From Rubrobacter tropicus (GTDB lineage: Bacteria > Actinomycetota > Rubrobacteria > Rubrobacterales > Rubrobacteraceae): DNA of 64,000 bases. The notes under the pieces were generated by a model. That model was not told the origin of the DNA and made no database searches. It saw only the letters and a program-made list of their open reading frames with translations. Both the position numbers and the translations under genes were made by a program. The first letter of the stretch is position 1. Each line of letters starts with the position of its first letter. The DNA is taken from the NCBI RefSeq assembly GCF_011492945.1, contig NZ_CP045119.1:3224001-3288000 (forward strand). Direction: 5' to 3'. Positions 1 through 64,000 of this stretch are shown here, piece after piece.

Positions 1-2
1 TG

Positions 3-404
3 CTCGTCGCGGCCAACATCGTCTGGACCGGCGTCAGGCTCCTGCGGGATACGGGGCAAGGGTTGTTGGACAGGGCTTTGCCCGGAGAGGATCAGGCCAA
101 GATCCAGAAAGTCCTGGCCCGTTACGAGGAGAGGGGCATCCGGTTCCACGCCGTCCGCACCCGCGCGGCGGGACAGCGCCGCTTCGTCTCCATGCACGTG
201 CTCGTGCCCGGCGGGTGGACCGTAAAGCGGGGCCACGACCTCGCCGAAGAGCTGGAAGCCGGCATCGCCCGCGACCTCCCCCAGAGCACCTTCTTCATCC
301 ACGTCGAGCCGGCCGAAGATCCCGCCTCCTTCGCGGACCAGGCCCTCGACCGCGAACGTTCGGACGGGGAGACCGGGACGACGGAAGAGGGGCGGACCGG
401 GTAG
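3..404 (+). CDS. Cation diffusion facilitator (CDF) metal transporter, C-terminal part
   Basis: The reading frame is already open at base 3 and ends at 402-404, so this is the last 133 residues of a protein that begins outside the window. The first residues (NIVWTGVRLL, then a GLLDRALP turn) match the end of the last transmembrane helix of CDF exporters. The remainder matches the cytoplasmic dimerisation domain of the family: an R-x-R-x-AGQRRFV strand, a VPGGWTV strand, a GHDLAEELE helix and a final FIHVEP strand. CDF proteins export Zn2+, Fe2+ or other divalent metals against protons. The selectivity-determining membrane residues are not in view, so the metal cannot be named. The tail after HVEPAED is acidic and probably disordered. 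Confidence 0.85.
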   Translation, partial: LVAANIVWTGVRLLRDTGQGLLDRALPGEDQAKIQKVLARYEERGIRFHAVRTRAAGQRRFVSMHVLVPGGWTVKRGHDLAEELEAGIARDLPQSTFFIHVEPAEDPASFADQALDRERSDGETGTTEEGRTG

Positions 405-416
405 GTCCGCCCCTCT
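386..416. terminator. Bidirectional hairpin between CDF gene and nrdJ
   Basis: A perfect 13-bp stem (386-398 with 404-416, core GAGGGGCGGACC) has a five-base loop. It sits between two converging genes, and the CDF stop codon lies at the edge of the loop. There is no T-run, as is common in high-GC actinobacteria, so termination is inferred from position and stem stability. Confidence 0.6.
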
Positions 417-437
417 CAGGCCGCTTGAGCCGGTCTT

Positions 438-2750
438 CTAGCTACACTTCGAGTAGCCGCAGGAGTGGCAGACTACACAGCCCTCCTGGCGGGTCAGGCC
501 GCTGGCGCAGTCGGGGCAGGCGCCGATGATCGGGAGCTCCCGGGTGTCCGGCAGGCTGTCCTCGATCAGGTAGTGCTCGCTCATCGCCTTCGCAACACCG
601 TCGGGGACCGACAGGGTGGCGGCGGGCCCCACGCCGGCCGGGTGGCCGTCCTGGATGCCGCGGAGCTGGTGGACCAGCTCGGCGGGCGTCGCGCCGTGGG
701 TCATGGCCAGCGAGATCATACGCCCCAACGCGTCAGAGAAGGCCGCAGCCGTGCCGCCGGGCTTGCCAAGGATCACGAAGCACTCCCTTGGGCCGAACTC
801 GTCGTCGTTCATGGTGACGTAGAGCGGGCCGTGGCCGGTCTGGATCTTCTTGGTGACCCCCGTGAGCGTCCGCGGCCTGCCGTTCCGGGCCTCGGCCAGC
901 GAGTTGAACCGCGGCCCGTTGTCCTGCGCCGCGACGGGCGGCGTGACGGAGGGCGCGGTCGGCGCCTCGGGGGAGGCCGGCGTCATGGTCGGCTTCTCGC
1001 CGGCGCTGGTCTTGCCGGTCGAGAGGACCTGGGCGTCGCGGGAGCCGTCACGGTAGACGGCGATGCCCTTGCAGTTGGTGGCGAAGGCCTGCATGTAGGC
1101 GGCCTCGACGTCCTCGACCGAAGCGTCGTTCGGCAGGTTGATGGTCTTGGAGATGCCCATAGAAGTGTACTTCTGGAACGCCGCCTGCATCTTGACGTGC
1201 CACTCGCTGCTTATGTCGTGCGAGGTGACCCACACGCTCCTGAGGTCGGCCGGAACCTCCTCGACGTCGCGCACGGAGCCGTGCTCGGCGACCTTCTTCA
1301 TGAGGTCCTCGGAGTAGAAGCCGCGCTCCTTGGCGATCTTCACGAACTCGGGGTTGACGTCGGGCATCTCCATGTCGGCCTGGCGGCGCATGAAGGCGAC
1401 GGCGAAGAGCGGCTCGATGCCGCCGGAGCAGCCGGCGATCATGGAGATGGTGCCCGTGGGGGCTATGGTGGTGACGGTCGCGTTGCGGACCCTGTCGCCG
1501 CGCATCTCGTGGCGCGAACCCTCGAAGTTCGGCATCACGCCGCGCTCCTCGGCGAGGTTGCGGCTCTCCTCCCACGCCTCGTCGTCCACGAACTTCATAA
1601 CCTTCTCGGCGAAGGCGAGGCCCTCGTTCGAGTCGTAGGTGATGCCGAGCTTTATGAGGAGGTCGGCGAAGCCCATCACGCCGAGGCCTATCCTGCGGTT
1701 GCCGCGGCTCATCTTGTCTATCTCGGGCAGCGGGTAGTTGTTCTGCTCGATCACGTTGTCCAGGAAACGGATCGCGGTGTGGATCGTCTCGCGCAGGTCG
1801 TCCCAGTCGACGTCCCCGGTCTCTTCCCTGTAGAACTTCTCCAGGTTGATCGAGCCGAGGTTGCACGAGTCGTAAGGCGGCAGGTGCGCCTCGGAGCACG
1901 GGTTGGTGCTCTCTATCGGGAACTGCGGCGTCGGGTTGTCGCCGTTGATCTTGTCTATAAAGACGACGCCGGGTTCGCCGTTGAGCCAGGCGCCCTCGAC
2001 GATCTTGCGGAACAGATCCTTCGCCCTGACGGTCTTTATGACCTCGCCGTCTCTGGGGTTCTTGAGCTCGAAGTCACGGTCGGCCTCGACGGCCTCCATG
2101 AACTCGTCGGTGATCGCGACCGAGATGTTGAAGTTGTTGATCTGGTCGTTCTCGCGCTTGCACTCGATGAACTCCTCGACGTCGGGGTGGTCGACCCTGA
2201 GGATGCCCATGTTCGCCCCGCGACGCGTTCCGCCCTGCTTGATCTTGTCCGTCGAGGCGTCGTAGATGGCCATGAACGAGACGGGCCCGCTGGAGACGCC
2301 CATCGTGCTCTGCACCAGATCATTCTTCGGACGCAGGCGGCTGAAGCCGAAGCCGGTGCCCCCACCGGACTTGTGGATGATGGCCTGGTGCTTGAGGGTG
2401 TCGTAGATGCCGTCTATGGAGTCCTCGACGGGCAGCACGAAGCAGGCGGAGAGCTGCTGCAGCTCGCGCCCGGCGTTCATGAGGGTCGGCGAGTTCGGCA
2501 TGAACTTCCTGCTCAGCATGATCTGGAGGAAACGCTCCCTGGACTCCTCGTAGAGCGCTTTAGCCTCCTCGCCCTCGTTGAACCGGAACTCGCCCTCGGC
2601 GATGTTCCCCGCGACGCGCAGGAACATGTCGATGGGTTCCTCTATAGCCTCACCGCGCTCGTTCTTTTTGAGATAGCGCTTCTTGAGAACGGCGACCGCG
2701 TTCTCGGTGAGATCTATGTCTGCCGCCAACCTGTTACGGTTTACCTCCAT
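438..2750 (-). CDS. nrdJ: Coenzyme B12-dependent (class II) ribonucleotide reductase
   Basis: This enzyme reduces ribonucleotides to deoxyribonucleotides with adenosylcobalamin as radical source. The 770-residue protein has an N-terminal ordinary helical region, the catalytic barrel with the loop motifs NPCSE and [12 protein letters not shown], a long [14 protein letters not shown] glycine loop, and a C-terminal cysteine pair region ([13 protein letters not shown]) that acts as the redox tail. A small domain near residues 630-740 ([20 protein letters not shown]) is typical of actinobacterial NrdJ. An ATG six bases upstream (2756) touches the Shine-Dalgarno sequence GGGAGG directly, whereas the ATG at 2750 has a six-base spacing, so I start there. 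nrdR lies immediately upstream on the same strand, which suggests one NrdR-controlled transcript. Confidence 0.95.
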
Positions 2751-2857
2751 ACTCATCCTCCCGATTCTACCGCTTGCTCTTCTTATTCCATCACCGGATT
2801 TGCCCGGCGGACCGCTCCAAAACGGCCCGCCGCAATGTCTCCCCTACTTGCCCGCTT

Positions 2858-3322
2858 CTACCTGCCGATCCCGGCCCCTGCCAGGCGCACGAGCTCCGTG
2901 CGGAACTGGTCGACGTCGGTGTACTGCCGGTAGACGGAGGCGAAGCGCAGGTAGGCTACCATGTCCAGCCGGCGCAGCCTGACGAGCACCATGTCCCCGA
3001 GCCGCCGCGACGTCACCTCGTGCCGGCGCCTCTCCCTCAGCTCGGCCTCGATCTCGTCGACTATCAACTCGACCTGCTCGTCCGTGACCTGCTGCTTGGC
3101 ACACGCCTTCAAGAGGCCGCCCATCAACTTGTCCCGATCAAACGGCTCCTTGACCCCGTCCCTCTTTATGACCATGAGCCTCAAGGGCTCCCTGCGCTCG
3201 TACGTCGTGAACCTCTTCTCGCACGAAAGACACTCGCGCCTCCGACGCACGGCATCCTTCGTCTCGGAAAGCCGCGAATCTATTACCTTCGTATCCTCAA
3301 AATCGCAGTACGGACACTGCAT
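2858..3322 (-). CDS. nrdR: Transcriptional repressor NrdR
   Basis: NrdR senses ATP/dATP and represses ribonucleotide reductase genes. The 154-residue protein begins [17 protein letters not shown] and has the expected zinc ribbon with CPYC at residues 3-6 and CLSC at residues 31-34, then an ATP-cone domain starting near RLMVIKRDG. The frame stays open upstream to 3382, but the family always starts at the zinc-ribbon methionine, and the extra residues would run through the candidate operator, so I use 3322. It precedes nrdJ by about 107 bases on the same strand. Confidence 0.95.
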
Positions 3323-3656
3323 CTCACGACCCCCGTCTTTCCAACACCACATCTGGTAGGCCAAAAACCTAGCACACCACATTTTCCAAAAGCAATAGGG
3401 GCTAAATAAACCTGAACTTTAAGTTAACTGAACCGTAAACGCCCGACTCCCCTTTGTTAAGCGGAATAAACACGACGCCCCGGCCTCGCAAGATTTTTCA
3501 AAGATTTTTTCAGTCGGCGACGAAAAGGGCGAATATCCCGCAAATCACGCACCTTGACGTTCAGGTGAAGTCGACAGGCTCCAGCGACGCTTGAGCCTAC
3601 GATTACTACACCGAAAACACTCTACTTGAACTTGAGGTAGATCATGTATCGGGGGG
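3323..3656. promoter_or_regulatory. nrdR-nrdJ upstream region with two candidate NrdR boxes
   Basis: This 334-base stretch holds no gene. Two copies of ACACCACAT lie at 3344-3352 and 3374-3382, exactly 30 bases apart, about three helical turns. The first sits in a small palindrome, ACCA-CATC-TGGT. NrdR boxes are 16-bp sites (ACACWATATATWGTGT) that act in pairs on one face of the helix, and these match about 10 and 9 of 16 positions. The spacing and position upstream of nrdR support autoregulation, while the weak match keeps confidence moderate. The rest is AT-richer than its surroundings with no clear signal. Confidence 0.45.
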
Positions 3657-4154
3657 TTAGTCCGTTGGATCCGGCTGTTTCGTGGCCCCGGGGGGCCTTT
3701 TTCGGCGGTTCTTGAAGAAGGTTCTCAGGAGGTCGGCGGCTTCCTCCCCGAGGAGGCCTGTCTGGACGGCGAAGGTGTGGTTGAGGCGGGTGTCTGATGG
3801 GATGTCGTGCAGGGTACCGGCGTAGCCGGCCTTCGGGTCGGGGGTCGCGTAGACGAGGCGGTCCAGGCGCGAGGCGTGGGCGGCGCCGGCGCACATGGGG
3901 CAGGGTTCGAGGGTCGCGTAGAGGGTGCAGCCCGAGAGGCGCCAGCCGCCGAGGGTCTTCGCGGCGCGGCGGATGGCGAGGAGTTCGGCGTGGGCCGTGG
4001 GGTCGCCCGTGGCCTCGCGTTCGTTGGCCGCGACGGCGAGGACTTCCTCGCCCCTCGCGACCACGGCGCCGACGGGCACCTCCCCCATCTCGGCCGCGTT
4101 CTCGGCGGCGAGCAAGGCCCGGCGCATCATCAAGAGGTCGGTCTCTTCGTGCAT
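3657..4154 (-). CDS. tadA: tRNA-specific adenosine deaminase
   Basis: TadA converts adenosine-34 of tRNA-Arg(ACG) to inosine. The 165-residue protein has the cytidine/deoxycytidylate deaminase fold with the zinc ligands in TAHAELLAI (the HAE motif with the catalytic glutamate) and PCPMCAGA. EVPVGAVV near the N-terminus is the usual TadA strand. A GTG seven codons upstream has no ribosome binding site. The ATG at 4154 has GGAGAG ten bases ahead, so I prefer it. The C-terminal tail is basic and proline-rich and not part of the fold. Confidence 0.93.
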   Translation of the reverse strand: MHEETDLLMMRRALLAAENAAEMGEVPVGAVVARGEEVLAVAANEREATGDPTAHAELLAIRRAAKTLGGWRLSGCTLYATLEPCPMCAGAAHASRLDRLVYATPDPKAGYAGTLHDIPSDTRLNHTFAVQTGLLGEEAADLLRTFFKNRRKRPPGATKQPDPTD

Positions 4155-4238
4155 GGATTCAGATCTCTCCGGCACGGGCCGATCATAGCAGCCGGCAAGG
4201 TCCGATCCGGGGGATCGTGATTCTGTTGGCTGCGGGAT

Positions 4239-4574
4239 CTAACCTCTGGTGGGAAGGATCATCACCAGGACGCCGGTAATGCAGATCGTCGCCCCGAGCA
4301 GGTCGTAGCGATCTGGCCTGAACCCATCGACGAAGACCCCCCAGGCGAGGGCCAGGGCTATGAAGACGCCTCCGTAAGCCGCGTAGACCCGCCCGAACTC
4401 GGGAATGGGTTGAAGGGCGGCGACAACGCCGTAGAGCGCGAGTACGACGGCGCCGCCCAGCGCCCACGCGACGGGCTTGTGCTCGCGCATCCAACCCCAC
4501 ACCAGGTATCCGCCGCCGATCTCGCACAGCCCGGCCAGGACAAACAGAGTGCCTATGACGAGCAGCTTCGACAT
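4239..4574 (-). CDS. YnfA family (UPF0060) small membrane protein
   Basis: The 111-residue protein has four hydrophobic helices. The first carries the family signature [16 protein letters not shown], and a later segment reads [12 protein letters not shown]. This matches the YnfA/UPF0060 family of small inner-membrane proteins, which resemble SMR drug exporters in size and topology. Its substrate in this organism is unknown. A GAGGAG Shine-Dalgarno sequence precedes the ATG. It lies downstream of the arsenic operon on the same strand, about 100 bases away, so read-through is possible but not shown. Confidence 0.85.
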
Positions 4575-4673
4575 CCTCGGGCTCCTCTCCGCGCCACCAG
4601 ACGGTCATAACCAGCCGAGCTTACATACTCGTGGGCCGGAAGATACCAAAAAGGCCTTCTTCCTCTCGCGTCT

Positions 4674-5348
4674 TCAGCCTCGCTGTACGCGCCCGGGCTC
4701 CGGGGGTCTCGCGGCGCGGACGTGGTGGTAGATCAGGGCCCCGAGGGCGGCGCCGGCCACCGGGCCCAGCCAGTAGGCCCAGTGTGAGGTCCAGGTACCG
4801 CCGACGAGGGCCGGTCCGAAGGAACGGGCCGGGTTCATGGAGGCGCCGGCGATGGGGCCGGCGAAGGTGGCGGCGAGGGCCACGTAGCCCCCTATGGCTA
4901 TGGCGGCGGCCTGTCCGACGGCCCGGACGTCGGTGGCGACGGCGGAGACGACGAACATAAGGAAGAGCGTGAGCAACAGCTCCAGCAGGGCGGCCTGCCA
5001 CGCAGAGCCGGACGGAACGGTGGCACCGAGGTTCGCGACGTCGCCGAAGAGAACGAGATGGGCGGCGCTGGCGGCGCAGGCCCCGAGGAGCTGGGAGACC
5101 ACGTAGGCCGGCACGAGCGACCACGGAAAATGGCGCGTCAGCGCGAAGGCCACGGTTACGGCCGGGTTGATGTGGGCGCCGGAGAGGTGGCCTATGGCGT
5201 AGATCGCGGCCATCACCGCGAGGCCGAAGGAGAGCCCGATGCCCAGAGAACCGACTCCCCCGCCCGAGACCTCGTCTATTATGACGGCCCCGGGCCCGGC
5301 GAAGACCAGCAAAAACGTGCCGACGAACTCGGCGGCCAGACGCCTCAA
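4674..5348 (-). CDS. Aquaporin (MIP family), last gene of the arsenic operon
   Basis: A six-helix channel of 224 residues with both half-helix NPA motifs, HINPAVTVAF and SMNPARSFGPAL. A long upstream extension of the frame overlaps the previous gene and has no family similarity. The family N-terminus RRLAAEFVGTFLLVFAGPG begins at a TTG at 5348 that overlaps the preceding stop codon (TTGA), which indicates translational coupling. In several bacteria an arsenic-operon aquaporin (AqpS type) lets arsenite leave down its gradient after ArsC reduces arsenate. The operon has no ArsB or Acr3 pump, so that role is likely here, but it is inference from context. Confidence 0.9.
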   Translation of the reverse strand: MRRLAAEFVGTFLLVFAGPGAVIIDEVSGGGVGSLGIGLSFGLAVMAAIYAIGHLSGAHINPAVTVAFALTRHFPWSLVPAYVVSQLLGACAASAAHLVLFGDVANLGATVPSGSAWQAALLELLLTLFLMFVVSAVATDVRAVGQAAAIAIGGYVALAATFAGPIAGASMNPARSFGPALVGGTWTSHWAYWLGPVAGAALGALIYHHVRAARPPEPGRVQRG

Positions 5349-5701
5349 TTCGTCGGGGACTCCTTGCCGGCCGGCAAGGCCAGGCGCAGGGCCTCCCGGA
5401 GCATCGGGGTTGTGGGCGAACCTTCGAGGCCCCCCGGCGTCGCGTACACGCGGCATCGCAGGCCCCACTCCTCCGGCCCGGGGGCGCCGCCGGCGGGGAA
5501 CGCGTCCTCGCCGTTGAACCGGATCGTGGGGCTGCCGGGGAACCGCAGCCTCCTCGCCTCCTCGCCGGTGTTCACGGCCACGAGGTCGACGGCGGCCTCG
5601 ATGCCCTCCTCGGCGAGCGCCTGGCGCAGGGCCTCCCCGGCGGGTCCGAGCGAAGGGCAACCGTCGAAGTAGAGCAACTCTATCCTGGTTTCCTCAGGCA
5701 C
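5345..5701 (-). CDS. Thioredoxin-fold protein of the arsenic operon
   Basis: About 118 residues with a thioredoxin-like start (RIELLYFDGCPSLGPA), a GSPTIRFNGEDAF strand-loop resembling the cis-proline region, and a C-terminal LRCRVYATPGG segment. Only one cysteine is present at the active-site position (GCPS, no second cysteine). Proteins of this type often sit in arsenic or mercury operons and are variously annotated as thioredoxin-like or alkylmercury-lyase-like. I do not claim mercury activity. The frame opens at 5758, but the fold starts near residue 20 and a GTG at 5701 overlaps the end of arsC by 8 bases, so I choose that start with moderate certainty. It may help reduce or deliver substrate to the two ArsC proteins. 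Confidence 0.7.
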   Translation of the reverse strand: MPEETRIELLYFDGCPSLGPAGEALRQALAEEGIEAAVDLVAVNTGEEARRLRFPGSPTIRFNGEDAFPAGGAPGPEEWGLRCRVYATPGGLEGSPTTPMLREALRLALPAGKESPTN

Positions 5702-6257
5702 GGCGGAAAGGGTCGTGTTCCCGGCCCCCTGCGAAGTCTCCGGCGGGTGCCGCTTCACGCCCGCTGGCGGCCCCGAGCCGTTCCCGGCGCTCGCGCTCCC
5801 GCTCCTCGCGCAACCTCTCCAGCTCCGCCTCGGGATGGTCCAGCCATCCCCTCATCCTCAGCTCTATCTGGTCGCGCACCGCCCGGAACCTCTCCAGCAT
5901 CGAGTCGTAGGGGAGGTCCTCGTCGCGGCGGGGGTCATCGAAGATCCACGAGAAGGTGGTGCCAACGCCGGGGAAGGTCTTCGGGCAACGCTCCTCGGCG
6001 CGGGCGCACACGATGATGAGGTAGTTGAAGTACTCCTTGCCCATGTAGGCCGAGAGGCCCTTGGGCCGCTGGTCGGAGATGTCTATGCCGACCTCCCGCA
6101 TCGCCTCGACGGCGCACGGATGAACCTCGTCGCTGGCTTCGAGGCCCGCGCTCATGGCCTCGAAGCGACCCCCGGCCAGGTGCCTCAGAAACCCCTCCGC
6201 CATCTGGCTGCGCGCGGAGTTCTGGGTGCACAAGAACAGCACCTTCTGCTTCCTCAC
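5694..6257 (-). CDS. arsC: Arsenate reductase, thioredoxin-coupled type, with charged C-terminal tail
   Basis: A low-molecular-weight phosphatase-fold arsenate reductase. The P-loop CTQNSARSQ (C-x5-R) is at residues 10-18, and a VCARAEERCP segment supplies the downstream redox cysteines. The family is about 130-140 residues long, but this protein has 187. The extra 45 or so form a highly charged Glu/Arg helix (EAELERLREERERERRERLG) and a low-complexity tail. The GTG start overlaps the stop of the preceding arsC (GTGA), with GGAGG six bases upstream. It is the second of two arsC genes in the operon. Confidence 0.9.
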   Translation of the reverse strand: MRKQKVLFLCTQNSARSQMAEGFLRHLAGGRFEAMSAGLEASDEVHPCAVEAMREVGIDISDQRPKGLSAYMGKEYFNYLIIVCARAEERCPKTFPGVGTTFSWIFDDPRRDEDLPYDSMLERFRAVRDQIELRMRGWLDHPEAELERLREERERERRERLGAASGREAAPAGDFAGGREHDPFRRA

Positions 6258-6697
6258 GGGTATCCTCCTCTACCGCTTACCAGTTCCGCTTCGATGAGCC
6301 TTCCGAGACGGTCCCTCACCGACCGGAACACCGCCAGACGTTCGCCGTCCGCCCCGCCGGCCGCCGAGGGGTCCGGCAGCGACCAGTGCAGGCGCTGCTT
6401 CGCCCCGGGGAAGACCGGGCAGGTCTCGTTGGCGTCGTCGCAGACCGTCACCACGTAGTCGAAGGGCTCGCCGAGGTAGCGGTCCAGGGTCTCGGACTCC
6501 TGGGCGGAGATGTCGATGCCGATCTCACGCATCGCCTCTATCGCCTCCGGCCTGACGCGGGTCGCCTCCGTACCGGCGCTGAAAGACTCGAAGCGCTCTG
6601 CCGCCAGTCCCCTGAGCAGCCCTTCGGCCATCTGGGAACGGGCGGAGTTGTGGGTGCAGAGGAAGAGCACCCGGGTCCTCTCTCTGGCGTCAGCCAT
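6254..6697 (-). CDS. arsC: Arsenate reductase, thioredoxin-coupled type
   Basis: A 147-residue reductase that converts arsenate to arsenite. The P-loop CTHNSARSQMAEG lies at residues 15-27, VTVCDDANETCPVFPG carries the two later cysteines, and an LPDPS segment matches the family DP motif. The length is normal. The gene overlaps arsR upstream by 8 bases and the second arsC downstream by 4, so the set is translationally coupled. Two paralogous arsC genes in tandem may differ in substrate or reductant. Confidence 0.92.
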   Translation of the reverse strand: MADARERTRVLFLCTHNSARSQMAEGLLRGLAAERFESFSAGTEATRVRPEAIEAMREIGIDISAQESETLDRYLGEPFDYVVTVCDDANETCPVFPGAKQRLHWSLPDPSAAGGADGERLAVFRSVRDRLGRLIEAELVSGRGGYP

Positions 6698-7103
6698 CTC
6701 CGGACTCCGTATCGAGCCCCAGGTGGCCGGCCGTCTCGGCGAGCAGGACCCGGGTGGTGTCCCGCTTCAGCGAGTAGAAGCTCCACCTTCCGCGCTTCTC
6801 CTCCGTGACCAGGCCGGCGTCCTTGAGCTTGCGGAGGTGGTAGGAGACCTTCGACTGGCCCATCCCGAAGTACGCCTCGAACTCGCAGACGCAGATCCCG
6901 GCGTCCTGGTCTTCGGCCGGGACGCCGCACTCGGGCAGGCTGCAGCAACCCCGCCCCCCGGACATCATGCCGAGCATCTCTACCCGTATGGGGTCGGAGA
7001 GCGCCCGCCCCAGCGACACGAGCCGCTCCACCCGCGCTTCGTCACGAACGTCCTCCGGGGCGTGACCGTTCTCCGAAACCACGCCCAGGCTCCGTCCCTG
7101 CAC
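6690..7103 (-). CDS. arsR: ArsR-family arsenic-responsive repressor
   Basis: A 137-residue winged-helix repressor. The N-terminal dimer helix ALSDPIRVEMLGMM leads into a cysteine-rich insert (GCCSLPEC, then ICVCEFE), and the recognition region reads MGQSKVSYHLRKLKDAGLV. The ICVCEF cysteines correspond to the arsenite site of classical ArsR, and the extra CC and C just before it could add a ligand. The wing is KRGRWSFYSL. It begins three bases after the arsM stop, so arsM comes first and arsR second in the operon. It is expected to bind the palindrome at 7963-7982 and release it when arsenite binds. Confidence 0.92.
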   Translation of the reverse strand: MQGRSLGVVSENGHAPEDVRDEARVERLVSLGRALSDPIRVEMLGMMSGGRGCCSLPECGVPAEDQDAGICVCEFEAYFGMGQSKVSYHLRKLKDAGLVTEEKRGRWSFYSLKRDTTRVLLAETAGHLGLDTESGDG

Positions 7104-7106
7104 CGC

Positions 7107-7946
7107 CTACCCCGCCTCCGCCGGCTTGCGGGCCCGGACGAACGCGCTCGCGGCCGGGACCTCGCGGAACGCGGCGCGCTTCTCGTCCGTATCAAGACCC
7201 TCTATCGTCTCGGGCTCGTAGACGTTGACGACCTCCACGGAGACGTCCTCGAACCCGGCTTCTGCCAGCAAGCCTTCGTACTCCCCCTTCTCGAGCGCAC
7301 CGACCACGCACCCGGTCCAGAGGCCCACCGTCTCGAGCACCTCTTCGGGGAGATGACCCTTGTCGCCCAGAAAGACCACGTCCGAAACGGCGAAGCGTCC
7401 GCCGGGCTTCAGCACCCTGAACGCCTCGGCGATGACGCGCGGTTTGTCCGTGGAGAGGTTGACCACGCAGTTGCTTATGACGACGTCAACGTACCCGTCG
7501 GGCAGCGGAACGGTCTCGATCTCACCTTTCAGAAACTCCGCGTTCCCGACCCCGGCCTCGGCCTGATTCGCACGCGCCAACTCCAGCATCTCGTCGGTCA
7601 TGTCCAGCCCGTAGGCCTTCCCGCCCGGGGCGACCCGGCGCGCGGAGAGCAACACGTCGATTCCACCCCCGCTACCCAGATCGAGGACCACCTCCCCGGG
7701 GGAGAGGTCCGCCAACGCCACGGGATTCCCGCAACCCAGAGAAGCCTCCGCCGCGAGGACCGGCAACTCTTCCCTCTCCGCCTCCGAGTAACTCTTCCCC
7801 GAGAGATCCGAGACCCGAACCGCCACATCCTCCCCGGAACCGCACCCGCAAGAAGACCCGCAGCACGAACCCTCGTTTCCACCCCCGGCGGCCACGGCGA
7901 GCCCGGCATACCTCTCCCTGACACGCTCCCTCAAATCGTCCGCCAC
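7107..7946 (-). CDS. arsM: Arsenite S-adenosylmethionine methyltransferase
   Basis: This enzyme methylates arsenite to volatile or less retained methylarsenicals using S-adenosylmethionine. The 279-residue protein has the Rossmann motif [14 protein letters not shown] and the three catalytic cysteines expected of ArsM, in [15 protein letters not shown] and [10 protein letters not shown] further cysteine cluster near the N-terminus (CCGSSCGCG) is common in the bacterial family. A GTG at 7964 has no ribosome binding site and lies in the operator. The GTG at 7946 has AAAGGTGG ahead of it and is preferred. It is the first gene of the operon. Confidence 0.93.
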
Positions 7947-7962
7947 GGCGCCACCACCTTTC

Positions 7963-8013
7963 ACATCAAAAAATATTGATGTAATCCTAAATCGTTCGTA
8001 CCCATTCTGTCAA
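7963..8013 (-). promoter_or_regulatory. Arsenic operon promoter and ArsR operator
   Basis: A perfect palindrome ACATCAA-N6-TTGATGT occupies 7963-7982, and its ATCAA-N6-TTGAT core is the usual ArsR/SmtB operator form. On the minus strand a consensus -35 TTGACA (8008-8013), an 18-base spacer and a -10 TAGGAT (7984-7989) place the transcription start inside the palindrome. A bound repressor would therefore block initiation. arsM starts 17 bases further on. Confidence 0.88.
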
Positions 8014-8287
8014 GGGAACCTCGTAGATCTCTTGCGAGGGGTACGACTAGGATACAAACCCCGTAAAACCGGCGTGCCGCGGGGTCAGCAGGACCAATTC
8101 AGTACCGCGCCGTCCCTCGTGCTCGTCGGTGCCCGTCGCTCGGTAAACGTTTCGCAACGGTTGGGTTAAGGACATGGTTTCGCCCTAGCGCGTCAGCCGG
8201 CGAGGACATACTATCCGGGCCGATGCGATCCGGAATCAGCAAGAAAGGTGTCAAGCTGGGGAGTCTGCCCAGACGGACGGATGCGGG
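7990..8287. other. Intergenic region between the ars operon and the first RTX-like gene
   Basis: About 300 bases without a gene beyond the ars promoter. Near 8141-8173, 115 bases before the RTX-like gene, are three loosely similar 11-base units (CGGTAAACGTT, TCGCAACGGTT, GGGTTAAGGAC). They recall the 11-base repeats upstream of the second RTX-like gene and of the sortase, but the match is weak. No other signal was found. Confidence 0.35.
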
Positions 8288-8803
8288 GTGAGCTGGGCGC
8301 GGCGACTCTTTCTTGCCTGCGGCCTGCTAGTCGTTGCGGGCGTCGTCCTGACCCTACCCAAAGTGCTTCTCGCCTACCACAGCACCTCGTACGTTATGGG
8401 CTGGGCCAATGACCCACCCGGCGACCCCGAGCGGGTGTTATTCGGCAGGGAAGGGCCGGACGAGATGCGCGGCGGGCCCGCGGACGACCTCCTCGCGTCG
8501 GAGGGACCTTGGGGACAGTACCCGGAGGACTACAGACCAGACCGCCTGAACGGGGGTGGGGGCGACGACTTCCTCGACGCGGTGAGCTGGCCCTACCCCT
8601 CGGTGGACGTGCTCGATTGCGGACCCGGCGACGACGCAGTGGTGGCAGACCCGCAGGACGACGTAGACGGCGACTGCGAGACGGTTACGCGGGTGGACCT
8701 GGGCCTGATCCCCTCGATAGGGGATCCCCTACCGGAGTTCCCCCCAGAGGTCGGGATGCGCGAATACGGCCCGAATCCGTATTCTGGAAAGTCGCCGGAC
8801 TGA
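8288..8803 (+). CDS. Small exported protein with RTX-like (hemolysin-type) calcium-binding repeats
   Basis: The 171-residue protein starts with a basic residue pair and a hydrophobic segment (LFLACGLLVVAGVVLTL), a signal peptide or membrane anchor. The rest has degenerate RTX units: GREGPDEMRGGPADDLL, LNGGGGDDFLD and CGPGDDAVVADPQDDVDGDC. Such repeats form a parallel beta-roll when calcium binds outside the cell. Two cysteines late in the protein could form a disulfide. No enzymatic domain is visible, and the role is unknown. A related protein lies at 58267-58815. Confidence 0.75.
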   Translation: MSWARRLFLACGLLVVAGVVLTLPKVLLAYHSTSYVMGWANDPPGDPERVLFGREGPDEMRGGPADDLLASEGPWGQYPEDYRPDRLNGGGGDDFLDAVSWPYPSVDVLDCGPGDDAVVADPQDDVDGDCETVTRVDLGLIPSIGDPLPEFPPEVGMREYGPNPYSGKSPD

Positions 8804-9327
8804 GTCCTTTCATGGTTTTACCGGCTTCCGGTCCCTGTGAAGAAGCGTCCCTTACGGAGGCCGCTCATCGGAACATGAACCCCAAGCCTCCTTGTAGGGA
8901 AACAGCGTTTGCTGCAGCACCCCCGACGGTCGCGGCCTCCTCGCAGCGTATTCCTCGAGCGCGAAGAGTCAGGGCCGAAGGGTGGCGTTCTGCCAGCAGG
9001 CCGAGGTAGGTGATGTGGGTGTTGCCCAATCGTGTTCGACTTCCGGCAACCACTTCTATTTGGCTAAAAGCCGTGTTCGATCTTCCAGATCCGACCGAAC
9101 CGCCTGGCCGCGCGGGAACGATTCGGCACACCCCGTAGACGTCGTCGGAGCGTGCCCCACGGGTCTAGCCCCCGGAGGGCCTACATCAGTTTTGTTTTGA
9201 CCTGTAGTTCAGGTTCAGAATGTATCTGAACTACAGGTGCAGTTTTTCCGTAGGTGTCTGCTGTTGCAAACTTGTGGCGAATACGCTGCAAAACGGCCGG
9301 TTTTGTCGGAGTCTTTATACCTCGACT
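8804..9327. other. Gene-poor 520-base region before the argG end
   Basis: No convincing gene is present. An 88-codon minus-strand frame at 8865-9131 has no recognisable fold and poor codon preference. Only the strong palindrome at 9200-9238 and a smaller hairpin at 9289-9305 (CAAAAC-GGCCG-GTTTTG), which may end the argG transcript, stand out. The base composition is less GC-rich than nearby genes, so this could be a decayed insertion. Confidence 0.4.
9200..9238. repeat. Perfect 13-bp inverted repeat
   Basis: Arms 9200-9212 and 9226-9238 (ACCTGTAGTTCAG and its complement) flank a 13-base loop. GTTCAG is directly repeated across the inner arm boundary. On the plus strand the hairpin is followed by GCAGTTTTT, which looks like a terminator, yet no plus-strand gene ends close by. 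It may be an operator or a relic end of a mobile element. Confidence 0.6.
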
Positions 9328-10554
9328 TTAGTGTTTGGCGGAGATGGCGCTTTGCTCCGCGCCGCCGTTTACGCCGGCCCACTGGCGGGCCGGGAGGCCC
9401 CAGAGGGCTATGAAGCCTGCTGCTGCGGCCTCGTCGAAGGTGCTGTTTGGGTCGTAGGTTGCGAGGTCCTTGCTGTAGAGGGCGTTTGGGGCCGTGCGGC
9501 CGACCACAGTGCTCGAACCCTTGTAGAGCTTGAGGCGGACGGTGCCGGTTACGGTCTTCTGGGTCTCGGAGACGAAGGCGTCGAGGGCGGATTTGAGGGG
9601 GGTGAACCAGAGGCCGTCGTAGGTGAGTTCGGCGTAGCGTTGTTCGATGGTCGCCTTGAAGCGGAGGACGTCTTTGGTGAGGGTCAGGGTCTCGAGTTCC
9701 TGGTGGGCCTGGATTACCGTGAGGGCCGCGGGGGCTTCGTAGATCTCCCGGCTCTTGATGCCGACGAGGCGGTCCTCGACCATGTCGATGCGGCCGACGC
9801 CGTGCGAGCCCGCGGTCGTGTTGAGGGCTTCGATCAGATCCACCAGCGGCAACTCCTGGCCGTCCAGGGTGGTCGGAAGGCCTTCTTCGAACCCGATCTC
9901 GACGTAGCCAGCCTCGTCGGGCGCGTTCTCGGGCTCGGCGGTCAGTTCGAAGACGTCGGAGGTCGGCTCGTGGTCCGGGTCCTCGAGGGGACCGGCCTCG
10001 ATGGAGCGCCCCCAGAGGTTCTGGTCCACGCTGTAAGGCGACTCTTTGGACGTCGGGACGGGGATGCCGTGCTCCTCGGCGTAGGCCATCTCCTCCGGGC
10101 GGCTCATGTTCCAGTCGCGCACGGGGGCGACGACGGTGAGGTCCGGGGCGACGGATGCGGTCGTGACGTCGAACCGGACCTGATCGTTCCCCTTCCCCGT
10201 CGATCCGTGAGCGATGTGGGTCGCGCCCACCTCCCTCGCGGCCTCGACGAGCTTCTTCGCAATGAGCGGGCGCCCGAGCGCCGTAAACAGAGGGTACTTG
10301 CCCCCGTAGAGGGCGTTCGCTTTTATCGCGGGGGCGACGTACTCCTCGACGAACTCGGCCTTCGCGTCGCGCACGAAGGCGTCGGCGGCGCCTATCTTGA
10401 GCGCCTTGGCCCGCACGTCGTCCGCAGGCTCCCCCTGCCCGAGGTCCAGGTAGAGCGCGTACGGAATGGCCCCCTGCTGCTCCAGCCACTTCACGCAGAC
10501 CGAGGTGTCCAACCCGCCCGAGTAGGCGAGAACTACCTTCTTGTTTTCGAGCAT
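9328..10554 (-). CDS. argG: Argininosuccinate synthase
   Basis: ArgG condenses citrulline and aspartate with ATP. The 408-residue protein begins MLENKKVVLAYSGGLDTSV, the ATP pyrophosphatase P-loop (SGGLDTS). It carries the HGSTGKGNDQVRFD motif and the NLWGRSIEAG loop. The frame is open further upstream, but the family start is at 10554, where TCTGGAGGAACG provides a ribosome binding site. It is the last gene of the minus-strand arginine operon, 23 bases after the ACT protein gene. Confidence 0.97.
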   Translation of the reverse strand: MLENKKVVLAYSGGLDTSVCVKWLEQQGAIPYALYLDLGQGEPADDVRAKALKIGAADAFVRDAKAEFVEEYVAPAIKANALYGGKYPLFTALGRPLIAKKLVEAAREVGATHIAHGSTGKGNDQVRFDVTTASVAPDLTVVAPVRDWNMSRPEEMAYAEEHGIPVPTSKESPYSVDQNLWGRSIEAGPLEDPDHEPTSDVFELTAEPENAPDEAGYVEIGFEEGLPTTLDGQELPLVDLIEALNTTAGSHGVGRIDMVEDRLVGIKSREIYEAPAALTVIQAHQELETLTLTKDVLRFKATIEQRYAELTYDGLWFTPLKSALDAFVSETQKTVTGTVRLKLYKGSSTVVGRTAPNALYSKDLATYDPNSTFDEAAAAGFIALWGLPARQWAGVNGGAEQSAISAKH

Positions 10555-10577
10555 CGTTCCTCCAGAGATGTCGGGGT

Positions 10578-10970
10578 TCACAGAACCTCGTGGGACCGTT
10601 CGCGCAGCGCGGCGACGGCCAGTTCCAGTCGTTCTTCCTTTACCAGCACGTAGTCCGTGTCGAACGTCGAGACGGCGAAGACGGCGACGCCGGCTTCCGC
10701 GAGCGGCGCCGTTACCGAGGCCAGGACGCCGACCTCCGAGAACTCGAACGGCCCCTCCAGCTTCAAAGCGCGCCACCCCCGCTCGCACCGGACGTCTCCG
10801 GGAACGGAGGCCTCCGGGCACGCTATCGAGAGCTCGTCCGTGGTGCGCGTTACGGAGCAGAAGCCGCCGGACGTTACCCAGGCGGGGATCTCCGAGTCGG
10901 GGGCGAGCCGGCAGACTCCCGTTCGCCCGTCGAGGACGGAGAGGCGCAGTCCCCCGCGAGCGGCGTTCAC
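10578..10970 (-). CDS. ACT-domain protein of the arginine operon
   Basis: A 130-residue protein made of two ACT-like halves. A less conserved N-terminal half (LRLSVLDGRTGVCRLAPDSEIPAW) is followed by a C-terminal half with ALKLEGPFEFSEVGVLASVTAPLAEAGV and VFAVSTFDTDYVLVKEERLE, the typical beta-alpha-beta of small-molecule-binding ACT domains. No catalytic domain is attached. The GTG start overlaps the stop of the MBL-fold gene (GTGA). In this context it probably binds an amino acid such as arginine, but its partner is unknown. Confidence 0.8.
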   Translation of the reverse strand: MNAARGGLRLSVLDGRTGVCRLAPDSEIPAWVTSGGFCSVTRTTDELSIACPEASVPGDVRCERGWRALKLEGPFEFSEVGVLASVTAPLAEAGVAVFAVSTFDTDYVLVKEERLELAVAALRERSHEVL

Positions 10971-11737
10971 GACGGCGTTTCGAGGATCTCGCCGTCGACG
11001 GGGATCTCCACCCGTCCGGCGAGCCCCTGCCGGTCGAGCTCCTCGGCCAGTTCGCGGCGGGTTAGCAGGCAGTGGTTTATGGCCTCCATGTGGACGGCGA
11101 TCACGCGCGATTCGGGCGCCGCCCGGCAGACCTTCGCCACGTCTTCGGCGGTCATCGTGATCGGGTCGCCCTCCAGGAACCGGGCGGCCCCGGCGTTCAC
11201 GACGATCACGTCGGGTCGATGGGCGTTCAGCGCCTCCTCGACCTCGTCGCACCAGATCGTATCGCCGGCGACGTAGAGGCTTGGGGATCCCTCCGCCCGA
11301 ATCACGAAGCCCGATACGGGGGCCATCCGCGCCCCGATCTCCCCCGTCCCGTGACGGCCACCGGTCCGCGCGAAACGCAGACCGTTCCATTCGAACTCGG
11401 AGACCACTGGCGAGACGCCCACGAAACCCGCCCCGGAGATCTTGTCCTCGTCCTCCGGCTGGCAGAGGACCGGCGCGTCTTTTGGAACCAGCTCCTGCGC
11501 CCGCCCGTCCCAGTGGTCGTTGTGGGTGTGCGTCACGAGGACGGCGTCCGTGCTCCCGAGAAGGTCGGACAACTCCCCGTCCCCGAGCGGCAGCTCGACG
11601 AGGGGATTGGGCCTCTCGTTGGGCGTGTTCGGGACGGCGGGCGCGGTCCCGGCGCGGCCCAGCATCGGGTCGACCAGTACGCGCCCGGCGCCCGTTTCGA
11701 GCACGAACGTGGCGTGCCTGATGAAGTGGATCCTCAC
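10967..11737 (-). CDS. MBL-fold metallohydrolase (UlaG-like)
   Basis: A 256-residue metallo-beta-lactamase-fold protein. The metal-binding motif VTHTHNDHWDG lies near residue 70, the later ligands are in GGRHGTGE, LYVAGDTIW and IAVHMEAINHC, and RIHFIRHATFVLE is the usual first strand. This subgroup includes UlaG and other hydrolases of unassigned substrate. It lies between argR and the ACT gene with 9-base and overlapping junctions, so it is cotranscribed with arginine genes. The substrate is not evident from sequence. Confidence 0.85.
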   Translation of the reverse strand: MRIHFIRHATFVLETGAGRVLVDPMLGRAGTAPAVPNTPNERPNPLVELPLGDGELSDLLGSTDAVLVTHTHNDHWDGRAQELVPKDAPVLCQPEDEDKISGAGFVGVSPVVSEFEWNGLRFARTGGRHGTGEIGARMAPVSGFVIRAEGSPSLYVAGDTIWCDEVEEALNAHRPDVIVVNAGAARFLEGDPITMTAEDVAKVCRAAPESRVIAVHMEAINHCLLTRRELAEELDRQGLAGRVEIPVDGEILETPS

Positions 11738-11746
11738 GGCCCCGCG

Positions 11747-12226
11747 CTACTCGACGTTTCCGGCGGGACGGGTCTTCGCGCGGCAGACGTCGGCTATGAG
11801 GCTCGCCACCTCCTCTGCCGCTTCGTCGTCGGAGGAGATGGCGAGCACGGTGTCCTGGCCGGCTATGGTGCCCAGGATCTTGAGCCCCTTGACCCTGTCC
11901 AGGACGCTGGAGACGGCGCCGGCGGTGCCGTCTCTGGTGTGGATCACGACCTGGTTCCGGGCCGGGACAATACCGAGCACGAAGCTCGGGAGCACCTCTA
12001 TCCCGGCCGAACCTGGGTCGTGCGGGAGCGCCAGGTAGCGATTCCCGACCTTGAGCACCCCGAGCTCCGCGAGGTCCCGGCTCACGGTGGCCTGCGCCAC
12101 CTCGACCCCCTCGTCGGCAAGCGCCTCGGCCACACCCTGCTGGGTGCCGAGATCCCGCTCAGAGATGAGGCGCAGGATCAGATCCTGCCTCGTGGTCTTG
12201 TCCACCGGTGCGCGCGTCGCGCCCAT
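11747..12226 (-). CDS. argR: Arginine repressor ArgR
   Basis: A 159-residue repressor. The N-terminal winged helix contains TQQGVAEALADEGVEVAQATVSRDLAELG, and the C-terminal oligomerisation and arginine-binding domain contains LGTIAGQDTVLAISSDD. A strong AGGAGG precedes the ATG. It is the second gene of the operon, ten bases after argC. It is expected to act on the ARG-box-like sites in the argC-argJ divergent promoter and thereby to control its own transcript. Confidence 0.95.
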   Translation of the reverse strand: MGATRAPVDKTTRQDLILRLISERDLGTQQGVAEALADEGVEVAQATVSRDLAELGVLKVGNRYLALPHDPGSAGIEVLPSFVLGIVPARNQVVIHTRDGTAGAVSSVLDRVKGLKILGTIAGQDTVLAISSDDEAAEEVASLIADVCRAKTRPAGNVE

Positions 12227-12236
12227 ACTCTTCCTC

Positions 12237-13247
12237 CTACTTGAGATGCTCGAGGCCCAGATCTTCTGGATACCCGAGCGCCAGGTTCATGTTCTGGACC
12301 GCCGCCCCGGATGCCCCCTTGAGCAGGTTGTCCACGGCCGAGAAGAGCAGCAGCTTCCCCGCCCGCCGGTCCACCGCGGCCGAGAGCCTGCACCTGTTCG
12401 TGTTCGCCACGTGGGAGACGTGCGGGTACTCTTCCCTCGCCTCCACGAAAGACCACCCCTCGTAGTCATCCGCGTACCAACCGAGAACCTCTCCAGCGTC
12501 CGGCACATCGTCGAGGTCGACGACTATGGTTTCGAGCTCGCCGCGACTAATAGGAATTAGGTGCGGCACGAACGTGACCGCCGGGCTCTCCCCCACCCTG
12601 CGCAACATCGTCTCGATCTCCGGCGTGTGCCGGTGCAGCGGCGCCCCGTACGCGTTCGCGCTCTCGTTGGCGCTCACGAAATGCGTCTTGACGCTTGGCC
12701 TCGCCCCGGCCCCGCTCACCCCGGAGAGCGCGTTGATCGTGACGGACTTTATCCCCCCGCCAACCCGCTTCACCACCGGCGCGAGCGCCAGGACGGCCGC
12801 CGTCGGGTAGCATCCCGGGTTCGCGATGATCCGGCCCTCAGCGGCCCCGAAGACCTCGGGCAGCCCGTAATGGGCCTCCCCCAACAACCCCGGCGCGGGA
12901 TGCACCCCGTACCACTCCTCGTACATGCCGACCTCGGGCAACCTGAAATCGGCCGAGAGGTCGACCACGAGCCCGACCCCGGCCTCCAACAACGCAGCCA
13001 CGGTCTCAGCGCTCTCCCCGTGCCCGTAGGCCACGAAAGCCACGTCGAGACCGGAAGCCTCGATCTCCTCCGGCCCCACGAAAGAACCCTTGGACGAGAT
13101 CTGCGGAAACACCTCGCCGATGGCACGCCCCGCGTACCCCCGCGAAGCAACCTCCAACCCCCCGACCTTCGGGTGCCCGCCAAGAAGCCGCACCAACTCG
13201 GCCCCCGCGTACCCGCCGCCTCCGTAAATACCGACCTTCAAGCCCAT
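12237..13247 (-). CDS. argC: N-acetyl-gamma-glutamyl-phosphate reductase
   Basis: ArgC catalyses the third step of arginine synthesis, NADPH-dependent reduction to N-acetylglutamate semialdehyde. The 336-residue protein has the nucleotide loop VGIYGGGGYAGAELVRLL at the N-terminus and the catalytic cysteine in IANPGCYPTAA. The C-terminal HRHTPEIE and FVPHLIPISRGE segments are family landmarks. No ribosome binding site precedes the ATG, and a -10 element lies seven bases upstream, so the mRNA appears leaderless. First gene of the minus-strand operon. Confidence 0.97.
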   Translation of the reverse strand: MGLKVGIYGGGGYAGAELVRLLGGHPKVGGLEVASRGYAGRAIGEVFPQISSKGSFVGPEEIEASGLDVAFVAYGHGESAETVAALLEAGVGLVVDLSADFRLPEVGMYEEWYGVHPAPGLLGEAHYGLPEVFGAAEGRIIANPGCYPTAAVLALAPVVKRVGGGIKSVTINALSGVSGAGARPSVKTHFVSANESANAYGAPLHRHTPEIETMLRRVGESPAVTFVPHLIPISRGELETIVVDLDDVPDAGEVLGWYADDYEGWSFVEAREEYPHVSHVANTNRCRLSAAVDRRAGKLLLFSAVDNLLKGASGAAVQNMNLALGYPEDLGLEHLK

Positions 13248-13253
13248 GGCGGT

Positions 13254-13357
13254 ATTAGAGCACCCGCCGGATATTTATTCAAGTTTCTGTATATTTCCAT
13301 TGACGACCCCACGCACGGGTGCGACAATACGGCCCAATCATGAATAAAGATTCAACA
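13254..13357. promoter_or_regulatory. Divergent argC/argJ promoters with ARG-box-like sites
   Basis: For argC (minus): -35 TTGAAT (13277-13282), 17-base spacer, -10 TCTAAT (13254-13259), then the ATG six bases later. For argJ (plus): -35 TTGACG (13300-13305), 17-base spacer, -10 GACAAT (13323-13328), with the ATG at 13340. Both starts fall at the predicted transcription start. The sequence CATGAATAAAGATTCAA (13339-13355) contains the palindrome TGAAT-N4-ATTCA, the ARG-box core, and includes the argJ start codon. A half-site TTGAATAAATAT overlaps the argC -35. Confidence 0.75.
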
Positions 13358-14560
13358 ATCGGAATAACGACTCGCCCTGGTGGGGCGGCGGCGCCTGAGG
13401 GTTTCGTTGCGGGTGGGGTCGCGTGCGGGGTGCGGGGTGCGGGGGTGTTGGATCTGGGCCTGCTCTTCTCGGAACGTCCTTGCGCCGCGGCGGCTGTCTT
13501 TACGCGCAACGAGTTCAAGGGGGCGCCGCTAGCTGTGACGCGCGAGGCGGTCGCCGCCGGCGGCCTGCGGGCCGTGGTCGTCAACAGCGGCAACGCCAAC
13601 GCGGCCACCGGCAAGAAGGGCGTGGAGGACGCTTACGAGATGCAGGGGACTGCGGCCGAGGCTTTGGGGGTCGAGGCCGGACGGGTGGCGGTCGCCTCCA
13701 CCGGTGTGATCGGGGAACACCTGCCGATGGACAACGTCCGGGCCGGGATAGAAGCTGCCGCTGGAAAGCTTTCCAGGGACGGAACAGCTTTCGCAGAGGC
13801 CATCCTGACGACCGACACGCGCACCAAAGAGGCGGTGGTGGAGGTCGAGGTCGGAGGCCGGGCCGTAACCGTCGGGGGGACGGCCAAGGGGAGCGGCATG
13901 ATCCACCCGAACATGGGCACGATGCTCGCCTTCCTCACCACCGACGCAGCCGTGGAGCCCGAATGCCTGCGGGAGACGCTTGCCCGGGCGACGGACCGCA
14001 CCTTCAACCGCGTCACCGTGGACGGCGACACCTCCCCGAGCGACACGGCCCTGCTCCTCGCAAACGGCGCCGCCGGGAACGAGCCGCTAAAGGTCGAATC
14101 CCCAGATTATCCGGCTTTTGCGGGGGCGGTCGAATCCGTCGCGCGGGAGCTCTCCAAGGAGATAGCGCGCGACGGCGAGGGAGCGACGCGGCTCGTCGAG
14201 GTGGTCGTCGAGGGGGCGGCCGATGAGGAGACCGCCGCTGCGCTCGCGAAGAGCGTCGTCGGAAGCAGTCTCGTCAAGGCCGCCGTCTTCGGCGAGGACG
14301 CCAACTGGGGCAGGGTGCTGACGGCTATGGGCTACGCCGGCGTCCCTTTCGACCCGGACGGCCTGGAGCTCTGGTTCGGCCCCGTCAAGGTCTTCGAAGG
14401 AGCGCCCGTCCCGCACGAGGTCGCCGAGGCGAACGCGGCGCTCAGCAGCGGGGAGGTCAGGATCTCGGCCCGGTTGGACGCCGGCACCGCGTCTGCGACC
14501 GCGTGGGGCTGCGACCTGAGCTACGAGTACGTCAGGATCAACGGGACCTACCGCTCGTGA
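13340..14560 (+). CDS. argJ: Bifunctional ornithine acetyltransferase / N-acetylglutamate synthase
   Basis: ArgJ transfers the acetyl group from N-acetylornithine to glutamate, closing the acetyl cycle. The 406-residue protein has the autocleavage motif with the nucleophilic threonine in KGSGMIHPNMGTMLAFLTTDA, where ATMLA-type residues precede the cleavage site. The N-terminal VVNSGNANAATG and C-terminal INGTYRS segments are family hallmarks. A GTG at 13319 is upstream of the predicted transcription start, so the ATG at 13340 is used as a leaderless start. It is followed by argB with a 4-base overlap. Confidence 0.95.
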   Translation: MNKDSTIGITTRPGGAAAPEGFVAGGVACGVRGAGVLDLGLLFSERPCAAAAVFTRNEFKGAPLAVTREAVAAGGLRAVVVNSGNANAATGKKGVEDAYEMQGTAAEALGVEAGRVAVASTGVIGEHLPMDNVRAGIEAAAGKLSRDGTAFAEAILTTDTRTKEAVVEVEVGGRAVTVGGTAKGSGMIHPNMGTMLAFLTTDAAVEPECLRETLARATDRTFNRVTVDGDTSPSDTALLLANGAAGNEPLKVESPDYPAFAGAVESVARELSKEIARDGEGATRLVEVVVEGAADEETAAALAKSVVGSSLVKAAVFGEDANWGRVLTAMGYAGVPFDPDGLELWFGPVKVFEGAPVPHEVAEANAALSSGEVRISARLDAGTASATAWGCDLSYEYVRINGTYRS

Positions 14561-15333
14561 GCGCGAAGGCCCCCATCGTCGTGAAGGTCGGCGGCGGCGC
14601 CTTGAAAGGCGGCGCCCTGGAGGACCTGCCTTCCATTCTGGCCGGCGGAACGCCCGTCGTCCTCGTCCACGGCGGCGGCCCGCAGCTCACCCGGATGCTC
14701 GACTCTTTAGGCATCGAGAGCACCTTCCACGAGGGCCTGCGGGTAACGGACGCGGCGACGCTGGAGGTCGCCGAGATGGTCTTCGCCGGGGGCGTCAACA
14801 AGGCCCTCGTGCGGGGGCTCGGCGGGATCGGCGTCCCCGCCGCCGGCATCTCCGGCACCGACGGGCCGACGATCCTGGTGGAGCCCGTACCGGAGCTCGG
14901 CCGGGTCGGGGAAGTCTCGTCCGTCGAGCCGGCGCTCATCGAGGCGCTCTGGAGCGGCGGTTTCGTGCCCGTCGTGGCGCCTTTGGGCCTCGGTCCGGAG
15001 GGCGCGTACAACGTGAACGCGGATTCCGCGGCGGCGGCCCTGGCCGTTGGTCTTGGGGCTGGGCACCTGTTCCTGCTCACCGACGTCGACGGCCTGCTGA
15101 AAGACGGCGAGGCCGTGGCCTCGCTCGGCCCCGAGGAGTCCGAGGACTTCGTCGAGAGCGGGCTCGCGGCCGGGGGGATGGTCCCCAAGTTGCGGGCGGC
15201 GGCGCTGGCGGCGCGCGGCGGGGTCCGGGCAAGGGTGTTGAACGGAAACAAGAAGGGCGTTCTGTCCGGGGCTCTCTCCGGCGAGGACGTGGGTACGCTC
15301 GTATACGAAGGAGGGGCGGCATGCAGGCAGTAA
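14557..15333 (+). CDS. argB: Acetylglutamate kinase
   Basis: ArgB phosphorylates N-acetylglutamate. The 258-residue amino-acid kinase has VVKVGGGALKGG at the N-terminus, VVLVHGGGPQLTRML and the conserved YNVNADSAAAALA and LLTDVDGLL segments. It is at the short end of the family, as in thermophile and actinobacterial enzymes without the N-terminal arginine-sensing helix, so feedback inhibition by arginine may be weak. The GTG start overlaps the argJ stop codon (GTGA). Confidence 0.94.
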   Translation: MSAKAPIVVKVGGGALKGGALEDLPSILAGGTPVVLVHGGGPQLTRMLDSLGIESTFHEGLRVTDAATLEVAEMVFAGGVNKALVRGLGGIGVPAAGISGTDGPTILVEPVPELGRVGEVSSVEPALIEALWSGGFVPVVAPLGLGPEGAYNVNADSAAAALAVGLGAGHLFLLTDVDGLLKDGEAVASLGPEESEDFVESGLAAGGMVPKLRAAALAARGGVRARVLNGNKKGVLSGALSGEDVGTLVYEGGAACRQ

Positions 15334-16514
15334 TGGAGACTTACAAACGGTTGGGGATCTCACCGACGGGCGGGCGCGGGAGCTGGCTCTTCGACGACGA
15401 AGGCAACCGCTACCTGGACTTTATAGGGGGGATAGCCACCAACTCGCTGGGCCACGGGCATCCGGCCCTGGTCGGCGCGATAAAAGACCAGGCGGACAGG
15501 CTCATCCACTGCTCCAACCTGTACGAGATCCCGATCCAGGCCGAAGCCGCAGCACAGCTCACGCAAGCCACGGACTTCGACAGGGTCTTTTTCTGCAACT
15601 CCGGCACAGAGAGCGTGGAGGCGGCCATCAAGCTGGCCCGCAAGCACGCCCACGACCACCACGGCCCCGAGAAGCACGAGGTCCTGACCTTCTCGAAGTC
15701 CTTCCACGGCCGCACCTACGGCGCCCTCTCCGCCACGGCCCAACCCTCCCTGAAGGCCGCCTTCGGCCCCATGCTCCCCGGCATGGTCCACGCCCCCTAC
15801 GGCGACCTCGAAGCCGCAGAAAAGCTCTCCGGCCCCCAGACCGCCGCGATACTCGTGGAGCCCATCCAGGGTGAGGGCGGCGTGAACGTCGCGCCTGAAG
15901 GCTTCCTGCAAGGCCTGCGCGACCTCTGCGACCGACTCGACGCGGTTCTCATCTTCGACGAGGTGCAGACGGGCGCGGGGCGCACCGGGCACCTGTACGC
16001 CTACCAGGGTGTTGGCCTCGTTCCCGACGTCCTGACGAGCGCGAAGGGTCTCGGCGGCGGTTTTCCAGTTGGCGCGGTGCTGGCAAAGGAAGAGTTCGCA
16101 GCGTTGGGTCCAGGCAACCACGGCTCGACCTTCGGGGGCAACCCGCTGGCGATGGCCGCGATCAAGGCCGTGCTCGGGGTCGTGAACGACGAGGATTTTC
16201 TCGCGGAGGTCCGGTTCAAGGGGCGAATCCTCAAGAACGCGCTCGAAACCCTGGCCGACAGGGTGCCCGGGGCCGAGGTCCGCGGGGAGGGGCTCCTGAT
16301 CGGTTTCGATTTTGGTGACCCCGACCTCGCGCGGTCCGTCTTCGAGCACTGTCTCGAGGAGGGTGTGCTGGTGAACCTGGTGGGGGGTACGACCATTCGG
16401 ATGGCGCCGCCGCTCACCGTTACCAGGACGGAGGTTCGGGCCATGCTCGACACCTTTCGAGGCGGCGTGCGGGCCGCGATGAGCGCGGCCGTTCCCGAAG
16501 CCGCTGTGGCGTAA
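15321..16514 (+). CDS. argD: Acetylornithine aminotransferase
   Basis: ArgD is a class III PLP aminotransferase making N-acetylornithine. The 397-residue protein has FCNSGTESVEAAIKLARK for the phosphate-binding loop, the LIFDEVQTGAGRTG aspartate motif and the PLP lysine in LTSAKGLGGGFPVGA. AAGGAGGGGC precedes the ATG, and the start overlaps argB by 13 bases. The enzyme may also serve lysine-type substrates, as many ArgD do. Confidence 0.95.
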   Translation: MQAVMETYKRLGISPTGGRGSWLFDDEGNRYLDFIGGIATNSLGHGHPALVGAIKDQADRLIHCSNLYEIPIQAEAAAQLTQATDFDRVFFCNSGTESVEAAIKLARKHAHDHHGPEKHEVLTFSKSFHGRTYGALSATAQPSLKAAFGPMLPGMVHAPYGDLEAAEKLSGPQTAAILVEPIQGEGGVNVAPEGFLQGLRDLCDRLDAVLIFDEVQTGAGRTGHLYAYQGVGLVPDVLTSAKGLGGGFPVGAVLAKEEFAALGPGNHGSTFGGNPLAMAAIKAVLGVVNDEDFLAEVRFKGRILKNALETLADRVPGAEVRGEGLLIGFDFGDPDLARSVFEHCLEEGVLVNLVGGTTIRMAPPLTVTRTEVRAMLDTFRGGVRAAMSAAVPEAAVA

Positions 16515-16521
16515 GAGGATC

Positions 16522-17481
16522 GTGGCCGTGATCCCGCAGATAGACGACGTCCCGCCGAAACCCTCCCCCCTCTCCGGGCGCGACTGCCTGACGCTCGAGG
16601 AGTTCGCGCCGGAGGAAGTGGTCTCGATACTCGACGAGGCAGACAAGATCAAGGGCCTCCAGAAGGCCCGCATCCCCTACCGCCCCCTGCGCGGCAGGAC
16701 GCTCGCGATGGTCTTCCAGAAGCCCTCGAACAGGACCCGCGTCTCGTTCGAGGTCGGGATGTACCAGCTCGGCGGCCACGCGCTCTCGCTCTCCCCTCAA
16801 GAGATACAGATGGGCAAGCGCGAGACCCCTTCCGACACCGGACGCGTCCTCGCCCGCTACATCGACGCCATCATGGTCCGCACCTTCGACCACGAGGAGC
16901 TAGAAGAGTTGGCGGGTGCCGCCGACGTCCCCGTCATAAACGGCCTCTCCGACGCCCACCACCCCTGCCAGGCCCTCGCCGACCTCCTGACCGTGCGCGA
17001 GGAGTTCGGGACTTTGGAGGGCGTGAAGATCGCCTACGTCGGCGACGGCAACAACGTGGCCCACTCCCTCGCCATAGCCTGCGCCCTCACCGGCGCCGAT
17101 CTCGCCATAGCCCACCCCGAGGGCCACGGCCCGGATGAAAAGGTGGTTGAAACCGCCGAAAAGCTCGGCGCCGCCCCGGCCATCACCGAAGACCCCCGGG
17201 AAGCCGCCTCGGGCGCCAGGGTCGTCTACACGGACGTCTGGGCCAGCATGGGCCAGGAGGCCGAGGCCGAGGGGCGCAAGAAAGAGTTCGGCCCGTTCCA
17301 GGTAAACGAGGAGTTGATGGGCCTGGCGGCCGGAGACGCCGTTTTCCTGCACTGCCTGCCGGCCCACCGCGGCGAGGAGGTGACGGCGGGCGTCATAGAC
17401 GGTCCGCGCAGCCGCGTCTTCGACCAGGCCGAGAACCGGTTGCACGCGCAGAAGGCGTTGCTCTACCTGTTGTTGGGCTGA
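16522..17481 (+). CDS. argF: Ornithine carbamoyltransferase
   Basis: ArgF makes citrulline from ornithine and carbamoyl phosphate. The 319-residue protein has the carbamoyl phosphate loop SNRTRVSFE, the HHPCQALADLLT motif and the ornithine-binding FLHCLPAHRGEEV. DVWASMGQE, the lid loop, is also present. The GTG start lies 7 bases after argD. Last gene of the plus-strand operon. argH is not in the window. Confidence 0.96.
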   Translation: MAVIPQIDDVPPKPSPLSGRDCLTLEEFAPEEVVSILDEADKIKGLQKARIPYRPLRGRTLAMVFQKPSNRTRVSFEVGMYQLGGHALSLSPQEIQMGKRETPSDTGRVLARYIDAIMVRTFDHEELEELAGAADVPVINGLSDAHHPCQALADLLTVREEFGTLEGVKIAYVGDGNNVAHSLAIACALTGADLAIAHPEGHGPDEKVVETAEKLGAAPAITEDPREAASGARVVYTDVWASMGQEAEAEGRKKEFGPFQVNEELMGLAAGDAVFLHCLPAHRGEEVTAGVIDGPRSRVFDQAENRLHAQKALLYLLLG

Positions 17482-17497
17482 AATCGCCTCATCCGTA

Positions 17498-17519
17498 GGG
17501 GCCGTTCGCAAACGGTCCC
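17498..17519. terminator. Hairpin after argF
   Basis: GGGGCCGTT and AACGGTCCC pair around a four-base CGCA loop with one internal mismatch. It lies 17 bases after argF and before the converging small gene, so it can end both transcripts. Confidence 0.55.
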
Positions 17520-17535
17520 GCCGCGAACCGTTCTA

Positions 17536-17784
17536 CTAAGAAGCCGTCGTGTAGGAATGGACCTTTAGCTCCGGCTTGACCTCGACGACGACCCAGCCCC
17601 TCGGCTGTCCGGTCGAGTAGGTGACCGTCACGAAGGCGAAGACGGTGTTTCGGAGGTAGGTGAGACGCTGGATCACGCCTTCGTCCCCCTCCCGGACGCC
17701 GAGCTCAGGGACCCCCTCGGGAATAGCGATGCGGTCGTACTCCCGGTGCAGGAGCGGCGCCCTCTTCACGGTAGATACTTCCAT
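17536..17784 (-). CDS. Small hypothetical protein, possibly an SH3-like fold
   Basis: An 82-residue protein with a strong GAGGAGG ribosome binding site four bases before its ATG. The pattern EYDRIAIPEG..GVREGDEGVIQRLTY..FVTVTYSTGQPRGWVVVEV looks like an all-beta barrel related to the DUF4926 type found in toxin-antitoxin-like and housekeeping contexts. I do not recognise a specific family. It stands alone between the arginine operon and the desaturase. Confidence 0.6.
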   Translation of the reverse strand: MEVSTVKRAPLLHREYDRIAIPEGVPELGVREGDEGVIQRLTYLRNTVFAFVTVTYSTGQPRGWVVVEVKPELKVHSYTTAS

Positions 17785-17880
17785 CGGGCCTCCTCGGTTC
17801 AGATCTCGGGTACTGGCCGCACTATAATCGCCGACCCCGCCCCGGATCTTTGGCCCAATGGAGAGAGTTTCGGGTGTTTG

Positions 17881-17974
17881 AAGCTATCAGCTTTCAGCAG
17901 TCAGCCATCAGCTAGAACAAAAAGCTGATGGCTGATAGCGAGGCCGAAGGCCGAGCGGGCTGATGGCTGATAGC
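17881..17974. repeat. Dispersed intergenic repeat, copy A
   Basis: A left part CTATCAGCTTTCAGCAGTCA with CCATCAGCT is followed by a short spacer. The complementary right part AGCTGATGGCTGATAGC then leads to the module GAGGCCGAAGGCCGAGCGGG and another CTGATGGCTGATAGC. The whole can fold as a long imperfect hairpin. It lies at the 3' end of the desaturase gene. Confidence 0.8.
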
Positions 17975-17975
17975 C

Positions 17976-18785
17976 CTACTCCTGCACCGTCTTGTTGCCG
18001 AGCGGGCTGACGGTCGTCCGCGGGATGCGGCGGCGGTGGTCGTCCCAGCCCTCGTCCACTTTGGTGAGCACCTCGGCGAGGCGGAGCTTCTCGAGGAGAC
18101 GGATCACGGGCCACGCGGGATCGAACTCGTCCTTGAACGCCGCGAGCTTGGCCGAGGCCGGCCGGGCGTGGTGGTTGTTGTGCAGTCCCTCCCCGAACGT
18201 GATGAGCGCCAGAAGCTTCAGGTTCGTCGCGTCGTTCTCGAAGCTCTTGTAACCGAAGGTGTGGCCCGCGCCGTTGATTGCGGCGTTCAGGAGCAGGTAG
18301 ACGACGGCGAGGGTCGCCAGCGCGACGAGGCCGGGGCCGATGCCCCACCCGGGGCCGAAGACGCCGAAGAGGACGACGAGAATTACGCCGGTCAGGGAGA
18401 AGCCCAGAGTGCCGCGGCGCAAGAGCGCCTTATCGAGCTTGTCGAAGGGGAGATCGGCGGCGTACTTCTCTAAGGTGTCGCCGTCGTTCGCCTCGCGGCG
18501 GTAGTAGTAGACGTTGCCGATCATTATCTGCCAGTAGCCCTCGATGTGGGGGCTGTGCGGGTCGCCCTCGACGTCGCTGAAGTTGTGGTGCTTGCGGTGG
18601 ACCGCCACCCACTCGCGCGGGGAGATGCTGGTGAGCATCCAGGTCCCGAAGCGCATCGCCATCGTAAGCGCCGGGTGGAGCCGGATGGACCTGTGCGAGA
18701 GAACGCGGTGCAGATAGACCGTCGTGATAAGCGTGGCCAACTGACTCAGCGCCAGCCCTACGAGCACGGCAACCAGGTATTCCAC
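17976..18785 (-). CDS. Fatty acid (acyl-CoA) desaturase
   Basis: A membrane-bound non-haem diiron desaturase of 269 residues. All three histidine boxes are present: HRVLSHRS, HRKHHNFSD and HNNHHARP. Hydrophobic helices lie at the N-terminus (residues 5-25) and in the middle (FSLTGVILVVLFGVFG and beyond). HRVLSHRSIRLHP and GDPHSPHIEGYW resemble delta-9 stearoyl-CoA desaturases, so it probably introduces a cis double bond in saturated acyl chains. GGAGGG precedes the GTG start. The next gene upstream is a cold-shock protein, and a role in membrane fluidity would fit but is inference. Confidence 0.92.
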   Translation of the reverse strand: MEYLVAVLVGLALSQLATLITTVYLHRVLSHRSIRLHPALTMAMRFGTWMLTSISPREWVAVHRKHHNFSDVEGDPHSPHIEGYWQIMIGNVYYYRREANDGDTLEKYAADLPFDKLDKALLRRGTLGFSLTGVILVVLFGVFGPGWGIGPGLVALATLAVVYLLLNAAINGAGHTFGYKSFENDATNLKLLALITFGEGLHNNHHARPASAKLAAFKDEFDPAWPVIRLLEKLRLAEVLTKVDEGWDDHRRRIPRTTVSPLGNKTVQE

Positions 18786-18858
18786 TTGATCCCTCCTCCA
18801 AACGAGTACCGAAGCCCCCGTTCGGAGCGGTCTCGTGGTTTTCTTGTGGTACGACGAA

Positions 18859-18880
18859 GGCCGGGGGGTTAACCCCGGCC
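18859..18880 (-). terminator. Terminator of the cold-shock gene
   Basis: GGCCGGGG-GGTTAA-CCCCGGCC, a perfect 8-bp stem that lies 28 bases downstream of the cold-shock stop codon on the minus strand and upstream of the desaturase start. Confidence 0.65.
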
Positions 18881-18908
18881 CTGCGCTTATCCGATGAGTT
18901 ACCGGATG

Positions 18909-19112
18909 TTAGGCGGGAGTGACGTTCTCCGCCTGCATTCCCTTGCGTCCCTGGGTCGCCTCGTAGGTAACCTTGGCGCCTTCGTCGAGGGTCTTGAAGC
19001 CCTCACCGGAGATGCCGGTATGATGCACGAAGAGGTCCTCACCCCCGTCGTCCGGGGAGATAAAGCCGTAGCCCTTCTCGTCGCTGAACCACTTCACTGT
19101 TCCTTGGGCCAT
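18909..19112 (-). CDS. cspA: Cold-shock protein (CSD family)
   Basis: A 67-residue single cold-shock domain. It has the RNA-binding motifs [15 protein letters not shown] (RNP1) and DLFVHHTGI (RNP2). It acts as an RNA chaperone that melts structures and helps translation. The length is normal and the start is fixed by the family. A long leader with a hairpin precedes it, as is common for cold-shock genes. Confidence 0.96.
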
Positions 19113-19160
19113 ATTCAGGCGCCCACCTTTCGTGTTTATGGGTCCCCACCAAACAAAAAT

Positions 19161-19263
19161 GCCACCCTCAATGTATCCCGGGGTGGCGCTCCGTCGAATG
19201 TAAACCCACCTTGCTCTTACGTTACGCCCAGCAGTATACCAGAATCCCCCGGGTTGTCGTCAA
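19161..19263 (-). promoter_or_regulatory. Cold-shock gene promoter and structured leader
   Basis: On the minus strand, TTGACG (19258-19263) and an extended -10 TGGTATACT (TATACT at 19233-19238) are separated by 19 bases. The predicted leader is about 110 bases long. Within it GCCACCC (19181-19187) pairs with GGGTGGC (19161-19167), and ATTTTTGTTT follows at once, the form of an intrinsic terminator or attenuator. The same hairpin could also stop read-through from the upstream desulfurase-like gene. Confidence 0.6.
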
Positions 19264-19270
19264 GGCCCGG

Positions 19271-20504
19271 CTACGCGGTCCCCTCGACGAGGTCCCGGAC
19301 CGCCCGCACGAACCCCTCTACCTCCTCGATGGTGTTGTACGGGGCGAGCCCGGCCCGCACGAAACCGCCGCCCTCTTTTATGCCCAGCATCTCCGCGACC
19401 GTGGACGCGTAGAAGTCCCCGGCGGCAATGAAGAAGCCGCGGTCCGCCGCGTGCCGGCAGGCCTCCAGCGGCGGGCGGCCCTCTAGCCGGAACGCCACGG
19501 TCGGGGTCTTACGGACGCCGTCGGGGGCGGCGTAGAGTTTTACGCCCGGGATCTCCCGCAGCGCCGCCCGGAACCTATCCGCCAGCCACGTCTCATGCTC
19601 CTCGACTGTCCGCATCGCCTCCAAAAACCTCTCCCGCGGGGTTTCTCCCCGCCGAGCGACGAGATGAAGTCCAGGGCCCCTTCACGCCGGCTATGCCCTC
19701 GTGGTTCTGGGTGCCGGTCTCGAGCTTGTCGGGGATGTGGGAGGGCGCGGGGTCCAGCTTGTGGACCTCCATGGCCTCGAAGAGCTCGCGCCTGATGGCC
19801 GTGACGCCCACGTGCGGGCCGAAGAACTTGTAGGCCGAGCAGGTAATGACGTCGGCCCCCAGAGCGTCCCTGTCTATCGGGATGTGCGGGGCCGCGTGGA
19901 CGGCGTCGACGGCGACGACGGCGCCGACCTCCCTGGCCCGCTCCGCTATCGCGGCCACGTCGTTCACAGTGCCGACGGCGTTCGAGGCCAGGCCCACGGC
20001 GACGAGCTTCGTTTTGGACGTGATCTTCTCTTCTATATCGCTGAGGTCGAGGGTCAGAGTCTCGGGGTTCACGGGAATCCAACGCGCCCTGGCCCCTTTT
20101 TCCTCGGCGGCGATGAGCCAGGGGTCGACGTTGGCTCGGTGGTCGAGCTCGGTGACGACGATCTCGGAGTTCCCGTCCCAGTTCCGGGAGAGGGCGCGCG
20201 AGATGGCGAGGGTAAGGGTGGTCATGTTGGCCCCGAAGGCGACCTCGTCCGGCTCCGCGCCGAGGAAGGCCGCGCAGGCGTGCCTGGTCTCGGCGAGGAT
20301 CTCCTCCGTCTCCGTGCTCGTCGGGAAGACGCCGTGGAGGTTCGCGCCGCCGCGCTCCATGTAGCGGGTCATCGCCTCGATGGAAGGCCTCGCCACCTGG
20401 GAGCCGCCGGGGCCGTCGAAGTAGACGACGGGCCTGCCGGCGTGCAGGCGCGAGAGCGCCGGGAACTCGGCGCGGACGGCCCGTACGTCGAACGTCTGCT
20501 GCAT
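19271..20504 (-). pseudogene. Cysteine desulfurase-like PLP enzyme, broken by two frameshifts
   Basis: A class V aminotransferase-fold protein of the VC1184 subfamily. The N-terminal part (MQQTFDVRAVRAEFPALSR, VYFDGPGGSQVARP, FGANMTTLTL, TELDHRANVDPW) and the PLP lysine motif SAYKFFGPHVG are intact. After GTQNHEGIAGVKG the frame breaks. The expected continuation ALDFISSLGGEKPR is in a second frame, and ERFLEAMRTVEEHE to the end (19271) is in a third. Each break fits loss of one G, at 19677-19680 and at 19633-19635 (plus-strand C runs). The repaired protein would be about 411 residues, the normal length. The ATG at 20504 has GGGGAGGA upstream. Sequencing error is at least as likely as true decay. 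Confidence 0.85.
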
Positions 20505-20717
20505 GCGGGTCCTCCCCTCTGAGGCGTGACCGGGCGAGTTTACATCAGGCGTGGAAACATCGGGGCTGCTAACGTGTTTCCGGAGGCCAGGAGAGGAGGA
20601 AACGTTGCGCGGAAAGATCACAGACAGCCCGGGGCCTCTCGTCGAGGCCTTGATCCAGTAGAGATGCCCGTCGGATAGAATCCCCGTCGGGGAGTCAGGG
20701 ACAGAAGGGGGTTCGTC

Positions 20718-22052
20718 TTGCCGCTAGATTACACGTACCGCGTCCGCCAACCGCACCGCACGGGGCAGCTCGCGGCGGTCGCGGGGGCCATAGCGGAGGG
20801 CGGGGGCCTGATCGGAGACGTCACGACCATCAACGTCGGTCGGGAGTCTTCGATACGCGAGATCACGCTCGCCGTCGAGGACCACGACCAGGCCGAACGC
20901 GTGGTCGAGCTCCTGAACAAACTCGAAGGAGTCGAGGTCCTCTGGTCGCGAGATCGGGCGCTGCTCCGCCACGAAGGCGGCAAGCTGGTCATCTCTTCGA
21001 CCAGGCCCGTCCGCACGGTCCAGGACATGCGCGACGTCTACACCCCGGGCGTGGCCCGGGCCTGCGTGGCCATCTCCGATGACCCTTCGCTCGCGGGAGA
21101 GTTGACCATGATCGGGCGCAGCGTCGCCATCTGCACCAACGGGACGAGGGTGCTCGGGCTCGGAGACATCGGCCCCGTCCCCTCGATGCCGGTGATGGAG
21201 GGCAAGGCCGTCTTCTACCACCAGCTCGCCAACGTCTCGGCCATGCCGATCCTGGTAGACACCAAAGACGTCGACGAGTTCGTGGAGACCGTGGTCCGCA
21301 TAGCGCCGACCTTCGGCGGCATCCACCTGGAGGACATCTCGGCCCCCGAATGCTTCGAGATAGAGCGGCGCCTTATCGAAGCACTGTCGAAGCCGGTGAT
21401 GCACGACGACGTTCACGGGACGGCGGTCGTTACGCTCGCGGCGGCGCTCGTCGCCTGCCGGCACGCCGGGCTTACCCTGGAGGAAGAAGTCGTCGGCCAG
21501 ATCGGGCTCGGGGCGGCGGGCTACGGGATAGCGGCGCTCATGGCCGACGCCGGCGCCAAGCGCGTGGTCGCCTCGGACCCGAACCCGCTCTCCCACGAGA
21601 GGGCCCGCCAGAAGGGCATAGAGATAGCGGACCTCGAGACCGTCATGGAGGAGGCCGACGTCGTGGTCGCCACGACGGGCGTGCCCGGCCTCATCGACCC
21701 GTCCCTGGTCCGCGAGGGTCAGGTAATCCTGGCCCTCACCAACCCGTACCCCGAGATCGAACCGGAGGCCGCGATACGGGCGGGCGCCGCCTTCGCCGCC
21801 GACGGGACGAGCGTGAACAACGTCCTCGGATACCCCGGCATCTTCCGGGGCGCGCTTCTCTCGGGGGCCGAGGAGATCACACTCCAGATGAAGCTCGCCG
21901 CGGCCGAAGCCCTGGCCGATCTGACCCAGGAATCGGAACTCGTCCCCGACGCCCTCGACCCCAAGGTCCACGAGCGCGTCTCCACGGCCGTCCGGGACGC
22001 CGCCGTGGAGAGCGGTGCCGCCCGTATGGACCGCGCACCCATGGGCCTGTAG
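20718..22052 (+). CDS. Malic enzyme with N-terminal ACT domain
   Basis: A 444-residue oxidative decarboxylase that turns malate into pyruvate. An ACT domain covers roughly residues 1-75 (RTGQLAAVAGAIAEGGGLIGDVTTI). The malic domain has YTPGVARACVAI, LGLGDIGP, MEGKAVFYH and HDDVHGTAVVTLAA. The NAD(P) domain has QIGLGAAGYGIAALM and an aspartate (ASDPNP) after the second strand, which favours NAD. The TTG start follows a GGGGG stretch. It converges with menE. Confidence 0.92.
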   Translation: MPLDYTYRVRQPHRTGQLAAVAGAIAEGGGLIGDVTTINVGRESSIREITLAVEDHDQAERVVELLNKLEGVEVLWSRDRALLRHEGGKLVISSTRPVRTVQDMRDVYTPGVARACVAISDDPSLAGELTMIGRSVAICTNGTRVLGLGDIGPVPSMPVMEGKAVFYHQLANVSAMPILVDTKDVDEFVETVVRIAPTFGGIHLEDISAPECFEIERRLIEALSKPVMHDDVHGTAVVTLAAALVACRHAGLTLEEEVVGQIGLGAAGYGIAALMADAGAKRVVASDPNPLSHERARQKGIEIADLETVMEEADVVVATTGVPGLIDPSLVREGQVILALTNPYPEIEPEAAIRAGAAFAADGTSVNNVLGYPGIFRGALLSGAEEITLQMKLAAAEALADLTQESELVPDALDPKVHERVSTAVRDAAVESGAARMDRAPMGL

Positions 22053-22076
22053 CGTTTGGCGGGGTTTCCGTTTTGC

Positions 22077-22097
22077 GGGCGGGTTTGGAACCCGCCC
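22077..22097. terminator. Bidirectional terminator between malic enzyme and menE
   Basis: GGGCGGGTT and AACCCGCCC form a perfect 9-bp stem with a TGG loop, 24 bases after the malic enzyme and touching the menE stop codon. Confidence 0.7.
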
Positions 22098-23540
22098 TTA
22101 CGGGTTTGTTGGGGGCGATACGGGGTTGAGCGTTTCGGCGCGGCGACGCAGGGCGGGGCGGTCGGGTTTCATGCCGCCGGTTCCCTCCCAGTCGTGGAAC
22201 GCGACCGGGATCTTGAACCGGGGCAGGGTCTTCCCCAGTTCCGGGGCCAGGTCCCCCGCCTCTCCGTTCGTCCTCACGAAGGCGACGGGCCTGGCCCCGA
22301 ATTCTCCGTCGGGCACGGGCACCACTACGGCTTCTTCGACGCCCTCGATGCGGCACAGGGCTTCTTCGACCTCCTCGGGCTGGACGTTCTCGCCGCCCGA
22401 GACGAAGAGGTTGTCCCGACGGCCCGCCACCCGGAGGTACCCTTCCGCGTCCAACTCGCCGAGATCGCCCGTGTGGAACCAGCCCTCCCCGTCTAGCGGC
22501 AGGTCCGGCCTGCCGTCCCGGACGTAGCCGGAGAAGAGAGTCTCGCCCCTTACCAGGATCTCTCCGTCTTCTGAGACTCGCACCTCACGATGCGCCAAAA
22601 CGCGCCCGGCGGTGTAGAGCCGCTTCAGGGGCGCCCCGGGCGGCGTAGCCGTGACCTGGGAGGCCATCTCGGTGAGGCCGTAGCTGGTGTGTACGGGAAT
22701 GGATAGTTCGGAGGCACCGTCAACGAGGGTTGGATCTATGGGCCCCCCACCCATCAGGACGGCCTCGAGGCCGGAGAGATCGGCGTCCTCGCGCAGCAGC
22801 CGCAGGAGCTGGGTGGAGACCAGGGAGACGTGGGTAACACGGAGGTCTGGTATAGACCCGCCGATAGTAGCCTCCGGTCCGGGCAGCGCGACCGCCGCCC
22901 CCGCGAGGAGGCAGCGAAAGATTATGGAGAGCCCGCCGACGTGGTAGGGCGGCAGCGAGTGCAGCCACCGGTCTCCCGGCCGGAGCCGGATGTTATCGTT
23001 CGAGCCGAGGGCGCTGTAGTAGTGGTTGCCGAACGTGTGCAGCGCCGCCTTCGGAATTCCGGTGCTGCCGGAAGTGAAGACTATGGTCGCCGGCCGGGCG
23101 AGCGAAACATCCAGAGGCCCCGGCGGTCCTTCATACCCCGCGCCATCGGCCAGGAGCACATCCGGGTCGACCACGGGTATCTCGTCGGTTGCGCCGCGGA
23201 GGTCCTCGTCGGCGGAGACCAGTACCGAGCACCCGGCCTCCTCCAGTAGCGGCGCAACCGCGGCGGCCGGTAGGCGGGTGCTCACCGGGCAGGCCACCAG
23301 GCCCGCGCGCATCAGGGCCAGCAGAAGAACCAAGTAGTCCAGGCTCTTCGGCAAGTAGAGGGCGACCCGACCGCCGGGCTGGATACCGAGATCCCCCATA
23401 CCCCGCTCGGACGCGGAGACGCGCCGGTCGAGCTCTCCGTAGGAGATGGCCCACCCGGGTCCAACGACGGCTTCGGCGTCCGGGGAGGCGAGGGCCGCCG
23501 ACCTGAGCGGGCAGGGAACGCGCGTCGGGTCTCCGGTCAT
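22098..23540 (-). CDS. menE: o-Succinylbenzoate-CoA ligase
   Basis: MenE activates o-succinylbenzoate with ATP and CoA in menaquinone synthesis. The 480-residue ANL-family enzyme has the P-loop TIVFTSGSTGIPKAA, the HTSYGLTEMAS motif, the hinge GWFHTGDLGELDAEGYLRVAGR with the core D, and the catalytic lysine in GTGGMKPDRPAL near the C-terminus. The men context makes this assignment safer than for an isolated ANL enzyme. It begins four bases after the ABC-F gene. Confidence 0.92.
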   Translation of the reverse strand: MTGDPTRVPCPLRSAALASPDAEAVVGPGWAISYGELDRRVSASERGMGDLGIQPGGRVALYLPKSLDYLVLLLALMRAGLVACPVSTRLPAAAVAPLLEEAGCSVLVSADEDLRGATDEIPVVDPDVLLADGAGYEGPPGPLDVSLARPATIVFTSGSTGIPKAALHTFGNHYYSALGSNDNIRLRPGDRWLHSLPPYHVGGLSIIFRCLLAGAAVALPGPEATIGGSIPDLRVTHVSLVSTQLLRLLREDADLSGLEAVLMGGGPIDPTLVDGASELSIPVHTSYGLTEMASQVTATPPGAPLKRLYTAGRVLAHREVRVSEDGEILVRGETLFSGYVRDGRPDLPLDGEGWFHTGDLGELDAEGYLRVAGRRDNLFVSGGENVQPEEVEEALCRIEGVEEAVVVPVPDGEFGARPVAFVRTNGEAGDLAPELGKTLPRFKIPVAFHDWEGTGGMKPDRPALRRRAETLNPVSPPTNP

Positions 23541-23544
23541 GGAC

Positions 23545-25152
23545 CTATGTTATCCCGAGCCGCAGGGTCTTCGTTGCGAGCGCGTCCACGAAGTGCCGGT
23601 CGTGGGAGACGAAGAGGACGCCGCCGGGGAAGCCTTCGAGCGCGCCGAGGAGCACGTCCTGGGTCTCTATGTCCAGGTGATTGGTCGGCTCGTCGAGCAC
23701 GAGCAGGTCGTTGTCCCCGAGCACGAGACGGGTGAGCAGCACCTTCGCCCGCTCGCCGGAGCTCAACCTGGACGCCGGCTTGCTTACGGTCTCCCTCCTG
23801 ACCCCCATCCTGCCCAGGACGGTGCGGGCGAGCGTCTCGTCCCCGGTCCCGCGCAGGATCTCCAGCGCCGTAACGTCCCGCGCCGGCAGCCGGTGGTCCT
23901 GGTCGAAGTACCCGACCCGCGCGGTCGGTGAGACGCCCGCCCCACCGGAGAGCGGTTGGACCTCACCCAGCACGGTGCGCAGGAGGGCGGTCTTACCGGA
24001 GCCGTTCGGGCCGGTCACCGCCAGCCTCTCGCCGGCGGAGAGGTCGAAGGAGATCCCGGCGGCCAGCGGCCTCTCCGGCGAGTACCCGATCGTGAGGTCC
24101 TCGGCCCGGATCAGGCCCCGGCCCCGGGACGGCCCGAAACCTATCTTGATCTCATCCCCCTCGAAAGGTTTCTCGGCCCTGGCGTTCTCCGCGGCCTCCT
24201 CCATGCGCCTGCGGGCCACGAGCGAGCGCTTCATGACCTTCGCGGCCCTGTGGCTTACGAAACCCTTGTCGGCCGCGCCGCGCTTCGCCCTCTCCCCGGC
24301 CTCGGACCAGGCCCTGTAATCCTGCGCCTGACGCCGGAGCTTCCTCTCCTGCTTGCGGCTTTTTTCGTACCGTCGCCACCCCTCTTCTTCGGCCCGCTCG
24401 ACCTGCCCCCGGAAAGCCGTGTAGTCTCCCGTGTACAGGGAGAGGTTCGCCCTGTCGAGGTGGGCGACCTTCTCCGAGACCGCGTCGAGGAACCGGCGGT
24501 CGTGGGAGGCGACCATGTAGGCCACCTTCGAGTTCTTTAGATGCCCCTCCAGCCACTCGCGGGCCGGGACGTCGAGGTGGTTGGTCGGCTCGTCGAAAAG
24601 GACCAGGTCGTGCTCCTCCAGCAATATCCGCGCCAGCGCGAGCCGCATCCGCTGCCCCGCCGAGAGCCCGGATACTTCGCGGTCCCAGAGGGATTCCGGC
24701 AGCCCGAGTCCCGTCAGAGTAGCCTCCGTTCTCGCCCTGAACGAGTAGCCGCCCGAGTCCTCGAAGCGTCGCTGGGCCTCGCCAAGCTCTTCCATCAAGA
24801 CCGATGCGTGGCCTTCCCGACCCAGCTTTACAGCGATTTCTTCGAGGCGTTTTTCGAGCCGGATCAGGCCCGCGAACGGCTCCAGCGCGGCCTCCATACA
24901 GGTAAGCTCGTGCCCGCTCGCCGAATCGGAAAGATCCTGCTCCAGATGCCCGATCCGAACGCCCCCAGCCCGAGATACGGCACCCGCGTCGGGATTCAGA
25001 CGCCCGGTGAGTATCTTAAAGAGGCTCGTCTTTCCCGCGCCGTTCGGCCCGACGAGCGAGATCCTGTCCCCCGGATAAACGGTGAAGGAGACGTCTTGCA
25101 AGACTTTTTTGTCGGGGAAGGAGAGTGAGACGTTCGTGAGTTGCGCGAGCAC
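23545..25152 (-). CDS. ABC-F family ATPase (ribosome-associated)
   Basis: Two ABC ATPase domains in one 535-residue chain without membrane segments. Domain 1 has the Walker A LVGPNGAGKTSLF, signature LSAGQRMRLALARIL and Walker B DLVLFDEPTNHLD. Domain 2 has VTGPNGSGKTALL, LSSGERAKVLLTRLVL and LLVLDEPTNHLD. A basic, charged linker of about 100 residues (SRKQERKLRRQAQDY) fits the P-site interaction motif. ABC-F proteins act on ribosomes, either in general translation or in antibiotic protection. This one is most like the antibiotic-protection or YheS/Uup class, but the sequence alone cannot settle it. It has its own promoter and an unusual leader, and is cotranscribed with menE. Confidence 0.92.
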   Translation of the reverse strand: MLAQLTNVSLSFPDKKVLQDVSFTVYPGDRISLVGPNGAGKTSLFKILTGRLNPDAGAVSRAGGVRIGHLEQDLSDSASGHELTCMEAALEPFAGLIRLEKRLEEIAVKLGREGHASVLMEELGEAQRRFEDSGGYSFRARTEATLTGLGLPESLWDREVSGLSAGQRMRLALARILLEEHDLVLFDEPTNHLDVPAREWLEGHLKNSKVAYMVASHDRRFLDAVSEKVAHLDRANLSLYTGDYTAFRGQVERAEEEGWRRYEKSRKQERKLRRQAQDYRAWSEAGERAKRGAADKGFVSHRAAKVMKRSLVARRRMEEAAENARAEKPFEGDEIKIGFGPSRGRGLIRAEDLTIGYSPERPLAAGISFDLSAGERLAVTGPNGSGKTALLRTVLGEVQPLSGGAGVSPTARVGYFDQDHRLPARDVTALEILRGTGDETLARTVLGRMGVRRETVSKPASRLSSGERAKVLLTRLVLGDNDLLVLDEPTNHLDIETQDVLLGALEGFPGGVLFVSHDRHFVDALATKTLRLGIT

Positions 25153-25228
25153 GATGAGATCCTTTGCGGTTCGGAGGGGTAAAAAAGACCCTGTTGCAAA
25201 GGAAGCTCGCTACATGGGCCTCAGTATA
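25153..25228 (-). promoter_or_regulatory. ABC-F leader with promoter -10 and Shine-Dalgarno-masking stem
   Basis: On the minus strand a -10 TATACT (25223-25228) starts a leader of about 65 bases. CCTTTGC (minus, 25196-25202) is complementary to GCAAAGG (25161-25167), which contains the AAAGG ribosome binding site of the GTG at 25152. Between them is a TTTTTT run flanked by GGGT and ACCC. A minimal ATG-TAG start-stop pair follows GAGG near 25210. The layout resembles the attenuators of antibiotic-inducible ABC-F genes. Confidence 0.5.
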
Positions 25229-25254
25229 CCCGAACATCCCGCGCGGGCGCATCG

Positions 25255-26316
25255 CTAGCCCGGAACGGGTACCACCTTTCTAAGGTCCACCCTCCGCGCG
25301 GCCGCCACGGCGCGTCGGACGTCCACGACAGGAGCGGGGAGGTCGAGGGGGACCACGATCACGTCCTCCGCCAGCCTGCGGTACGTGTCCAGCCCGACCG
25401 GCTCGCCCCCGATCGCGGCCGCCAACGCGACGAGCGCCCCCGTCCCCACCCCGCTCTCGTAAGACGAGCTGACGACGGCCTTCATACCCAGAGCCTCAGC
25501 CTCTTCCGCGAAACGCAAGCAACGGGAGATCCCGCCGAGCAACATAGGCTTGAGCACGACGGCCCGCGCATACCCGTGGTCGCCCAGATCCTCCGGCCCC
25601 ATCCCAACCAGCGTCTCGTCGAGCGCCACGGGCAACCCCCAAATCCCCGCCAACTCTCCCAACCGCCCCTGCTCCGCCAGCGGCTCCTCCACGTACTCGA
25701 TCCGCACCCCGGACACTCCCAGGCCGAACTCCACCGCCTCCCCGAAACCCCACGCCCGGTTGGCGTCGAGCCGCAACGACACCCCGTCCCCGAGCGCCTC
25801 CGCGACCTCCAGCACCATCCGTACATTACCAGCCACACCCCGGCCCCCGACCTTCAGTTTCACGGCCCGATACCCTTCCGCCCGCATCCTATCCGCCTCT
25901 TCCACCAGTTCCGCCGACGTACCGGATATAAGTCCGCTTACAGACACCACTTCCCTAGAAGGGTCCTTCATTGGCTCTGGCGAGTCCGTGCCGGATAAAC
26001 TCGCGGACAGGTTCCAGGTGGCTGTTTCCAGTCCGAAGCGGACTGAAGGGGCGCGGTTCGCGTGGTCGAGCCAGTCCCCGGGAAGCTTTCCGCCCGGCGC
26101 CCAGGACGCAAAGTCGTACAACTGTCCGATTACGGTTTCGAGTGGTTCGGGGCTAAATCCGGGTAGGGGTGACGTCTCGCCCCAGCCCACCGAGCCGTCT
26201 TCCGCGGCGAGTCGGACCAGGATACCGTCGCGGTTTATGAGCGTCGATCTCTTGAGGGCTACGGGCTCTGAGAACGGGAGCGCGTAGCGGAAGAGGTCGA
26301 GCGAGGCGGGTTTCAC
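25255..26316 (-). CDS. menC: o-Succinylbenzoate synthase
   Basis: A 353-residue enolase-superfamily dehydratase that makes o-succinylbenzoate from SHCHC. The N-terminal capping domain contains GWGETSPLPGFSPE. The barrel has the KLKVGG lysine pair region, the metal ligands in SLRLDANRAW, EYVEEPLAEQG and PVALDETLVG, and the second lysine in VLKPMLLGG. The frame extends upstream over menB, but that part is low-complexity and overlaps. The GTG at 26316 is four bases after the menB stop and fits the family start. Confidence 0.93.
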   Translation of the reverse strand: MKPASLDLFRYALPFSEPVALKRSTLINRDGILVRLAAEDGSVGWGETSPLPGFSPEPLETVIGQLYDFASWAPGGKLPGDWLDHANRAPSVRFGLETATWNLSASLSGTDSPEPMKDPSREVVSVSGLISGTSAELVEEADRMRAEGYRAVKLKVGGRGVAGNVRMVLEVAEALGDGVSLRLDANRAWGFGEAVEFGLGVSGVRIEYVEEPLAEQGRLGELAGIWGLPVALDETLVGMGPEDLGDHGYARAVVLKPMLLGGISRCLRFAEEAEALGMKAVVSSSYESGVGTGALVALAAAIGGEPVGLDTYRRLAEDVIVVPLDLPAPVVDVRRAVAAARRVDLRKVVPVPG

Positions 26317-26320
26317 CGCT

Positions 26321-27172
26321 CTACGGGCGGCGGGGGAATTGGGAGAAGTCCGGGCTGCGCTTCTCCTTGAAGGCGTCGCGGCCCTCCCTCGCCTCCTCGC
26401 TGCCGTAGAAGAGGAGGTTGGCGTCGTGGGCGAGTTGCTGGATGCCGGCGAAGCCGTCCTCGTGGGCATGGAAGCTCGCCTTCAAGAGGCGCAGGGCGAA
26501 GGGGGAGCGCTCGAGCATCTCCCGGCACCAGGTTACCGTCTCCGTTTCGAGCTCGGCGAGGGGTACCACCTTGTTGACGAGGCCCATCTCGTAAGCTTCG
26601 TCTGAAGAGTACATCCGGCAGAGGAACCAGATCTCCTTGGCGCGTTTGGGGCCCACGAGCTGGGTGAGGACGGAGGCGCCGAAACCGCCGTCAAAGGAGC
26701 CGACCCTGGGTCCCACCTGGCCGAACTTCGCGTTGTCCGCGGCGATGGTGAGGTCGCAGACTACGTGCAGGACGTGCCCTCCGCCCACCGCGTAGCCTGC
26801 GACCATGGCGACCACGGGCTTGGGGCAGCGACGGATCTGGACGTGCAAATCCGTGACGTGGAAGCGCCCCACGGACGCCCCGCCCGGCGTGCGTTGCGGG
26901 GCGTCGGGGGAATCCAGGTATCCGGCGTCTCCGCGGACCTTCTGGTCCCCGCCCGAGCAGAACGCGTCGGGCCCCTCCCCGGTCAGGATGATGACGCCGG
27001 TCTCGTGGTCCTCGCGGGCGTCCTCCAGGGCGCGCATCATCTCGATCACCGTCAACGGGCGGAAGGCGTTGCGCACCTCGGGGCGGTTTATGGTGATCTT
27101 GGCGATCCCCTCCGCCTTCTCGTACTTTATGTCCTCGAACTCTCCGGCTATTTCCCAGGCTATGTTTTTCAT
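26321..27172 (-). CDS. menB: 1,4-Dihydroxy-2-naphthoyl-CoA synthase
   Basis: A 283-residue crotonase-fold enzyme that closes the naphthoquinone ring. It contains the oxyanion-hole segments SGGDQKVRG and [21 protein letters not shown] and the MenB-specific [12 protein letters not shown] loop. The C-terminal [14 protein letters not shown] is also diagnostic. It is transcribed divergently from an AraC-type gene whose start is only 58 bases away, so the two share a promoter region. Confidence 0.96.
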
Positions 27173-27230
27173 GGGGAGGATTATACGGTCTGGAAGAGGT
27201 CGTACTGCCGATCGATCCGGGTCTTTGATC

Positions 27231-27680
27231 GTGAATCAACCGTTGTATCTTTCTCTTGACGTGCATCCCCAGACACAGCAAAGCCTCGCCGACGCCAGGG
27301 AGTTCATGCGGCACGCGTACACGGGACCCGTCAAGCTGCCGGACGTCTCTGCTATGGCGAACATGTCTCCCTACCACTTCCTGCGCGTCCACAAGGAGAT
27401 TTACGGGGAGACGCCGCACGAGTTCCTGACCCGCCTGCGGATAGGACGGGCGAAGAGCTTGTTGGCCGGGGGCGGGCACAACGTTACGGAGGTGTGCTTC
27501 GAGGTCGGGTTCTCCAGCCTGGGGAGTTTTAGCGCGCTGTTTCGGGAGCGCGTGGGTGTATCCCCTTCGGAGTACCGGCGTCACGTCCGGTCGGGGATCG
27601 TGGTGCCGCGCGAGATCCGGCCGCTCTTCGTCCCTACGTGCTTTTTCTCGATGCTCCGCGGCTTCCCCGGGGACGGATAA
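27231..27680 (+). CDS. AraC-family transcriptional regulator, single-domain
   Basis: A 149-residue protein that is mostly the two-helix-turn-helix AraC domain: the first at [20 protein letters not shown] and the second at [20 protein letters not shown], ending with [10 protein letters not shown]. No ligand-binding domain is present; about 25 residues precede the DNA-binding domain. It is followed by a VOC-family gene, a pairing seen often in actinobacteria, and it diverges from menB. Its target is probably the VOC gene. A role in controlling menB is possible but not shown. The GTG at 27231 gives a compact protein with no overlap. Confidence 0.85.
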
Positions 27681-27755
27681 CCGCAATTTTCGAGAAGCGG
27701 GGCGGGTGTGGCGGGCGCTATGCTTGCCGCGGGTCCACAATCTGGAAGGAGAGCC

Positions 27756-28175
27756 ATGATCCAACGCCAGAGCCACTCCACGGTGTACGTGACAGACCAG
27801 CGGGAGGCCCTCGAATTCTACCGGGACAAGCTCGGTTTCGAGGTCCGCACCGACGTCTCCATGGACGACGAGGGGACCTTCCGCTGGCTAACCGTGAGCC
27901 CCAAGGGGCAGCCCGACCTCGAGATCGTCCTGATGCCCATAGCCCAGGCTCCCGCGCTCGACGCCGAGAAGGCGGAGCAGATGGAGGACCTCGTGCGGAG
28001 CGGCGCCCTCGGGATCGGCGTCTTCGAGACCGACGACATCCACGGCGACCACGAGCGGCTGAGCAGGCAGGGCGTGGAGTTCGTATCGCCGCCGAGGGAA
28101 CAATTCTACGGCATCGAGGCCATCGTAAAGGACAACTCGGGAAACTTCTTCAGCCTCACGCAGAGAAAACAGTAA
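27756..28175 (+). CDS. VOC-family (glyoxalase-like) protein
   Basis: A 139-residue vicinal-oxygen-chelate fold protein with two beta-alpha-beta-beta-beta halves. Its first half is HSTVYVTDQREALEFYRDKLGFEVR, and its second is ALGIGVFETDDIHGDHERLSRQGVEF and FYGIEAIVKDNSGNFFSL. Histidine and glutamate positions for a metal are present in part. Enzyme activity is unknown. The group is often annotated as glyoxalase/bleomycin resistance. The ATG at 27756 has GGAAGGAGAG upstream. It is probably cotranscribed with the AraC-type gene. Confidence 0.85.
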   Translation: MIQRQSHSTVYVTDQREALEFYRDKLGFEVRTDVSMDDEGTFRWLTVSPKGQPDLEIVLMPIAQAPALDAEKAEQMEDLVRSGALGIGVFETDDIHGDHERLSRQGVEFVSPPREQFYGIEAIVKDNSGNFFSLTQRKQ

Positions 28176-28201
28176 GCAGAGTATTGCCGGGTGCCCGGCT
28201 A

Positions 28202-28460
28202 GAGCGGTCAGCTATTAGCGGTCAGCCTTCAGCCAAGGACAAAGAGCCGGGAGTGCGGGCCGCCGGGCCGAAGCGGCCTGATCGCCGACCGCGCGGTCTT
28301 CGGGAGCAACGAGCTTCCGAAGACCGTTCTAGAGCGGTTTGCATAGAGGTTTCGACCTCTTTGCGAAGCTGTCAGCCTTTAGCCATCGGCTTTCAGTTAA
28401 GAGCAAAAAAGCTGAAAGCCGACAGCGGAGGCGAAGCCGGAGCGGGCCGATAGCCGACGG
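28202..28460. repeat. Dispersed intergenic repeat, two adjacent copies (B1, B2)
   Basis: The first copy begins GGTCAGCTATTAGCGGTCAGC (28206 on) and its right part is degenerate. The second begins CTGTCAGCCTTTAGCCATCGGC near 28369, then GCTGAAAGCCGACAGC and the module GGAGGCGAAGCCGGAGCGGGC (28427-28447). Small hairpins lie between them: GGTCTTCGG/CCGAAGACC (28295-28325) and AGAGGT-TTCG-ACCTCT (28345-28360). The whole 322-base gap between the VOC gene and menH is filled by these. Confidence 0.75.
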
Positions 28461-28461
28461 C

Positions 28462-28496
28462 GCGGGTTGCGGTGGCTCAATGCCACCGCAACCCGC
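28462..28496 (-). terminator. Terminator of menH
   Basis: A perfect 14-bp stem GCGGGTTGCGGTGG with a CTCAATG loop, directly after the menH stop codon (28498) on the minus strand. Confidence 0.75.
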
Positions 28497-28497
28497 T

Positions 28498-29325
28498 CTA
28501 GGAGGTGGTGAGGAAATCCTCCAGCAAGGAGAGATACGTTTCGGTGGCCTCGGCGTGGACGTTGTGCCCCACGCCGGGCACCACGGCGGTACGCATCCCC
28601 GGATAGAGGGCCTTCATGCGGTGTGAGATCCCGACGAACTTCTCGTCGAGCTCTCCGGAGACGGCGAGCACCGGGACTCGCAGGCTTGGGAGCTCTTCCC
28701 AAAGCGCCGGCTGGCTGCCGGTTCCCATGCCCCGCAACGACTTCGCAAGCTCGTTTGGATCGTTCTCCCTTCTCCTCTCCAGCGTGCGCCGCAGCAACTC
28801 CCCGTCCCGCGCGAGCGGTGCGAAGAGGGGTTGGCTGTACCAGTCGCGCAAGAACTCTCCGAACTCGCCGCCTTCCAGGCGGACGGCCTTCATCTCGTCG
28901 GCGGCCCGGCGGGCGGCGCGCTCGACCGCGTCGTCGAGACCCGGGGAGGCCGATTCCAGGAAGAGGCCGGCGCAGCGATCCGGGTGGCGCAGCGCCAGGT
29001 AGAGGGCGAGCCGGCCGCCCATCGAGTAACCGACCAGGGTCGCGCGCCGGACGCGGGCTTCGTCCAGGAGATCCAGGACCCCAAGGGCCGCGCCTTCCAT
29101 CGTGTAGCGGCTTGGCGGGAGTCCTGTCGAGGCCCCATGACCCGGCAGGTCCACGGCGACGCAAAAGAAGCGCCCGTCGAGCTTCGACACCGTCCGGCGC
29201 CAGTCGTCGGCGCGGCCCATAAAGCCGTGCAAAAAGAGCACGGCCGGGTCCGCCGGGTCCCCGGACGTGCCGTGGTTCAGGCCGGCTGCGGCCTCAGGCG
29301 CCGCTTCGCGCGACGTTCGCGTCAT
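28498..29325 (-). CDS. menH: Alpha/beta hydrolase, probable SHCHC synthase
   Basis: A 275-residue alpha/beta hydrolase with VLFLHGFMGRADDW (oxyanion loop), the nucleophile elbow VGYSMGGRLALYLAL, the acid in VSGELDEKF and the histidine in VPGVGHNVHAEAT. The HGFMG and GYSMGGR motifs are typical of MenH, which eliminates pyruvate from SEPHCHC. Its place two genes after menD supports this. The ATG start overlaps the preceding gene by 32 bases. Confidence 0.9.
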   Translation of the reverse strand: MTRTSREAAPEAAAGLNHGTSGDPADPAVLFLHGFMGRADDWRRTVSKLDGRFFCVAVDLPGHGASTGLPPSRYTMEGAALGVLDLLDEARVRRATLVGYSMGGRLALYLALRHPDRCAGLFLESASPGLDDAVERAARRAADEMKAVRLEGGEFGEFLRDWYSQPLFAPLARDGELLRRTLERRRENDPNELAKSLRGMGTGSQPALWEELPSLRVPVLAVSGELDEKFVGISHRMKALYPGMRTAVVPGVGHNVHAEATETYLSLLEDFLTTS

Positions 29326-30295
29326 CCGGAGCGTGCCCGTTTGTCCCGGAGTCCGACACCAGGTTCGGGAAGTACGCGTCGAGCATGTGGCCGGTGACGC
29401 GCCTCACGACGGCGTCGCGGACGTGGATGTTGTCCGGGTTGAACGCGCCCAGCCCGCCGCTGCTGACCATCTCGTAGCTCGGGAAGTAGTCGACCTGCGG
29501 GTACTTCTGCGACAGCTCCTCGGCGCAGACCCTGAGGACCGACTTCGAGAAACTGTTGGCGACCACCACGTCCCCGCCGCTGAAAGTCGTCCCGAGCGGC
29601 ACCGGCGAGACGGTCAGCAACACCCGCTCGACGCCGGCCTCGACCAACCCGCCGAAGGCCCGGTCCAGAAGCGGCAGCGCGTCCGACACGCCGAGCCTGT
29701 GAAAAGAATAGCGGTCGGGCTGACTCCTCAGGTCTTGCCTGGTCGGCATCCGGTTCAGGAAGAGCTCTATCTCCTCGTCGAACCAGGCCTCGACCAGGCC
29801 CAGGGTGATGATCACCAGGTCCGAGGAGACGAGGCTCTCGTAGATGCCCCTTATCTCCGAGCGGCGCTCGACGGCCCGCTCGAAGGTGACGGGGGAGCCG
29901 CCGGGCAGCAGCAGGTCTATGAAGCCGTCCCTGGTCTTTACGATGGTCTCTTCGGGTTCGTCCTCGGATCCTACGGCGGAGAGTATGCGCTGCGAGATAG
30001 TGCCGGGGTTGTACTCGTTGAGCAGCCCGTTCGGCCTGAACTCCCACTCGGACTCGGGGACCGAGAAGGCGCTCGTGGGCAACTCTATGCCGTCGTGGTC
30101 GGCGAGGGCCAGTTCGATGTTGCGCGCAAAGCAAGAGCCGATGGTAAAGACCCTCGCGGGCGCGTTCAGCAAGAACTTCGGCTTCAATGACGGGAACAAG
30201 AGATCGCCGACGAACCGCGGGTCTTCCTCGTTCGGGAACCTCTTGTTGGCGTTGCTCCGCGTAACTTTCAACGCCTCTAACGCATCGAGCTTCAT
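29294..30295 (-). CDS. GSCFA-domain SGNH-type hydrolase inside the men operon
   Basis: A 333-residue protein with the name-giving motif FTIGSCFARNIE near residue 55, in which the serine is the presumed nucleophile. Further SGNH-like blocks are LVIITLGLVEAWFDEE, LLTVSPVPLG and the C-terminal FNPDNIHVRDAVV, whose D and H fit the rest of the triad. No signal peptide is seen, so it acts in the cytoplasm. The substrate of this family is not established. It lies between menD and menH, overlaps menH, and has its own -10/-35 at 30354-30381. A GTG six codons upstream lacks a ribosome binding site. Confidence 0.85.
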   Translation of the reverse strand: MKLDALEALKVTRSNANKRFPNEEDPRFVGDLLFPSLKPKFLLNAPARVFTIGSCFARNIELALADHDGIELPTSAFSVPESEWEFRPNGLLNEYNPGTISQRILSAVGSEDEPEETIVKTRDGFIDLLLPGGSPVTFERAVERRSEIRGIYESLVSSDLVIITLGLVEAWFDEEIELFLNRMPTRQDLRSQPDRYSFHRLGVSDALPLLDRAFGGLVEAGVERVLLTVSPVPLGTTFSGGDVVVANSFSKSVLRVCAEELSQKYPQVDYFPSYEMVSSGGLGAFNPDNIHVRDAVVRRVTGHMLDAYFPNLVSDSGTNGHAPDDANVARSGA

Positions 30296-30353
30296 CGTCC
30301 CTTGGCTCCTCACGTAACCGACTAAACGACCTTACGGGCGGCTCAACACGAAC

Positions 30354-30381
30354 AGTATAGTACCTTTCCCCAACATCTAAA
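30354..30381 (-). promoter_or_regulatory. Promoter of the GSCFA-menH pair
   Basis: TTTAGA (30376-30381) and TATACT (30354-30359), spaced by 16 bases on the minus strand, lie about 60 bases before the GSCFA start in the 120-base gap after menD. Confidence 0.5.
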
Positions 30382-30415
30382 CCCGTGCTCCAACCGTCGA
30401 GACGGCCTCGAAACC

Positions 30416-32167
30416 TCAGCCCTCCCGGATCGCGGCCGACACTTCCCGGAGAAGCTCTTGATGCGTGGTCACGTTTCCCGCGCGGTCCGTCCGGACCTCG
30501 ATCAAGGCCGGCCCGTCACCGGACAGGGACGCCAGGTACGCCGTCAGGAACTCCTCCGCCGTCTGTGGTCGCGCATAATCGAGGCCGAACATCGCGGCCG
30601 CGCTCTCGAACCCTACTCCCTGGGGCGTGCCGAAGTACGGTTCGAAGAAGTCCCGGTGCCGGGAGACGGGTAGGAACGAGAAGATCCCACCCCCGTCGTT
30701 GTTGAGGACCACCACCGTTACGGGAAGGCCACGCAACATGGCGAGGGAGTTGAGGTCGTGCAGGAGCGCCAGGTCTCCCATGAGCAGGGTCACGGGTCCG
30801 CCCGAGCCCCGCGCGAAACCGGCTGCGGTGGCGACGGTGCCGTCTATGCCGCTTGCTCCCCGGTTCGCGGCGACCGGCACGCCAACGCCTTCCGCGGCGG
30901 CGTAGGCGTCGAGGTCCCTGATCGGCATGCTGCTCGCCACGACGAGACCGTGCCCTTCGGGTACCTCCTTAGAGACTAGCCGGGCCACGAGCGGCTCGTC
31001 GAGCCCGCGTCCCCCCGCGAACGACCGGTCCAGCGCCGCGCCCGCCCGGTTCGAGGCCGCGCGCCAGCCTTCGGCCCAGGAGGGATCAGCAAAAGACGGG
31101 GCATCGTCAGCCGCCCGAACGAGCGCGGCGCAGAAGCCCACGACGTCTGACTCGACGCTGTGGGTGACCCCGTGGCCGGGGTCCAGCCTGAAAGGGTTCT
31201 CCCTTACCACCACGTAAGGGTCGGGACGGACACGCGCGACGAACCCTTCCAGGCGCTTGCTCAGGGCCCGGCCGCCGACGTGCAGCACGGCCTCTGGCGC
31301 GTGGCCTCCGGCGAAGGCCTCGTCGGCGAGCAGCGCGTCGTAGAAAGCGACGTTCCCGAGACCTCCGCCGAGCCGGACCTGCGAACCGACGTCGGGTAGG
31401 AGCGGCCATCCCAGGGCGAGGGCGAGCTTCTCCACGGCCTCGCCCTGTTCGCGCGAGGCCAGCCTGCCGGCGACGACGAGGCCCCGCTCGACCGGCCGCA
31501 ACTCGTGCCAGAGGGCCCGGATCTCCGCCCCGTCCACGGCCGGCTTCGTCGCGGCGTAGCGGGTGTAGGGTCCGTCTTTCTCGCGCCAGCGGTCGGGCCC
31601 GGAAGGAAGTTCGTCATCTTCCTCCGGGTCCGGGATGAGGGGTTCGCGAAACATGAGGTTCAGGTGGACGGGGCCGCTCGGGGCGCGGAGGGCGCGGTAT
31701 GCCGCCTGGTCCACGGTGGTCAGGACCGAGGCGGGGTCGACGTCGAGGCTCGGGGCCGGCAGGTCGAAGCGCCAGCGGACGAAGTCGCCGAAGATGTCGG
31801 GCTGGTCTATGGTCTGGTTTGCGCCGGTCTGGCGCAGTTCTGGGGGACGGTCGGCCGTCAGCAGGATCATGGGCACGCCGTCTGTGGCCGCCTCGACGAC
31901 GGCGGGGAGGCCGTTTGCGACCGCTGTGCCCGAGGTCGTGATCCAGGCAGCGGGAAGCCCCGTGGCCCGCGCGTACCCGAGCGCCGCGAACGCCGTGCCC
32001 CGCTCGTCGAAGTGAACGAGGCTCTCTGCTTTCTTGTTGGCGGCCAGCGCCGCGACCAGGGGGGTCGAGCGGGAACCTGGGGCGACGCAGAAGAGGCCGA
32101 CGCCGCAGCGGAGGAGTTCTTCTACTACCAGGTGCGCCCAGAGGCGGTTAGCGCGCGGGGTTTCCAA
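30416..32167 (-). CDS. menD: SEPHCHC synthase
   Basis: A thiamine-diphosphate enzyme of 583 residues joining isochorismate and 2-oxoglutarate. Landmarks are the N-terminal CVAPGSRSTPLV, HFDERGTAFAALGYARATG (catalytic glutamate) and the C-terminal ThDP site LLMGDLALLHDLNSL followed by VVLNNDGGGIFSFLP. The TTG start lies inside the 3' end of menF, so translation is probably coupled. Confidence 0.96.
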   Translation of the reverse strand: METPRANRLWAHLVVEELLRCGVGLFCVAPGSRSTPLVAALAANKKAESLVHFDERGTAFAALGYARATGLPAAWITTSGTAVANGLPAVVEAATDGVPMILLTADRPPELRQTGANQTIDQPDIFGDFVRWRFDLPAPSLDVDPASVLTTVDQAAYRALRAPSGPVHLNLMFREPLIPDPEEDDELPSGPDRWREKDGPYTRYAATKPAVDGAEIRALWHELRPVERGLVVAGRLASREQGEAVEKLALALGWPLLPDVGSQVRLGGGLGNVAFYDALLADEAFAGGHAPEAVLHVGGRALSKRLEGFVARVRPDPYVVVRENPFRLDPGHGVTHSVESDVVGFCAALVRAADDAPSFADPSWAEGWRAASNRAGAALDRSFAGGRGLDEPLVARLVSKEVPEGHGLVVASSMPIRDLDAYAAAEGVGVPVAANRGASGIDGTVATAAGFARGSGGPVTLLMGDLALLHDLNSLAMLRGLPVTVVVLNNDGGGIFSFLPVSRHRDFFEPYFGTPQGVGFESAAAMFGLDYARPQTAEEFLTAYLASLSGDGPALIEVRTDRAGNVTTHQELLREVSAAIREG

Positions 32168-33558
32168 GGCCGAACGCCCCGGTGAAGTCTTCGATCTTCT
32201 GCTCTATCTCGGCCCATTCCTCTTCGGGCTTGGACCCCGCGACGATGCCCGCCCCGAGAACAGCGCGAGCCGGCGCCCCTGACGAGCCCGCTCCTTATGC
32301 CGACGGCGAACTCGGCCGCGTCGGACCCGACCCACCCGACGGGGCCGGCCCACCAGCCCCGGTCGAAGGGCTCGAGCGCCCGGATGTCTTCCAGTGCCCC
32401 CCTGTTCGGGTACCCCCCGACGGCCGGCGTCGGGTGCAGCGCGCCGAGCACCTCGGCGTCCATCACGCCCTCGCGCAAACGCGCGCGCACCCTGGAGACG
32501 AGGTGGCGCCGGCTGGCGAGCTTCATCTCCGAGACGTCCTCCTCGACCTCCAGATCCTCGCACAGCGGCCCGAGCGCCTCGCCTATCCCGATTCGGACGA
32601 ACCCGTGCTCCGCGCGGTCTTTCTCGCTGCCGAGCAGCTCGTCGCGCAGGATCTCGTCGTCGTCCGAAGACGCGCCGCGCGGGCGGGTCCCGGCGACGGC
32701 CTCGCTCGTGAGGAAACGCCCCTCCCGCTTGTAGAGCCGCTCCGGCGACGCCCCGACGAACGCCGTCCCCGGGACGGGCTCGACGTAGAAGTGGAAGCAC
32801 CCCGGCGTGGCGTCCCTGAGCTTTCGGAGCAGGGAAATCCCGTCCAGGTCCTCCGCGAAGCCGAGCCCGGCCCTCCGCGCGAGCACGACCTTTCCGAGCC
32901 GCCCCTCGGAGAAGGCAGAGAGGGCGTACCGGACGTTATTTTCCCAGCCTCGGCGGTCGGGGGTATCTTCACGGTCGAGCGGTTCCGGAAGGGGTTCGTC
33001 GTCGCCCTCGGACGGGATCCACATGCCTTCGATCTGCGCCAGTATCTCTTCCTGGCGTTCCCTGTCGCGCGGCAGGACCAGGTTGCACGAGAGCGTGGTC
33101 CCCGACGTCTGGACGCGCAGCTCGAACCGGGGCAGGGCGAAACGGTACGCGCCGAAAGGCTCCCACCCCTCCTCCGCCCCACGCGCAGGATCGAAGCGTC
33201 CCCCGCCATAGTAACGGACCTCCGGATCGCCGGCGGCGCGAAGACGCTTGCCAAGCACCTCGACGTCCTCGGGCCCGTCGCCCGTCTGCAGATCGGCGGT
33301 GCCGGCGGCGGCGTTCTCAGCCCCGCCTTCCCTTCCGGACCAGTAGAACCTCGGGTGCGACCGTTGCCCGCGCAACCACGCGAGGGCGTCCGCCGGCCCG
33401 GCGTTTACCGAGATACGCGTTACCCGATCTTCCTCCGAGTACTCCGGCGAGGCGGAGAGGGTCCGGCTCACCTTCTCGGCGAGCAGCCAGCGGACCCGGG
33501 CGGAGGCGTCGGGCTTCCCTGCGCCCCGAATGCGTCCTCTGCGCTCACTGCTCAACAA
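32148..33558 (-). CDS. menF: Isochorismate synthase, with apparent frameshifts near the 3' end
   Basis: A chorismate-utilising enzyme making isochorismate. The N-terminal frame opens at 33711, but a TTG at 33558 with GGGAGG eight bases ahead fits the family start. Conserved blocks are GKVVLARRAGLGF, FYVEPVPGTAFVGASPERL, SEAVAGTRPRG, LHPTPAVGGYPN and WWAGPVGWVG. After SGLVRG the reading frame runs into low-complexity Arg-rich sequence and ends at 32125. Two single-base insertions (near 32272 and in the C-run at 32252-32255) would restore LALFSGAGIVAGSKPEEEWA, with the metal-binding glutamate, and a TAA at 32148. That stop overlaps menD as expected. Confidence 0.85.
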
Positions 33559-33649
33559 GTCTTGCGCCTCCCGGTCATCTCGCTGGCTAGTGTAGCAAGG
33601 AGTATCTAGCAGCGGAGCGGCTTCGCTTACAATCCCCTCGATCAGTCGT

Positions 33650-35098
33650 TCAAACGGGGTAGAGCTCCCGGTAGCGCCCGTAGGCCTCCTCGTACGCGGA
33701 TTTCTGTGCACCGGGCTGCACGGTTTCGCCGGGGTCCGGGGCGAGAGAGAGCATATCCTCCCACTTCTCGAAGACCCCAGAGGCGAGGCCGGCCAGGAGC
33801 GCCGCGCCGCGGGCCGAGGCGACGGGCGCCACGCTCCCGGACAACAGCCGCAGGGGCCGGCCGAGAACGTCGGCGAGGAGTTGGCGCCACTGTTCGCCCC
33901 GGTCCCCCCCCGACCCGCCGCCGGCGAGTCGTAGCTCCGGCGCGGGGGTTCCGGCTTCCACTAGGGCCTCCAATCCCTCGCGCAGCGCGAAGGCGACGCC
34001 TTCGAGGGCAGCGCGCAGGAGGTGGCCGCGGGTGTGGTCGAGGCCGAGGCCCGTCCACGCGCCCCTGGCGGCCGGATCGAACCGGGGCGTCCTCTCCCCG
34101 CTCAGGTAGGGCAGGAAAGTGACGCCTTTTGCGCCGGGTGGGACAGAGAAGGCTTCCTCATAGACCTCCTTCCAGGTAGCGCCAAGCACCTTTCTGGCCC
34201 ATTCCAGGGCGAGGCCGGAGTTCTGGATGGCCGCCATCGAGTACCAGAGGCCGGGGGCGGCGGCCCGGTAGAGATGGGTACGTTCGCGAGGGTCCGGCAC
34301 TGGTTCCGCCTTCGGGGAGAAGATCTGGGCCCCCGTGCCGACGGTTAGCTGCACGGGGCCCGGACGCGAGAGCCCGACCCCAAGCATCGCGGCGGCCGTG
34401 TCGGCCGCCCCGGCCGCGACCGGCAGGCCGGCCCGCAAACCGAGGGCCTCCGCCGCGTCCCGGGCGAGCGCCCCTGCTGCCCCTCCCGAAGGGACCAACG
34501 GGGCTAGCAGGTCGGCCCTCAGCCCGAGTGTTTCGACCACGGAACAGGCCCAATCATCTGAGAGGAGATCGTAGAGCAAGGTCGCCGAGGCGTCGGAGGG
34601 TTCGGCCGCGGCCTCGCCCGTGAGCCGCAGCCTTAGCCAATCCTTCGGCTGGAGCGCCCAGCTGGCCGCCCCGTAGGCCTCTGGCTCGTGGCGGCGCAGC
34701 CAGAGCAGGCTGGGGCCCGCCATCCCAACTGCCGGCGGGTTGGCGAGCCCGCGCCTGAGCCTTTCGTCCAGGTCGCGGTACGCGGCCAGCTCTTCGCCGG
34801 AGCGTGTGTCGGCCCAGAGGACGGCGGGCCGCAGGGGGAGGCCATCGCCGTCCGACAGGACGACGCCGTGCATCTGGCCGGAGAGCCCGATCGCGGCGAC
34901 CTCGTCGCCCCGCCCGCCGACGGCGCTCCTCGCGGCCCCGACCACCGCGTCCCACCAGTCCCCCGGCGCGGACTCGGCCCATCCCGAGCGGGTCGCGTTG
35001 ACGGGATAGGGGGCCGATGACTCCCCACAAACGGAGCCGTCTTCGGCGAGAAGCAGGGCCTTGACCGAGCCCGTGCCGAGATCCAGGCCCAGCAGCAT
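33650..35098 (-). CDS. xylB: Xylulokinase (FGGY family)
   Basis: A 482-residue carbohydrate kinase with LGLDLGTGSVKALLL at the N-terminus, the substrate segment GLSGQMHGVVL, WADTRS, and the nucleotide motifs LTVGTGAQIF and LRLAGGGSGGDRGEQWRQ. The GQMHG motif marks xylulokinase rather than glycerol or gluconate kinase. No xylose isomerase or transporter is nearby. It is upstream of menF on the same strand with a 91-base gap. Confidence 0.9.
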   Translation of the reverse strand: MLLGLDLGTGSVKALLLAEDGSVCGESSAPYPVNATRSGWAESAPGDWWDAVVGAARSAVGGRGDEVAAIGLSGQMHGVVLSDGDGLPLRPAVLWADTRSGEELAAYRDLDERLRRGLANPPAVGMAGPSLLWLRRHEPEAYGAASWALQPKDWLRLRLTGEAAAEPSDASATLLYDLLSDDWACSVVETLGLRADLLAPLVPSGGAAGALARDAAEALGLRAGLPVAAGAADTAAAMLGVGLSRPGPVQLTVGTGAQIFSPKAEPVPDPRERTHLYRAAAPGLWYSMAAIQNSGLALEWARKVLGATWKEVYEEAFSVPPGAKGVTFLPYLSGERTPRFDPAARGAWTGLGLDHTRGHLLRAALEGVAFALREGLEALVEAGTPAPELRLAGGGSGGDRGEQWRQLLADVLGRPLRLLSGSVAPVASARGAALLAGLASGVFEKWEDMLSLAPDPGETVQPGAQKSAYEEAYGRYRELYPV

Positions 35099-35330
35099 CC
35101 GCTAGGCCGACCGCCGGCCGGGTCGATGCTCCGTTTCCCCGACGACGGGCCTCAGAACTTTCGTCTTACCGCCAGACCACCCGCCCATCCGGGCCCGTAC
35201 CCCAAGGGCGGCGTCTTCGCGGTGCGGTCGCCATAAGCCCAAGCTACGCTCCTCTCCTCGACTCCCCGAATAGTAGGGCAAATCGGGGCTCTGGCGCTGC
35301 GTCGAGAGCGATCTTGCGCGAGAGAAGCGA

Positions 35331-35356
35331 AAGGACCGGGGCGAACCCCGGTCCTT
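35331..35356 (-). terminator. Terminator of the sortase gene
   Basis: AAGGACCGGGG-CGAA-CCCCGGTCCTT, an 11-bp perfect stem with a stable GNRA-type loop, 28 bases after the sortase stop. The remaining ~230 bases to xylB show nothing else. Confidence 0.8.
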
Positions 35357-35383
35357 GTCGGTGCTGCGGTCTTATCGCTTCTG

Positions 35384-36064
35384 TCAGGTCTTGATGTCTT
35401 TGAGCTCGGCCTGGTAGATCACGCGGTCGGTGTAGTCCGGCAGGGTGCAGGTCTGGAGCGTGAGGATGTTCTTGCCCTCGATGCGCTTGAGCACGGAGAG
35501 GTCGGTCGGCTCCACGATCTTCTTGTTGAAGACCTCGTAGGTGTACTGCCTGCCCTCGGAGTCCTCGAGGTAGACCTCGTCGCCGTTGGCCAGATCCTCC
35601 AGGTCGTAGAAGGCCAGGTCGCTGTTGGTGCCGGGGAAGCCGATGCGGTGGCCGGCGATGTATATGTTTGCCTCCTCCTGCCACGGGAAGCCCGTGTAAG
35701 GGAGACGGACGGCGGCGTAGTCGCGGAACAGGGCCTCTTCGGTGCCCTTGCCGGTCGGGATCTCGTCGTTCTTGATCTCGGCCATCTTGGGGACCGTAAG
35801 CCTGAGGGTCTTGTCCTTGGCCGGCTCAAGCTTGTTGCCGCCCTGCTCGGCCTTCTTGTCGGTCCCCGCCTTGGGCGCGACCTGCCGGTCCTTGGCCTCC
35901 TCGGTCATCTTCTTGTCTTCGGGCTGCTTCTGCGCCTGCTCTTTGGGCTGCTCCTTCTGGGAGTTCCCCGAAGACTGGTCGGACTGCCCCGCAGAGGAGC
36001 AGGCGGCCAACGAAGCCGACACCACCAGGGCCGCAAGGATCAAACCCAACTTCTTGAAACGCAT
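35384..36064 (-). CDS. Class E-type sortase with lipoprotein signal peptide
   Basis: A 226-residue exported transpeptidase. The N-terminus (RFKKLGLILAALVVSASLAAC) is a lipoprotein signal with lipobox LAAC, so the mature protein begins at a lipidated cysteine. A Gln/Lys/Glu-rich linker of about 60 residues follows. The sortase barrel has the histidine in IYIAGHRIGFPGT, the cysteine in LTLQTCTLPDYTDR and the arginine just after it, all three catalytic residues. Lipid anchoring is unusual, because sortases normally use a transmembrane helix. No LPxTG-type substrate is encoded in the window. The ATG at 36064 has GAGGGG five bases upstream. Confidence 0.85.
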   Translation of the reverse strand: MRFKKLGLILAALVVSASLAACSSAGQSDQSSGNSQKEQPKEQAQKQPEDKKMTEEAKDRQVAPKAGTDKKAEQGGNKLEPAKDKTLRLTVPKMAEIKNDEIPTGKGTEEALFRDYAAVRLPYTGFPWQEEANIYIAGHRIGFPGTNSDLAFYDLEDLANGDEVYLEDSEGRQYTYEVFNKKIVEPTDLSVLKRIEGKNILTLQTCTLPDYTDRVIYQAELKDIKT

Positions 36065-36119
36065 CTCATCCCCTCTCGCTGTCTCAACCGAACACCGCAC
36101 AGAGTAGAGTACGGACTAG

Positions 36120-36163
36120 AGATTACAACGCGGTAACGTTCGGACAAACAAACCGTTACAACC
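36120..36163. promoter_or_regulatory. Four 11-base direct repeats upstream of the sortase gene
   Basis: The plus strand reads AGATTACAACG, CGGTAACGTTC, GGACAAACAAA and CCGTTACAACC in register with an 11-base period, 56-100 bases before the sortase start. On the sortase strand two units contain GTTAC. Such repeats are typical of OmpR/PhoB-family regulators. A similar array precedes the RTX-like gene at 58815. Confidence 0.5.
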
Positions 36164-36422
36164 ACGCCGACCCGGGCCGAAACCCTTCCTTTGGGCCGCG
36201 AACCCGTTTTTGCGGCAGTTATCTTAAGACGGCCCACCCCCTATGTAAAGCTCACCCCCAGAACCACCCCATCTCGTCCCTCCCCGCCCGAGGCACTCCA
36301 GACCTGGCCCCGGATTCTCCTCACGATTGTCTTGCCTTCCAGAACCTGCCCGTGCCTTGACACGTCGGAATATATGTGTAAACTGCACATACATGAACGT
36401 TAACTCTAACAGGAGGACAGTT
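36164..36422. promoter_or_regulatory. Region upstream of the phasin-like gene with a palindromic site
   Basis: About 260 bases without a gene. TATGTG-N7-CACATA (36373-36391) is a perfect 6-bp inverted repeat 32 bases before the start codon and could be an operator. It overlaps plausible -10 sequences, but no clear -35 was found. Confidence 0.45.
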
Positions 36423-36941
36423 TTGGAGACCATGGAGCGGACGGGCAAGACGGCGGAGCGGCTCGCGAAGACGGGCGCCGACACGTACAAGCTGGTCGTC
36501 GACCACTTCGCGGCGCAGCAGGAGCGGAACGTGCGTTTCGCGCAGGACACGCTCGATGGTGTGGCGCGCGAGGTTCGTCACCAGGCCGAGAGCAACCGGT
36601 CGCTGACGCAGGAGCTTGTGGAGCGGGCCGAGCAGCAGCGCGACGCCTACCAGACGCTAGTCGGGCAGAGCGTGGACGCGTACATGGACCTTCTCTACGC
36701 GCCGCTCTCCTACTACAAGCAGGGCCTGCGGGTCGTCGAGGGTGAGATCAAGGAGATCGAGCGCAGCATAACGTTCCCGATCTCGGGCTACGATGAGCTG
36801 AACGTCGGCGAGATCGCCAAGCACATCGACCGCCTCTCCGCCGCCCAGATCCGCGAGGTCCGCGAGTACGAGAAGCGCAACAAGAACCGCGAGACCCTGA
36901 TCGAGCAGTTCGACCGCAAGCTGAAGGCCGTCTCCGCGTAG
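36423..36941 (+). CDS. Phasin-like all-helical protein
   Basis: A 172-residue protein that looks wholly alpha-helical and amphipathic (ERTGKTAERLAKTGADTYKL, FAQDTLDGVAREVRHQ, LTQELVERAEQQRDAY). A separate C-terminal helical motif reads YDELNVGEIAKHIDRLSAAQIREVREYEKRNKNRETL, with its segments common at the ends of actinobacterial granule- or envelope-associated proteins. The size and composition fit phasins, which coat storage granules, but no PHA genes are nearby. AGGAGG six bases before a TTG fixes the start. A strong terminator follows. Confidence 0.65.
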   Translation: METMERTGKTAERLAKTGADTYKLVVDHFAAQQERNVRFAQDTLDGVAREVRHQAESNRSLTQELVERAEQQRDAYQTLVGQSVDAYMDLLYAPLSYYKQGLRVVEGEIKEIERSITFPISGYDELNVGEIAKHIDRLSAAQIREVREYEKRNKNRETLIEQFDRKLKAVSA

Positions 36942-36943
36942 AG

Positions 36944-37071
36944 AGGCTTCAGGCAACAGGCTTCAGCCGTCAGGTAAAGGCTGATTACAGAGAGGGCCGG
37001 GGATAACTCCCCGGCCCTCTCGCCTTTCCATCCAGTTTTCCTGAGACCTAATACCTGAAGCCTGCTGCCTA
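36944..37071. repeat. Second-type intergenic repeat with internal terminator
   Basis: The left part CTTCAGGCAACAGG with CTTCAGCCGTCAGG (36944-36974) is complementary in style to the right part CCTGAAGCCTGCTGCCT (37041-37070). It resembles the CAGC repeats but is built on CAGG words. A shorter relative lies at 43564-43613. Confidence 0.6.
36990..37021. terminator. Strong bidirectional terminator
   Basis: GAGAGGGCCGGGGA and TCCCCGGCCCTCTC form a perfect 14-bp stem with a four-base TAAC loop between the converging phasin-like and CsbD-like genes. Confidence 0.8.
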
Positions 37072-37257
37072 CTTGAGTAGGTCTTTCAAATGCCCCTTCT
37101 TCTCTTTTGCCGTGCCTTTGCGCTGGTCCGAGCGGCCTTCGGCCTTCTTGTCCTTGTTGCCGGTGAGGGCGCCTGCGGCCTCCTTCATGCGGCCCTTGGC
37201 CTTGTCCATGGCGCCTTCGTTCCGGTCGTCCTGGCCGGTGTTCTTCCGTCTTCCCAC
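37069..37257 (-). CDS. CsbD-like stress protein
   Basis: A 62-residue, highly charged protein with the CsbD pattern MDKAKGRMKEAAGALTGNKD followed by KKAEGRSDQRKGTAKEKKGH. The family is induced by general stress and is intrinsically disordered; its mechanism is unknown. The GTG at 37257 has AAAGGAGAG four bases upstream, so the longer frame to 37293 is not used. Confidence 0.85.
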   Translation of the reverse strand: MGRRKNTGQDDRNEGAMDKAKGRMKEAAGALTGNKDKKAEGRSDQRKGTAKEKKGHLKDLLK

Positions 37258-37316
37258 GGGGCTCTCCTTTCGCGTAACGCTTGCTACTACCAACTCTTAC
37301 CTCGCGGATGCGGGGG

Positions 37317-39736
37317 TTAAACTTCCCCGGCCTGGGCCGGCCTGCCCGAGAGGTCGGCGTCGCGGGAGCCGGGGTCTTTATCCTTTGCGTCCTGGATCGC
37401 CTGCCAGACCTTCCACGGGGAGGCCGGCATGTCTATATGGGTGACGCCGAGGTGGCTTACGGCGTCGATCACGGCGTTTATCACGGCGGGCTGGGCCGCT
37501 ATCGCGCCCGATTCGCCGATGCCCTTGACGCCCATCGGGTTCGTCGGCGAGGGGGTCTCGGTGCGGTCCAGGATCATGTTCGGTATCTCCGGCGCCCCCG
37601 GGACCAGGTAGTCGACCATCGTCCCCGTCACGAGGTTGCCCTCGTCGTCGTAGACGGCCTCCTCGTAGAGGGCCTGCGCTATGCCCTGGGCGATGCCGCC
37701 GTGGAGCTGCCCGTCCACTATGGCCGGGTTTACGACGGGGCCGCAGTCGTCGACGGCCACGTACTTCGGGATGGTGACCATGCCCGTCTCGGTGTCCACC
37801 TCGACGGCGCAGACGTGGGTGCCGTAGGGCCAGGTGAAGTTCGGCGGGTCGAAGACGTGGCTCTCGCTCAGGACCGGCTCCATGCCCTCGGGCAGGTTGT
37901 CCGCGAGGTAAGCGGCTGCGGCGACGTCCTGGATCGTGACGTTCGTGCCGGGAGAGCCGGCGACGGAGAAGCGCCCGCCCTCGAACTCCATGTCTCCCTC
38001 TGCCGCCTCCAGCATGTGCGCCGCGATCTTCTTCGCCTTGTCGACGACCTTGCCGCAGGCGAGGCTCAAGGCAACCCCGCCGACGGCGAGGCTCCTGGAG
38101 CCGTAGGTGTCCCGGCCGTAGGGGGCCACCGCCGTATCGCCGTGAAGGACTTCGACGTCGTCCACGTCCACGCCGAAAGCGTCGGCGGCGATCTGGGACC
38201 ACGAGGTTACGTGGCCCTGGCCGTGGGGGGAGGTGCCCGTGACCACTTCTACCTTGCCGCTGGCGAACATGCGCACGGAGGCCGACTCCCAGCCGCCGCT
38301 CTGCAGTCTGACGCCGGCGGCCACCTTGGAGGGCGAGAGGCCGCCGCTCTCGGTGAAGTTGCCGATGCCGATGCCCAGCTGTTTTACGTCCCCGGCCTCG
38401 CGGCGGCGGCGTTGCTCGGCGCGCAGGTCGTCGTACTCGGCGAGGTCCAGGGCCTTTCTCATGCACTCTTCGTAATTTCCGGAGTCGTACATGACGCCGG
38501 CCGGGGTGGTCGTCGGTTCGTCGAACGGGGGATCAGGTTCTTGATGCGGAGCTCGGCCGGGTCCATGTCCAGCTCGCGCGCCAGATCGTCCATGATCCGC
38601 TCGTGGGCGTACGCCGCCTCCGAACGCCCGGCCCCCCGGTACGCGTCGGTCGGCGTCAGGTTCGTGAAGACGCCGGTGCATTCGAAGGAGTAGGCGTCGA
38701 AGGCGTAGAGGCCGGGGTAGGTAAAGGAGCCGAAGATGGCGATTCCGGGCGTCAAGAGCTGCAGGTACGCGCCCATGTCCGCGAGCAGGTTGACCTTCAT
38801 GCCAAGGATCTTGCCGTCCCGCCTCGCGGCGAGCTGGATGTGCTGGACCTGGCCGCGGCCGTGGGTGCTCGCGAGGTGGTTCTCGGAGCGGTCCTCGACC
38901 CACTTGATCGGGGTCTCCAGTTTGCGGGCGAGGGCCAGCGCGAGCGCCTCCTCGGCGTAGACGTTCAGCTTGCCGCCGAAGCCGCCGCCCACGTCGGGGG
39001 CGACGACGCGCAGCTTCGTGTCGGAGACGCCGCAAACGAGGGCGAGGATGTCCTTGACGAAGTGCGGGACCTGGGTCGAGGTGTACATGGTCAGGTCGCC
39101 GGTCGCGGGTTCGGGGTTCACGACCACGGCGCGGGGCTCGATGGCGGACGGGATCAGGCGCTGCTGCACGTACCGACCGCTCACGACCACGTCCGCCTCT
39201 TCGAAGGCCTTGTCTATGTCCCCGGTCCCGAGCGGCCACGTGTAGCACTTGTTCGTGCCGAGCCCCTCGTGCACGAGAGGCGCCCCCTCCTCCAGGGCCG
39301 CCTCCACATCGACCACCGCGGGCAGGACCTCGTAATCCACCTCTATAAACTCCAGCGCGTCCTGCGCCTTGTAGCGGTCGGTCGCCACGACGGCGGCCAC
39401 GCCGTCGCCCGCGTGGTTGACCTCGCCCCGGGCGAGGGGCCAGTGGTCCGGGATCTTGATGTCTTCGGTCACGGGCCAGCCGGTCGGAATGCCGATGGCC
39501 CACTCCCCCGCCAGGTCTTCCCCGGTAAAGACGGCGACGACGCCCGGCTGCTCCCTGGCGGCCGAGACGTCTATCGAGAGCACCTTCGCGTGGGCGTGGG
39601 GGCTGCGCAGGAGCGCCAGGTGAAGCATCCCGGGCAGGTGGATCTCGTCCGTAAAGTTGGTGTGCCCCGTCAGGAGCGCCGGGTCCTCCTTGCGCAGCAC
39701 GCTGTTCCCCATGTACCGCCGGGCCGTCTCCGTCAT
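37317..39736 (-). pseudogene. Xanthine dehydrogenase/CO dehydrogenase family molybdopterin-binding subunit, one frameshift
   Basis: A CoxL-like large subunit of about 806 residues when repaired. The N-terminal part (RRYMGNSVLRKEDPALLTG) to RIKNLIP lies in one frame (39736-38531). The rest (FDEPTTTPAGVMYDSGNYEE to the end at 37317) lies in another. The junction is a run of five G on the plus strand (38527-38531) where six would keep the frame. Molybdenum cofactor motifs include APDVGGGFGGKLNVYAEE, AYRGAGRSE, GTSPHGQGHVTSWSQI and VKGIGESGAIAAQPAV. No FAD or iron-sulfur subunit is adjacent, so the substrate and partners are unknown. SD GGAGG precedes the ATG. Confidence 0.88.
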
Positions 39737-39793
39737 GCCGCGCCTCCTGTCGTGTCGCGCTCCCCGCCGAATGCCTCTATCTTGCGGCCCGGA

Positions 39794-40030
39794 TCACTCT
39801 ATCTCCAGGAGATCCTGGCCCGCGTCCACGGCGTCCTCGTTGTCGACGAGGAACTTCGAGACGGTCCCTTCCTCCTCGGCCTTGACCTCGTGGAAGGACT
39901 TCATCACCTCGATCAGGCCGACGACGTCCCCCGCCGAGACGGAGCCGCCCTCCTCGACGTAGAAGTCGCTGTCGGGGTCCGGGCGCCGGTAGAAGGTGCC
40001 GGGCATCTGCGCTTTCACGGTCTTCGCCAA
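39794..40030 (-). CDS. Stand-alone biotin carboxyl carrier domain
   Basis: A 78-residue biotinyl domain. The biotin site is EVMKSFHEV (MKS variant of the common MKM), preceded by AGDVVGLIEV and followed by GTVSKFLVDNEDAVDAGQDLLEIE. It lacks the N-terminal region of AccB. It would carry carboxybiotin between a biotin carboxylase (one at 43672) and a carboxyltransferase (PxpB/PxpC type at 41025-42894). The TTG start has GGGAGG eight bases upstream. It is 27 bases after pxpA. Confidence 0.9.
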   Translation of the reverse strand: MAKTVKAQMPGTFYRRPDPDSDFYVEEGGSVSAGDVVGLIEVMKSFHEVKAEEEGTVSKFLVDNEDAVDAGQDLLEIE

Positions 40031-40057
40031 ATCTCGTTCCTCCCGCTAGTAGTCCTG

Positions 40058-40831
40058 CTACGAAACCTTCGCTTCCGACCTTCCGATGGGCCGCACCTCG
40101 ACCTCGTTCTCTTCCAGCTCACGCACTATGGTCTCGGCCAGCCTCACGACCCCGGGCGTGTCGCTGTGTACGCACACCGAGTCGCACTTGACCTCCACCT
40201 CTCCACCGCTCTCGGTCGTAACCCTCCCCTCTTTCACGGCCCGGACCACCCGCCGGGCCATCTCCTCCGGGTCGAGCTCGCCGGCGAGCTTGCGGGTAAA
40301 GACGATCTGGCCCTCGTCGTTGTAGGCCCGGTCGGCGAAGAACTCGGCCGCCACAGGCTGCCCCATCTCCCCGGCGAGTCTGTAGGTTACGGAAGACTCC
40401 ATGCAGAAGAGGACGAGGCCGGGGTCTACCTGTTGTACAGCTTCAATGATCGCGCGCGAGAGGGCCTCGTCGCGGGCCGCCACCATGTACAGGGCCCCGT
40501 GCGGCTTGACGTGCTGGACCTCCATCCCGTAGAGGCGGGCGAACTCGCGCAGGGCTCCGAGCTGGTAGAGCAGTTCGTCCCGGATCTCCTCGGGCGGGGC
40601 CTGGATCTCCCTCCTCCCAAACCCGACCAGATCCCGATACCCGCTATGCACCCCTACCGCGACTCCATGCTCCTTCGCCAGCGCAACGGTCTTCCGCATA
40701 ACGTGCGGGTCCCCAGCGTGAAATCCCCCCGCCACGTTCGCCGACGAAATAAACCGCATCAACTCCTCATCGGCCCCAAAACTGTAAGGCCCGAAGCTCT
40801 CCCCCATGTCGCAATTAAAGTCGATGTGCAA
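40058..40831 (-). CDS. pxpA: LamB/YcsF family protein, 5-oxoprolinase subunit A
   Basis: A 257-residue protein starting [19 protein letters not shown], the family signature. Other conserved segments are [44 protein letters not shown] and CVHSDTPGV. With PxpB and PxpC it forms a widespread bacterial 5-oxoprolinase that opens pyroglutamate with ATP. The TTG start has GGGAGG upstream. A repeat element separates it from pxpC. Confidence 0.93.
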
Positions 40832-40851
40832 GGTGCCTCCCTTCGGTCGAC

Positions 40852-41020
40852 TGCTATCAGCCGTCAGCTTTTAGCGTTCAGCTTTTTTGCCGTTTGAGAT
40901 TCGCTTTGAACTGGTCCACGAGAGCCCGCTACCTCAGCAAGGTTCTCGTAAGTGGATCGTGTTGCGGCCGTTAGTGAACCGTATTCCCTGGCTGATAGCT
41001 GACTGCTGATAGCTGAAAGC
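40852..41020. repeat. Dispersed intergenic repeat, copy C
   Basis: Left part CTGCTATCAGCCGTCAGC and TTTTAGCGTTCAGC (40851-40882), right part GGCTGATAGCTGACTGCTGA with TAGCTGAAAGC (40990-41020), separated by about 105 bases. It lies between pxpC and pxpA. The short GGAGGCGAAGCC module of other copies is absent. Confidence 0.75.
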
Positions 41021-41040
41021 GGGCTCACGATAGTGAGCCC
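41021..41040 (-). terminator. Hairpin at the end of pxpC
   Basis: GGGCTCA-CGATAG-TGAGCCC, a 7-bp stem whose loop region includes the pxpC stop codon (41025-41027). It may separate pxpBC from the downstream pxpA-biotinyl-coxL genes. Confidence 0.55.
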
Positions 41041-41999
41041 TTTATCTCCGCTAGCTTCCGCCGTCGTTCCTCTCGGGCGTTTAATGCTTCGTCCAGTTCG
41101 ATGGAGCGGAAGCGGGTCTTGTCGTTTGTCTTTGACTGGGCGAGGCGGTCGCGGTCGGCGCTTATTACGGTGCCGATGGTGGCGTAGCCCCCGCCGGTCA
41201 CGGCGTCGTTCATGAGGACTATGGGCTCGACGCCGCCCGGGACCTGGATGGAGCCTATCGGATAGCCGAAGTCGACGACGTTGGCCGGGTCGCTGCCCGC
41301 GCCCGCCGGTTGCTCTCGCTCGACGAAACCGAGCTCGCCTCCCCTGTAACGGTAACCGACCCGGTCGGCGTCAGGGGTAACCGTCCACTCCACGTTCAGG
41401 AACGTCTCTAGGCTCTCTTCCGTGAGGCGGTAGCTGGCGAGGCCGATGATCACCCGCAACTCGGTCTCTTTCGTGTAGGTTGGGATGTGGTCGTCGTCTA
41501 CGCGTTTGCCGACCTGGGCTTCGCCGTTTTGGGCTTCGCCGAGCTCGAGTTCATCGCCCTCCTGGAGTGCGCGGCCGTCGAGTCCTCCCAGCCCGATCAG
41601 GGTGTACGTCGAGCGGCTGTGCATGAAGACGGGGGCGTCTATGCCCCCGGCGACCGCCAGATACGAACGGGCGCCGTTCTTGAGGTAGTCGAATGACAGG
41701 ACGTCACCCTCCCTGACCTGCAACGCCTCCCAGGTCGGGGCCTCCTCGCCGTTTATCTTGGGCGGCATCTCTGCGCCGGTTACGGCCACGACGGCGTCCC
41801 CGGTGAACTCGAGTTCGGGCCCGAAGTACGTTATCTCGAGGCCCGCGGCGCCGTCCTCGTTGCCGACGAGGTAGTTGCCGACCTGGTAGGAGAAGACGTC
41901 CATCGCCCCGCTCGGCGGCATCCCGATGGCGTACTCGCCGAAGCGGCCGGTGTCCTGGACCGTCGTCAGGAGCCCGGGGCTCTTTACCCTAATCGCCAT
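41025..41999 (-). CDS. pxpC: Biotin-dependent carboxyltransferase family protein, 5-oxoprolinase subunit C (KipA)
   Basis: A 324-residue protein of the KipA/AHS2 family: IRVKSPGLLTTVQDTGRFGEYAIG, PPSGAMDVFSYQVGNYLVGN, LEITYFGPELEF, SYLAVAGGIDAP and VPGGVEPIVLMNDAVTGGGYATIGTV. Homologous domains are the carboxyltransferase half of urea amidolyase. The start overlaps pxpB by 11 bases. The nearby biotinyl and biotin carboxylase genes leave open whether this version is a true biotin enzyme. Confidence 0.92.
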   Translation of the reverse strand: MAIRVKSPGLLTTVQDTGRFGEYAIGMPPSGAMDVFSYQVGNYLVGNEDGAAGLEITYFGPELEFTGDAVVAVTGAEMPPKINGEEAPTWEALQVREGDVLSFDYLKNGARSYLAVAGGIDAPVFMHSRSTYTLIGLGGLDGRALQEGDELELGEAQNGEAQVGKRVDDDHIPTYTKETELRVIIGLASYRLTEESLETFLNVEWTVTPDADRVGYRYRGGELGFVEREQPAGAGSDPANVVDFGYPIGSIQVPGGVEPIVLMNDAVTGGGYATIGTVISADRDRLAQSKTNDKTRFRSIELDEALNAREERRRKLAEIKGSLS

Positions 42000-42894
42000 A
42001 GAGCACCCCCAGGATCTCCTCGTTGTACGCGTGCGGGTCCTCTAGCGCCCGGTCGGCGTGGAAGGTGAAGTCCTTCTTCCTGTACTCGAACGAACCGTCC
42101 TCCACCCTGGACCGGATCTCGTCGAACTCCTCCCTGTCCACCCCACGGTAGTTCCATATATCTCCGGGCCTCGGAAAGACTATCGAGTCCTGGAAATCCT
42201 TCAACCTCTGCTTCACGTCCAGGACCGGGGCCGGGGCGAGGCCGTAGAGCTGGTAGCCGCCGGCGCCCTGGACGGAGTAGACGACGGCGAAACCTCCGCC
42301 GAAGCCGAAGGCCCGCTCCGGGGTGAAGGTGCGGGGCCTGACGTACTTGGGGACCTCTACCTGTTCCTCGGGCGGGACCAGTTGGTAACACCACGGGAGG
42401 CCGGGCACGAACCCGATCATGGTGACGAGCCACGGCGAGCCGAGCAGCGCCGCGATGAAGTCGTCCTTGTTGTCGTAGCCGTTTATTCGCGCGGAGTACT
42501 CGAGGTCCGTCGCGTCAGGATCCTGGTGGCGGTCCCGGAAGCGCATGAGGGCCTCGTGGGTCCACGGGTCCTCCATCATTACCGGCACGTCCACGACGCG
42601 GGTCGGAAGCTCGAAGCCCTTCACGTCGCCGACCTCGTCGTCGATCTCCCTCAACCGCGAGATGAGCTTGTCCGGGTGGAGCACGTCGGGGTCTACGCGG
42701 ACCATGTAGGAGGCGTTGGAGGGGCAGATGTCCATTATGCCCTCCATCCTCTCTTCCTGGAGCCTGTTCGTTATCGCCATGGCCCTGAAGTTCACCTTGA
42801 GGCTCATGGCTTCGGCGAGCTCCACGAAGACGAACTCGTCCCCGCCGTAGCTGTAGCGCGCCTGCGGAAGCCCGGTCTCGACGTTAGCGCTCAT
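41989..42894 (-). CDS. pxpB: Carboxyltransferase family protein, 5-oxoprolinase subunit B (KipI)
   Basis: A 301-residue protein of the KipI/AHS1 family. It contains SYGGDEFVFVELAEAMSLKVN, the late motif GFVPGLPWCYQL, RPRTFTPERAFGFGGGFAVVY and the GGYQLYGLAP turn. It forms a complex with PxpC. The frame is open to 42960, but the extra residues run back through the promoter, so the ATG at 42894 is used. Confidence 0.9.
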   Translation of the reverse strand: MSANVETGLPQARYSYGGDEFVFVELAEAMSLKVNFRAMAITNRLQEERMEGIMDICPSNASYMVRVDPDVLHPDKLISRLREIDDEVGDVKGFELPTRVVDVPVMMEDPWTHEALMRFRDRHQDPDATDLEYSARINGYDNKDDFIAALLGSPWLVTMIGFVPGLPWCYQLVPPEEQVEVPKYVRPRTFTPERAFGFGGGFAVVYSVQGAGGYQLYGLAPAPVLDVKQRLKDFQDSIVFPRPGDIWNYRGVDREEFDEIRSRVEDGSFEYRKKDFTFHADRALEDPHAYNEEILGVLYGD

Positions 42895-42931
42895 GCAGTG
42901 GCACCCCTTTTTCCCTGGTAAGAGTGCCCGC

Positions 42932-42960
42932 ATAGTACCTACGCCAGATTTTTGGGTCAA
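42932..42960 (-). promoter_or_regulatory. pxpB promoter
   Basis: TTGACC (42955-42960) and TACTAT (42932-42937), spaced by exactly 17 bases, lie 38 bases before the pxpB start. The same 114-base gap must also drive bioY on the opposite strand. No clear BirA- or BioQ-type palindrome was found. Confidence 0.65.
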
Positions 42961-43008
42961 CGAATGCTAAAAGGTTATCGAAAAGACGAAAGCAAAAAGG
43001 AGACAGAC

Positions 43009-43551
43009 TTGAACGTAGCCGTGATGACCCGGGTGGCGTTAATGGCCGCTTTCACCGCCGTGGCGGCCCAGATCACGATCCCGCTGGAGCCCGTCCCGTT
43101 TACCCTGCAGGTTCTGGCCGTCGTTCTGACGGGCCTCTTGCTGGGTCCGCGCTACGGGGCGTTGGCCATGGGGGTCTACCTCCTCGTCGGGGCGGTAGGC
43201 GTCCCGGTCTTCGCGGGCTTCAGGGGCGGGCTCGGCGTCCTGTTCGGCGACACGGGAGGTTACCTGCTCGCCTACCCGCTGGCCGCCGCCCTCGCGGGTA
43301 TGGCCGCGGGCGCCGTCACGAACGCGCCCCGGCGTCGGGCGCTCGTCGCGGGGTTCCTGTGGGGCGGCCTGGCGCTCGTCGCGATCTACGCGCTCGGGGC
43401 CACGTGGCTCGCCGTCCTCGCCGGCCTCTCGCCGGGTGCGGCCCTGGCCGCGGGCGTCCTGCCCTTCGTGGTCTTTGATCTGATCAAAGTAGGTTTGGCT
43501 ACCCTCGTCGCCGTCGCCGTCGCACCCGCCATCGCCGCCTCACGGGCTTAA
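43009..43551 (+). CDS. bioY: Biotin transporter BioY (ECF-type S component)
   Basis: A 180-residue membrane protein with six hydrophobic helices. QITIPLEPVPFTLQVLAVVLTGLLLGPRYG is the BioY signature in two parts, and VPVFAGFRGGLGVLFGDTGGYL is a second conserved block. It brings biotin into the cell with or without an ECF energising unit, which is not in the window. AAAGGAG six bases before the TTG at 43009 fixes the start. Its position between pxpBC and the biotin carboxylase points to a biotin-demanding locus. Confidence 0.93.
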   Translation: MNVAVMTRVALMAAFTAVAAQITIPLEPVPFTLQVLAVVLTGLLLGPRYGALAMGVYLLVGAVGVPVFAGFRGGLGVLFGDTGGYLLAYPLAAALAGMAAGAVTNAPRRRALVAGFLWGGLALVAIYALGATWLAVLAGLSPGAALAAGVLPFVVFDLIKVGLATLVAVAVAPAIAASRA

Positions 43552-43563
43552 AGAGGAGGTTTC

Positions 43564-43613
43564 GGGCATCAGGTTTCAGGTTTTAGGGATGCTTTTGTGG
43601 CCTGAGGTCTGCG
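43564..43613. repeat. Second-type intergenic repeat, short copy
   Basis: GGCATCAGGTTTCAGG with TTTTAGG and, after 12 bases, GGCCTGAGGTCTGCGGG. It resembles the CAGG-word element at 36944-37071 and lies between bioY and the biotin carboxylase. Confidence 0.45.
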
Positions 43614-43671
43614 GGCGCGAGGTCTACGGCGCGGCTAGTATGACGGCCAGATCCAGAGGAGGGTGAACCGT

Positions 43672-45009
43672 ATGTTCGAGAAGGTGCTGGTCGCCAACCG
43701 GGGGGAGATCGCGCTTCGCGTAGTCCGCGCGTGCCAGGAGCTCGGCGTCCCCGCTGTCGCCGTTTACTCCGACGCCGACGAGTCGGCCCTCCACGTCCGC
43801 CACGCCGACGAGTCGGTCAACATAGGCCCCCCTGCGGCGGGCAAGAGCTACCTGAACGCGGGGGGGATCATCGAGGCCGCGAAAGAGGCCGGCGCCGACG
43901 CGGTTCATCCCGGCTACGGCTTTCTCGCCGAGAACGCCGCCTTCGCGAAGGCGGTAACGGACGCCGGCTTGAAGTTTATAGGCCCTTCGGCGGAGGCCAT
44001 CGAGAAGCTCGGGGACAAGTCCGCCGCCAGAAGGCTGGCGCGGGAGGCCGACGTGCCGGTCGTGCCTGGCTCGGAGAACGTCTCTTCGGCGGATGAGGCG
44101 GTCGATACGGCGGAGGAGATAGGGTACCCCGTCATGATCAAGGCGGCTGCGGGCGGCGGGGGACGCGGCATCCGGGTGGCGGAGAACGAGGAGGAGCTGC
44201 GCGAATCGGTGCAGGCGGCCAAACGCGAGGCCCAGTCCGCCTTCGGGGACGGGACGCTCTACCTGGAGAAGTTCCTCGCCGGCCCGCGCCACGTCGAGGT
44301 GCAGGTAATGGCCGACGAGCGGGGCAACGCCATCCACCTCTACGAACGCGAGTGCTCGATGCAGCGCCGCCGCCAGAAGGTGCTCGAAGAGTCGCCCTCG
44401 CCCGGCATAAGCCGGGAGGTCCGGGAGAAGATGTGCGAGGCGGCCGTCCGGTTGGCCCGGGAGGCGGACTACGCCAACGCCGGGACCGTCGAGTTCCTTG
44501 TCGAGGGGGACGATTTCTACTTCATCGAGATGAACACTCGCATACAGGTGGAGCACCCGGTAACGGAGATGCTCACGGGTGTGGACCTCGTGAAAGAGCA
44601 GATCCTGGCGGCGTCTGGCGAACCCCTGAGCCTGAAACAGGAGGACGTCCCCTTCGTCGGCCACTCGATAGAGTTCCGCATCAACGCCGAGGACCCCGAG
44701 AACGACTTCATGCCCTCCCCCGGCGAGGTAACGTTCCTCGACGTGCCGGGCGGCCCCGGCGTCAGGGTAGACTCGGCGATGTACCAGGGCTACAAGATAC
44801 CGCCGTTCTACGACTCGATGGTGGGCAAGCTCATAGTCTGGGCGTTGACGCGGGACGAGGCCATAAGCCGCGCCCGCCGCGCCCTGCGCGAGTACCGGCT
44901 CGAAGGCATCAAGACAACCATTTCACTCCACCTGCGGCTGCTGGAAGATAAGGCTTTCCGCTCGGGCGACTACCACACGGGGTATCTGGAAGAGTTGTTG
45001 GACGAGTAA
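43672..45009 (+). CDS. accC: Biotin carboxylase
   Basis: A 445-residue ATP-grasp enzyme that carboxylates biotin on a carrier domain. Landmarks are FEKVLVANRGEIALRVVRAC, HPGYGFLAEN, the glycine loop KAAAGGGGRGIR, HVEVQVMADERGN, the ERECSMQRRRQK loop and IEMNTRIQVEHPVTEM. It lacks any fused carrier or transferase domain, and the separate biotinyl protein at 39794 is the likely partner. The ATG at 43672 has GGAGG nine bases ahead; a GTG three codons upstream touches that site and is rejected. Confidence 0.93.
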   Translation: MFEKVLVANRGEIALRVVRACQELGVPAVAVYSDADESALHVRHADESVNIGPPAAGKSYLNAGGIIEAAKEAGADAVHPGYGFLAENAAFAKAVTDAGLKFIGPSAEAIEKLGDKSAARRLAREADVPVVPGSENVSSADEAVDTAEEIGYPVMIKAAAGGGGRGIRVAENEEELRESVQAAKREAQSAFGDGTLYLEKFLAGPRHVEVQVMADERGNAIHLYERECSMQRRRQKVLEESPSPGISREVREKMCEAAVRLAREADYANAGTVEFLVEGDDFYFIEMNTRIQVEHPVTEMLTGVDLVKEQILAASGEPLSLKQEDVPFVGHSIEFRINAEDPENDFMPSPGEVTFLDVPGGPGVRVDSAMYQGYKIPPFYDSMVGKLIVWALTRDEAISRARRALREYRLEGIKTTISLHLRLLEDKAFRSGDYHTGYLEELLDE

Positions 45010-45085
45010 AGTATAGCCTTCAGGGTCTCGTCCGATGGTCCGAGTATACTTTCGTGAGGTTGATCGAACCATCGGAGGGCTTTCC

Positions 45086-45655
45086 GTGCAGACAGAGACG
45101 CGCGAGGCCACCAGACGACGCTTCACCGTCCACGAGTACCACCGGATGGCCGAGGCCGGGATACTCCACGAGGACGACCGGGTCGAGCTCATCGATGGGG
45201 AGATCGTCGAGATGAGCCGGATCGACAGTCGGCACGCCCTCTGCGTGAGCCTGCTAAACCGCCTGCTGGTACGGGGCGTTGGGGACCGGGCGATCGTCAG
45301 CCCGCAGAATCCCGTGCGGCTCGACGAACGCCACGAGCCGCAGCCTGATCTCACGGTGATTCGGGATCGCGCCTACGGGCGTTCGCTACCGACGCCGGGG
45401 GACACTCTGCTCCTGATCGAAGTCTCGGATACCATCCTCTCCTACGACCGGAACGTCAAACTACCGATCTACGCCCGGGCCGGCATTCCGGAAGTCTGGA
45501 TCGTGGACGTCAACGGCCAGAAGGTAGAGCGTCATACCGGTCCCTCCGGCGCCTCATACAGACACACCGAGCTGGCGCGGAAAGGAGAGACGCTCGCATC
45601 CACTACCCTCCCCGATCTGACGCTTCGTGCAGACGACGTTCTCGGCCGAACGTAA
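45086..45655 (+). CDS. Uma2-family (DUF820) putative endonuclease
   Basis: A 189-residue PD-(D/E)xK-type nuclease fold: RRFTVHEYHRMAEAGILHEDDRVELIDGEIVEM at the start, then PQPDLTVIRD, LLLIEVSDTILSYDRNVK and EVWIVDVNGQKVE. The DGEIVEM and EVSD..K residues form the presumed active site. The family is abundant in cyanobacteria and Rubrobacter-like genomes, often linked to mobile DNA, but its role is unknown. GGAGGG six bases before the GTG sets the start. CCGATGGT (45032-45039) pairs with ACCATCGG (45068-45075) in the leader, next to that ribosome binding site. Confidence 0.85.
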   Translation: MQTETREATRRRFTVHEYHRMAEAGILHEDDRVELIDGEIVEMSRIDSRHALCVSLLNRLLVRGVGDRAIVSPQNPVRLDERHEPQPDLTVIRDRAYGRSLPTPGDTLLLIEVSDTILSYDRNVKLPIYARAGIPEVWIVDVNGQKVERHTGPSGASYRHTELARKGETLASTTLPDLTLRADDVLGRT

Positions 45656-45665
45656 GGAGAGGACC

Positions 45666-46175
45666 TTGCAAAGCAGCATCCGCCAGAACACCGGCCCTGC
45701 CCGATCTGCGCTCGTCCTGCTTGCTTTCGTCGTCGTCTGCTTCGCCGCGGCCGGCCTCGGCTCCCTCGCGACAGCCTCCCAGGTGGCGCCCGGCGGCTGG
45801 TACGACACCCTGGATAAACCGTTCTTTACCCCGCCGAGCTGGCTATTCGGGCCGGTCTGGACCGTCCTCTACCTCGCGATGGCAGTCTCGGGATGGCTCG
45901 CGTGGCGGGAGAGGGGCTTTTCCGGGGCGAGAGCGGCTATGGCGCTATTCTTCGCGCAACTCGCGCTAAATACTCTATGGTCCCTCGTCTTTTTCGGCCT
46001 GGAGGCGCCGGGCCTCGGGCTGGTCGAGATAGTGGTTCTGTGGACCGCGATCCTACTAACGATCTGGGCGTTCCGGCCGATCAGCCGCCCCGCGGCCCTG
46101 CTCCTCGTCCCCTACCTCGCCTGGGTAACCTTCGCCACGTTTTTGAACGCGGGGATCTGGTTCTTGAACCCGTAG
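45666..46175 (+). CDS. tspO: TspO/MBR-family tryptophan-rich sensory protein
   Basis: A 169-residue membrane protein with five hydrophobic helices. YDTLDKPFFTPPSWLFGPVW is the family N-terminal motif, then ALNTLWSLVFFGLEAPGLG and WVTFATFLNAGIWFLNP at the C-terminus. TspO binds porphyrins and other lipophilic ligands and is linked to oxidative or light stress. The TTG at 45666 follows AAGGAGAGGACC. It is 10 bases after the Uma2 gene. Confidence 0.93.
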   Translation: MQSSIRQNTGPARSALVLLAFVVVCFAAAGLGSLATASQVAPGGWYDTLDKPFFTPPSWLFGPVWTVLYLAMAVSGWLAWRERGFSGARAAMALFFAQLALNTLWSLVFFGLEAPGLGLVEIVVLWTAILLTIWAFRPISRPAALLLVPYLAWVTFATFLNAGIWFLNP

Positions 46176-46196
46176 GGGCGCCTCGCGAAGCGCCCC
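46175..46196. terminator. Terminator between tspO and gabT
   Basis: GGGGCGC-N8-GCGCCCC starting on the last base of the tspO stop codon. It faces the end of gabT and can serve both genes. Confidence 0.6.
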
Positions 46197-46210
46197 CACG
46201 GTTGCCGATC

Positions 46211-47551
46211 TTACGCCACAGAGTCTACAGCGCGGCCCAGGATCGCGAGTCCCTCTTCTAGCTCGTCGTCGGCTATGTTGAGGGGCATGAGGGTGCGGAT
46301 GCAGTTGCCGTACTGGCCCGCAGTGAGGAGGAGCAAGCCTTCCTGCAAAGCGGCCTGCACTATTTTGGCGTTGCGCTCCTTGTCCGGGGTCTTCGTCTGG
46401 GCGTCGGTGACGAACTCCATGGCGGCCATCGGGCCGAGGCCACGAACGTCGCCCACGAAATCGGGGTGCCTGGCCTGGATCTCACGCATGGCGGACATGA
46501 CTTTGTCCCCGAGGGCGTTCGCCTTGCCCAGGAGGTCTTCTTCCTCGAAGGTGTCGAGGACGGCCAGGGCGGCGGCGCACGCGATCGGGTTGCCGCCGTA
46601 GGTGGTGCCGAGACCGCCGGCGTGGACGGAGTCCATGATCTCGGCCTTCCCGGTAACGCCCGCTATGGGCAACCCGCCGCCCATGCTCTTGGCCGTGGTC
46701 ATGATGTCGGGCTCGACCCCAGAGTGCTCTACCGCGAACATCTTGCCCGTCCGCCCGAAGCCCGTCTGGACCTCGTCCACGATCATCACGATGCCGTGCT
46801 CGTCGCACAGCTCTCGCAATTGCCTGAGGTAGAAGTCCGGGAACGGTATGAACCCGCCCTCGCCGCTCACCGGCTCGACTATGATCGCCGCCACGCTGCT
46901 GGGATGCACGGTGCTCACGAAGGCCTTCTCTATGGCTCCGAAGCAGTCGCCCTGGCAACCCCCGGAACAGTCTTTTCCTGACGGACACCTGTACGCATAA
47001 GGCGAAGGGACCCGGTAAACCTCCGGGACGAAGGGGCCGAAGCCCTTCTTGTACGGGTCGGTCTTGCCGGTGAGGGTCATGGCGAGCATGGTACGGCCGT
47101 GGAAGGAGTTCTCGAAGGCGATGACCGCCTGGCGGCCGGTGTAGTAGCGTGCGATCTTGACGGCGTTCTCCACGGCCTCGGCCCCGGAGTTGACGAAGAA
47201 AGACCGCTTCTCGGAACTCCCCGGAACGAGCGCGTTCAGCCTCTCGGCGAGCTCTATGTACTCCTCGTACTCCGTGACGTAGAAGCAGGTGTGCGTCAAC
47301 TGCTCGGCCTTCTCCTTGACCGCGTCGACCACCCGCGAGCTCGCGTGCCCGATGTTCATGACGCCGATGCCGCCGCCGAAGTCTATGAACGTGTTGCCGT
47401 CGACGTCGGTCAGCAAAGCGCCCTTCGCCTCCTGGGCGAACATCGGGGTAGCTATGCCAACGCCCGAGGTCACGGCCTTGTGCCGCCGCTCCATCAACGC
47501 CCGGCTCTTCGGCCCCGGTATCTCCGTCTTGATCCTCGCGGAATCGAGCAT
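46211..47551 (-). CDS. gabT: 4-Aminobutyrate aminotransferase
   Basis: A class III PLP aminotransferase of 446 residues. FFVNSGAEAVENAVKIARYY, SFHGRTMLAMTLTGK, VDEVQTGFGRTGKMFA and the PLP lysine in TTAKSMGGGLPIAG are clear. PCGYRC-like cysteines in CPSGKDCSGGCQGDC form an insert seen in GABA/5-aminovalerate transaminases. It transfers the amino group of GABA to 2-oxoglutarate. The ATG at 47551 is preferred over a GTG nine bases upstream, which sits on the ribosome binding site. Last gene of the operon. Confidence 0.93.
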   Translation of the reverse strand: MLDSARIKTEIPGPKSRALMERRHKAVTSGVGIATPMFAQEAKGALLTDVDGNTFIDFGGGIGVMNIGHASSRVVDAVKEKAEQLTHTCFYVTEYEEYIELAERLNALVPGSSEKRSFFVNSGAEAVENAVKIARYYTGRQAVIAFENSFHGRTMLAMTLTGKTDPYKKGFGPFVPEVYRVPSPYAYRCPSGKDCSGGCQGDCFGAIEKAFVSTVHPSSVAAIIVEPVSGEGGFIPFPDFYLRQLRELCDEHGIVMIVDEVQTGFGRTGKMFAVEHSGVEPDIMTTAKSMGGGLPIAGVTGKAEIMDSVHAGGLGTTYGGNPIACAAALAVLDTFEEEDLLGKANALGDKVMSAMREIQARHPDFVGDVRGLGPMAAMEFVTDAQTKTPDKERNAKIVQAALQEGLLLLTAGQYGNCIRTLMPLNIADDELEEGLAILGRAVDSVA

Positions 47552-47613
47552 CCTCGCCACCTCTTCCTGTCGGCCTCTCTTTTTCCAGTATACCCGTAAG
47601 GGCGGATCCGGAC

Positions 47614-49074
47614 CTACGTCGCGGTGATGCCCCCGAGGGAGACGTACTTGGTGTCCAGGTACTCCTCGATACCCTGGTGTCCGCCCTCGCGTCCGACGCC
47701 GCTCTCCTTCAGCCCGCCGAACGGGGCCTGGGCCGTCGAAGGCATCCCGTCGTTAGCCCCGATGATCCCGTACTCCAGGTTCTCCGCGAGCCGGAAGACA
47801 CGGCCCACGTCGCGGGTGAAGTAGTAGGCGGCGAGGCCGTAGACCGTGTCGTTGGCCCGCCGAACTACCTCGTCTTCCGTATCGAAAGGCATGATCGCGG
47901 CGACGGGCCCGAACGTCTCCTCCTTTGCGACGAGCATCGAGTCGTCGGCGCCCGTCAGGACCGTCGGGGGGTAGAAGTTGCCGTTGGCCGAACCGTTCGT
48001 CCTCTCACCGCCGAGGGCGACCGTGGCGCCCTTCGCCACGGCGTCGGCGACGTGGCGCTCGACCTTGTCGATGGCCTTCGGCTCGATGAGCGGCCCCACC
48101 TCGACGCCATCTTCCATCCCGTCCCCGACCTTCATCGCTGCCATCTTCTCGGTGAGTTTCTTCGAGAACTCGTCAAGGATGCCGCGCTGGACGAAGACGC
48201 GGTTGGCGCAGACGCACGTCTGGCCCATGTTGCGCATCTTCGAGACCAGGGCGCCCTCGACGGCCGCGTCCACGTCGGCGTCGTCGAAGACTATGAACGG
48301 GGCGTGGCCGCCAAGTTCCAGGGAGAGGCGTTTCATCGTGTCTGTCGACTGCTTCATCAGGAGCTTGCCGACATCGGTCGAGCCGGTAAAAGAGAGCTTG
48401 CGGACGCGCCGGTCTTCCATGATCGGTGCGGTGATGGCGGCGGGGTCCATGCCGGCGACCACCGAGAGGACGCCCGCGGGGAGGCCGGCCTCCTCGAAGA
48501 TCTTCGCCATCTCGAGCGCCGAGAGCGGCGTGAGCTCGGAGGGCTTTATGACCATCGTGCAGCCGGCGGCCAAAGCGGGGCCGAGCTTGCGCGTGATCAT
48601 GGCGGCCGGGAAGTTCCACGGCGTGATCGCGGCCGTCACCCCCACCGGGCGCTTGATGACCATGATCCTCTTGTCCGGGAAGCTCGCCGGGACCGTGTCG
48701 CCGTAGACGCGTCGGGCCTCCTCGGCGAACCACTCGATAAACGAGGCGGCGTAGACGATCTCGCCGCGCGATTCGGCGATCGGTTTGCCCTGCTCCAGGG
48801 TCATCACGGTGGCGAGGTGCTCTTTCCTCTCGTGCATCAAGTCCGCGGCCCGGCGCATGATCCTGGCGCGTTTCTGGGCCGTGGTCGCCGCCCACTCCTT
48901 CTGGACGGCAGCGGCGTCTATGGCCCTCTGCATCTCCTCCCGGCCGGCATCCGGCAGCGTCGCCAGCGTCTCGCCGTTGGCGGGGTTGGTCACGCCGAAG
49001 GTGTTGCCCGAGGCGGCGCCGTCCACCCACTCGCCGCCGACAAAGAGTTGCTCGACCAGTCCAGGCAGGATCAC
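47614..49074 (-). CDS. gabD: Succinate-semialdehyde dehydrogenase
   Basis: A 486-residue aldehyde dehydrogenase. The nucleotide motif FTGSTDVGKLL, the catalytic glutamate in LELGGHAPFIVFDDAD and the cysteine in NMGQTCVCANR are present, and APFGGLKESGVGREGG near the C-terminus is typical of GabD. It oxidises succinate semialdehyde, made by GabT, to succinate. The GTG start has GGAGG upstream. It lies 39 bases after the 75-aa gene. Confidence 0.94.
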   Translation of the reverse strand: MILPGLVEQLFVGGEWVDGAASGNTFGVTNPANGETLATLPDAGREEMQRAIDAAAVQKEWAATTAQKRARIMRRAADLMHERKEHLATVMTLEQGKPIAESRGEIVYAASFIEWFAEEARRVYGDTVPASFPDKRIMVIKRPVGVTAAITPWNFPAAMITRKLGPALAAGCTMVIKPSELTPLSALEMAKIFEEAGLPAGVLSVVAGMDPAAITAPIMEDRRVRKLSFTGSTDVGKLLMKQSTDTMKRLSLELGGHAPFIVFDDADVDAAVEGALVSKMRNMGQTCVCANRVFVQRGILDEFSKKLTEKMAAMKVGDGMEDGVEVGPLIEPKAIDKVERHVADAVAKGATVALGGERTNGSANGNFYPPTVLTGADDSMLVAKEETFGPVAAIMPFDTEDEVVRRANDTVYGLAAYYFTRDVGRVFRLAENLEYGIIGANDGMPSTAQAPFGGLKESGVGREGGHQGIEEYLDTKYVSLGGITAT

Positions 49075-49113
49075 TTGGTTCCTCCATCGGTATTGGACGC
49101 TGACAACGACATT

Positions 49114-49341
49114 CTACGCCGGATACGGGGCCCGCTGAAGAACCGCGTCCTGCACGGTCTCCTCGACCTGGGCAAACGACGGCATGCGCGGCGTGTTCGA
49201 GATCACGGGGTCCTTCAAGCAGTCCCGGACGGTCCCGGCGAGCATCCCACCGTCCGCCGTTACGTCCGACGGCACGTTTCTTATCACCCGGACGATTGGG
49301 TTCTTTAACGCCTCGACGGCCGCCACGCCCGTGATCTTCAC
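49114..49341 (-). CDS. 75-residue protein of unknown function coupled to the Fae-like gene
   Basis: A short protein with the sequence pattern KITGVAAVEALKNPIVRV, then DVTADGGMLAGTVRDCLKD and PRMPSFAQVEETVQD. I do not recognise the family. Its GTG overlaps the stop codon of the Fae-like gene (GTGA), so it is translationally coupled and likely works with it. No signal peptide or membrane segment is visible; one cysteine is present. Codon use matches the neighbours. Confidence 0.6.
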   Translation of the reverse strand: MKITGVAAVEALKNPIVRVIRNVPSDVTADGGMLAGTVRDCLKDPVISNTPRMPSFAQVEETVQDAVLQRAPYPA

Positions 49342-49853
49342 CCGGGACCCCCGAAGAACGGGTTCGATGGGGAGCCCGCCAGCGCGAGAACGTCCTCGAC
49401 CGAGGGCGTTCCCCTGATGGCCGCCTGAATGGCCTCCTTTACAGAGCGCCGGTTGTTCTCGAAGACGGCCCCCTCGTCGTTCGCCTCCGGGTTGACGTAG
49501 ACGGCCGCGATGCAGAGGAGTTCGCGCGCCTCCTCTGCGGGCACGATGCCGTCCACGATGGCGTCGGCGACCCCGCCGGCGATCCCGGCCTGCGCCGCGC
49601 CGAACGTCAGGTTGACGTGGAGGTCTCCCCCCATCGTCGCCTTGTTGACGAACAGCGTGAACGGCAGCACGGGCACCCCCGGGCGAACCACCGCCACGAA
49701 CGGGGTGTGGCCCATCCGGGGCGTAGCCAGGGCCGTGGTCCAGGCCGTCTCGACCGCACCGCCCTTGCGGCCGATAACGACGTTGACGTGCGCGGCGTTG
49801 ACACCCTCCCCGACGAAAGACTCCCCGATCAAACTCCCGTCCGCGAACCGCAC
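49338..49853 (-). CDS. Formaldehyde-activating-enzyme (Fae) family protein
   Basis: A 171-residue protein with the Fae fold landmarks GESFVGEGVNAAHVNVVIGRKGG, where the histidine corresponds to the catalytic residue. Others are HTPFVAVV, LPFTLFVNKATM, NLTFGAAQAGIAGGVADAIVDGIVPAEEA and ENNRRSVKEAIQAA. True Fae joins formaldehyde to tetrahydromethanopterin in methylotrophs. Several near-active-site residues differ (AAHVN where Fae has VAHID), so substrate identity is open. It sits between a Na+ symporter and gabD in a GABA/guanidino operon, where a formaldehyde role is unexpected. The GTG at 49853 follows AGAGAGGA. Confidence 0.85.
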   Translation of the reverse strand: MRFADGSLIGESFVGEGVNAAHVNVVIGRKGGAVETAWTTALATPRMGHTPFVAVVRPGVPVLPFTLFVNKATMGGDLHVNLTFGAAQAGIAGGVADAIVDGIVPAEEARELLCIAAVYVNPEANDEGAVFENNRRSVKEAIQAAIRGTPSVEDVLALAGSPSNPFFGGPG

Positions 49854-49898
49854 GATGACCCATCCTCTCTCTGCCCACAAAACGTCCGGCCGTCTCTT

Positions 49899-51341
49899 TT
49901 ACGCGCGCCGGCTCCCGGCGCCCTCCCCGCCTATCCGGCGCTCCCAGGCCGACATGGTCTCCGAAGAAGCCCTCGGCGTGAGGAGGCTTACGACGACGAA
50001 AAAGAAGAGGCTGGTCAGTATCCCCACATATATGGGCGCGTTGGCTTCGAGCCCGAGAAGCATCATCAGCACCACGACCACGGCCCCGCTGATCGCCATT
50101 GAGGTCAGCGCCCCGGCCCCGGTAGCCCGCCGCCAGAACAACGCGCCGATGATGGGCACGAACAGGGCTCCGACGAGCAGGTTGTAGGCGACCGTCAGCG
50201 CGCCCACGACGTCGCTAACGAGCACCGAGATGACGAGAACCACGACCCCGACGAGCAACGTCGCCAGCCGGCTCGCGTTGTACTCCCCGGCCCCGGCGTG
50301 GTCCTCGCGCCGAAAGAGGCCGGCGTAGACGTCGTTGGCGAGGATGGTGGACGAAGCCAGAAGTCCCGCGCTGGCGGTGGACATCACGGCGGCCAGGGCC
50401 GCGGCGAGCACCAGGCCAAGGACGCCGGCCGGCAGGACCTCGCCGGCGACTCGGGCGAAGGCGTTGTCCGAGTTGGGGAGGTCCGGGATCAGGACGCGGG
50501 CGGCCGTCCCGATCAGGGCCCCCGCGAGGCCGTACAGCAGGCAATAGAGCCCGGCCACGACGCCGCCCCACCGGGCGACCGAGGGGCCACGGGCCGTGAA
50601 GACCCGCTGCCAGATGTCCTGCCCGATCATGAGCCCGAAAAAGAACAGCAAAAAGTACGTGAAGATCGTCTGCCCGCCGATGGAGAAAGGGTCGAAGTAA
50701 GAGCCGGGCAATTCACCGCCCATCCCGGAGAAGCCGCCGGCCCTGGTAATGCTAAGGGGCAGCAGGATCAGGAATATCCCCACCGTCATCACGCAAAACT
50801 GCAGGAAGTCCGTCAGGGTAATCGACCACATGCCACCCAGAGCCGAGTAGGCGACGACCACGCCGCCGGCGATCAGGATGGCGAGCGTCGGCGGCAGACC
50901 GAGGACGACGTCGAAGACCGAGCCGACGGCGATGGTGGACGTAACCGCGATCATGAGCGCGTAGGCCGCCACGATGATCGCGGATATAAGCCGCGACGAG
51001 GCGCCGTAGCGAATGCCGAGCATCTCCGAGACGGTGTAGACGCCGAGCCGGCTCAGGCGGGTCGAGAGCAGGATGCCCAAAGCTATGATCCCGAGCCCGA
51101 TCATGAAGACCAGCCACATCCCCGAAACGCCGAACTCGTACCCCAACGACACGCTCCCGATGGTGGACGCCCCCCCGAGCACCACCGCGCTCAGAGTCCC
51201 GATGTAGAGCGCCGGCCCGAGCCTCCTCCCTGCGACCAGATAATCTTCCGTGCTGCCCGCCCGCCTCAGCCCCCAGTACCCCGCCCCGAGCATGGCGGCG
51301 AAGTAGAGGCCGAGAACCAGGTAGTCGAGGGCGTCACCCAT
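49899..51341 (-). CDS. Sodium:solute symporter (SSS family)
   Basis: A 480-residue transporter with about 13 hydrophobic helices. It starts DYLVLGLYFAAMLGAGYWGLRRAGSTEDYLVAGRRLG, the SSS N-terminal signature, and has VVAYSALGGMWSITLTDFLQF and DIWQRVFTARGPSVARWGG. The last two are hallmarks of the proline/pantothenate/panthothenate-like group. The substrate is probably a compound used by this operon, such as a guanidino acid or polyamine. Its ATG overlaps the preceding stop (ATGGGTGA). Confidence 0.88.
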   Translation of the reverse strand: MGDALDYLVLGLYFAAMLGAGYWGLRRAGSTEDYLVAGRRLGPALYIGTLSAVVLGGASTIGSVSLGYEFGVSGMWLVFMIGLGIIALGILLSTRLSRLGVYTVSEMLGIRYGASSRLISAIIVAAYALMIAVTSTIAVGSVFDVVLGLPPTLAILIAGGVVVAYSALGGMWSITLTDFLQFCVMTVGIFLILLPLSITRAGGFSGMGGELPGSYFDPFSIGGQTIFTYFLLFFFGLMIGQDIWQRVFTARGPSVARWGGVVAGLYCLLYGLAGALIGTAARVLIPDLPNSDNAFARVAGEVLPAGVLGLVLAAALAAVMSTASAGLLASSTILANDVYAGLFRREDHAGAGEYNASRLATLLVGVVVLVISVLVSDVVGALTVAYNLLVGALFVPIIGALFWRRATGAGALTSMAISGAVVVVLMMLLGLEANAPIYVGILTSLFFFVVVSLLTPRASSETMSAWERRIGGEGAGSRRA

Positions 51342-52290
51342 CCCGGTTTTTCTTCTGGAGGGCGATCAACGCCAGAAAATCGTGGGCCACGTTGGCCGCC
51401 ACGAGCGCCGTTACCTGACCGGGGCCGTCGTAGGCCGGGCAGACCTCGACCACGTCGCAGCCGACGATGTTTATTCCGACCAGCCCCCGCACGAACTCCT
51501 GCGCCTCCCGGCTCGTGTAGCCCCCGATCTCCGGCGTCCCGGTGCCCGGGGCGTAGGCGGGGTCGACGAAGTCGATGTCGAAAGAGACGTAGGCCTTCGC
51601 GTCGCCGACGCGTTCCTTTATCCGCTCTATTACGGCCGGTATTCCGAGATCGCGCACCTCGTCCGTAGGTACCAGGTCGAAGCCCATCTCCTTCGCGTCG
51701 TCCCAGTCGCGCTCGTCGTAGATGGAACCGCGCATACCGACCTGGATCGAACGCGAGGGGTCGAGTATCCCTTCTTCGACCGCCCGCCTGAAAGGTGTTC
51801 CGTGAGTGTACTCCTGGCCGAAGTAGGCGTCCCAGGTATCCGGGTGAGAGTCGAATTGGACCAGGGCCAGAGGTCCGTGGACGGCCGCGGCGGCGCGGAG
51901 CTCGGGCAGCGCTATGGAGTGGTCGCCGCCGAGGACTATGGGGACGACGCCGGCGCGGTGGATGGGTTCGAGTCCTTCGGCGATCGTCTCGTAGCTCTCC
52001 CGGATAAAGCCCGGCACGACGGGCACGTCGCCGTAGTCGATCACGGAGAGGTAATCGAAGATGGTGACGCCGAGGCCGGAGTTGTGGCGTCGCAGGAGGT
52101 GGGAGACGCTCCTGATCGCCTCCGGTCCGAAGCGGGCGCCGACGCGGAAGGTGGCTCCGGTGTCGAAGGGGGCGCCGACTATGGCGGCGTCGGCGTTGTC
52201 GAGGTCGCGGTTGTTGGGCAGCCGCATGAAGGTGCGGACGTCCGAGAAGCGCGGGGTCGCGAACGAGTCGGCTGGTTCGTACCGGGTCAA
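51334..52290 (-). CDS. speB: Agmatinase/ureohydrolase family enzyme (possible guanidinobutyrase)
   Basis: A 318-residue binuclear-manganese ureohydrolase. The metal motifs are GGDHSIALPE, QFDSHPDTW and SFDIDFVDPAYAPGTGTPEIGG. GAPFDTGATFRVGARFGPEAIR is the usual agmatinase/guanidinobutyrase start. The enzyme removes urea from a guanidino compound. With gabT and gabD in the same operon, 4-guanidinobutyrate (which gives GABA) is at least as likely a substrate as agmatine. TTG start with AGGAGA upstream. Confidence 0.9.
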   Translation of the reverse strand: MTRYEPADSFATPRFSDVRTFMRLPNNRDLDNADAAIVGAPFDTGATFRVGARFGPEAIRSVSHLLRRHNSGLGVTIFDYLSVIDYGDVPVVPGFIRESYETIAEGLEPIHRAGVVPIVLGGDHSIALPELRAAAAVHGPLALVQFDSHPDTWDAYFGQEYTHGTPFRRAVEEGILDPSRSIQVGMRGSIYDERDWDDAKEMGFDLVPTDEVRDLGIPAVIERIKERVGDAKAYVSFDIDFVDPAYAPGTGTPEIGGYTSREAQEFVRGLVGINIVGCDVVEVCPAYDGPGQVTALVAANVAHDFLALIALQKKNRDG

Positions 52291-52305
52291 GCGGGGTTCT
52301 CCTGT

Positions 52306-53763
52306 CTAGTTGTTGCGGGCGGCCTCACCGTGGGCGGTCGTCTCCTCGCTAATCACCGCTGCGGGGTCCCGCTGCGGCGGGCCGAAGGCGCGACGCAGGA
52401 GGTAGGCGACCATGATCACCCCGAGGCTTATGAGGCTCGCGATGATCTGGGGCCGCAGCCCCTCTATAAAAAACATGGCGCCGAGCACCAGGACGATGCC
52501 GAAGATCGAGAGGTACGTCAGCCACGGGTAGAACCACATCTTTATCTGCAACGCCTCCGGGTTGTCCCGCTCCAGGCGACGGCGCATCACGAGCTGGGAG
52601 ATGGCTATGAGGAGGTAGACGAAGAGCGCTATGGCCCCCGAGGCGTTGATGAGCCAGGTAAAGACCTCCTCCGGGAAAAAATAGAAGATGCCGACCGAGA
52701 CGTAGGCGAAGATCGTCCCGGCCAGGATCGCCCAGATCGGGACGCCCCGACGGGTCGTCTTGGTCAGGAAGCCCGGGGCGTCGTTGTGGCGGGTGAGGGC
52801 GAAGAGCATCCGGCTCGTGGTGTAGAGGCTCGAGTTCAGCACGGAGAGCACGGCCGTCAGCACGACGAGGTTCATGAAGAGCGGCGCGTAGGGTATCCCG
52901 ATCTCGCCGAACGCCAGGGTGAAGGGGCTCTTGAGCACGTCGTCCGTAAAGCCGGTGTCCCATGGGACGATGCACGCGACGAAGAAGACGGAGATGACGT
53001 AGAAGATAAGCACCCGGTAGATGACCGCGTTCGTCGCCCGGGCCACGTTCCTGCCCGGCTCGTCGGACTCCGCGGCGGCGATGGTCACGATCTCGGCCCC
53101 CACGAAGGCGAAGATGACGGTCGCCACCCCGCTGAACATCGCCAGCGGCCCGTTCGGGAAGAACCCGCCTTCGTCGTAGAGGTTCGAGACCCCGACGCCC
53201 CCGCCGGGCCAGAGCCCGATCACGAACAAGGCGGCGAGCCCGATGAAGATCAGGATCGCCACGACCTTTATCCCCGCAAACCAGAACTCGAACTCCCCGT
53301 AAGACCCCACCGAGTAGAGGTTGGTCGCCGTGAGCAACAACACGAGGATGAAGGCCATCACCCAGGGCGGTATCCCGGGGATGTACTGGCCCAGGATACC
53401 GGCGGCCACGACGGCTTCGAACCCCACGACGATGGCCCAGAAATACCAGTAGAGCCAACCTATGGCGAACCCGGCCCAGTTTCCCAAAGCTATCCTGCTG
53501 TAGTCGGAGAAGGAGCCCACGGAGGGCCGGGCGACGGCCATCTCCCCGAGCATCCGCATGATTAGGATGAGCAGGGTCCCGGTCAGAAGGTACGTGAGGA
53601 TGGTCGCCGGGCCCGCCTGGTTGAGGATCGGGCCGGTGCCGACGAAGAGGCCGGCGCCGATGATCCCGCCGAGCGAGATCATGGTCATGTGCCGCCGCTT
53701 TAAGCCTGCCTGAAGCTTGCCCTGCCCCTCTTGGGTCCTCTCGCCCGCGGTCGCCTCGGCCAT
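52306..53763 (-). CDS. Amino acid permease (APC/AAT family), likely GABA or basic amino acid
   Basis: A 485-residue permease with 12 predicted helices. The N-terminal GLKRRHMTMISLGGIIGAGLFVGTGP and the motif EIVTIAAAESDEPGRNVARATN are diagnostic of the AAT family, which includes GabP. The operon context suggests uptake of GABA or of a guanidino compound. AAAGGGGAAGC precedes the ATG. It lies 15 bases upstream of the ureohydrolase. Confidence 0.9.
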   Translation of the reverse strand: MAEATAGERTQEGQGKLQAGLKRRHMTMISLGGIIGAGLFVGTGPILNQAGPATILTYLLTGTLLILIMRMLGEMAVARPSVGSFSDYSRIALGNWAGFAIGWLYWYFWAIVVGFEAVVAAGILGQYIPGIPPWVMAFILVLLLTATNLYSVGSYGEFEFWFAGIKVVAILIFIGLAALFVIGLWPGGGVGVSNLYDEGGFFPNGPLAMFSGVATVIFAFVGAEIVTIAAAESDEPGRNVARATNAVIYRVLIFYVISVFFVACIVPWDTGFTDDVLKSPFTLAFGEIGIPYAPLFMNLVVLTAVLSVLNSSLYTTSRMLFALTRHNDAPGFLTKTTRRGVPIWAILAGTIFAYVSVGIFYFFPEEVFTWLINASGAIALFVYLLIAISQLVMRRRLERDNPEALQIKMWFYPWLTYLSIFGIVLVLGAMFFIEGLRPQIIASLISLGVIMVAYLLRRAFGPPQRDPAAVISEETTAHGEAARNN

Positions 53764-53856
53764 GCTTCCCCTTTCGTCGGCGCTGGTTCCCCAAGGGCGC
53801 AGCTTACATGCTACGCCCTTTCCCGCACAACCCGGGCCGGGGAAACGCGCGGCGGC

Positions 53857-54987
53857 CTAACGCGCCCCGCTGAGGAACTTCTGGGGGTCCGTGTAGGGCA
53901 GGCCGTGGGCCTCGGCGACCGGCCCGTGCACGAGCTCCCCATTAAGCGTCGAGAGGCCCTTCGCCAGGTTCGGGTCGGCCGAGGAGGCCCCCTCGACGCC
54001 CTCGTCCGCGATCTTGATGAGGTAAGGCAGGGTCACGCTCGTCAAGGCCAGCGTCGACGTCCTCGCCACCGCCCCCGGGATGTTCGCCACGCAGTAGTGG
54101 ACGACGCCCTCCTCGACGTAGGTCGGCTCCGAGTGCGTCGTCGGCCGGCTCGTCTCGAAGCAGCCGCCCTGGTCGATGGCGATGTCCGCCACCACCGAGC
54201 CGGGCCTCATGCTCGCTATCATCTCCCGGCTCACCAGCTTGGGAGCCTTCGCCCCCGCCACGAGCACCGCCCCTATGACCACGTCGGACTCCTCGACGTA
54301 GGAGGCGGTCCTGGCCCGGTTCGGTATCACGAGGTCCACCCGACCCTCGAAGATGTCCGATAGGTAGGCGAGCCTCTTGGGGTTGATGTCGAGCACCCTC
54401 ACTATCGCCCGCATCCCGAGCGCTATCTTCGCCGCCTCGGTCCCCGAGATGCCCCCGCCGATGATGGTAACCTTCGCGGCCGGCGTCCCGGGCACGCCCC
54501 CGAGCAGCAGCCCGGCCCCGCCGTTCGGGCTCTCCAGGTGGTGCGCCGCCGCCTGCACGGCCATTCTGCCCGCCACCTCGCTCATCGGCGTCAGGAGCGG
54601 CAGGCTCCCGTCGGGCAGCTCCACGGTCTCGTAGGCGATGGAGTCGATCTTCCTCTCCATCAAGAACTCCGTGAGCCCCTTGTCCGCCGCGAGGTGCAGG
54701 TAGGTGAAGAGCTGCTGGCCCTCCCGGAAGCGGTCGTACTCCTCCGGGACGGGCTCCTTGACCTTCACTATGAGGTCGGCCGCCTCGAAGACCTCCCCGG
54801 GCCCGTCGACCAGCCGCGCCCCCGCCGCCGCGTACTCCTCGTCCGCGAAACCGGCCCCGCCACCGGCCCCGGACTGCACCACGACCTCGTGGCCGTGGTG
54901 GACCAGCTCCGCGACCCCGTCCGGCTGCATGGAGACGCGCCCCTCCATGTCCTTGATCTCCTTGGGTACCCCGACCACTGTCGCCAT
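53857..54987 (-). CDS. ald: Alanine dehydrogenase
   Basis: A 376-residue NAD-dependent enzyme with VGVPKEIKDMEGRVSMQP, the substrate-binding KVKEPVPEEYDRFREGQQLFTYLHLA and the Rossmann motif VTIIGGGISGTEAAKIALG. DQGGCFETSRPTTHSEP is a further landmark. It converts alanine to pyruvate plus ammonia or the reverse, and would recycle the amino group from transamination. First gene of the operon, with its own promoter. Confidence 0.95.
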   Translation of the reverse strand: MATVVGVPKEIKDMEGRVSMQPDGVAELVHHGHEVVVQSGAGGGAGFADEEYAAAGARLVDGPGEVFEAADLIVKVKEPVPEEYDRFREGQQLFTYLHLAADKGLTEFLMERKIDSIAYETVELPDGSLPLLTPMSEVAGRMAVQAAAHHLESPNGGAGLLLGGVPGTPAAKVTIIGGGISGTEAAKIALGMRAIVRVLDINPKRLAYLSDIFEGRVDLVIPNRARTASYVEESDVVIGAVLVAGAKAPKLVSREMIASMRPGSVVADIAIDQGGCFETSRPTTHSEPTYVEEGVVHYCVANIPGAVARTSTLALTSVTLPYLIKIADEGVEGASSADPNLAKGLSTLNGELVHGPVAEAHGLPYTDPQKFLSGAR

Positions 54988-55026
54988 TCCGCTTCCCTTC
55001 CCTCGAAGAACGCGTAGTCTTCCTAC

Positions 55027-55055
55027 CTTATAACAACGTTACTATAAACGTGCAA
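55027..55055 (-). promoter_or_regulatory. ald operon promoter
   Basis: TTGCAC (55050-55055), a 17-base spacer and TATAAG (55027-55032) on the minus strand. The spacer holds ACGTTTATAGTAACGT, an imperfect palindrome that could be an operator. It lies about 40 bases before the ald start. Confidence 0.6.
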
Positions 55056-55120
55056 GGTTGCTGTGAGAAAGGTCTATTTTCCGGCCTCTTCGGGCCGGGA
55101 TGATTTGCTTTTTCGTGCGG

Positions 55121-55135
55121 TGATTACAATAATCA
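55121..55135. promoter_or_regulatory. Palindromic operator before the MerR-XRE-cupin gene
   Basis: TGATTA-CAA-TAATCA is a perfect palindrome that ends three bases before the ATG at 55139. It includes TACAAT, a likely -10, so the transcript is nearly leaderless and the site would autoregulate. No good -35 was found. A GC hairpin (CCGGCC-TCTTCG-GGCCGG, 55081-55098) lies just upstream. Confidence 0.6.
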
Positions 55136-55138
55136 TTC

Positions 55139-55984
55139 ATGGATATCGGCACCTTGATGGGAGGCGGGTTGGCGGCGAGCGGTAGTTCGGTTGGGTTCTC
55201 CATAGGCGAGGTCTCGCAGGCCGTGGGGCTTGCGCCGCAGACCTTGAGGTTGTGGGAGAGGGAGCGCCTGGTCAGGCCCCGCAGGACGGACCGGGGGTAC
55301 CGGGTGTACACGGAGCCCGACGTGAGCCGGCTGCGGGAGATCAAGCACCTGAGGAAGGTCGAGGGGCTGAACTTCGCCGCCATCCGCAAGCAGATGGGCG
55401 CGGCCGAAAACACCGGGGCTTCGGGCGACCGTCCGGCGGCCGAACCTTCCGAGGCCCCGGGCGAGCGGCTGCGGCGGTTGCGCGTCAAGGCGCACAAGAC
55501 GCTCAAGGAGGTCTCCGAGGCGACCGGGCTCTCCATCTCTTTTATCTCCGCGCTGGAGCGCGGGGGCTCGGGCGCGTCGGTGGCGTCGCTGAGGAGCCTC
55601 GCTGGGGCTTACGGGGTGACGATGCGGGAGCTCTTCGGGGCAGACCTCGAGGCGGCGGAGCCGCTCGTCCGGCGCTCGGACCGCCCCGTCATGCAGTGGG
55701 ACAACGGCGTGCGCTTCGAGGAGATGGCGTCCGGGGAGAAGACGATGGACCCCTCTTACCTGCGGGTGCCGGCCGGGGCCGGCAGCGAAGGCTTCTACTC
55801 GCACACGGGGGAGGAGTTCATCTACGTGGTCTCGGGCCACCTCCACGTGGAGCTCAAGGACCAGGGCACCTTCCGGATGTCGCCCGGCGACACCCTCTAC
55901 TTCCCCTCAACCACCCCCCATCGCTGGTGGGCCGAAGAGGGGCCGGTAGAAGCGGTCTACGTCAACACGCCGCCGACTTTCTAG
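55139..55984 (+). CDS. MerR-XRE-cupin three-domain regulator
   Basis: A 281-residue fusion. Residues 19-87 are a MerR winged helix (FSIGEVSQAVGLAPQTLRLWE, then GYRVYTEPDVSRLREIK). Residues 108-165 are an XRE-type helix-turn-helix (LRRLRVKAHKTLKEVSEATG, SISFISALERG). Residues 205-278 are a cupin_2 sensor (HTGEEFIYVVSGHLHVEL, MSPGDTLYFPSTTPHRWW). The XRE-cupin half resembles PuuR/SinR-like regulators. It lies divergent to the ald-GABA operon, which it probably controls, though this is inference. No ribosome binding site precedes the ATG. Confidence 0.9.
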   Translation: MDIGTLMGGGLAASGSSVGFSIGEVSQAVGLAPQTLRLWERERLVRPRRTDRGYRVYTEPDVSRLREIKHLRKVEGLNFAAIRKQMGAAENTGASGDRPAAEPSEAPGERLRRLRVKAHKTLKEVSEATGLSISFISALERGGSGASVASLRSLAGAYGVTMRELFGADLEAAEPLVRRSDRPVMQWDNGVRFEEMASGEKTMDPSYLRVPAGAGSEGFYSHTGEEFIYVVSGHLHVELKDQGTFRMSPGDTLYFPSTTPHRWWAEEGPVEAVYVNTPPTF

Positions 55985-56005
55985 CGATCCGCTGCGCGGA
56001 CCGCG

Positions 56006-56205
56006 CTGTCAGCTTTCAGCCGTCAGCCGTCGGCTTTTTTGTGGTTGTGGCCGGATGCTGGAGGCATGGGCGAGACGCTTCGGGGGAATGCTGGAGAGCG
56101 TGGGTGCCCGTTTTGCCAACGCTTTCGGTGTTCGACAATCGTGGCAAGAGCCGATAGCTGGGAGAGTGGGCGAAGCCGGAGCGGGCTGAAAGCTGATAGC
56201 TAATT
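56006..56205. repeat. Dispersed intergenic repeat, copy D
   Basis: Left part CTGTCAGCTTTCAGCCGTCA with GCCGTCGGC (56006-56034). The right part is GCCGATAGCTGGGAGAGTGG, then GCGAAGCCGGAGCGGGCTGA and AAGCTGATAGC (56152-56202). About 120 bases lie between. It fills most of the gap between the regulator and the peptidase. Confidence 0.8.
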
Positions 56206-56219
56206 CCCCTGGAGGGTTT

Positions 56220-58037
56220 ATGGGTGATGACCGTTTCCTGGCCGCGTTGCTCTCCGTGCCGGTGCTGTCGGGGCCGGAGGTGTCTCCTGACGGGAGGTGG
56301 GTAGTTTGGAGTTGGTCGCGGGTTGGGCCTGCGGCTGACGTCTTTGCGGCGCCGACGGACGGGTCTTCGCCGCCGGTTCGTCTTACCGAGACTTCGGAGG
56401 GCGACACGGTGGTGGCCTCGTGGACGCCGGAGGGGGAGGCGGTCCTCGTTACGCAGGACACGGATGGGGACGAGCGGGAGCGGCTGTACCGGGTGAGGCT
56501 CGCGGAGCCCGGGGTGATGGAGCCGCTGACCGGTCCCAGCCCAAACTACTACCTGCACGGCGGGCAGTTGCACCCGAACGGGCGCTGGCTCGTCTACTCG
56601 GCGAACCTCGACGCCCAGAGCGGGGAGGAGACCGAGGCGGATCGGCTCTACCGGCACGACCTCGAGAGCGGGGAGCTCCTGGCGCTCGCCCGGCCCGAGA
56701 GGGGCAGCATTCCGTGGCCCGAGCTGAACCGTCAGGGGACCCACGTGCTCTACTCGCGCAACGAGCTCGACCCGGCGGGGCAGCAGGTGTGGTTGGTGGA
56801 TATCGAGGGGCGGGAGGACCATGAGATCCTGAACTTCGGGGCCCGGGCGAAGGTCTCGGCCTCGTGGTTCCCCGATGGGCGCCGCGTCCTCTTCGTCGCC
56901 GAGGCCGGGTCTTACCGGCGGGTCGGCGTCTGGGAGATGGAGGGCGGCGTGCTGTGGCTGCTCGACGACCCGGGGCGCAACGTCGAGGACGCCTTCGCCC
57001 CCCCGAACGGGGGGCCCGTGGTCGTAATCGAGGTCGAGGGAGCCGGCATCAGGGCGTCTCTTCTGGACCCCGAGACGGGCGAAGAGTTCGCGCCGCCAGA
57101 GGTTCGGGGCAACCTGGTGCCGCTGGCGCGGGCCGGCGGCGGCTGGGTGTGCAAGCGCTACGACGCCCGTCATCCCGTGGATGTGATCCGCTACGATCCG
57201 GAGGGCGGCTCGACTACCAGCCTTACAGGTTTAAAGGATCGGACTTCCCTCGACACGGACCGGCTCGCCGCGGCGGAAGACTTCAGGTGGCGGTCGGCGG
57301 ACGGGCTGGAGGTCCAGGGGTGGCTGTACCGGGCTCCGGCCGATGTCGTCGGGACGGTAATCCTCGTCCACGGCGGCCCGACCAGCCACGCCGAAGACCG
57401 GTTCAACGCCGAGGTCCAGTACCTCGTATCTCGCGGCTTCCACGTCATGACGCCCAACTACCGCGGGAGCACCGGGTTCGGGCTCCCGTTTCAGGACTCG
57501 ATCAAGGAGGATGGCTGGGGCGGGCGGGAGCAGGAGGACATCCGGCGGGGCATAGAGGCGCTCATCGAGGCCGGCGTCGCCCGAGCGGGCCGCGTCGGCA
57601 TCACGGGCACCTCCTACGGCGGGTACTCGGCGTGGTGGGCGATCACGCACTTCCCGACCGACCTCGTCGCGGCCGCGGCCCCCATCTGCGGCATGACCGA
57701 CCTCACCGTCGACTACCACGCCACCCGCCCCGACCTCCGCCCCTACAGCGAGGAGATGATGGGCGGCACCCCGGAAGAGGTCCCGGATCTCTACCACGAA
57801 CGCTCCCCCATAAACTTCGTGAAAGACATCTGGGGCAGACTCCTCATAGTCCAGGGCATGCAAGACCCGAACGTCACCCCGGATAACGTGGACGTCGTGG
57901 TCAAGGCCCTCGGCCGCGAGGGCATCCACTACGAACTGCTCACCTTCGAGGATGAGGGCCACGGTATAGCCCGCCCCTGGAACCTGAAAGTTCTCTACCC
58001 GCGACTGGCAGACTTCTTCGAAGCAGCCTTTGGCTGA
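56220..58037 (+). CDS. S9-family (prolyl oligopeptidase-like) peptidase
   Basis: A 605-residue serine peptidase. The N-terminal half is a beta-propeller of WD-like repeats (SPDGRWVVWSW, SWTPEGEAVLV, HPNGRWLVYSA, SWFPDGRRVLF). The C-terminal alpha/beta hydrolase has GGPTSHAEDRFNAEVQYL and the nucleophile GTSYGGYSAWW, with the acid in VQGMQDPNV and the histidine in EDEGHGIARPW. No signal peptide is seen, so it acts on small peptides in the cytoplasm. GGAGG precedes the ATG. Confidence 0.92.
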   Translation: MGDDRFLAALLSVPVLSGPEVSPDGRWVVWSWSRVGPAADVFAAPTDGSSPPVRLTETSEGDTVVASWTPEGEAVLVTQDTDGDERERLYRVRLAEPGVMEPLTGPSPNYYLHGGQLHPNGRWLVYSANLDAQSGEETEADRLYRHDLESGELLALARPERGSIPWPELNRQGTHVLYSRNELDPAGQQVWLVDIEGREDHEILNFGARAKVSASWFPDGRRVLFVAEAGSYRRVGVWEMEGGVLWLLDDPGRNVEDAFAPPNGGPVVVIEVEGAGIRASLLDPETGEEFAPPEVRGNLVPLARAGGGWVCKRYDARHPVDVIRYDPEGGSTTSLTGLKDRTSLDTDRLAAAEDFRWRSADGLEVQGWLYRAPADVVGTVILVHGGPTSHAEDRFNAEVQYLVSRGFHVMTPNYRGSTGFGLPFQDSIKEDGWGGREQEDIRRGIEALIEAGVARAGRVGITGTSYGGYSAWWAITHFPTDLVAAAAPICGMTDLTVDYHATRPDLRPYSEEMMGGTPEEVPDLYHERSPINFVKDIWGRLLIVQGMQDPNVTPDNVDVVVKALGREGIHYELLTFEDEGHGIARPWNLKVLYPRLADFFEAAFG

Positions 58038-58208
58038 AGCTGTCAGCCGTCAGCTTTCAGCCAGTCGTGTTGGGCGCTGGTCTGCCCCTTCTTGTCCCTC
58101 GAGGCGCACGTGACCAATTCGTCCCTAAACTAGACGTATCTCTCTTCACTGAGAAGCTGACCGCCGAGAGCGGAGGCGAAGCCGGAGCGCGCTGACTGCT
58201 GACCAGCT
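58033..58208. repeat. Dispersed intergenic repeat, copy E
   Basis: Left part GCTGTCAGCCGTCAGCTTTC with AGCC (58040-58063), right part GCTGACCGCCGAGAGCGGAG then GCGAAGCCGGAGCGCGCTGA and CTGCTGACC (58154-58205). It lies between the peptidase and the RTX-like gene end. Confidence 0.75.
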
Positions 58209-58212
58209 AAAA

Positions 58213-58240
58213 GGGCCGGCGCCCCGAAGGACGCCGGCCC
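58213..58240 (-). terminator. Terminator of the second RTX-like gene
   Basis: GGGCCGGCG and CGCCGGCCC, a perfect 9-bp stem with a ten-base loop, 27 bases after the RTX-like stop codon on the minus strand. Confidence 0.7.
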
Positions 58241-58266
58241 GGGATGGGGAGGGTTTTCGCTCTGGC

Positions 58267-58815
58267 TTAGCGGCGCACCCTCTCGCAGTCGTTGGCGACC
58301 TTGTCGCCCCTGTCGGCCTGGACGGTGTCGCGGCCCGCGCCGCAGGAGATCACGTCCCTGGCGTCGTCGCCGTTGGCGGCCAGGATGGTGTCGTTGCCAG
58401 CGCCCCCGCTGATGGTGTCGACGGACTTGTCGAAGCCCATCTCGCCGGCGCCGTCGAAGAGGTAGTCGGCGCCGCCTCCGCCGTTGATCTTGTCGGCGCC
58501 GAGTCCGCCGAGGATGTAGTCGTCGCCCGCGTTGCCGGAGAGGGTGTCGCGGCCGGTGTCGCCGTTGTCGCCGCCGCCCTTCGGGGCCGAGCCGCGGATG
58601 TCGTCGTCGCCGGCGCCGCCGGTGACGGTGTCGTTGCCGAAGCCGCCGTTGAGCCAGGAGTCGTTGCCGCCGAGGCCGTTTATAGTGTCGTTGCCCGCGC
58701 CGCCCGTGAGCCTGTCCACGCCCCCGGTGCCGTCGACCGTGGCCGCGAACGCAGCACCCGCCGAAAGGGTAACCATCATCGCCACCGCCGCCAGAACCTT
58801 ACCCATCCGCCCCAT
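58267..58815 (-). CDS. Exported RTX (hemolysin-type) calcium-binding repeat protein
   Basis: A 182-residue protein with a clear signal peptide (GKVLAAVAMMVTLSAGAAFA, cleavage after AFA). About nine glycine/aspartate nonapeptide units follow (GGAGNDTINGLGGND, GGFGNDTVTGGAGDD, LSGNAGDDYILGGLGAD, SGGAGNDTILAANGDD). It ends with a two-cysteine segment. The repeats bind calcium in a beta-roll outside the cell. No catalytic domain is present, so it may be a surface or matrix protein. It resembles the gene at 8288. Confidence 0.88.
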   Translation of the reverse strand: MGRMGKVLAAVAMMVTLSAGAAFAATVDGTGGVDRLTGGAGNDTINGLGGNDSWLNGGFGNDTVTGGAGDDDIRGSAPKGGGDNGDTGRDTLSGNAGDDYILGGLGADKINGGGGADYLFDGAGEMGFDKSVDTISGGAGNDTILAANGDDARDVISCGAGRDTVQADRGDKVANDCERVRR

Positions 58816-58880
58816 CCCGCTCTCCCTTCGTCCTCGCCCCCGGCCTCCCCGGTTGCTGTATTTGGAACTCTAAGGGCGCC

Positions 58881-58946
58881 GCGTAACGCCCCGGCGACAA
58901 CCGGGTAACGCTTCGGTCACGCCTGGATAACACTTCGGTAACAACC
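58881..58946. promoter_or_regulatory. Six 11-base direct repeats (three 22-bp iterons) upstream of the RTX-like gene
   Basis: Three 22-bp tandem units lie at 58881-58902, 58903-58924 and 58925-58946. On the minus strand each splits into two 11-mers, six in all: GGTTGTTACCG, AAGTGTTATCC, AGGCGTGACCG, AAGCGTTACCC, GGTTGTCGCCG, GGGCGTTACGC. All share a GTTAC-like core at the same offset. Such 11-base spacing is typical of OmpR/PhoB-type regulators, including GlnR (GTNAC-N6). It is 66 bases before the start codon. Confidence 0.7.
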
Positions 58947-59038
58947 ACGCTGGCCGCCGGGATAAGACCTCCCCAGACAAAACCCTCCCCCCGTCCAAAG
59001 GACTACCCCTCCCCTATATACTTCCCCTGTCACCCGTC

Positions 59039-59067
59039 TTGATCGGCTTACAGTAACCATGTAGTAT
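59039..59067 (+). promoter_or_regulatory. Promoter of the polyamine operon
   Basis: TTGATC (59039-59044), a 17-base spacer and TAGTAT (59062-59067). The start would give a leader of about 40 bases with an AGGAGG six bases before the ATG at 59115. Confidence 0.6.
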
Positions 59068-59114
59068 TCGTGAAGGACAAGGAGTTGGCCGCATCAGGCC
59101 TCAGGAGGTATCGC

Positions 59115-60479
59115 ATGGACGTGATGAGGGGTCTCGGGGAGCATGGCGATAGCACGCCGCTCGCGGGCGTGGAGAACCTTATGTTGCACTTCACGCCGTA
59201 CGCGGAAGACTGGTCCAAGCTGCCGGTCATCGTCTCGGGCGAGGGCTCTTACGTCACCGACGACAAGGGTCACAGCTACATAGACGGGCTCGCGGGCCTG
59301 TTCACGACGCAGGTTGGGCACGGAAGGTCCGAGCTCGCCGAGGTCGCCTCCGCGCAGATGAAAGAGCTCGGGTTCTTCCCGAACTGGAGCTTCCAGCACC
59401 CGAGGAGCCTGGAGCTCGCGGCCAAGATCGCCGAGATAGCGCCGGGGTATCTGAACAGCACGTTCTTCGTGAGTTCGGGCTCCGAGGCGGTGGAGACGGT
59501 CATCAAGCTGGCGCGGCAGTACCACAAGGCCAACGGGGAGCCTGGGCGCTACAAGATCATCTCCCGCGACGTCGCCTACCACGGCACGACGATGGGCGCG
59601 TTGTCCGTGACGGGGTTGCCCGGCTTCAAGGCGCCGTTCGAGCCGCTGCCTAGCGGCTTTTTCCACGTGAAGAACACCCAGCAGGACCCGGAGGGTGCGG
59701 CAGATGCCATAGAGCAGATGATCGAGGCCGAGGGGCCTGACCAGATCGCGGCCGTCATCCTGGAGCCCGTGCAGAACGCGGGCGGGTGCCTCGTTCCGCC
59801 GCCGGACTACTGGAAGAGGGTGCGCGAGATCTGCGACCGCCACGGCGTCTTGCTCGTCTCGGACGCCGTGATCTGCGCCTTCGGACGGCTCGGGGAGTGG
59901 TTCGGCATCGAGCGCTTCGACGTGGTCCCGGACATGACGAGCTTCGCCAAGGGCGTGACATCGGGCTACCTGCCGATGGGCGGGGTGGTCGTCAACGACA
60001 AGATAGCCCACACCTTGAAGGACAACGCGCCGATGTTCGCGCACGGCTCGACGTTCGGGGGGCACCCGGTCTCCTCGGCGGTGGCGCTCGAGAACATAAA
60101 GATCATGGAGCGCGAGAACCTGCTGCAGAACGTCCACGACCTCGAGGGGCACTTCGGGGACGAGCTCAGGCGGATGGCGTCCGACCATCCGGTCGTCAAG
60201 GAGATCAGGGGCATGGGCTTCTTCTGGGCGGTCGAGGTCGACCCCGTGAGGGCAGACGGGACGCCGCTCGCGGGCGACGAGTACCAGAAGTACTTCAAGG
60301 GCGTCGTTTCGAGGAAGCTTTTGGAGGGTGGCCTCATCTGCCGCTTCGACGACAAGGACGATCCCGTCATCCAGTTCTCCCCGGCGCTCACCTCCGACCG
60401 CGAGATCCTCAGCCGCATAGCCGAGATCACGGACGGGGCCCTCACGGAGCTCGAAAAAGAACTCGGCTACCGGGGCTGA
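59115..60479 (+). CDS. Class III aminotransferase, probably polyamine or omega-amino acid:pyruvate
   Basis: A 454-residue PLP enzyme. FFVSSGSEAVETVIKLARQYH, YHGTTMGALSVTG, VLLVSDAVICAFGRLGEWFG and the PLP lysine in TSFAKGVTSGYLPMGGVVV are clear. The AVICAFGR segment fits the omega-amino acid/putrescine:pyruvate group rather than GabT. The frame is open to 59070, but the perfect AGGAGG sits six bases before the ATG at 59115. First gene of an operon with two amine oxidases and potA, so a polyamine amine donor is likely. Confidence 0.88.
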   Translation: MDVMRGLGEHGDSTPLAGVENLMLHFTPYAEDWSKLPVIVSGEGSYVTDDKGHSYIDGLAGLFTTQVGHGRSELAEVASAQMKELGFFPNWSFQHPRSLELAAKIAEIAPGYLNSTFFVSSGSEAVETVIKLARQYHKANGEPGRYKIISRDVAYHGTTMGALSVTGLPGFKAPFEPLPSGFFHVKNTQQDPEGAADAIEQMIEAEGPDQIAAVILEPVQNAGGCLVPPPDYWKRVREICDRHGVLLVSDAVICAFGRLGEWFGIERFDVVPDMTSFAKGVTSGYLPMGGVVVNDKIAHTLKDNAPMFAHGSTFGGHPVSSAVALENIKIMERENLLQNVHDLEGHFGDELRRMASDHPVVKEIRGMGFFWAVEVDPVRADGTPLAGDEYQKYFKGVVSRKLLEGGLICRFDDKDDPVIQFSPALTSDREILSRIAEITDGALTELEKELGYRG

Positions 60480-60481
60480 AC

Positions 60482-61906
60482 TTGACCCGCACCGTCGGCC
60501 AGCGGAAGGCCGCAAACTCCAAGAGCAGGGACTACCGCTCCTTCAGCTTCTGGTTGGAGACGGCGGGCGAGGAGCTCGTCCCGAGGCCGCCTCTCGCGGG
60601 TCCCGCCGAGGCCGACGTGGCGATCCTGGGCGCCGGCTTCACGGGGCTGTGGACCGCCTACTACCTCCTCAAACGGGAGCCTTCGTTACGCGTGATCGTC
60701 CTCGAGGCGGAGACAGCAGGCTTCGGGGCGTCTGGCCGTAACGGCGCCTGGTGCAACGCGGCCTTCCCGGTCACCCCGGGCGAACTCGCCCGGCGCTTCG
60801 GCGAGGAGGCCGCGCGCAACCTGCTGCTGGAGATGCGCGGCTCGGTGGAGGAGACGGGGAGGGTCTCCGAGGCCGAGGGGATCGACGCCCAGTACTTCCC
60901 GGGCGGGCAGCTCAGGGTGGCCAGGGGCCCGGCCCAGGTGCCCGGGATAGAGGCTTCCTACGAGTCGTTGCGGGCCATCGGCCTGGAGGACGGCCTGCGG
61001 CTGCTCGACAAAGAAGAGACGGCGCGGCGCGTCAGGATCACGGGCGCAGAGGGCGCGCTGTTCAGCCCGCACTGCGCGACCATACACCCGGCGAGGCTCG
61101 CTCGCGGGCTCGCCAGGGCCGTCGAGCGCCTCGGCGGTGAGATCTTCGAGGGTACCCCCGTTACTGACTTCGAGACGGGCTCCAGCCCGAGGCTCGTGAC
61201 GGACGCGGGCGACGTGCGGGCGCGGACGGTCGTGCTCGCGGGAGAGGCCTACCTGGCGCGGCTGCGCAAGCTCAAACGTCAGGTGCTGCCGATCTACTCC
61301 CTCATCGTGCTGACCGAGCCCCTGTCCGAAGAACAGTGGGCCACGATCGGCTGGGAGGGCCGCGAGTGCGTCGCCTCCAACCGCTACACGGTCGACTACC
61401 TCTCGCGCACCGCGGACGGGCGCATACTCTTCGGGGGCCGCGGGGCGCCGTACCACTACGGCTCTCGGATAGAGGACGAGTACGACCTTCACGAACCGAC
61501 CCACGAGATGCTCCGCCGCACGGCGCGCGAGTGGTTCCCCGTCCTCGAAACCGCGCGGTTCACCCACTCCTGGGGCGGGCCGCTCGCCATGCCGCGCGAC
61601 TGGATGCCGACGATGTCCTACGACCCGGCCGAAGGTGTTGCGACCGCCCGCGGCTATACCGGGCAGGGGGTCGCGACCGCCAACCTCTCGGGCCGGACGC
61701 TCGCGGACCTGATCCTGGCCCGCGACACGAACGTAACCCGTCTGCCGACCGTCAACCACCGTCCGCGTCCCTGGGAGCCCGAGCCGCTGCGCTGGCTCGG
61801 CGCCCGCTACGTGCAGCGCGGCCTGATGCGGGCGGACGACCGGGCCGAACGGACGGGCGAACCCCCGACGGGCAAGACCCTGGCGGAACGACTCGGCAAG
61901 CACTGA
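60482..61906 (+). CDS. FAD-dependent amine oxidoreductase (DAO family, PuuB-like)
   Basis: A 474-residue flavoenzyme. The FAD motif VAILGAGFTGLWTAYYLL is near residue 45, followed by GRNGAWCNAAFP and ATIHPARLARGLARAVERLGG. The late RGYTGQGVATANLSGRTLADLI segment is the FAD-binding end of DAO enzymes. The order resembles gamma-glutamylputrescine oxidase. The TTG start lies two bases after the aminotransferase stop. The substrate is inferred from the operon. Confidence 0.87.
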   Translation: MTRTVGQRKAANSKSRDYRSFSFWLETAGEELVPRPPLAGPAEADVAILGAGFTGLWTAYYLLKREPSLRVIVLEAETAGFGASGRNGAWCNAAFPVTPGELARRFGEEAARNLLLEMRGSVEETGRVSEAEGIDAQYFPGGQLRVARGPAQVPGIEASYESLRAIGLEDGLRLLDKEETARRVRITGAEGALFSPHCATIHPARLARGLARAVERLGGEIFEGTPVTDFETGSSPRLVTDAGDVRARTVVLAGEAYLARLRKLKRQVLPIYSLIVLTEPLSEEQWATIGWEGRECVASNRYTVDYLSRTADGRILFGGRGAPYHYGSRIEDEYDLHEPTHEMLRRTAREWFPVLETARFTHSWGGPLAMPRDWMPTMSYDPAEGVATARGYTGQGVATANLSGRTLADLILARDTNVTRLPTVNHRPRPWEPEPLRWLGARYVQRGLMRADDRAERTGEPPTGKTLAERLGKH

Positions 61907-61950
61907 AAGCCCGGGGCTTCCCGAAGGCGGCCAAGACAGGAGGAGACGGG

Positions 61951-62028
61951 GTGAAGAGAGGAAAGATCAGGAGACCATCCGAGGCGGATCGCAACTTCCC
62001 CCGCCGCATCGTAGAGGCGGCCGGGTGA
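61951..62028 (+). CDS. 25-codon ORF coupled to the monoamine oxidase gene
   Basis: GTGAAGAGAGG at 61951 has AGGAGG seven bases upstream. It encodes 25 residues that are basic at the N-terminal half (KRGKIRRPSEADRN) and ends in a TGA overlapping the GTG of the next gene (GTGA). The ribosome binding site is better than that of the following gene, so it may be a real small protein or a leader that couples translation. No homolog is known to me. Confidence 0.5.
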   Translation: MKRGKIRRPSEADRNFPRRIVEAAG

Positions 62029-63488
62029 CGAACGATCGGACGCGAAGCAGCGGGACGGCCGACGCGGTGGTGGTCGGCGCGGGGCTCGCCGGGCTCGTGG
62101 CGGCGCGGGAGCTCGGGGCCGCTGGCGCGGAGGTGATCGTGGTCGAGGCTCAGGACAGGGTCGGCGGCAGGACGTGGACCCGCCGCGTCGGCGGGGTACC
62201 CGTGGAGATGGGCGGGCAGTGGATCGGCCCCGCGCAGCCATACGTGAACGCCCTCGCCCGAGAGCTCGGCGTCGAGACCTTCCCCACGGAGGTTCCCGGA
62301 CGGACCGTCTTCTACGAGGGCGGGAGCCGCTCGGAATACGAAGAGGACGAAGCGGTTCCCTTCCGGGAGCCGGATGCCGCTTCGGAGGTTCGGGAAGCCT
62401 TCGAAGCACTGGATGGGCTCGCGAAGGAGGTCCCGGCCGGGGCGCCGTGGACCGCGGGGCGGGCGGCCGAGTGGGACGGGCAGACGCTCGAGACGTGGAA
62501 GCTCCGGCACGCGCGAAGCAGGGGCGCCCGGTTCTACATAGACCTGGCGGTGCAATCGTTGTACGCCTGCGAGCCGCGCGACATCTCGCTCCTCGGCGTG
62601 CTCTCGGACGTCGCAGCCTCCGGCGGCTCCGGCGGGCTCTTCGAGATAGAGGCATCGGCGGAGGAGTCCAGGTTCGTGGGCGGGGCGCAGGAGCTGTCCG
62701 TCAGGGTGGCGGAGGGTCTGGAGGGGCGGGTCGTGCTCTCATCTCCGGTGCGCCGGATCTCGCAGGAACACGACGGGGTGCTCGTCGAGTCAGACGCCGT
62801 CTCCATCAGGGCGGGGGCCGTGGTCGTCGCGGTGCCGCCGGTCTTGCGTGGGCGAATCGAGTACGAGCCGGCGCTGCCGGCCGCGCAAGACGGGCTCTCA
62901 CAGCGGATGCCGATGGGGGCCGTGATCAAGTGCCACGCCGTCTACGACGTTCCCTTCTGGCGCGGGATGGGCCTCAGCGGCCGGGCCGAGGGCGACACCG
63001 GCCCTTGCAGGGTCACCTGCGACAACACGACCCCGGGCGAGGACGCGGGCGTCCTGACCGGCTTTATCCTCGGCGCGGACGCCCGGCTTTGGGGGCAAGA
63101 GTCCGCCGACGAGCGCGAAGCCGCGGTCCTGGAGTGCTTCGCCCGGTACTTCGGGGAAGAGGCCCTCCACCCGCGGGGTTACGCGGAGTGCGACTGGGGG
63201 GCCGAGGTCCACGCGCGCGGCGGGTACGCGGGCGTTCCGGTGCCGGGTTTCTTTCTGGACCACGGTTTCGCGCTGCAGGAGCCCGTGGGGCGCGTACACT
63301 GGGCCGGCACGGAGACGGCTTCTGAGTGGAACGGCTACATGGAAGGCGCCGTCGGGTCGGGCCTGCGAGCGGCGCGGGAGGTGCTATCCGTGCTGACCGG
63401 CGCGGGTTTTGGTCAAGGAGATCTACCGGGCAAAGTGGACCGTTCGAGGGGTAGGCCCCGCGCAGGGGCCACGGGGACAGGAGGATAA
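62025..63488 (+). CDS. Flavin monoamine oxidase (putrescine oxidase-like)
   Basis: A 487-residue amine oxidase. The dinucleotide motif VVVGAGLAGLVAARELGAAGAEVIVVEAQDRVGGRTWT, the substrate-site GGQWIGPAQP, and the C-terminal HWAGTETASEWNGYMEGAVGSGLRAA are standard for the MAO fold. The family oxidises putrescine and other primary amines to aldehydes with H2O2. Its start overlaps the preceding small ORF. The final 30 residues are a low-complexity Arg/Gly tail. Confidence 0.9.
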   Translation: MTNDRTRSSGTADAVVVGAGLAGLVAARELGAAGAEVIVVEAQDRVGGRTWTRRVGGVPVEMGGQWIGPAQPYVNALARELGVETFPTEVPGRTVFYEGGSRSEYEEDEAVPFREPDAASEVREAFEALDGLAKEVPAGAPWTAGRAAEWDGQTLETWKLRHARSRGARFYIDLAVQSLYACEPRDISLLGVLSDVAASGGSGGLFEIEASAEESRFVGGAQELSVRVAEGLEGRVVLSSPVRRISQEHDGVLVESDAVSIRAGAVVVAVPPVLRGRIEYEPALPAAQDGLSQRMPMGAVIKCHAVYDVPFWRGMGLSGRAEGDTGPCRVTCDNTTPGEDAGVLTGFILGADARLWGQESADEREAAVLECFARYFGEEALHPRGYAECDWGAEVHARGGYAGVPVPGFFLDHGFALQEPVGRVHWAGTETASEWNGYMEGAVGSGLRAAREVLSVLTGAGFGQGDLPGKVDRSRGRPRAGATGTGG

Positions 63489-63490
63489 GC

Positions 63491-64000
63491 GTGGAAGACA
63501 GGCAGACGAGGGAACGCCCGCCGGGGACGAGCCGCCCGGAGGCCGCCAGGGGCGTCGCCGTGCGGCTGGCGGGCGTGACCAAGAGGTTCGGGGAGTTCGT
63601 GGCGGTGGACGACCTGAACCTGGACATCTACGAGGGGGAGTTCTTCTCGCTGCTCGGTCCCTCCGGGTGCGGCAAGACGACGACGCTGCGCATGGTCGCC
63701 GGCTTCGAGGAGCCTACCCGCGGCGAGATCGAGGTGGCCGGAGAGCAGGTCCAGGGCGTCCCGCCGTACCGGCGCCCCGTCAACACCGTCTTCCAGTCCT
63801 ACGCCATCTTCCCCCACCTCAACGTCTTCGACAACGTCGCCTTCGGCCTGAGAAGGGCGAAAGTGCCAAAGGACGAGGTGGCGAGCCGGGTCGCCGACGC
63901 GTGCGAGATGGTGCAGCTCGCCGGCTTCGAGAAGCGCAAGCCGGGCATGCTCTCGGGCGGCCAGCAGCAGCGGGTCGCGCTCGCCAGGGCCCTCGTCAAC
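63491..64000 (+). CDS. potA: Polyamine ABC transporter ATP-binding protein, N-terminal part
   Basis: The first 170 residues of an ABC ATPase; the gene runs past the window end. Walker A LLGPSGCGKTTTLRMVAGFE, the Q-loop in TVFQSYAIFPHLNVFDNVAFGL and the signature LSGGQQQRVALARAL are complete. The sequence is of the PotA/spermidine-putrescine type and the preceding oxidases support polyamine import. GTG start with GGAGG six bases upstream, three bases after the oxidase stop. About 25 residues of low-complexity sequence precede the domain. Confidence 0.9.
   Translation, partial: MEDRQTRERPPGTSRPEAARGVAVRLAGVTKRFGEFVAVDDLNLDIYEGEFFSLLGPSGCGKTTTLRMVAGFEEPTRGEIEVAGEQVQGVPPYRRPVNTVFQSYAIFPHLNVFDNVAFGLRRAKVPKDEVASRVADACEMVQLAGFEKRKPGMLSGGQQQRVALARALVN

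Follow-up and report, generated by a model that had tools for sequence, protein, structure and literature searches.

Formaldehyde-activating enzyme (Fae) condenses formaldehyde with H4MPT via a hemiaminal or iminium; the canonical gene lies beside mch or fhc genes. Known operons for the use of GABA and 4-guanidinobutyrate have the order gabP-ureohydrolase-gabD-gabT. Some methylotrophs contain additional Fae proteins. Methyloversatilis universalis FAM5 has two distant, functionally uncharacterised homologues, Fae2 and Fae3; knocking out fae2 and fae3 did not impair growth on C1 compounds (PMC5023235). A literature search for Fae homologues in bacteria lacking H4MPT found no study; a SAR11 paper was set aside as it concerns Gfa, an unrelated glutathione enzyme.

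The window, a 64,000-nucleotide stretch of the Rubrobacter tropicus chromosome, contains all four genes of a GABA/4-guanidinobutyrate operon, in the known order and on the minus strand. These are a gabP-type amino acid permease (52306..53763, by family matches), a ureohydrolase (51334..52290), a gabD-type succinate-semialdehyde dehydrogenase (SSADH; 47614..49074; TIGR01780, 658 bits, cut-off 646) and gabT, a GABA:2-oxoglutarate transaminase (46211..47560; TIGR00700, 575 bits, cut-off 507). The closest solved relatives of the ureohydrolase are 3-guanidinopropionase (2e-83) and guanidinobutyrase (2e-79), followed by proclavaminate amidinohydrolase and agmatinases; consequently, it is reasonable to read the operon as one of GABA/guanidinobutyrate type, in which a ureohydrolase for guanidino acids accompanies SSADH and GABA transaminase. 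The first-pass annotation had described the same context, and had correctly placed a Fae-like gene between a sodium symporter and gabD. The symporter is an SSF sodium:solute symporter by family match (49899..51341, minus strand).

In contrast to sister GABA operons, the window operon holds an inserted, and then decayed, fae cassette. The feature at 49114..49853 is the remnant of a catabolic cassette of fae-like, MR/MLE enolase, PuuC-like ALDH and Fe-ADH genes within the GABA/guanidinobutyrate operon. Our account of it has three parts: the cassette decayed by deletion, the surviving protein is a member of a separate branch within the Fae superfamily, and, less certainly, this branch consists of pterin-independent aldehyde or hemiaminal enzymes, one of which is stranded in the window. 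We give this account as a whole a probability of about 0.6.

The history of the locus can be read from related genomes. Of the genomes in the same genus, G001 lacks both fae and the symporter (gabP-ureohydrolase-gabD-gabT), and G004 lacks fae (gabP-ureohydrolase-SSF-gabD). Two congeneric uncultured Rubrobacteraceae MAGs, G003 and G005, have gabP-ureohydrolase-fae-enolase-ALDH-Fe-ADH-gabD-gabT, with gabD truncated in the G005 contig (loci L007 and L005, respectively; contigs L008 and L009 are the same loci). The window order is gabP-ureohydrolase-SSF-fae-scar-gabD-gabT. The symporter also adjoins the ureohydrolase in G004, G006 and G008, and is missing from the locus in G001, G003 and G005. The simplest history that we infer starts with an operon into which the cassette was inserted; part of the cassette was then deleted in the window lineage, and the G003/G005 lineage lost the symporter.

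In G003 and G005 the intact order at this site is fae, MR/MLE enolase, PuuC-like ALDH, Fe-ADH and gabD, and the enolase of both starts with VKITGV inside the GTGA of the fae stop. In the window, a 75-codon ORF with a GTG start (49114..49341, minus strand) overlaps the fae stop by GTGA (49338..49341), as first reported; the same overlap is found at 3008-3011 in L007 and 6961-6964 in L005. The first six codons of the ORF (49324..49341) are the VKITGV of the enolase, and the last approximately 69 codons (49114..49323) are the end of Fe-ADH, with 64-65% identity to the Fe-ADH tails of G003 and G005. The ORF reads VKITGV, then AAVEALKN...DPVISNTPRMPSF...APYPA; aligned with the L007 Fe-ADH, which ends ...DPVILNTPRMPS...VPHPA, its tail has 63% identity over residues 326-396. 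In the DNA alignment one side of the join is the fae-enolase junction, and the other is the Fe-ADH tail with the intergenic stretch to gabD. A single in-frame deletion of approximately 3.8 kb by L007 coordinates, with a short common GGCG-type stretch at the join, thus accounts for the loss of the enolase, the ALDH and all but the end of Fe-ADH; fae was spared, and the start of the enolase was joined to what remained of Fe-ADH. The fusion has inherited its GTGA overlap from the ancestral coupling of fae to the enolase. Neither the enolase nor Fe-ADH has a close duplicate elsewhere in the window genome, where the best matches have 35% and 34% identity, respectively. At 2230-3200 of L005, a stretch of N is flanked on each side by a copy of the Fe-ADH tail, and gabD is truncated; this is likely to be a MAG assembly error.

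The 75-residue product had been called an orphan protein paired with the Fae-like protein. An orphan would have no homologue outside the locus; here the C-terminal 69 residues match the Fe-ADH tails of G003 and G005, and the intact parents of both parts of the fusion are present in these two genomes. The orphan or partner-protein reading is rejected on this basis. Since the second member of the supposed pair is a deletion scar, there is no 75-residue partner to co-purify. It could still be argued that the fusion gave birth to a real small protein which now acts with Fae, as it keeps a start, a stop, translational coupling and its spacing to gabD. This is highly improbable. A query with the 75 residues across 21 genomes matches only the window, the Fe-ADH tails of G003 and G005 and, weakly, the same region in G012; the ORF itself is found in one genome and is a tail cut from Fe-ADH. 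Relative to L007, the tail has 31 nonsynonymous and 16 synonymous changes (dN/dS 0.62), against a dN/dS of 0.28 between the intact genomes for the last 60 shared Fe-ADH codons; these numbers are small, and they point in the direction of relaxed constraint. A single deletion can therefore yield a convincing translationally coupled orphan protein, which calls for caution with small operon ORFs.

The Fae-like gene itself (49338..49853, minus strand) has a GTG start at 49853 and a stop at 49338-49340, and encodes 171 residues. Its assignment as a Fae homologue stands: it matches Pfam Fae (PF08714) with 174 bits against a cut-off of 27 (E=2.7e-51) and passes the NCBIfam equivalog TIGR03126 with 156 bits (cut-off 118). 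The AF2 model (pLDDT 94.1) has as its top structure matches 1Y5Y and 1Y60, the Fae of M. extorquens AM1, with TM about 0.9, Z about 27 and rmsd 1.4-1.6 A; the best superposition gives Z 27.3 and 1.4 A over 161 residues at 34% identity. These matches indicate that the Fae fold is retained. Weaker structural similarities, to EF-G and the spliceosome (Z below 9), were disregarded as a common arrangement. This is the single Fae gene of the window genome (4.58 Mb, Rubrobacteraceae); among 59 relatives of this genome only three others have one.

Relatives of the protein are nevertheless found in many other bacteria. When 84,980 species genomes were scanned with a four-sequence alignment, using patterns which excluded the active-site and clade-signature positions discussed below, 112 relatives were found. 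The best 80 of the 112 were kept; these are mostly from Actinomycetota, with a few from Chloroflexota, Binatota, Acidobacteriota and proteobacterial MAGs. In all, 91 clade members were compared with nine canonical Fae sequences (1Y5Y and eight plasmid-borne homologues, one of which lies beside mch). Residues are numbered as in 1Y5Y counting Met1, so that His22 is presumably the His17 of the Fae literature.

The window protein shares family, fold and the catalytic residues His22, Lys71 and Gln88 with M. extorquens Fae; the three residues are kept in 91/91 sampled clade members and 9/9 canonical sequences. Position 24 is Asn in all 91 clade members and Asp in all nine canonical sequences, while position 79 is His in the former (91/91) and Gln in the latter (9/9). 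Asp24 of canonical Fae is, we assume, a ligand contact. Many further positions in the same alignment are switched and fixed across the clade. This agrees with the first-pass observation of a kept catalytic His with changed neighbouring residues. In the tree, the split between canonical and Fae-like sequences has support of 100/100 and the window clade does not group with characterised Fae. Alignment and tree together place the window protein in a separate clade of its superfamily, marked by residues that are invariant within it.

The additional Fae proteins of methylotrophs differ from this clade. The second Fae of Methylocystis groups with canonical Fae. Paralogues from Methylobacterium, Caballeronia, Aquabacterium and Phyllobacterium (L132-L136, plasmid records) form their own group (100/100), in which the catalytic His is replaced by Met and the Asp after this position by Glu; that of Aquabacterium olei adjoins formylmethanofuran dehydrogenase and fhcD genes. 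When this third branch is added to the tree the three groups are separate, and the Fae-like clade is again a single group (93/97). L132-L136 are possibly the Fae2/Fae3-type paralogues of the literature. Because the Methylocystis protein groups with canonical Fae and the Methylobacterium-type protein has lost its His, neither type corresponds to the window clade. A Fae2/Fae3-type identity is thus rejected on the strength of the Methylocystis and Methylobacterium-type proxies.

The first-pass annotation also doubted that this is an ordinary H4MPT-linked Fae, and named a full H4MPT pathway elsewhere, with this as its only Fae, as evidence that would count against its proposal. No sign of such a pathway was found: neither MCH nor FTR is present in the window genome, G003 or G005 (0/3 each), and the window genome has no beta-RFAP synthase; the marker searches were positive in archaeal controls. 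MCH is also absent from 49 further genomes with this Fae clade (0/49); as some are incomplete MAGs, absence from any single one is weak and the weight lies in the number of genomes. An ordinary methylotrophy gene is rejected on these grounds, and the doubt is further supported by the position of relatives among semialdehyde and aldehyde dehydrogenases. Because the protein passes the TIGR03126 cut-off, carrier genomes are automatically labelled as having an H4MPT formaldehyde enzyme; the clade member of Streptomyces clavuligerus, for example, is annotated as formaldehyde-activating enzyme. This name is probably wrong for the clade, a widespread, uncharacterised and probably misannotated branch of a known family.

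Gene context differs from that of canonical Fae. Clade genes are found in clusters of aldehyde and hydroxyacid dehydrogenases, not beside mch or fhc genes. In the first of two settings, an IclR-type regulator and often an OsmF/OpuC-type ABC importer are followed by fae and then by combinations of MR/MLE enolase, PuuC-like ALDH, HIBADH/GarR-like dehydrogenase, Fe-ADH and SSADH-type ALDH. This setting is found in Streptomyces, Kitasatospora, Actinomadura, Nonomuraea, Sphaerisporangium, Lentzea, Umezawaea and Microbacterium. The order fae-enolase-ALDH-(HIBADH)-Fe-ADH-SSADH is seen in Sphaerisporangium, Actinomadura and Nonomuraea, and plasmid pSCL4 of S. clavuligerus (L094, 8523-15799) has an importer-fae-dehydrogenase-SSADH module. 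On this giant plasmid, which belongs to a culturable strain, the module is flanked by biosynthetic genes (NRPS/PKS, sulfotransferase, terpene synthase).

Gene counts near fae (<5 kb) and far from it (>6.5 kb) are 42/0 for ALDH, 29/0 for HIBADH, 19/0 for Fe-ADH, 27/0 for the HalD-like oxygenase described below, 25/0 for IclR and 20/1 for the OsmF binding protein; p-values from these counts are descriptive, as the families were defined from near genes and the genomes are related. SDR, GlcD-like and FGGY-kinase neighbours were not used due to lack of enrichment near versus far. The closest solved relatives are galactonate dehydratase and uncharacterised MR/MLE enzymes for the enolase, 2-hydroxymethylglutarate dehydrogenase for the HIBADH, and binders of choline, glycine betaine, carnitine or ergothioneine for the OsmF-like protein. 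The first-pass statement that nothing else in the operon makes formaldehyde is true of the decayed window operon only; among solved structures, the Fe-ADH of the intact cassette is nearest to an NAD-dependent methanol dehydrogenase, although this proves nothing about the Fe-ADH substrate. As judged from these sequence comparisons, the solved relatives of the enolase, HIBADH, OsmF-like protein and Fe-ADH are too broad to name the cassette compound.

The second setting is found in freshwater Acidimicrobiia and others. Here a HalD-like Fe/2OG oxygenase lies directly before fae, often overlapping it, in 29 sampled loci (including L016, L027, L033-L035, L041, L042, L044-L047, L051, L053 and L081). 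Its alignment keeps WHxDQTD, the H-x-D of a hydroxylase and not the H-x-G of a halogenase; a search of the PDB found no relative better than E about 0.007. Two loci labelled as a Bifidobacterium breve MAG (L079, L084) have the gene order of freshwater Ilumatobacteraceae/Acidimicrobiia contigs, and these labels are probably wrong.

The oxygenase is a possible source of formaldehyde, and the clade could therefore be a tetrahydrofolate-dependent Fae which speeds the condensation of formaldehyde with H4F and detoxifies formaldehyde from the neighbouring oxygenase or dehydrogenases. The kept His, Lys and Gln would suit this role, and in one freshwater group a gene resembling methylenetetrahydrofolate reductase (by eye) lies a few genes from fae. 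However, the replacement by Asn in 91/91 members of the Asp two residues after His runs counter to the conservation expected of a pocket that binds a pterin, and the actinomycete core cassette has no folate enzyme. We regard tetrahydrofolate dependence as unlikely.

The first-pass annotation suggested that the pair may act on another reactive aldehyde, for example succinate semialdehyde or aminobutyraldehyde; the Fae-like protein would then serve the GABA/guanidinobutyrate operon. In the window fae does adjoin gabD, and SSADH-type ALDHs adjoin fae in many genomes; those beside the Burkholderia, Caballeronia and Ensifer members have about 56-57% identity to the gabD of L008. However, G001 and G004 have the operon without fae, the clade is usually found in clusters with neither gabT nor ureohydrolase, and the claimed partner protein is a scar. 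As sister gabP-ureohydrolase-gabD(-gabT) operons manage without fae and the gene travels elsewhere with a different cassette, a role in GABA/guanidinobutyrate breakdown is not supported, and this proposal is distinctly improbable.

An enzyme acting on aldehyde-amine adducts is the most economical reading, because His, Lys and Gln are kept, other residues are changed, H4MPT is missing and the neighbours are aldehyde enzymes. The His, Lys and Gln of the active site would bind an aldehyde, and the enzyme would form or break a hemiaminal or iminium with a non-pterin amine; clade members would not charge H4MPT. The neighbouring ALDH, Fe-ADH and hydroxyacid dehydrogenases would then process the aldehyde. 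The pathway may break down an imported compound, probably osmolyte-like (quaternary or N-substituted), a guess that follows from the ligands of the importer's closest solved relatives. The contexts cannot all be explained by one substrate, as the Burkholderia, Caballeronia and Ensifer members have other transporters or, in Caballeronia and Ensifer, an aldo-keto reductase beside fae. Aldehyde and amine partners named from gene neighbours are guesses. We propose only tentatively that the clade is a pterin-free family making or breaking aldehyde-amine adducts in the catabolism of N-substituted osmolyte-like compounds, in Actinomycetota and beyond, with one branch acting directly on the product of the coupled HalD-like oxygenase. 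If this is true, the Fae fold has a new reaction which is hidden by its annotation. Once the real substrate is established, many annotations could be put right, the fold would have a second reaction, and the compound on which the OsmF-type importer cassette feeds would be known.

The window copy of this putative adduct enzyme is probably without a pathway, and may be retained for a side activity or be heading to loss; since its cassette partners are gone, loss of fae function may follow. It may already be a non-functional relic, present only because the deletion is recent. The removal of three partner genes, with no close copies elsewhere in the genome, makes this quite conceivable, if short of probable; against it, the reading frame is open, every clade-invariant residue is present and dN/dS is not raised (0.27 for window versus sisters, 0.37 for sister versus sister). 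These values largely reflect evolution that preceded the deletion and are no evidence of present function; they suggest that the gene was under constraint and say nothing of constraint today.

Two further features were observed around the operon. A second close ureohydrolase (76% identity) of the same genome lies outside the window at G000:C1:2251685-2252611, in a different setting, with two SDRs and a transporter-like gene. The window region 40058-45009, downstream of the GABA operon, holds a 5-oxoprolinase-type cluster, which includes a LamB/YcsF-like protein identified by eye (40058-40831) and a carboxyltransferase-domain protein (41025-41999), and next to it a biotin-carboxylase-like gene (43663-45009).
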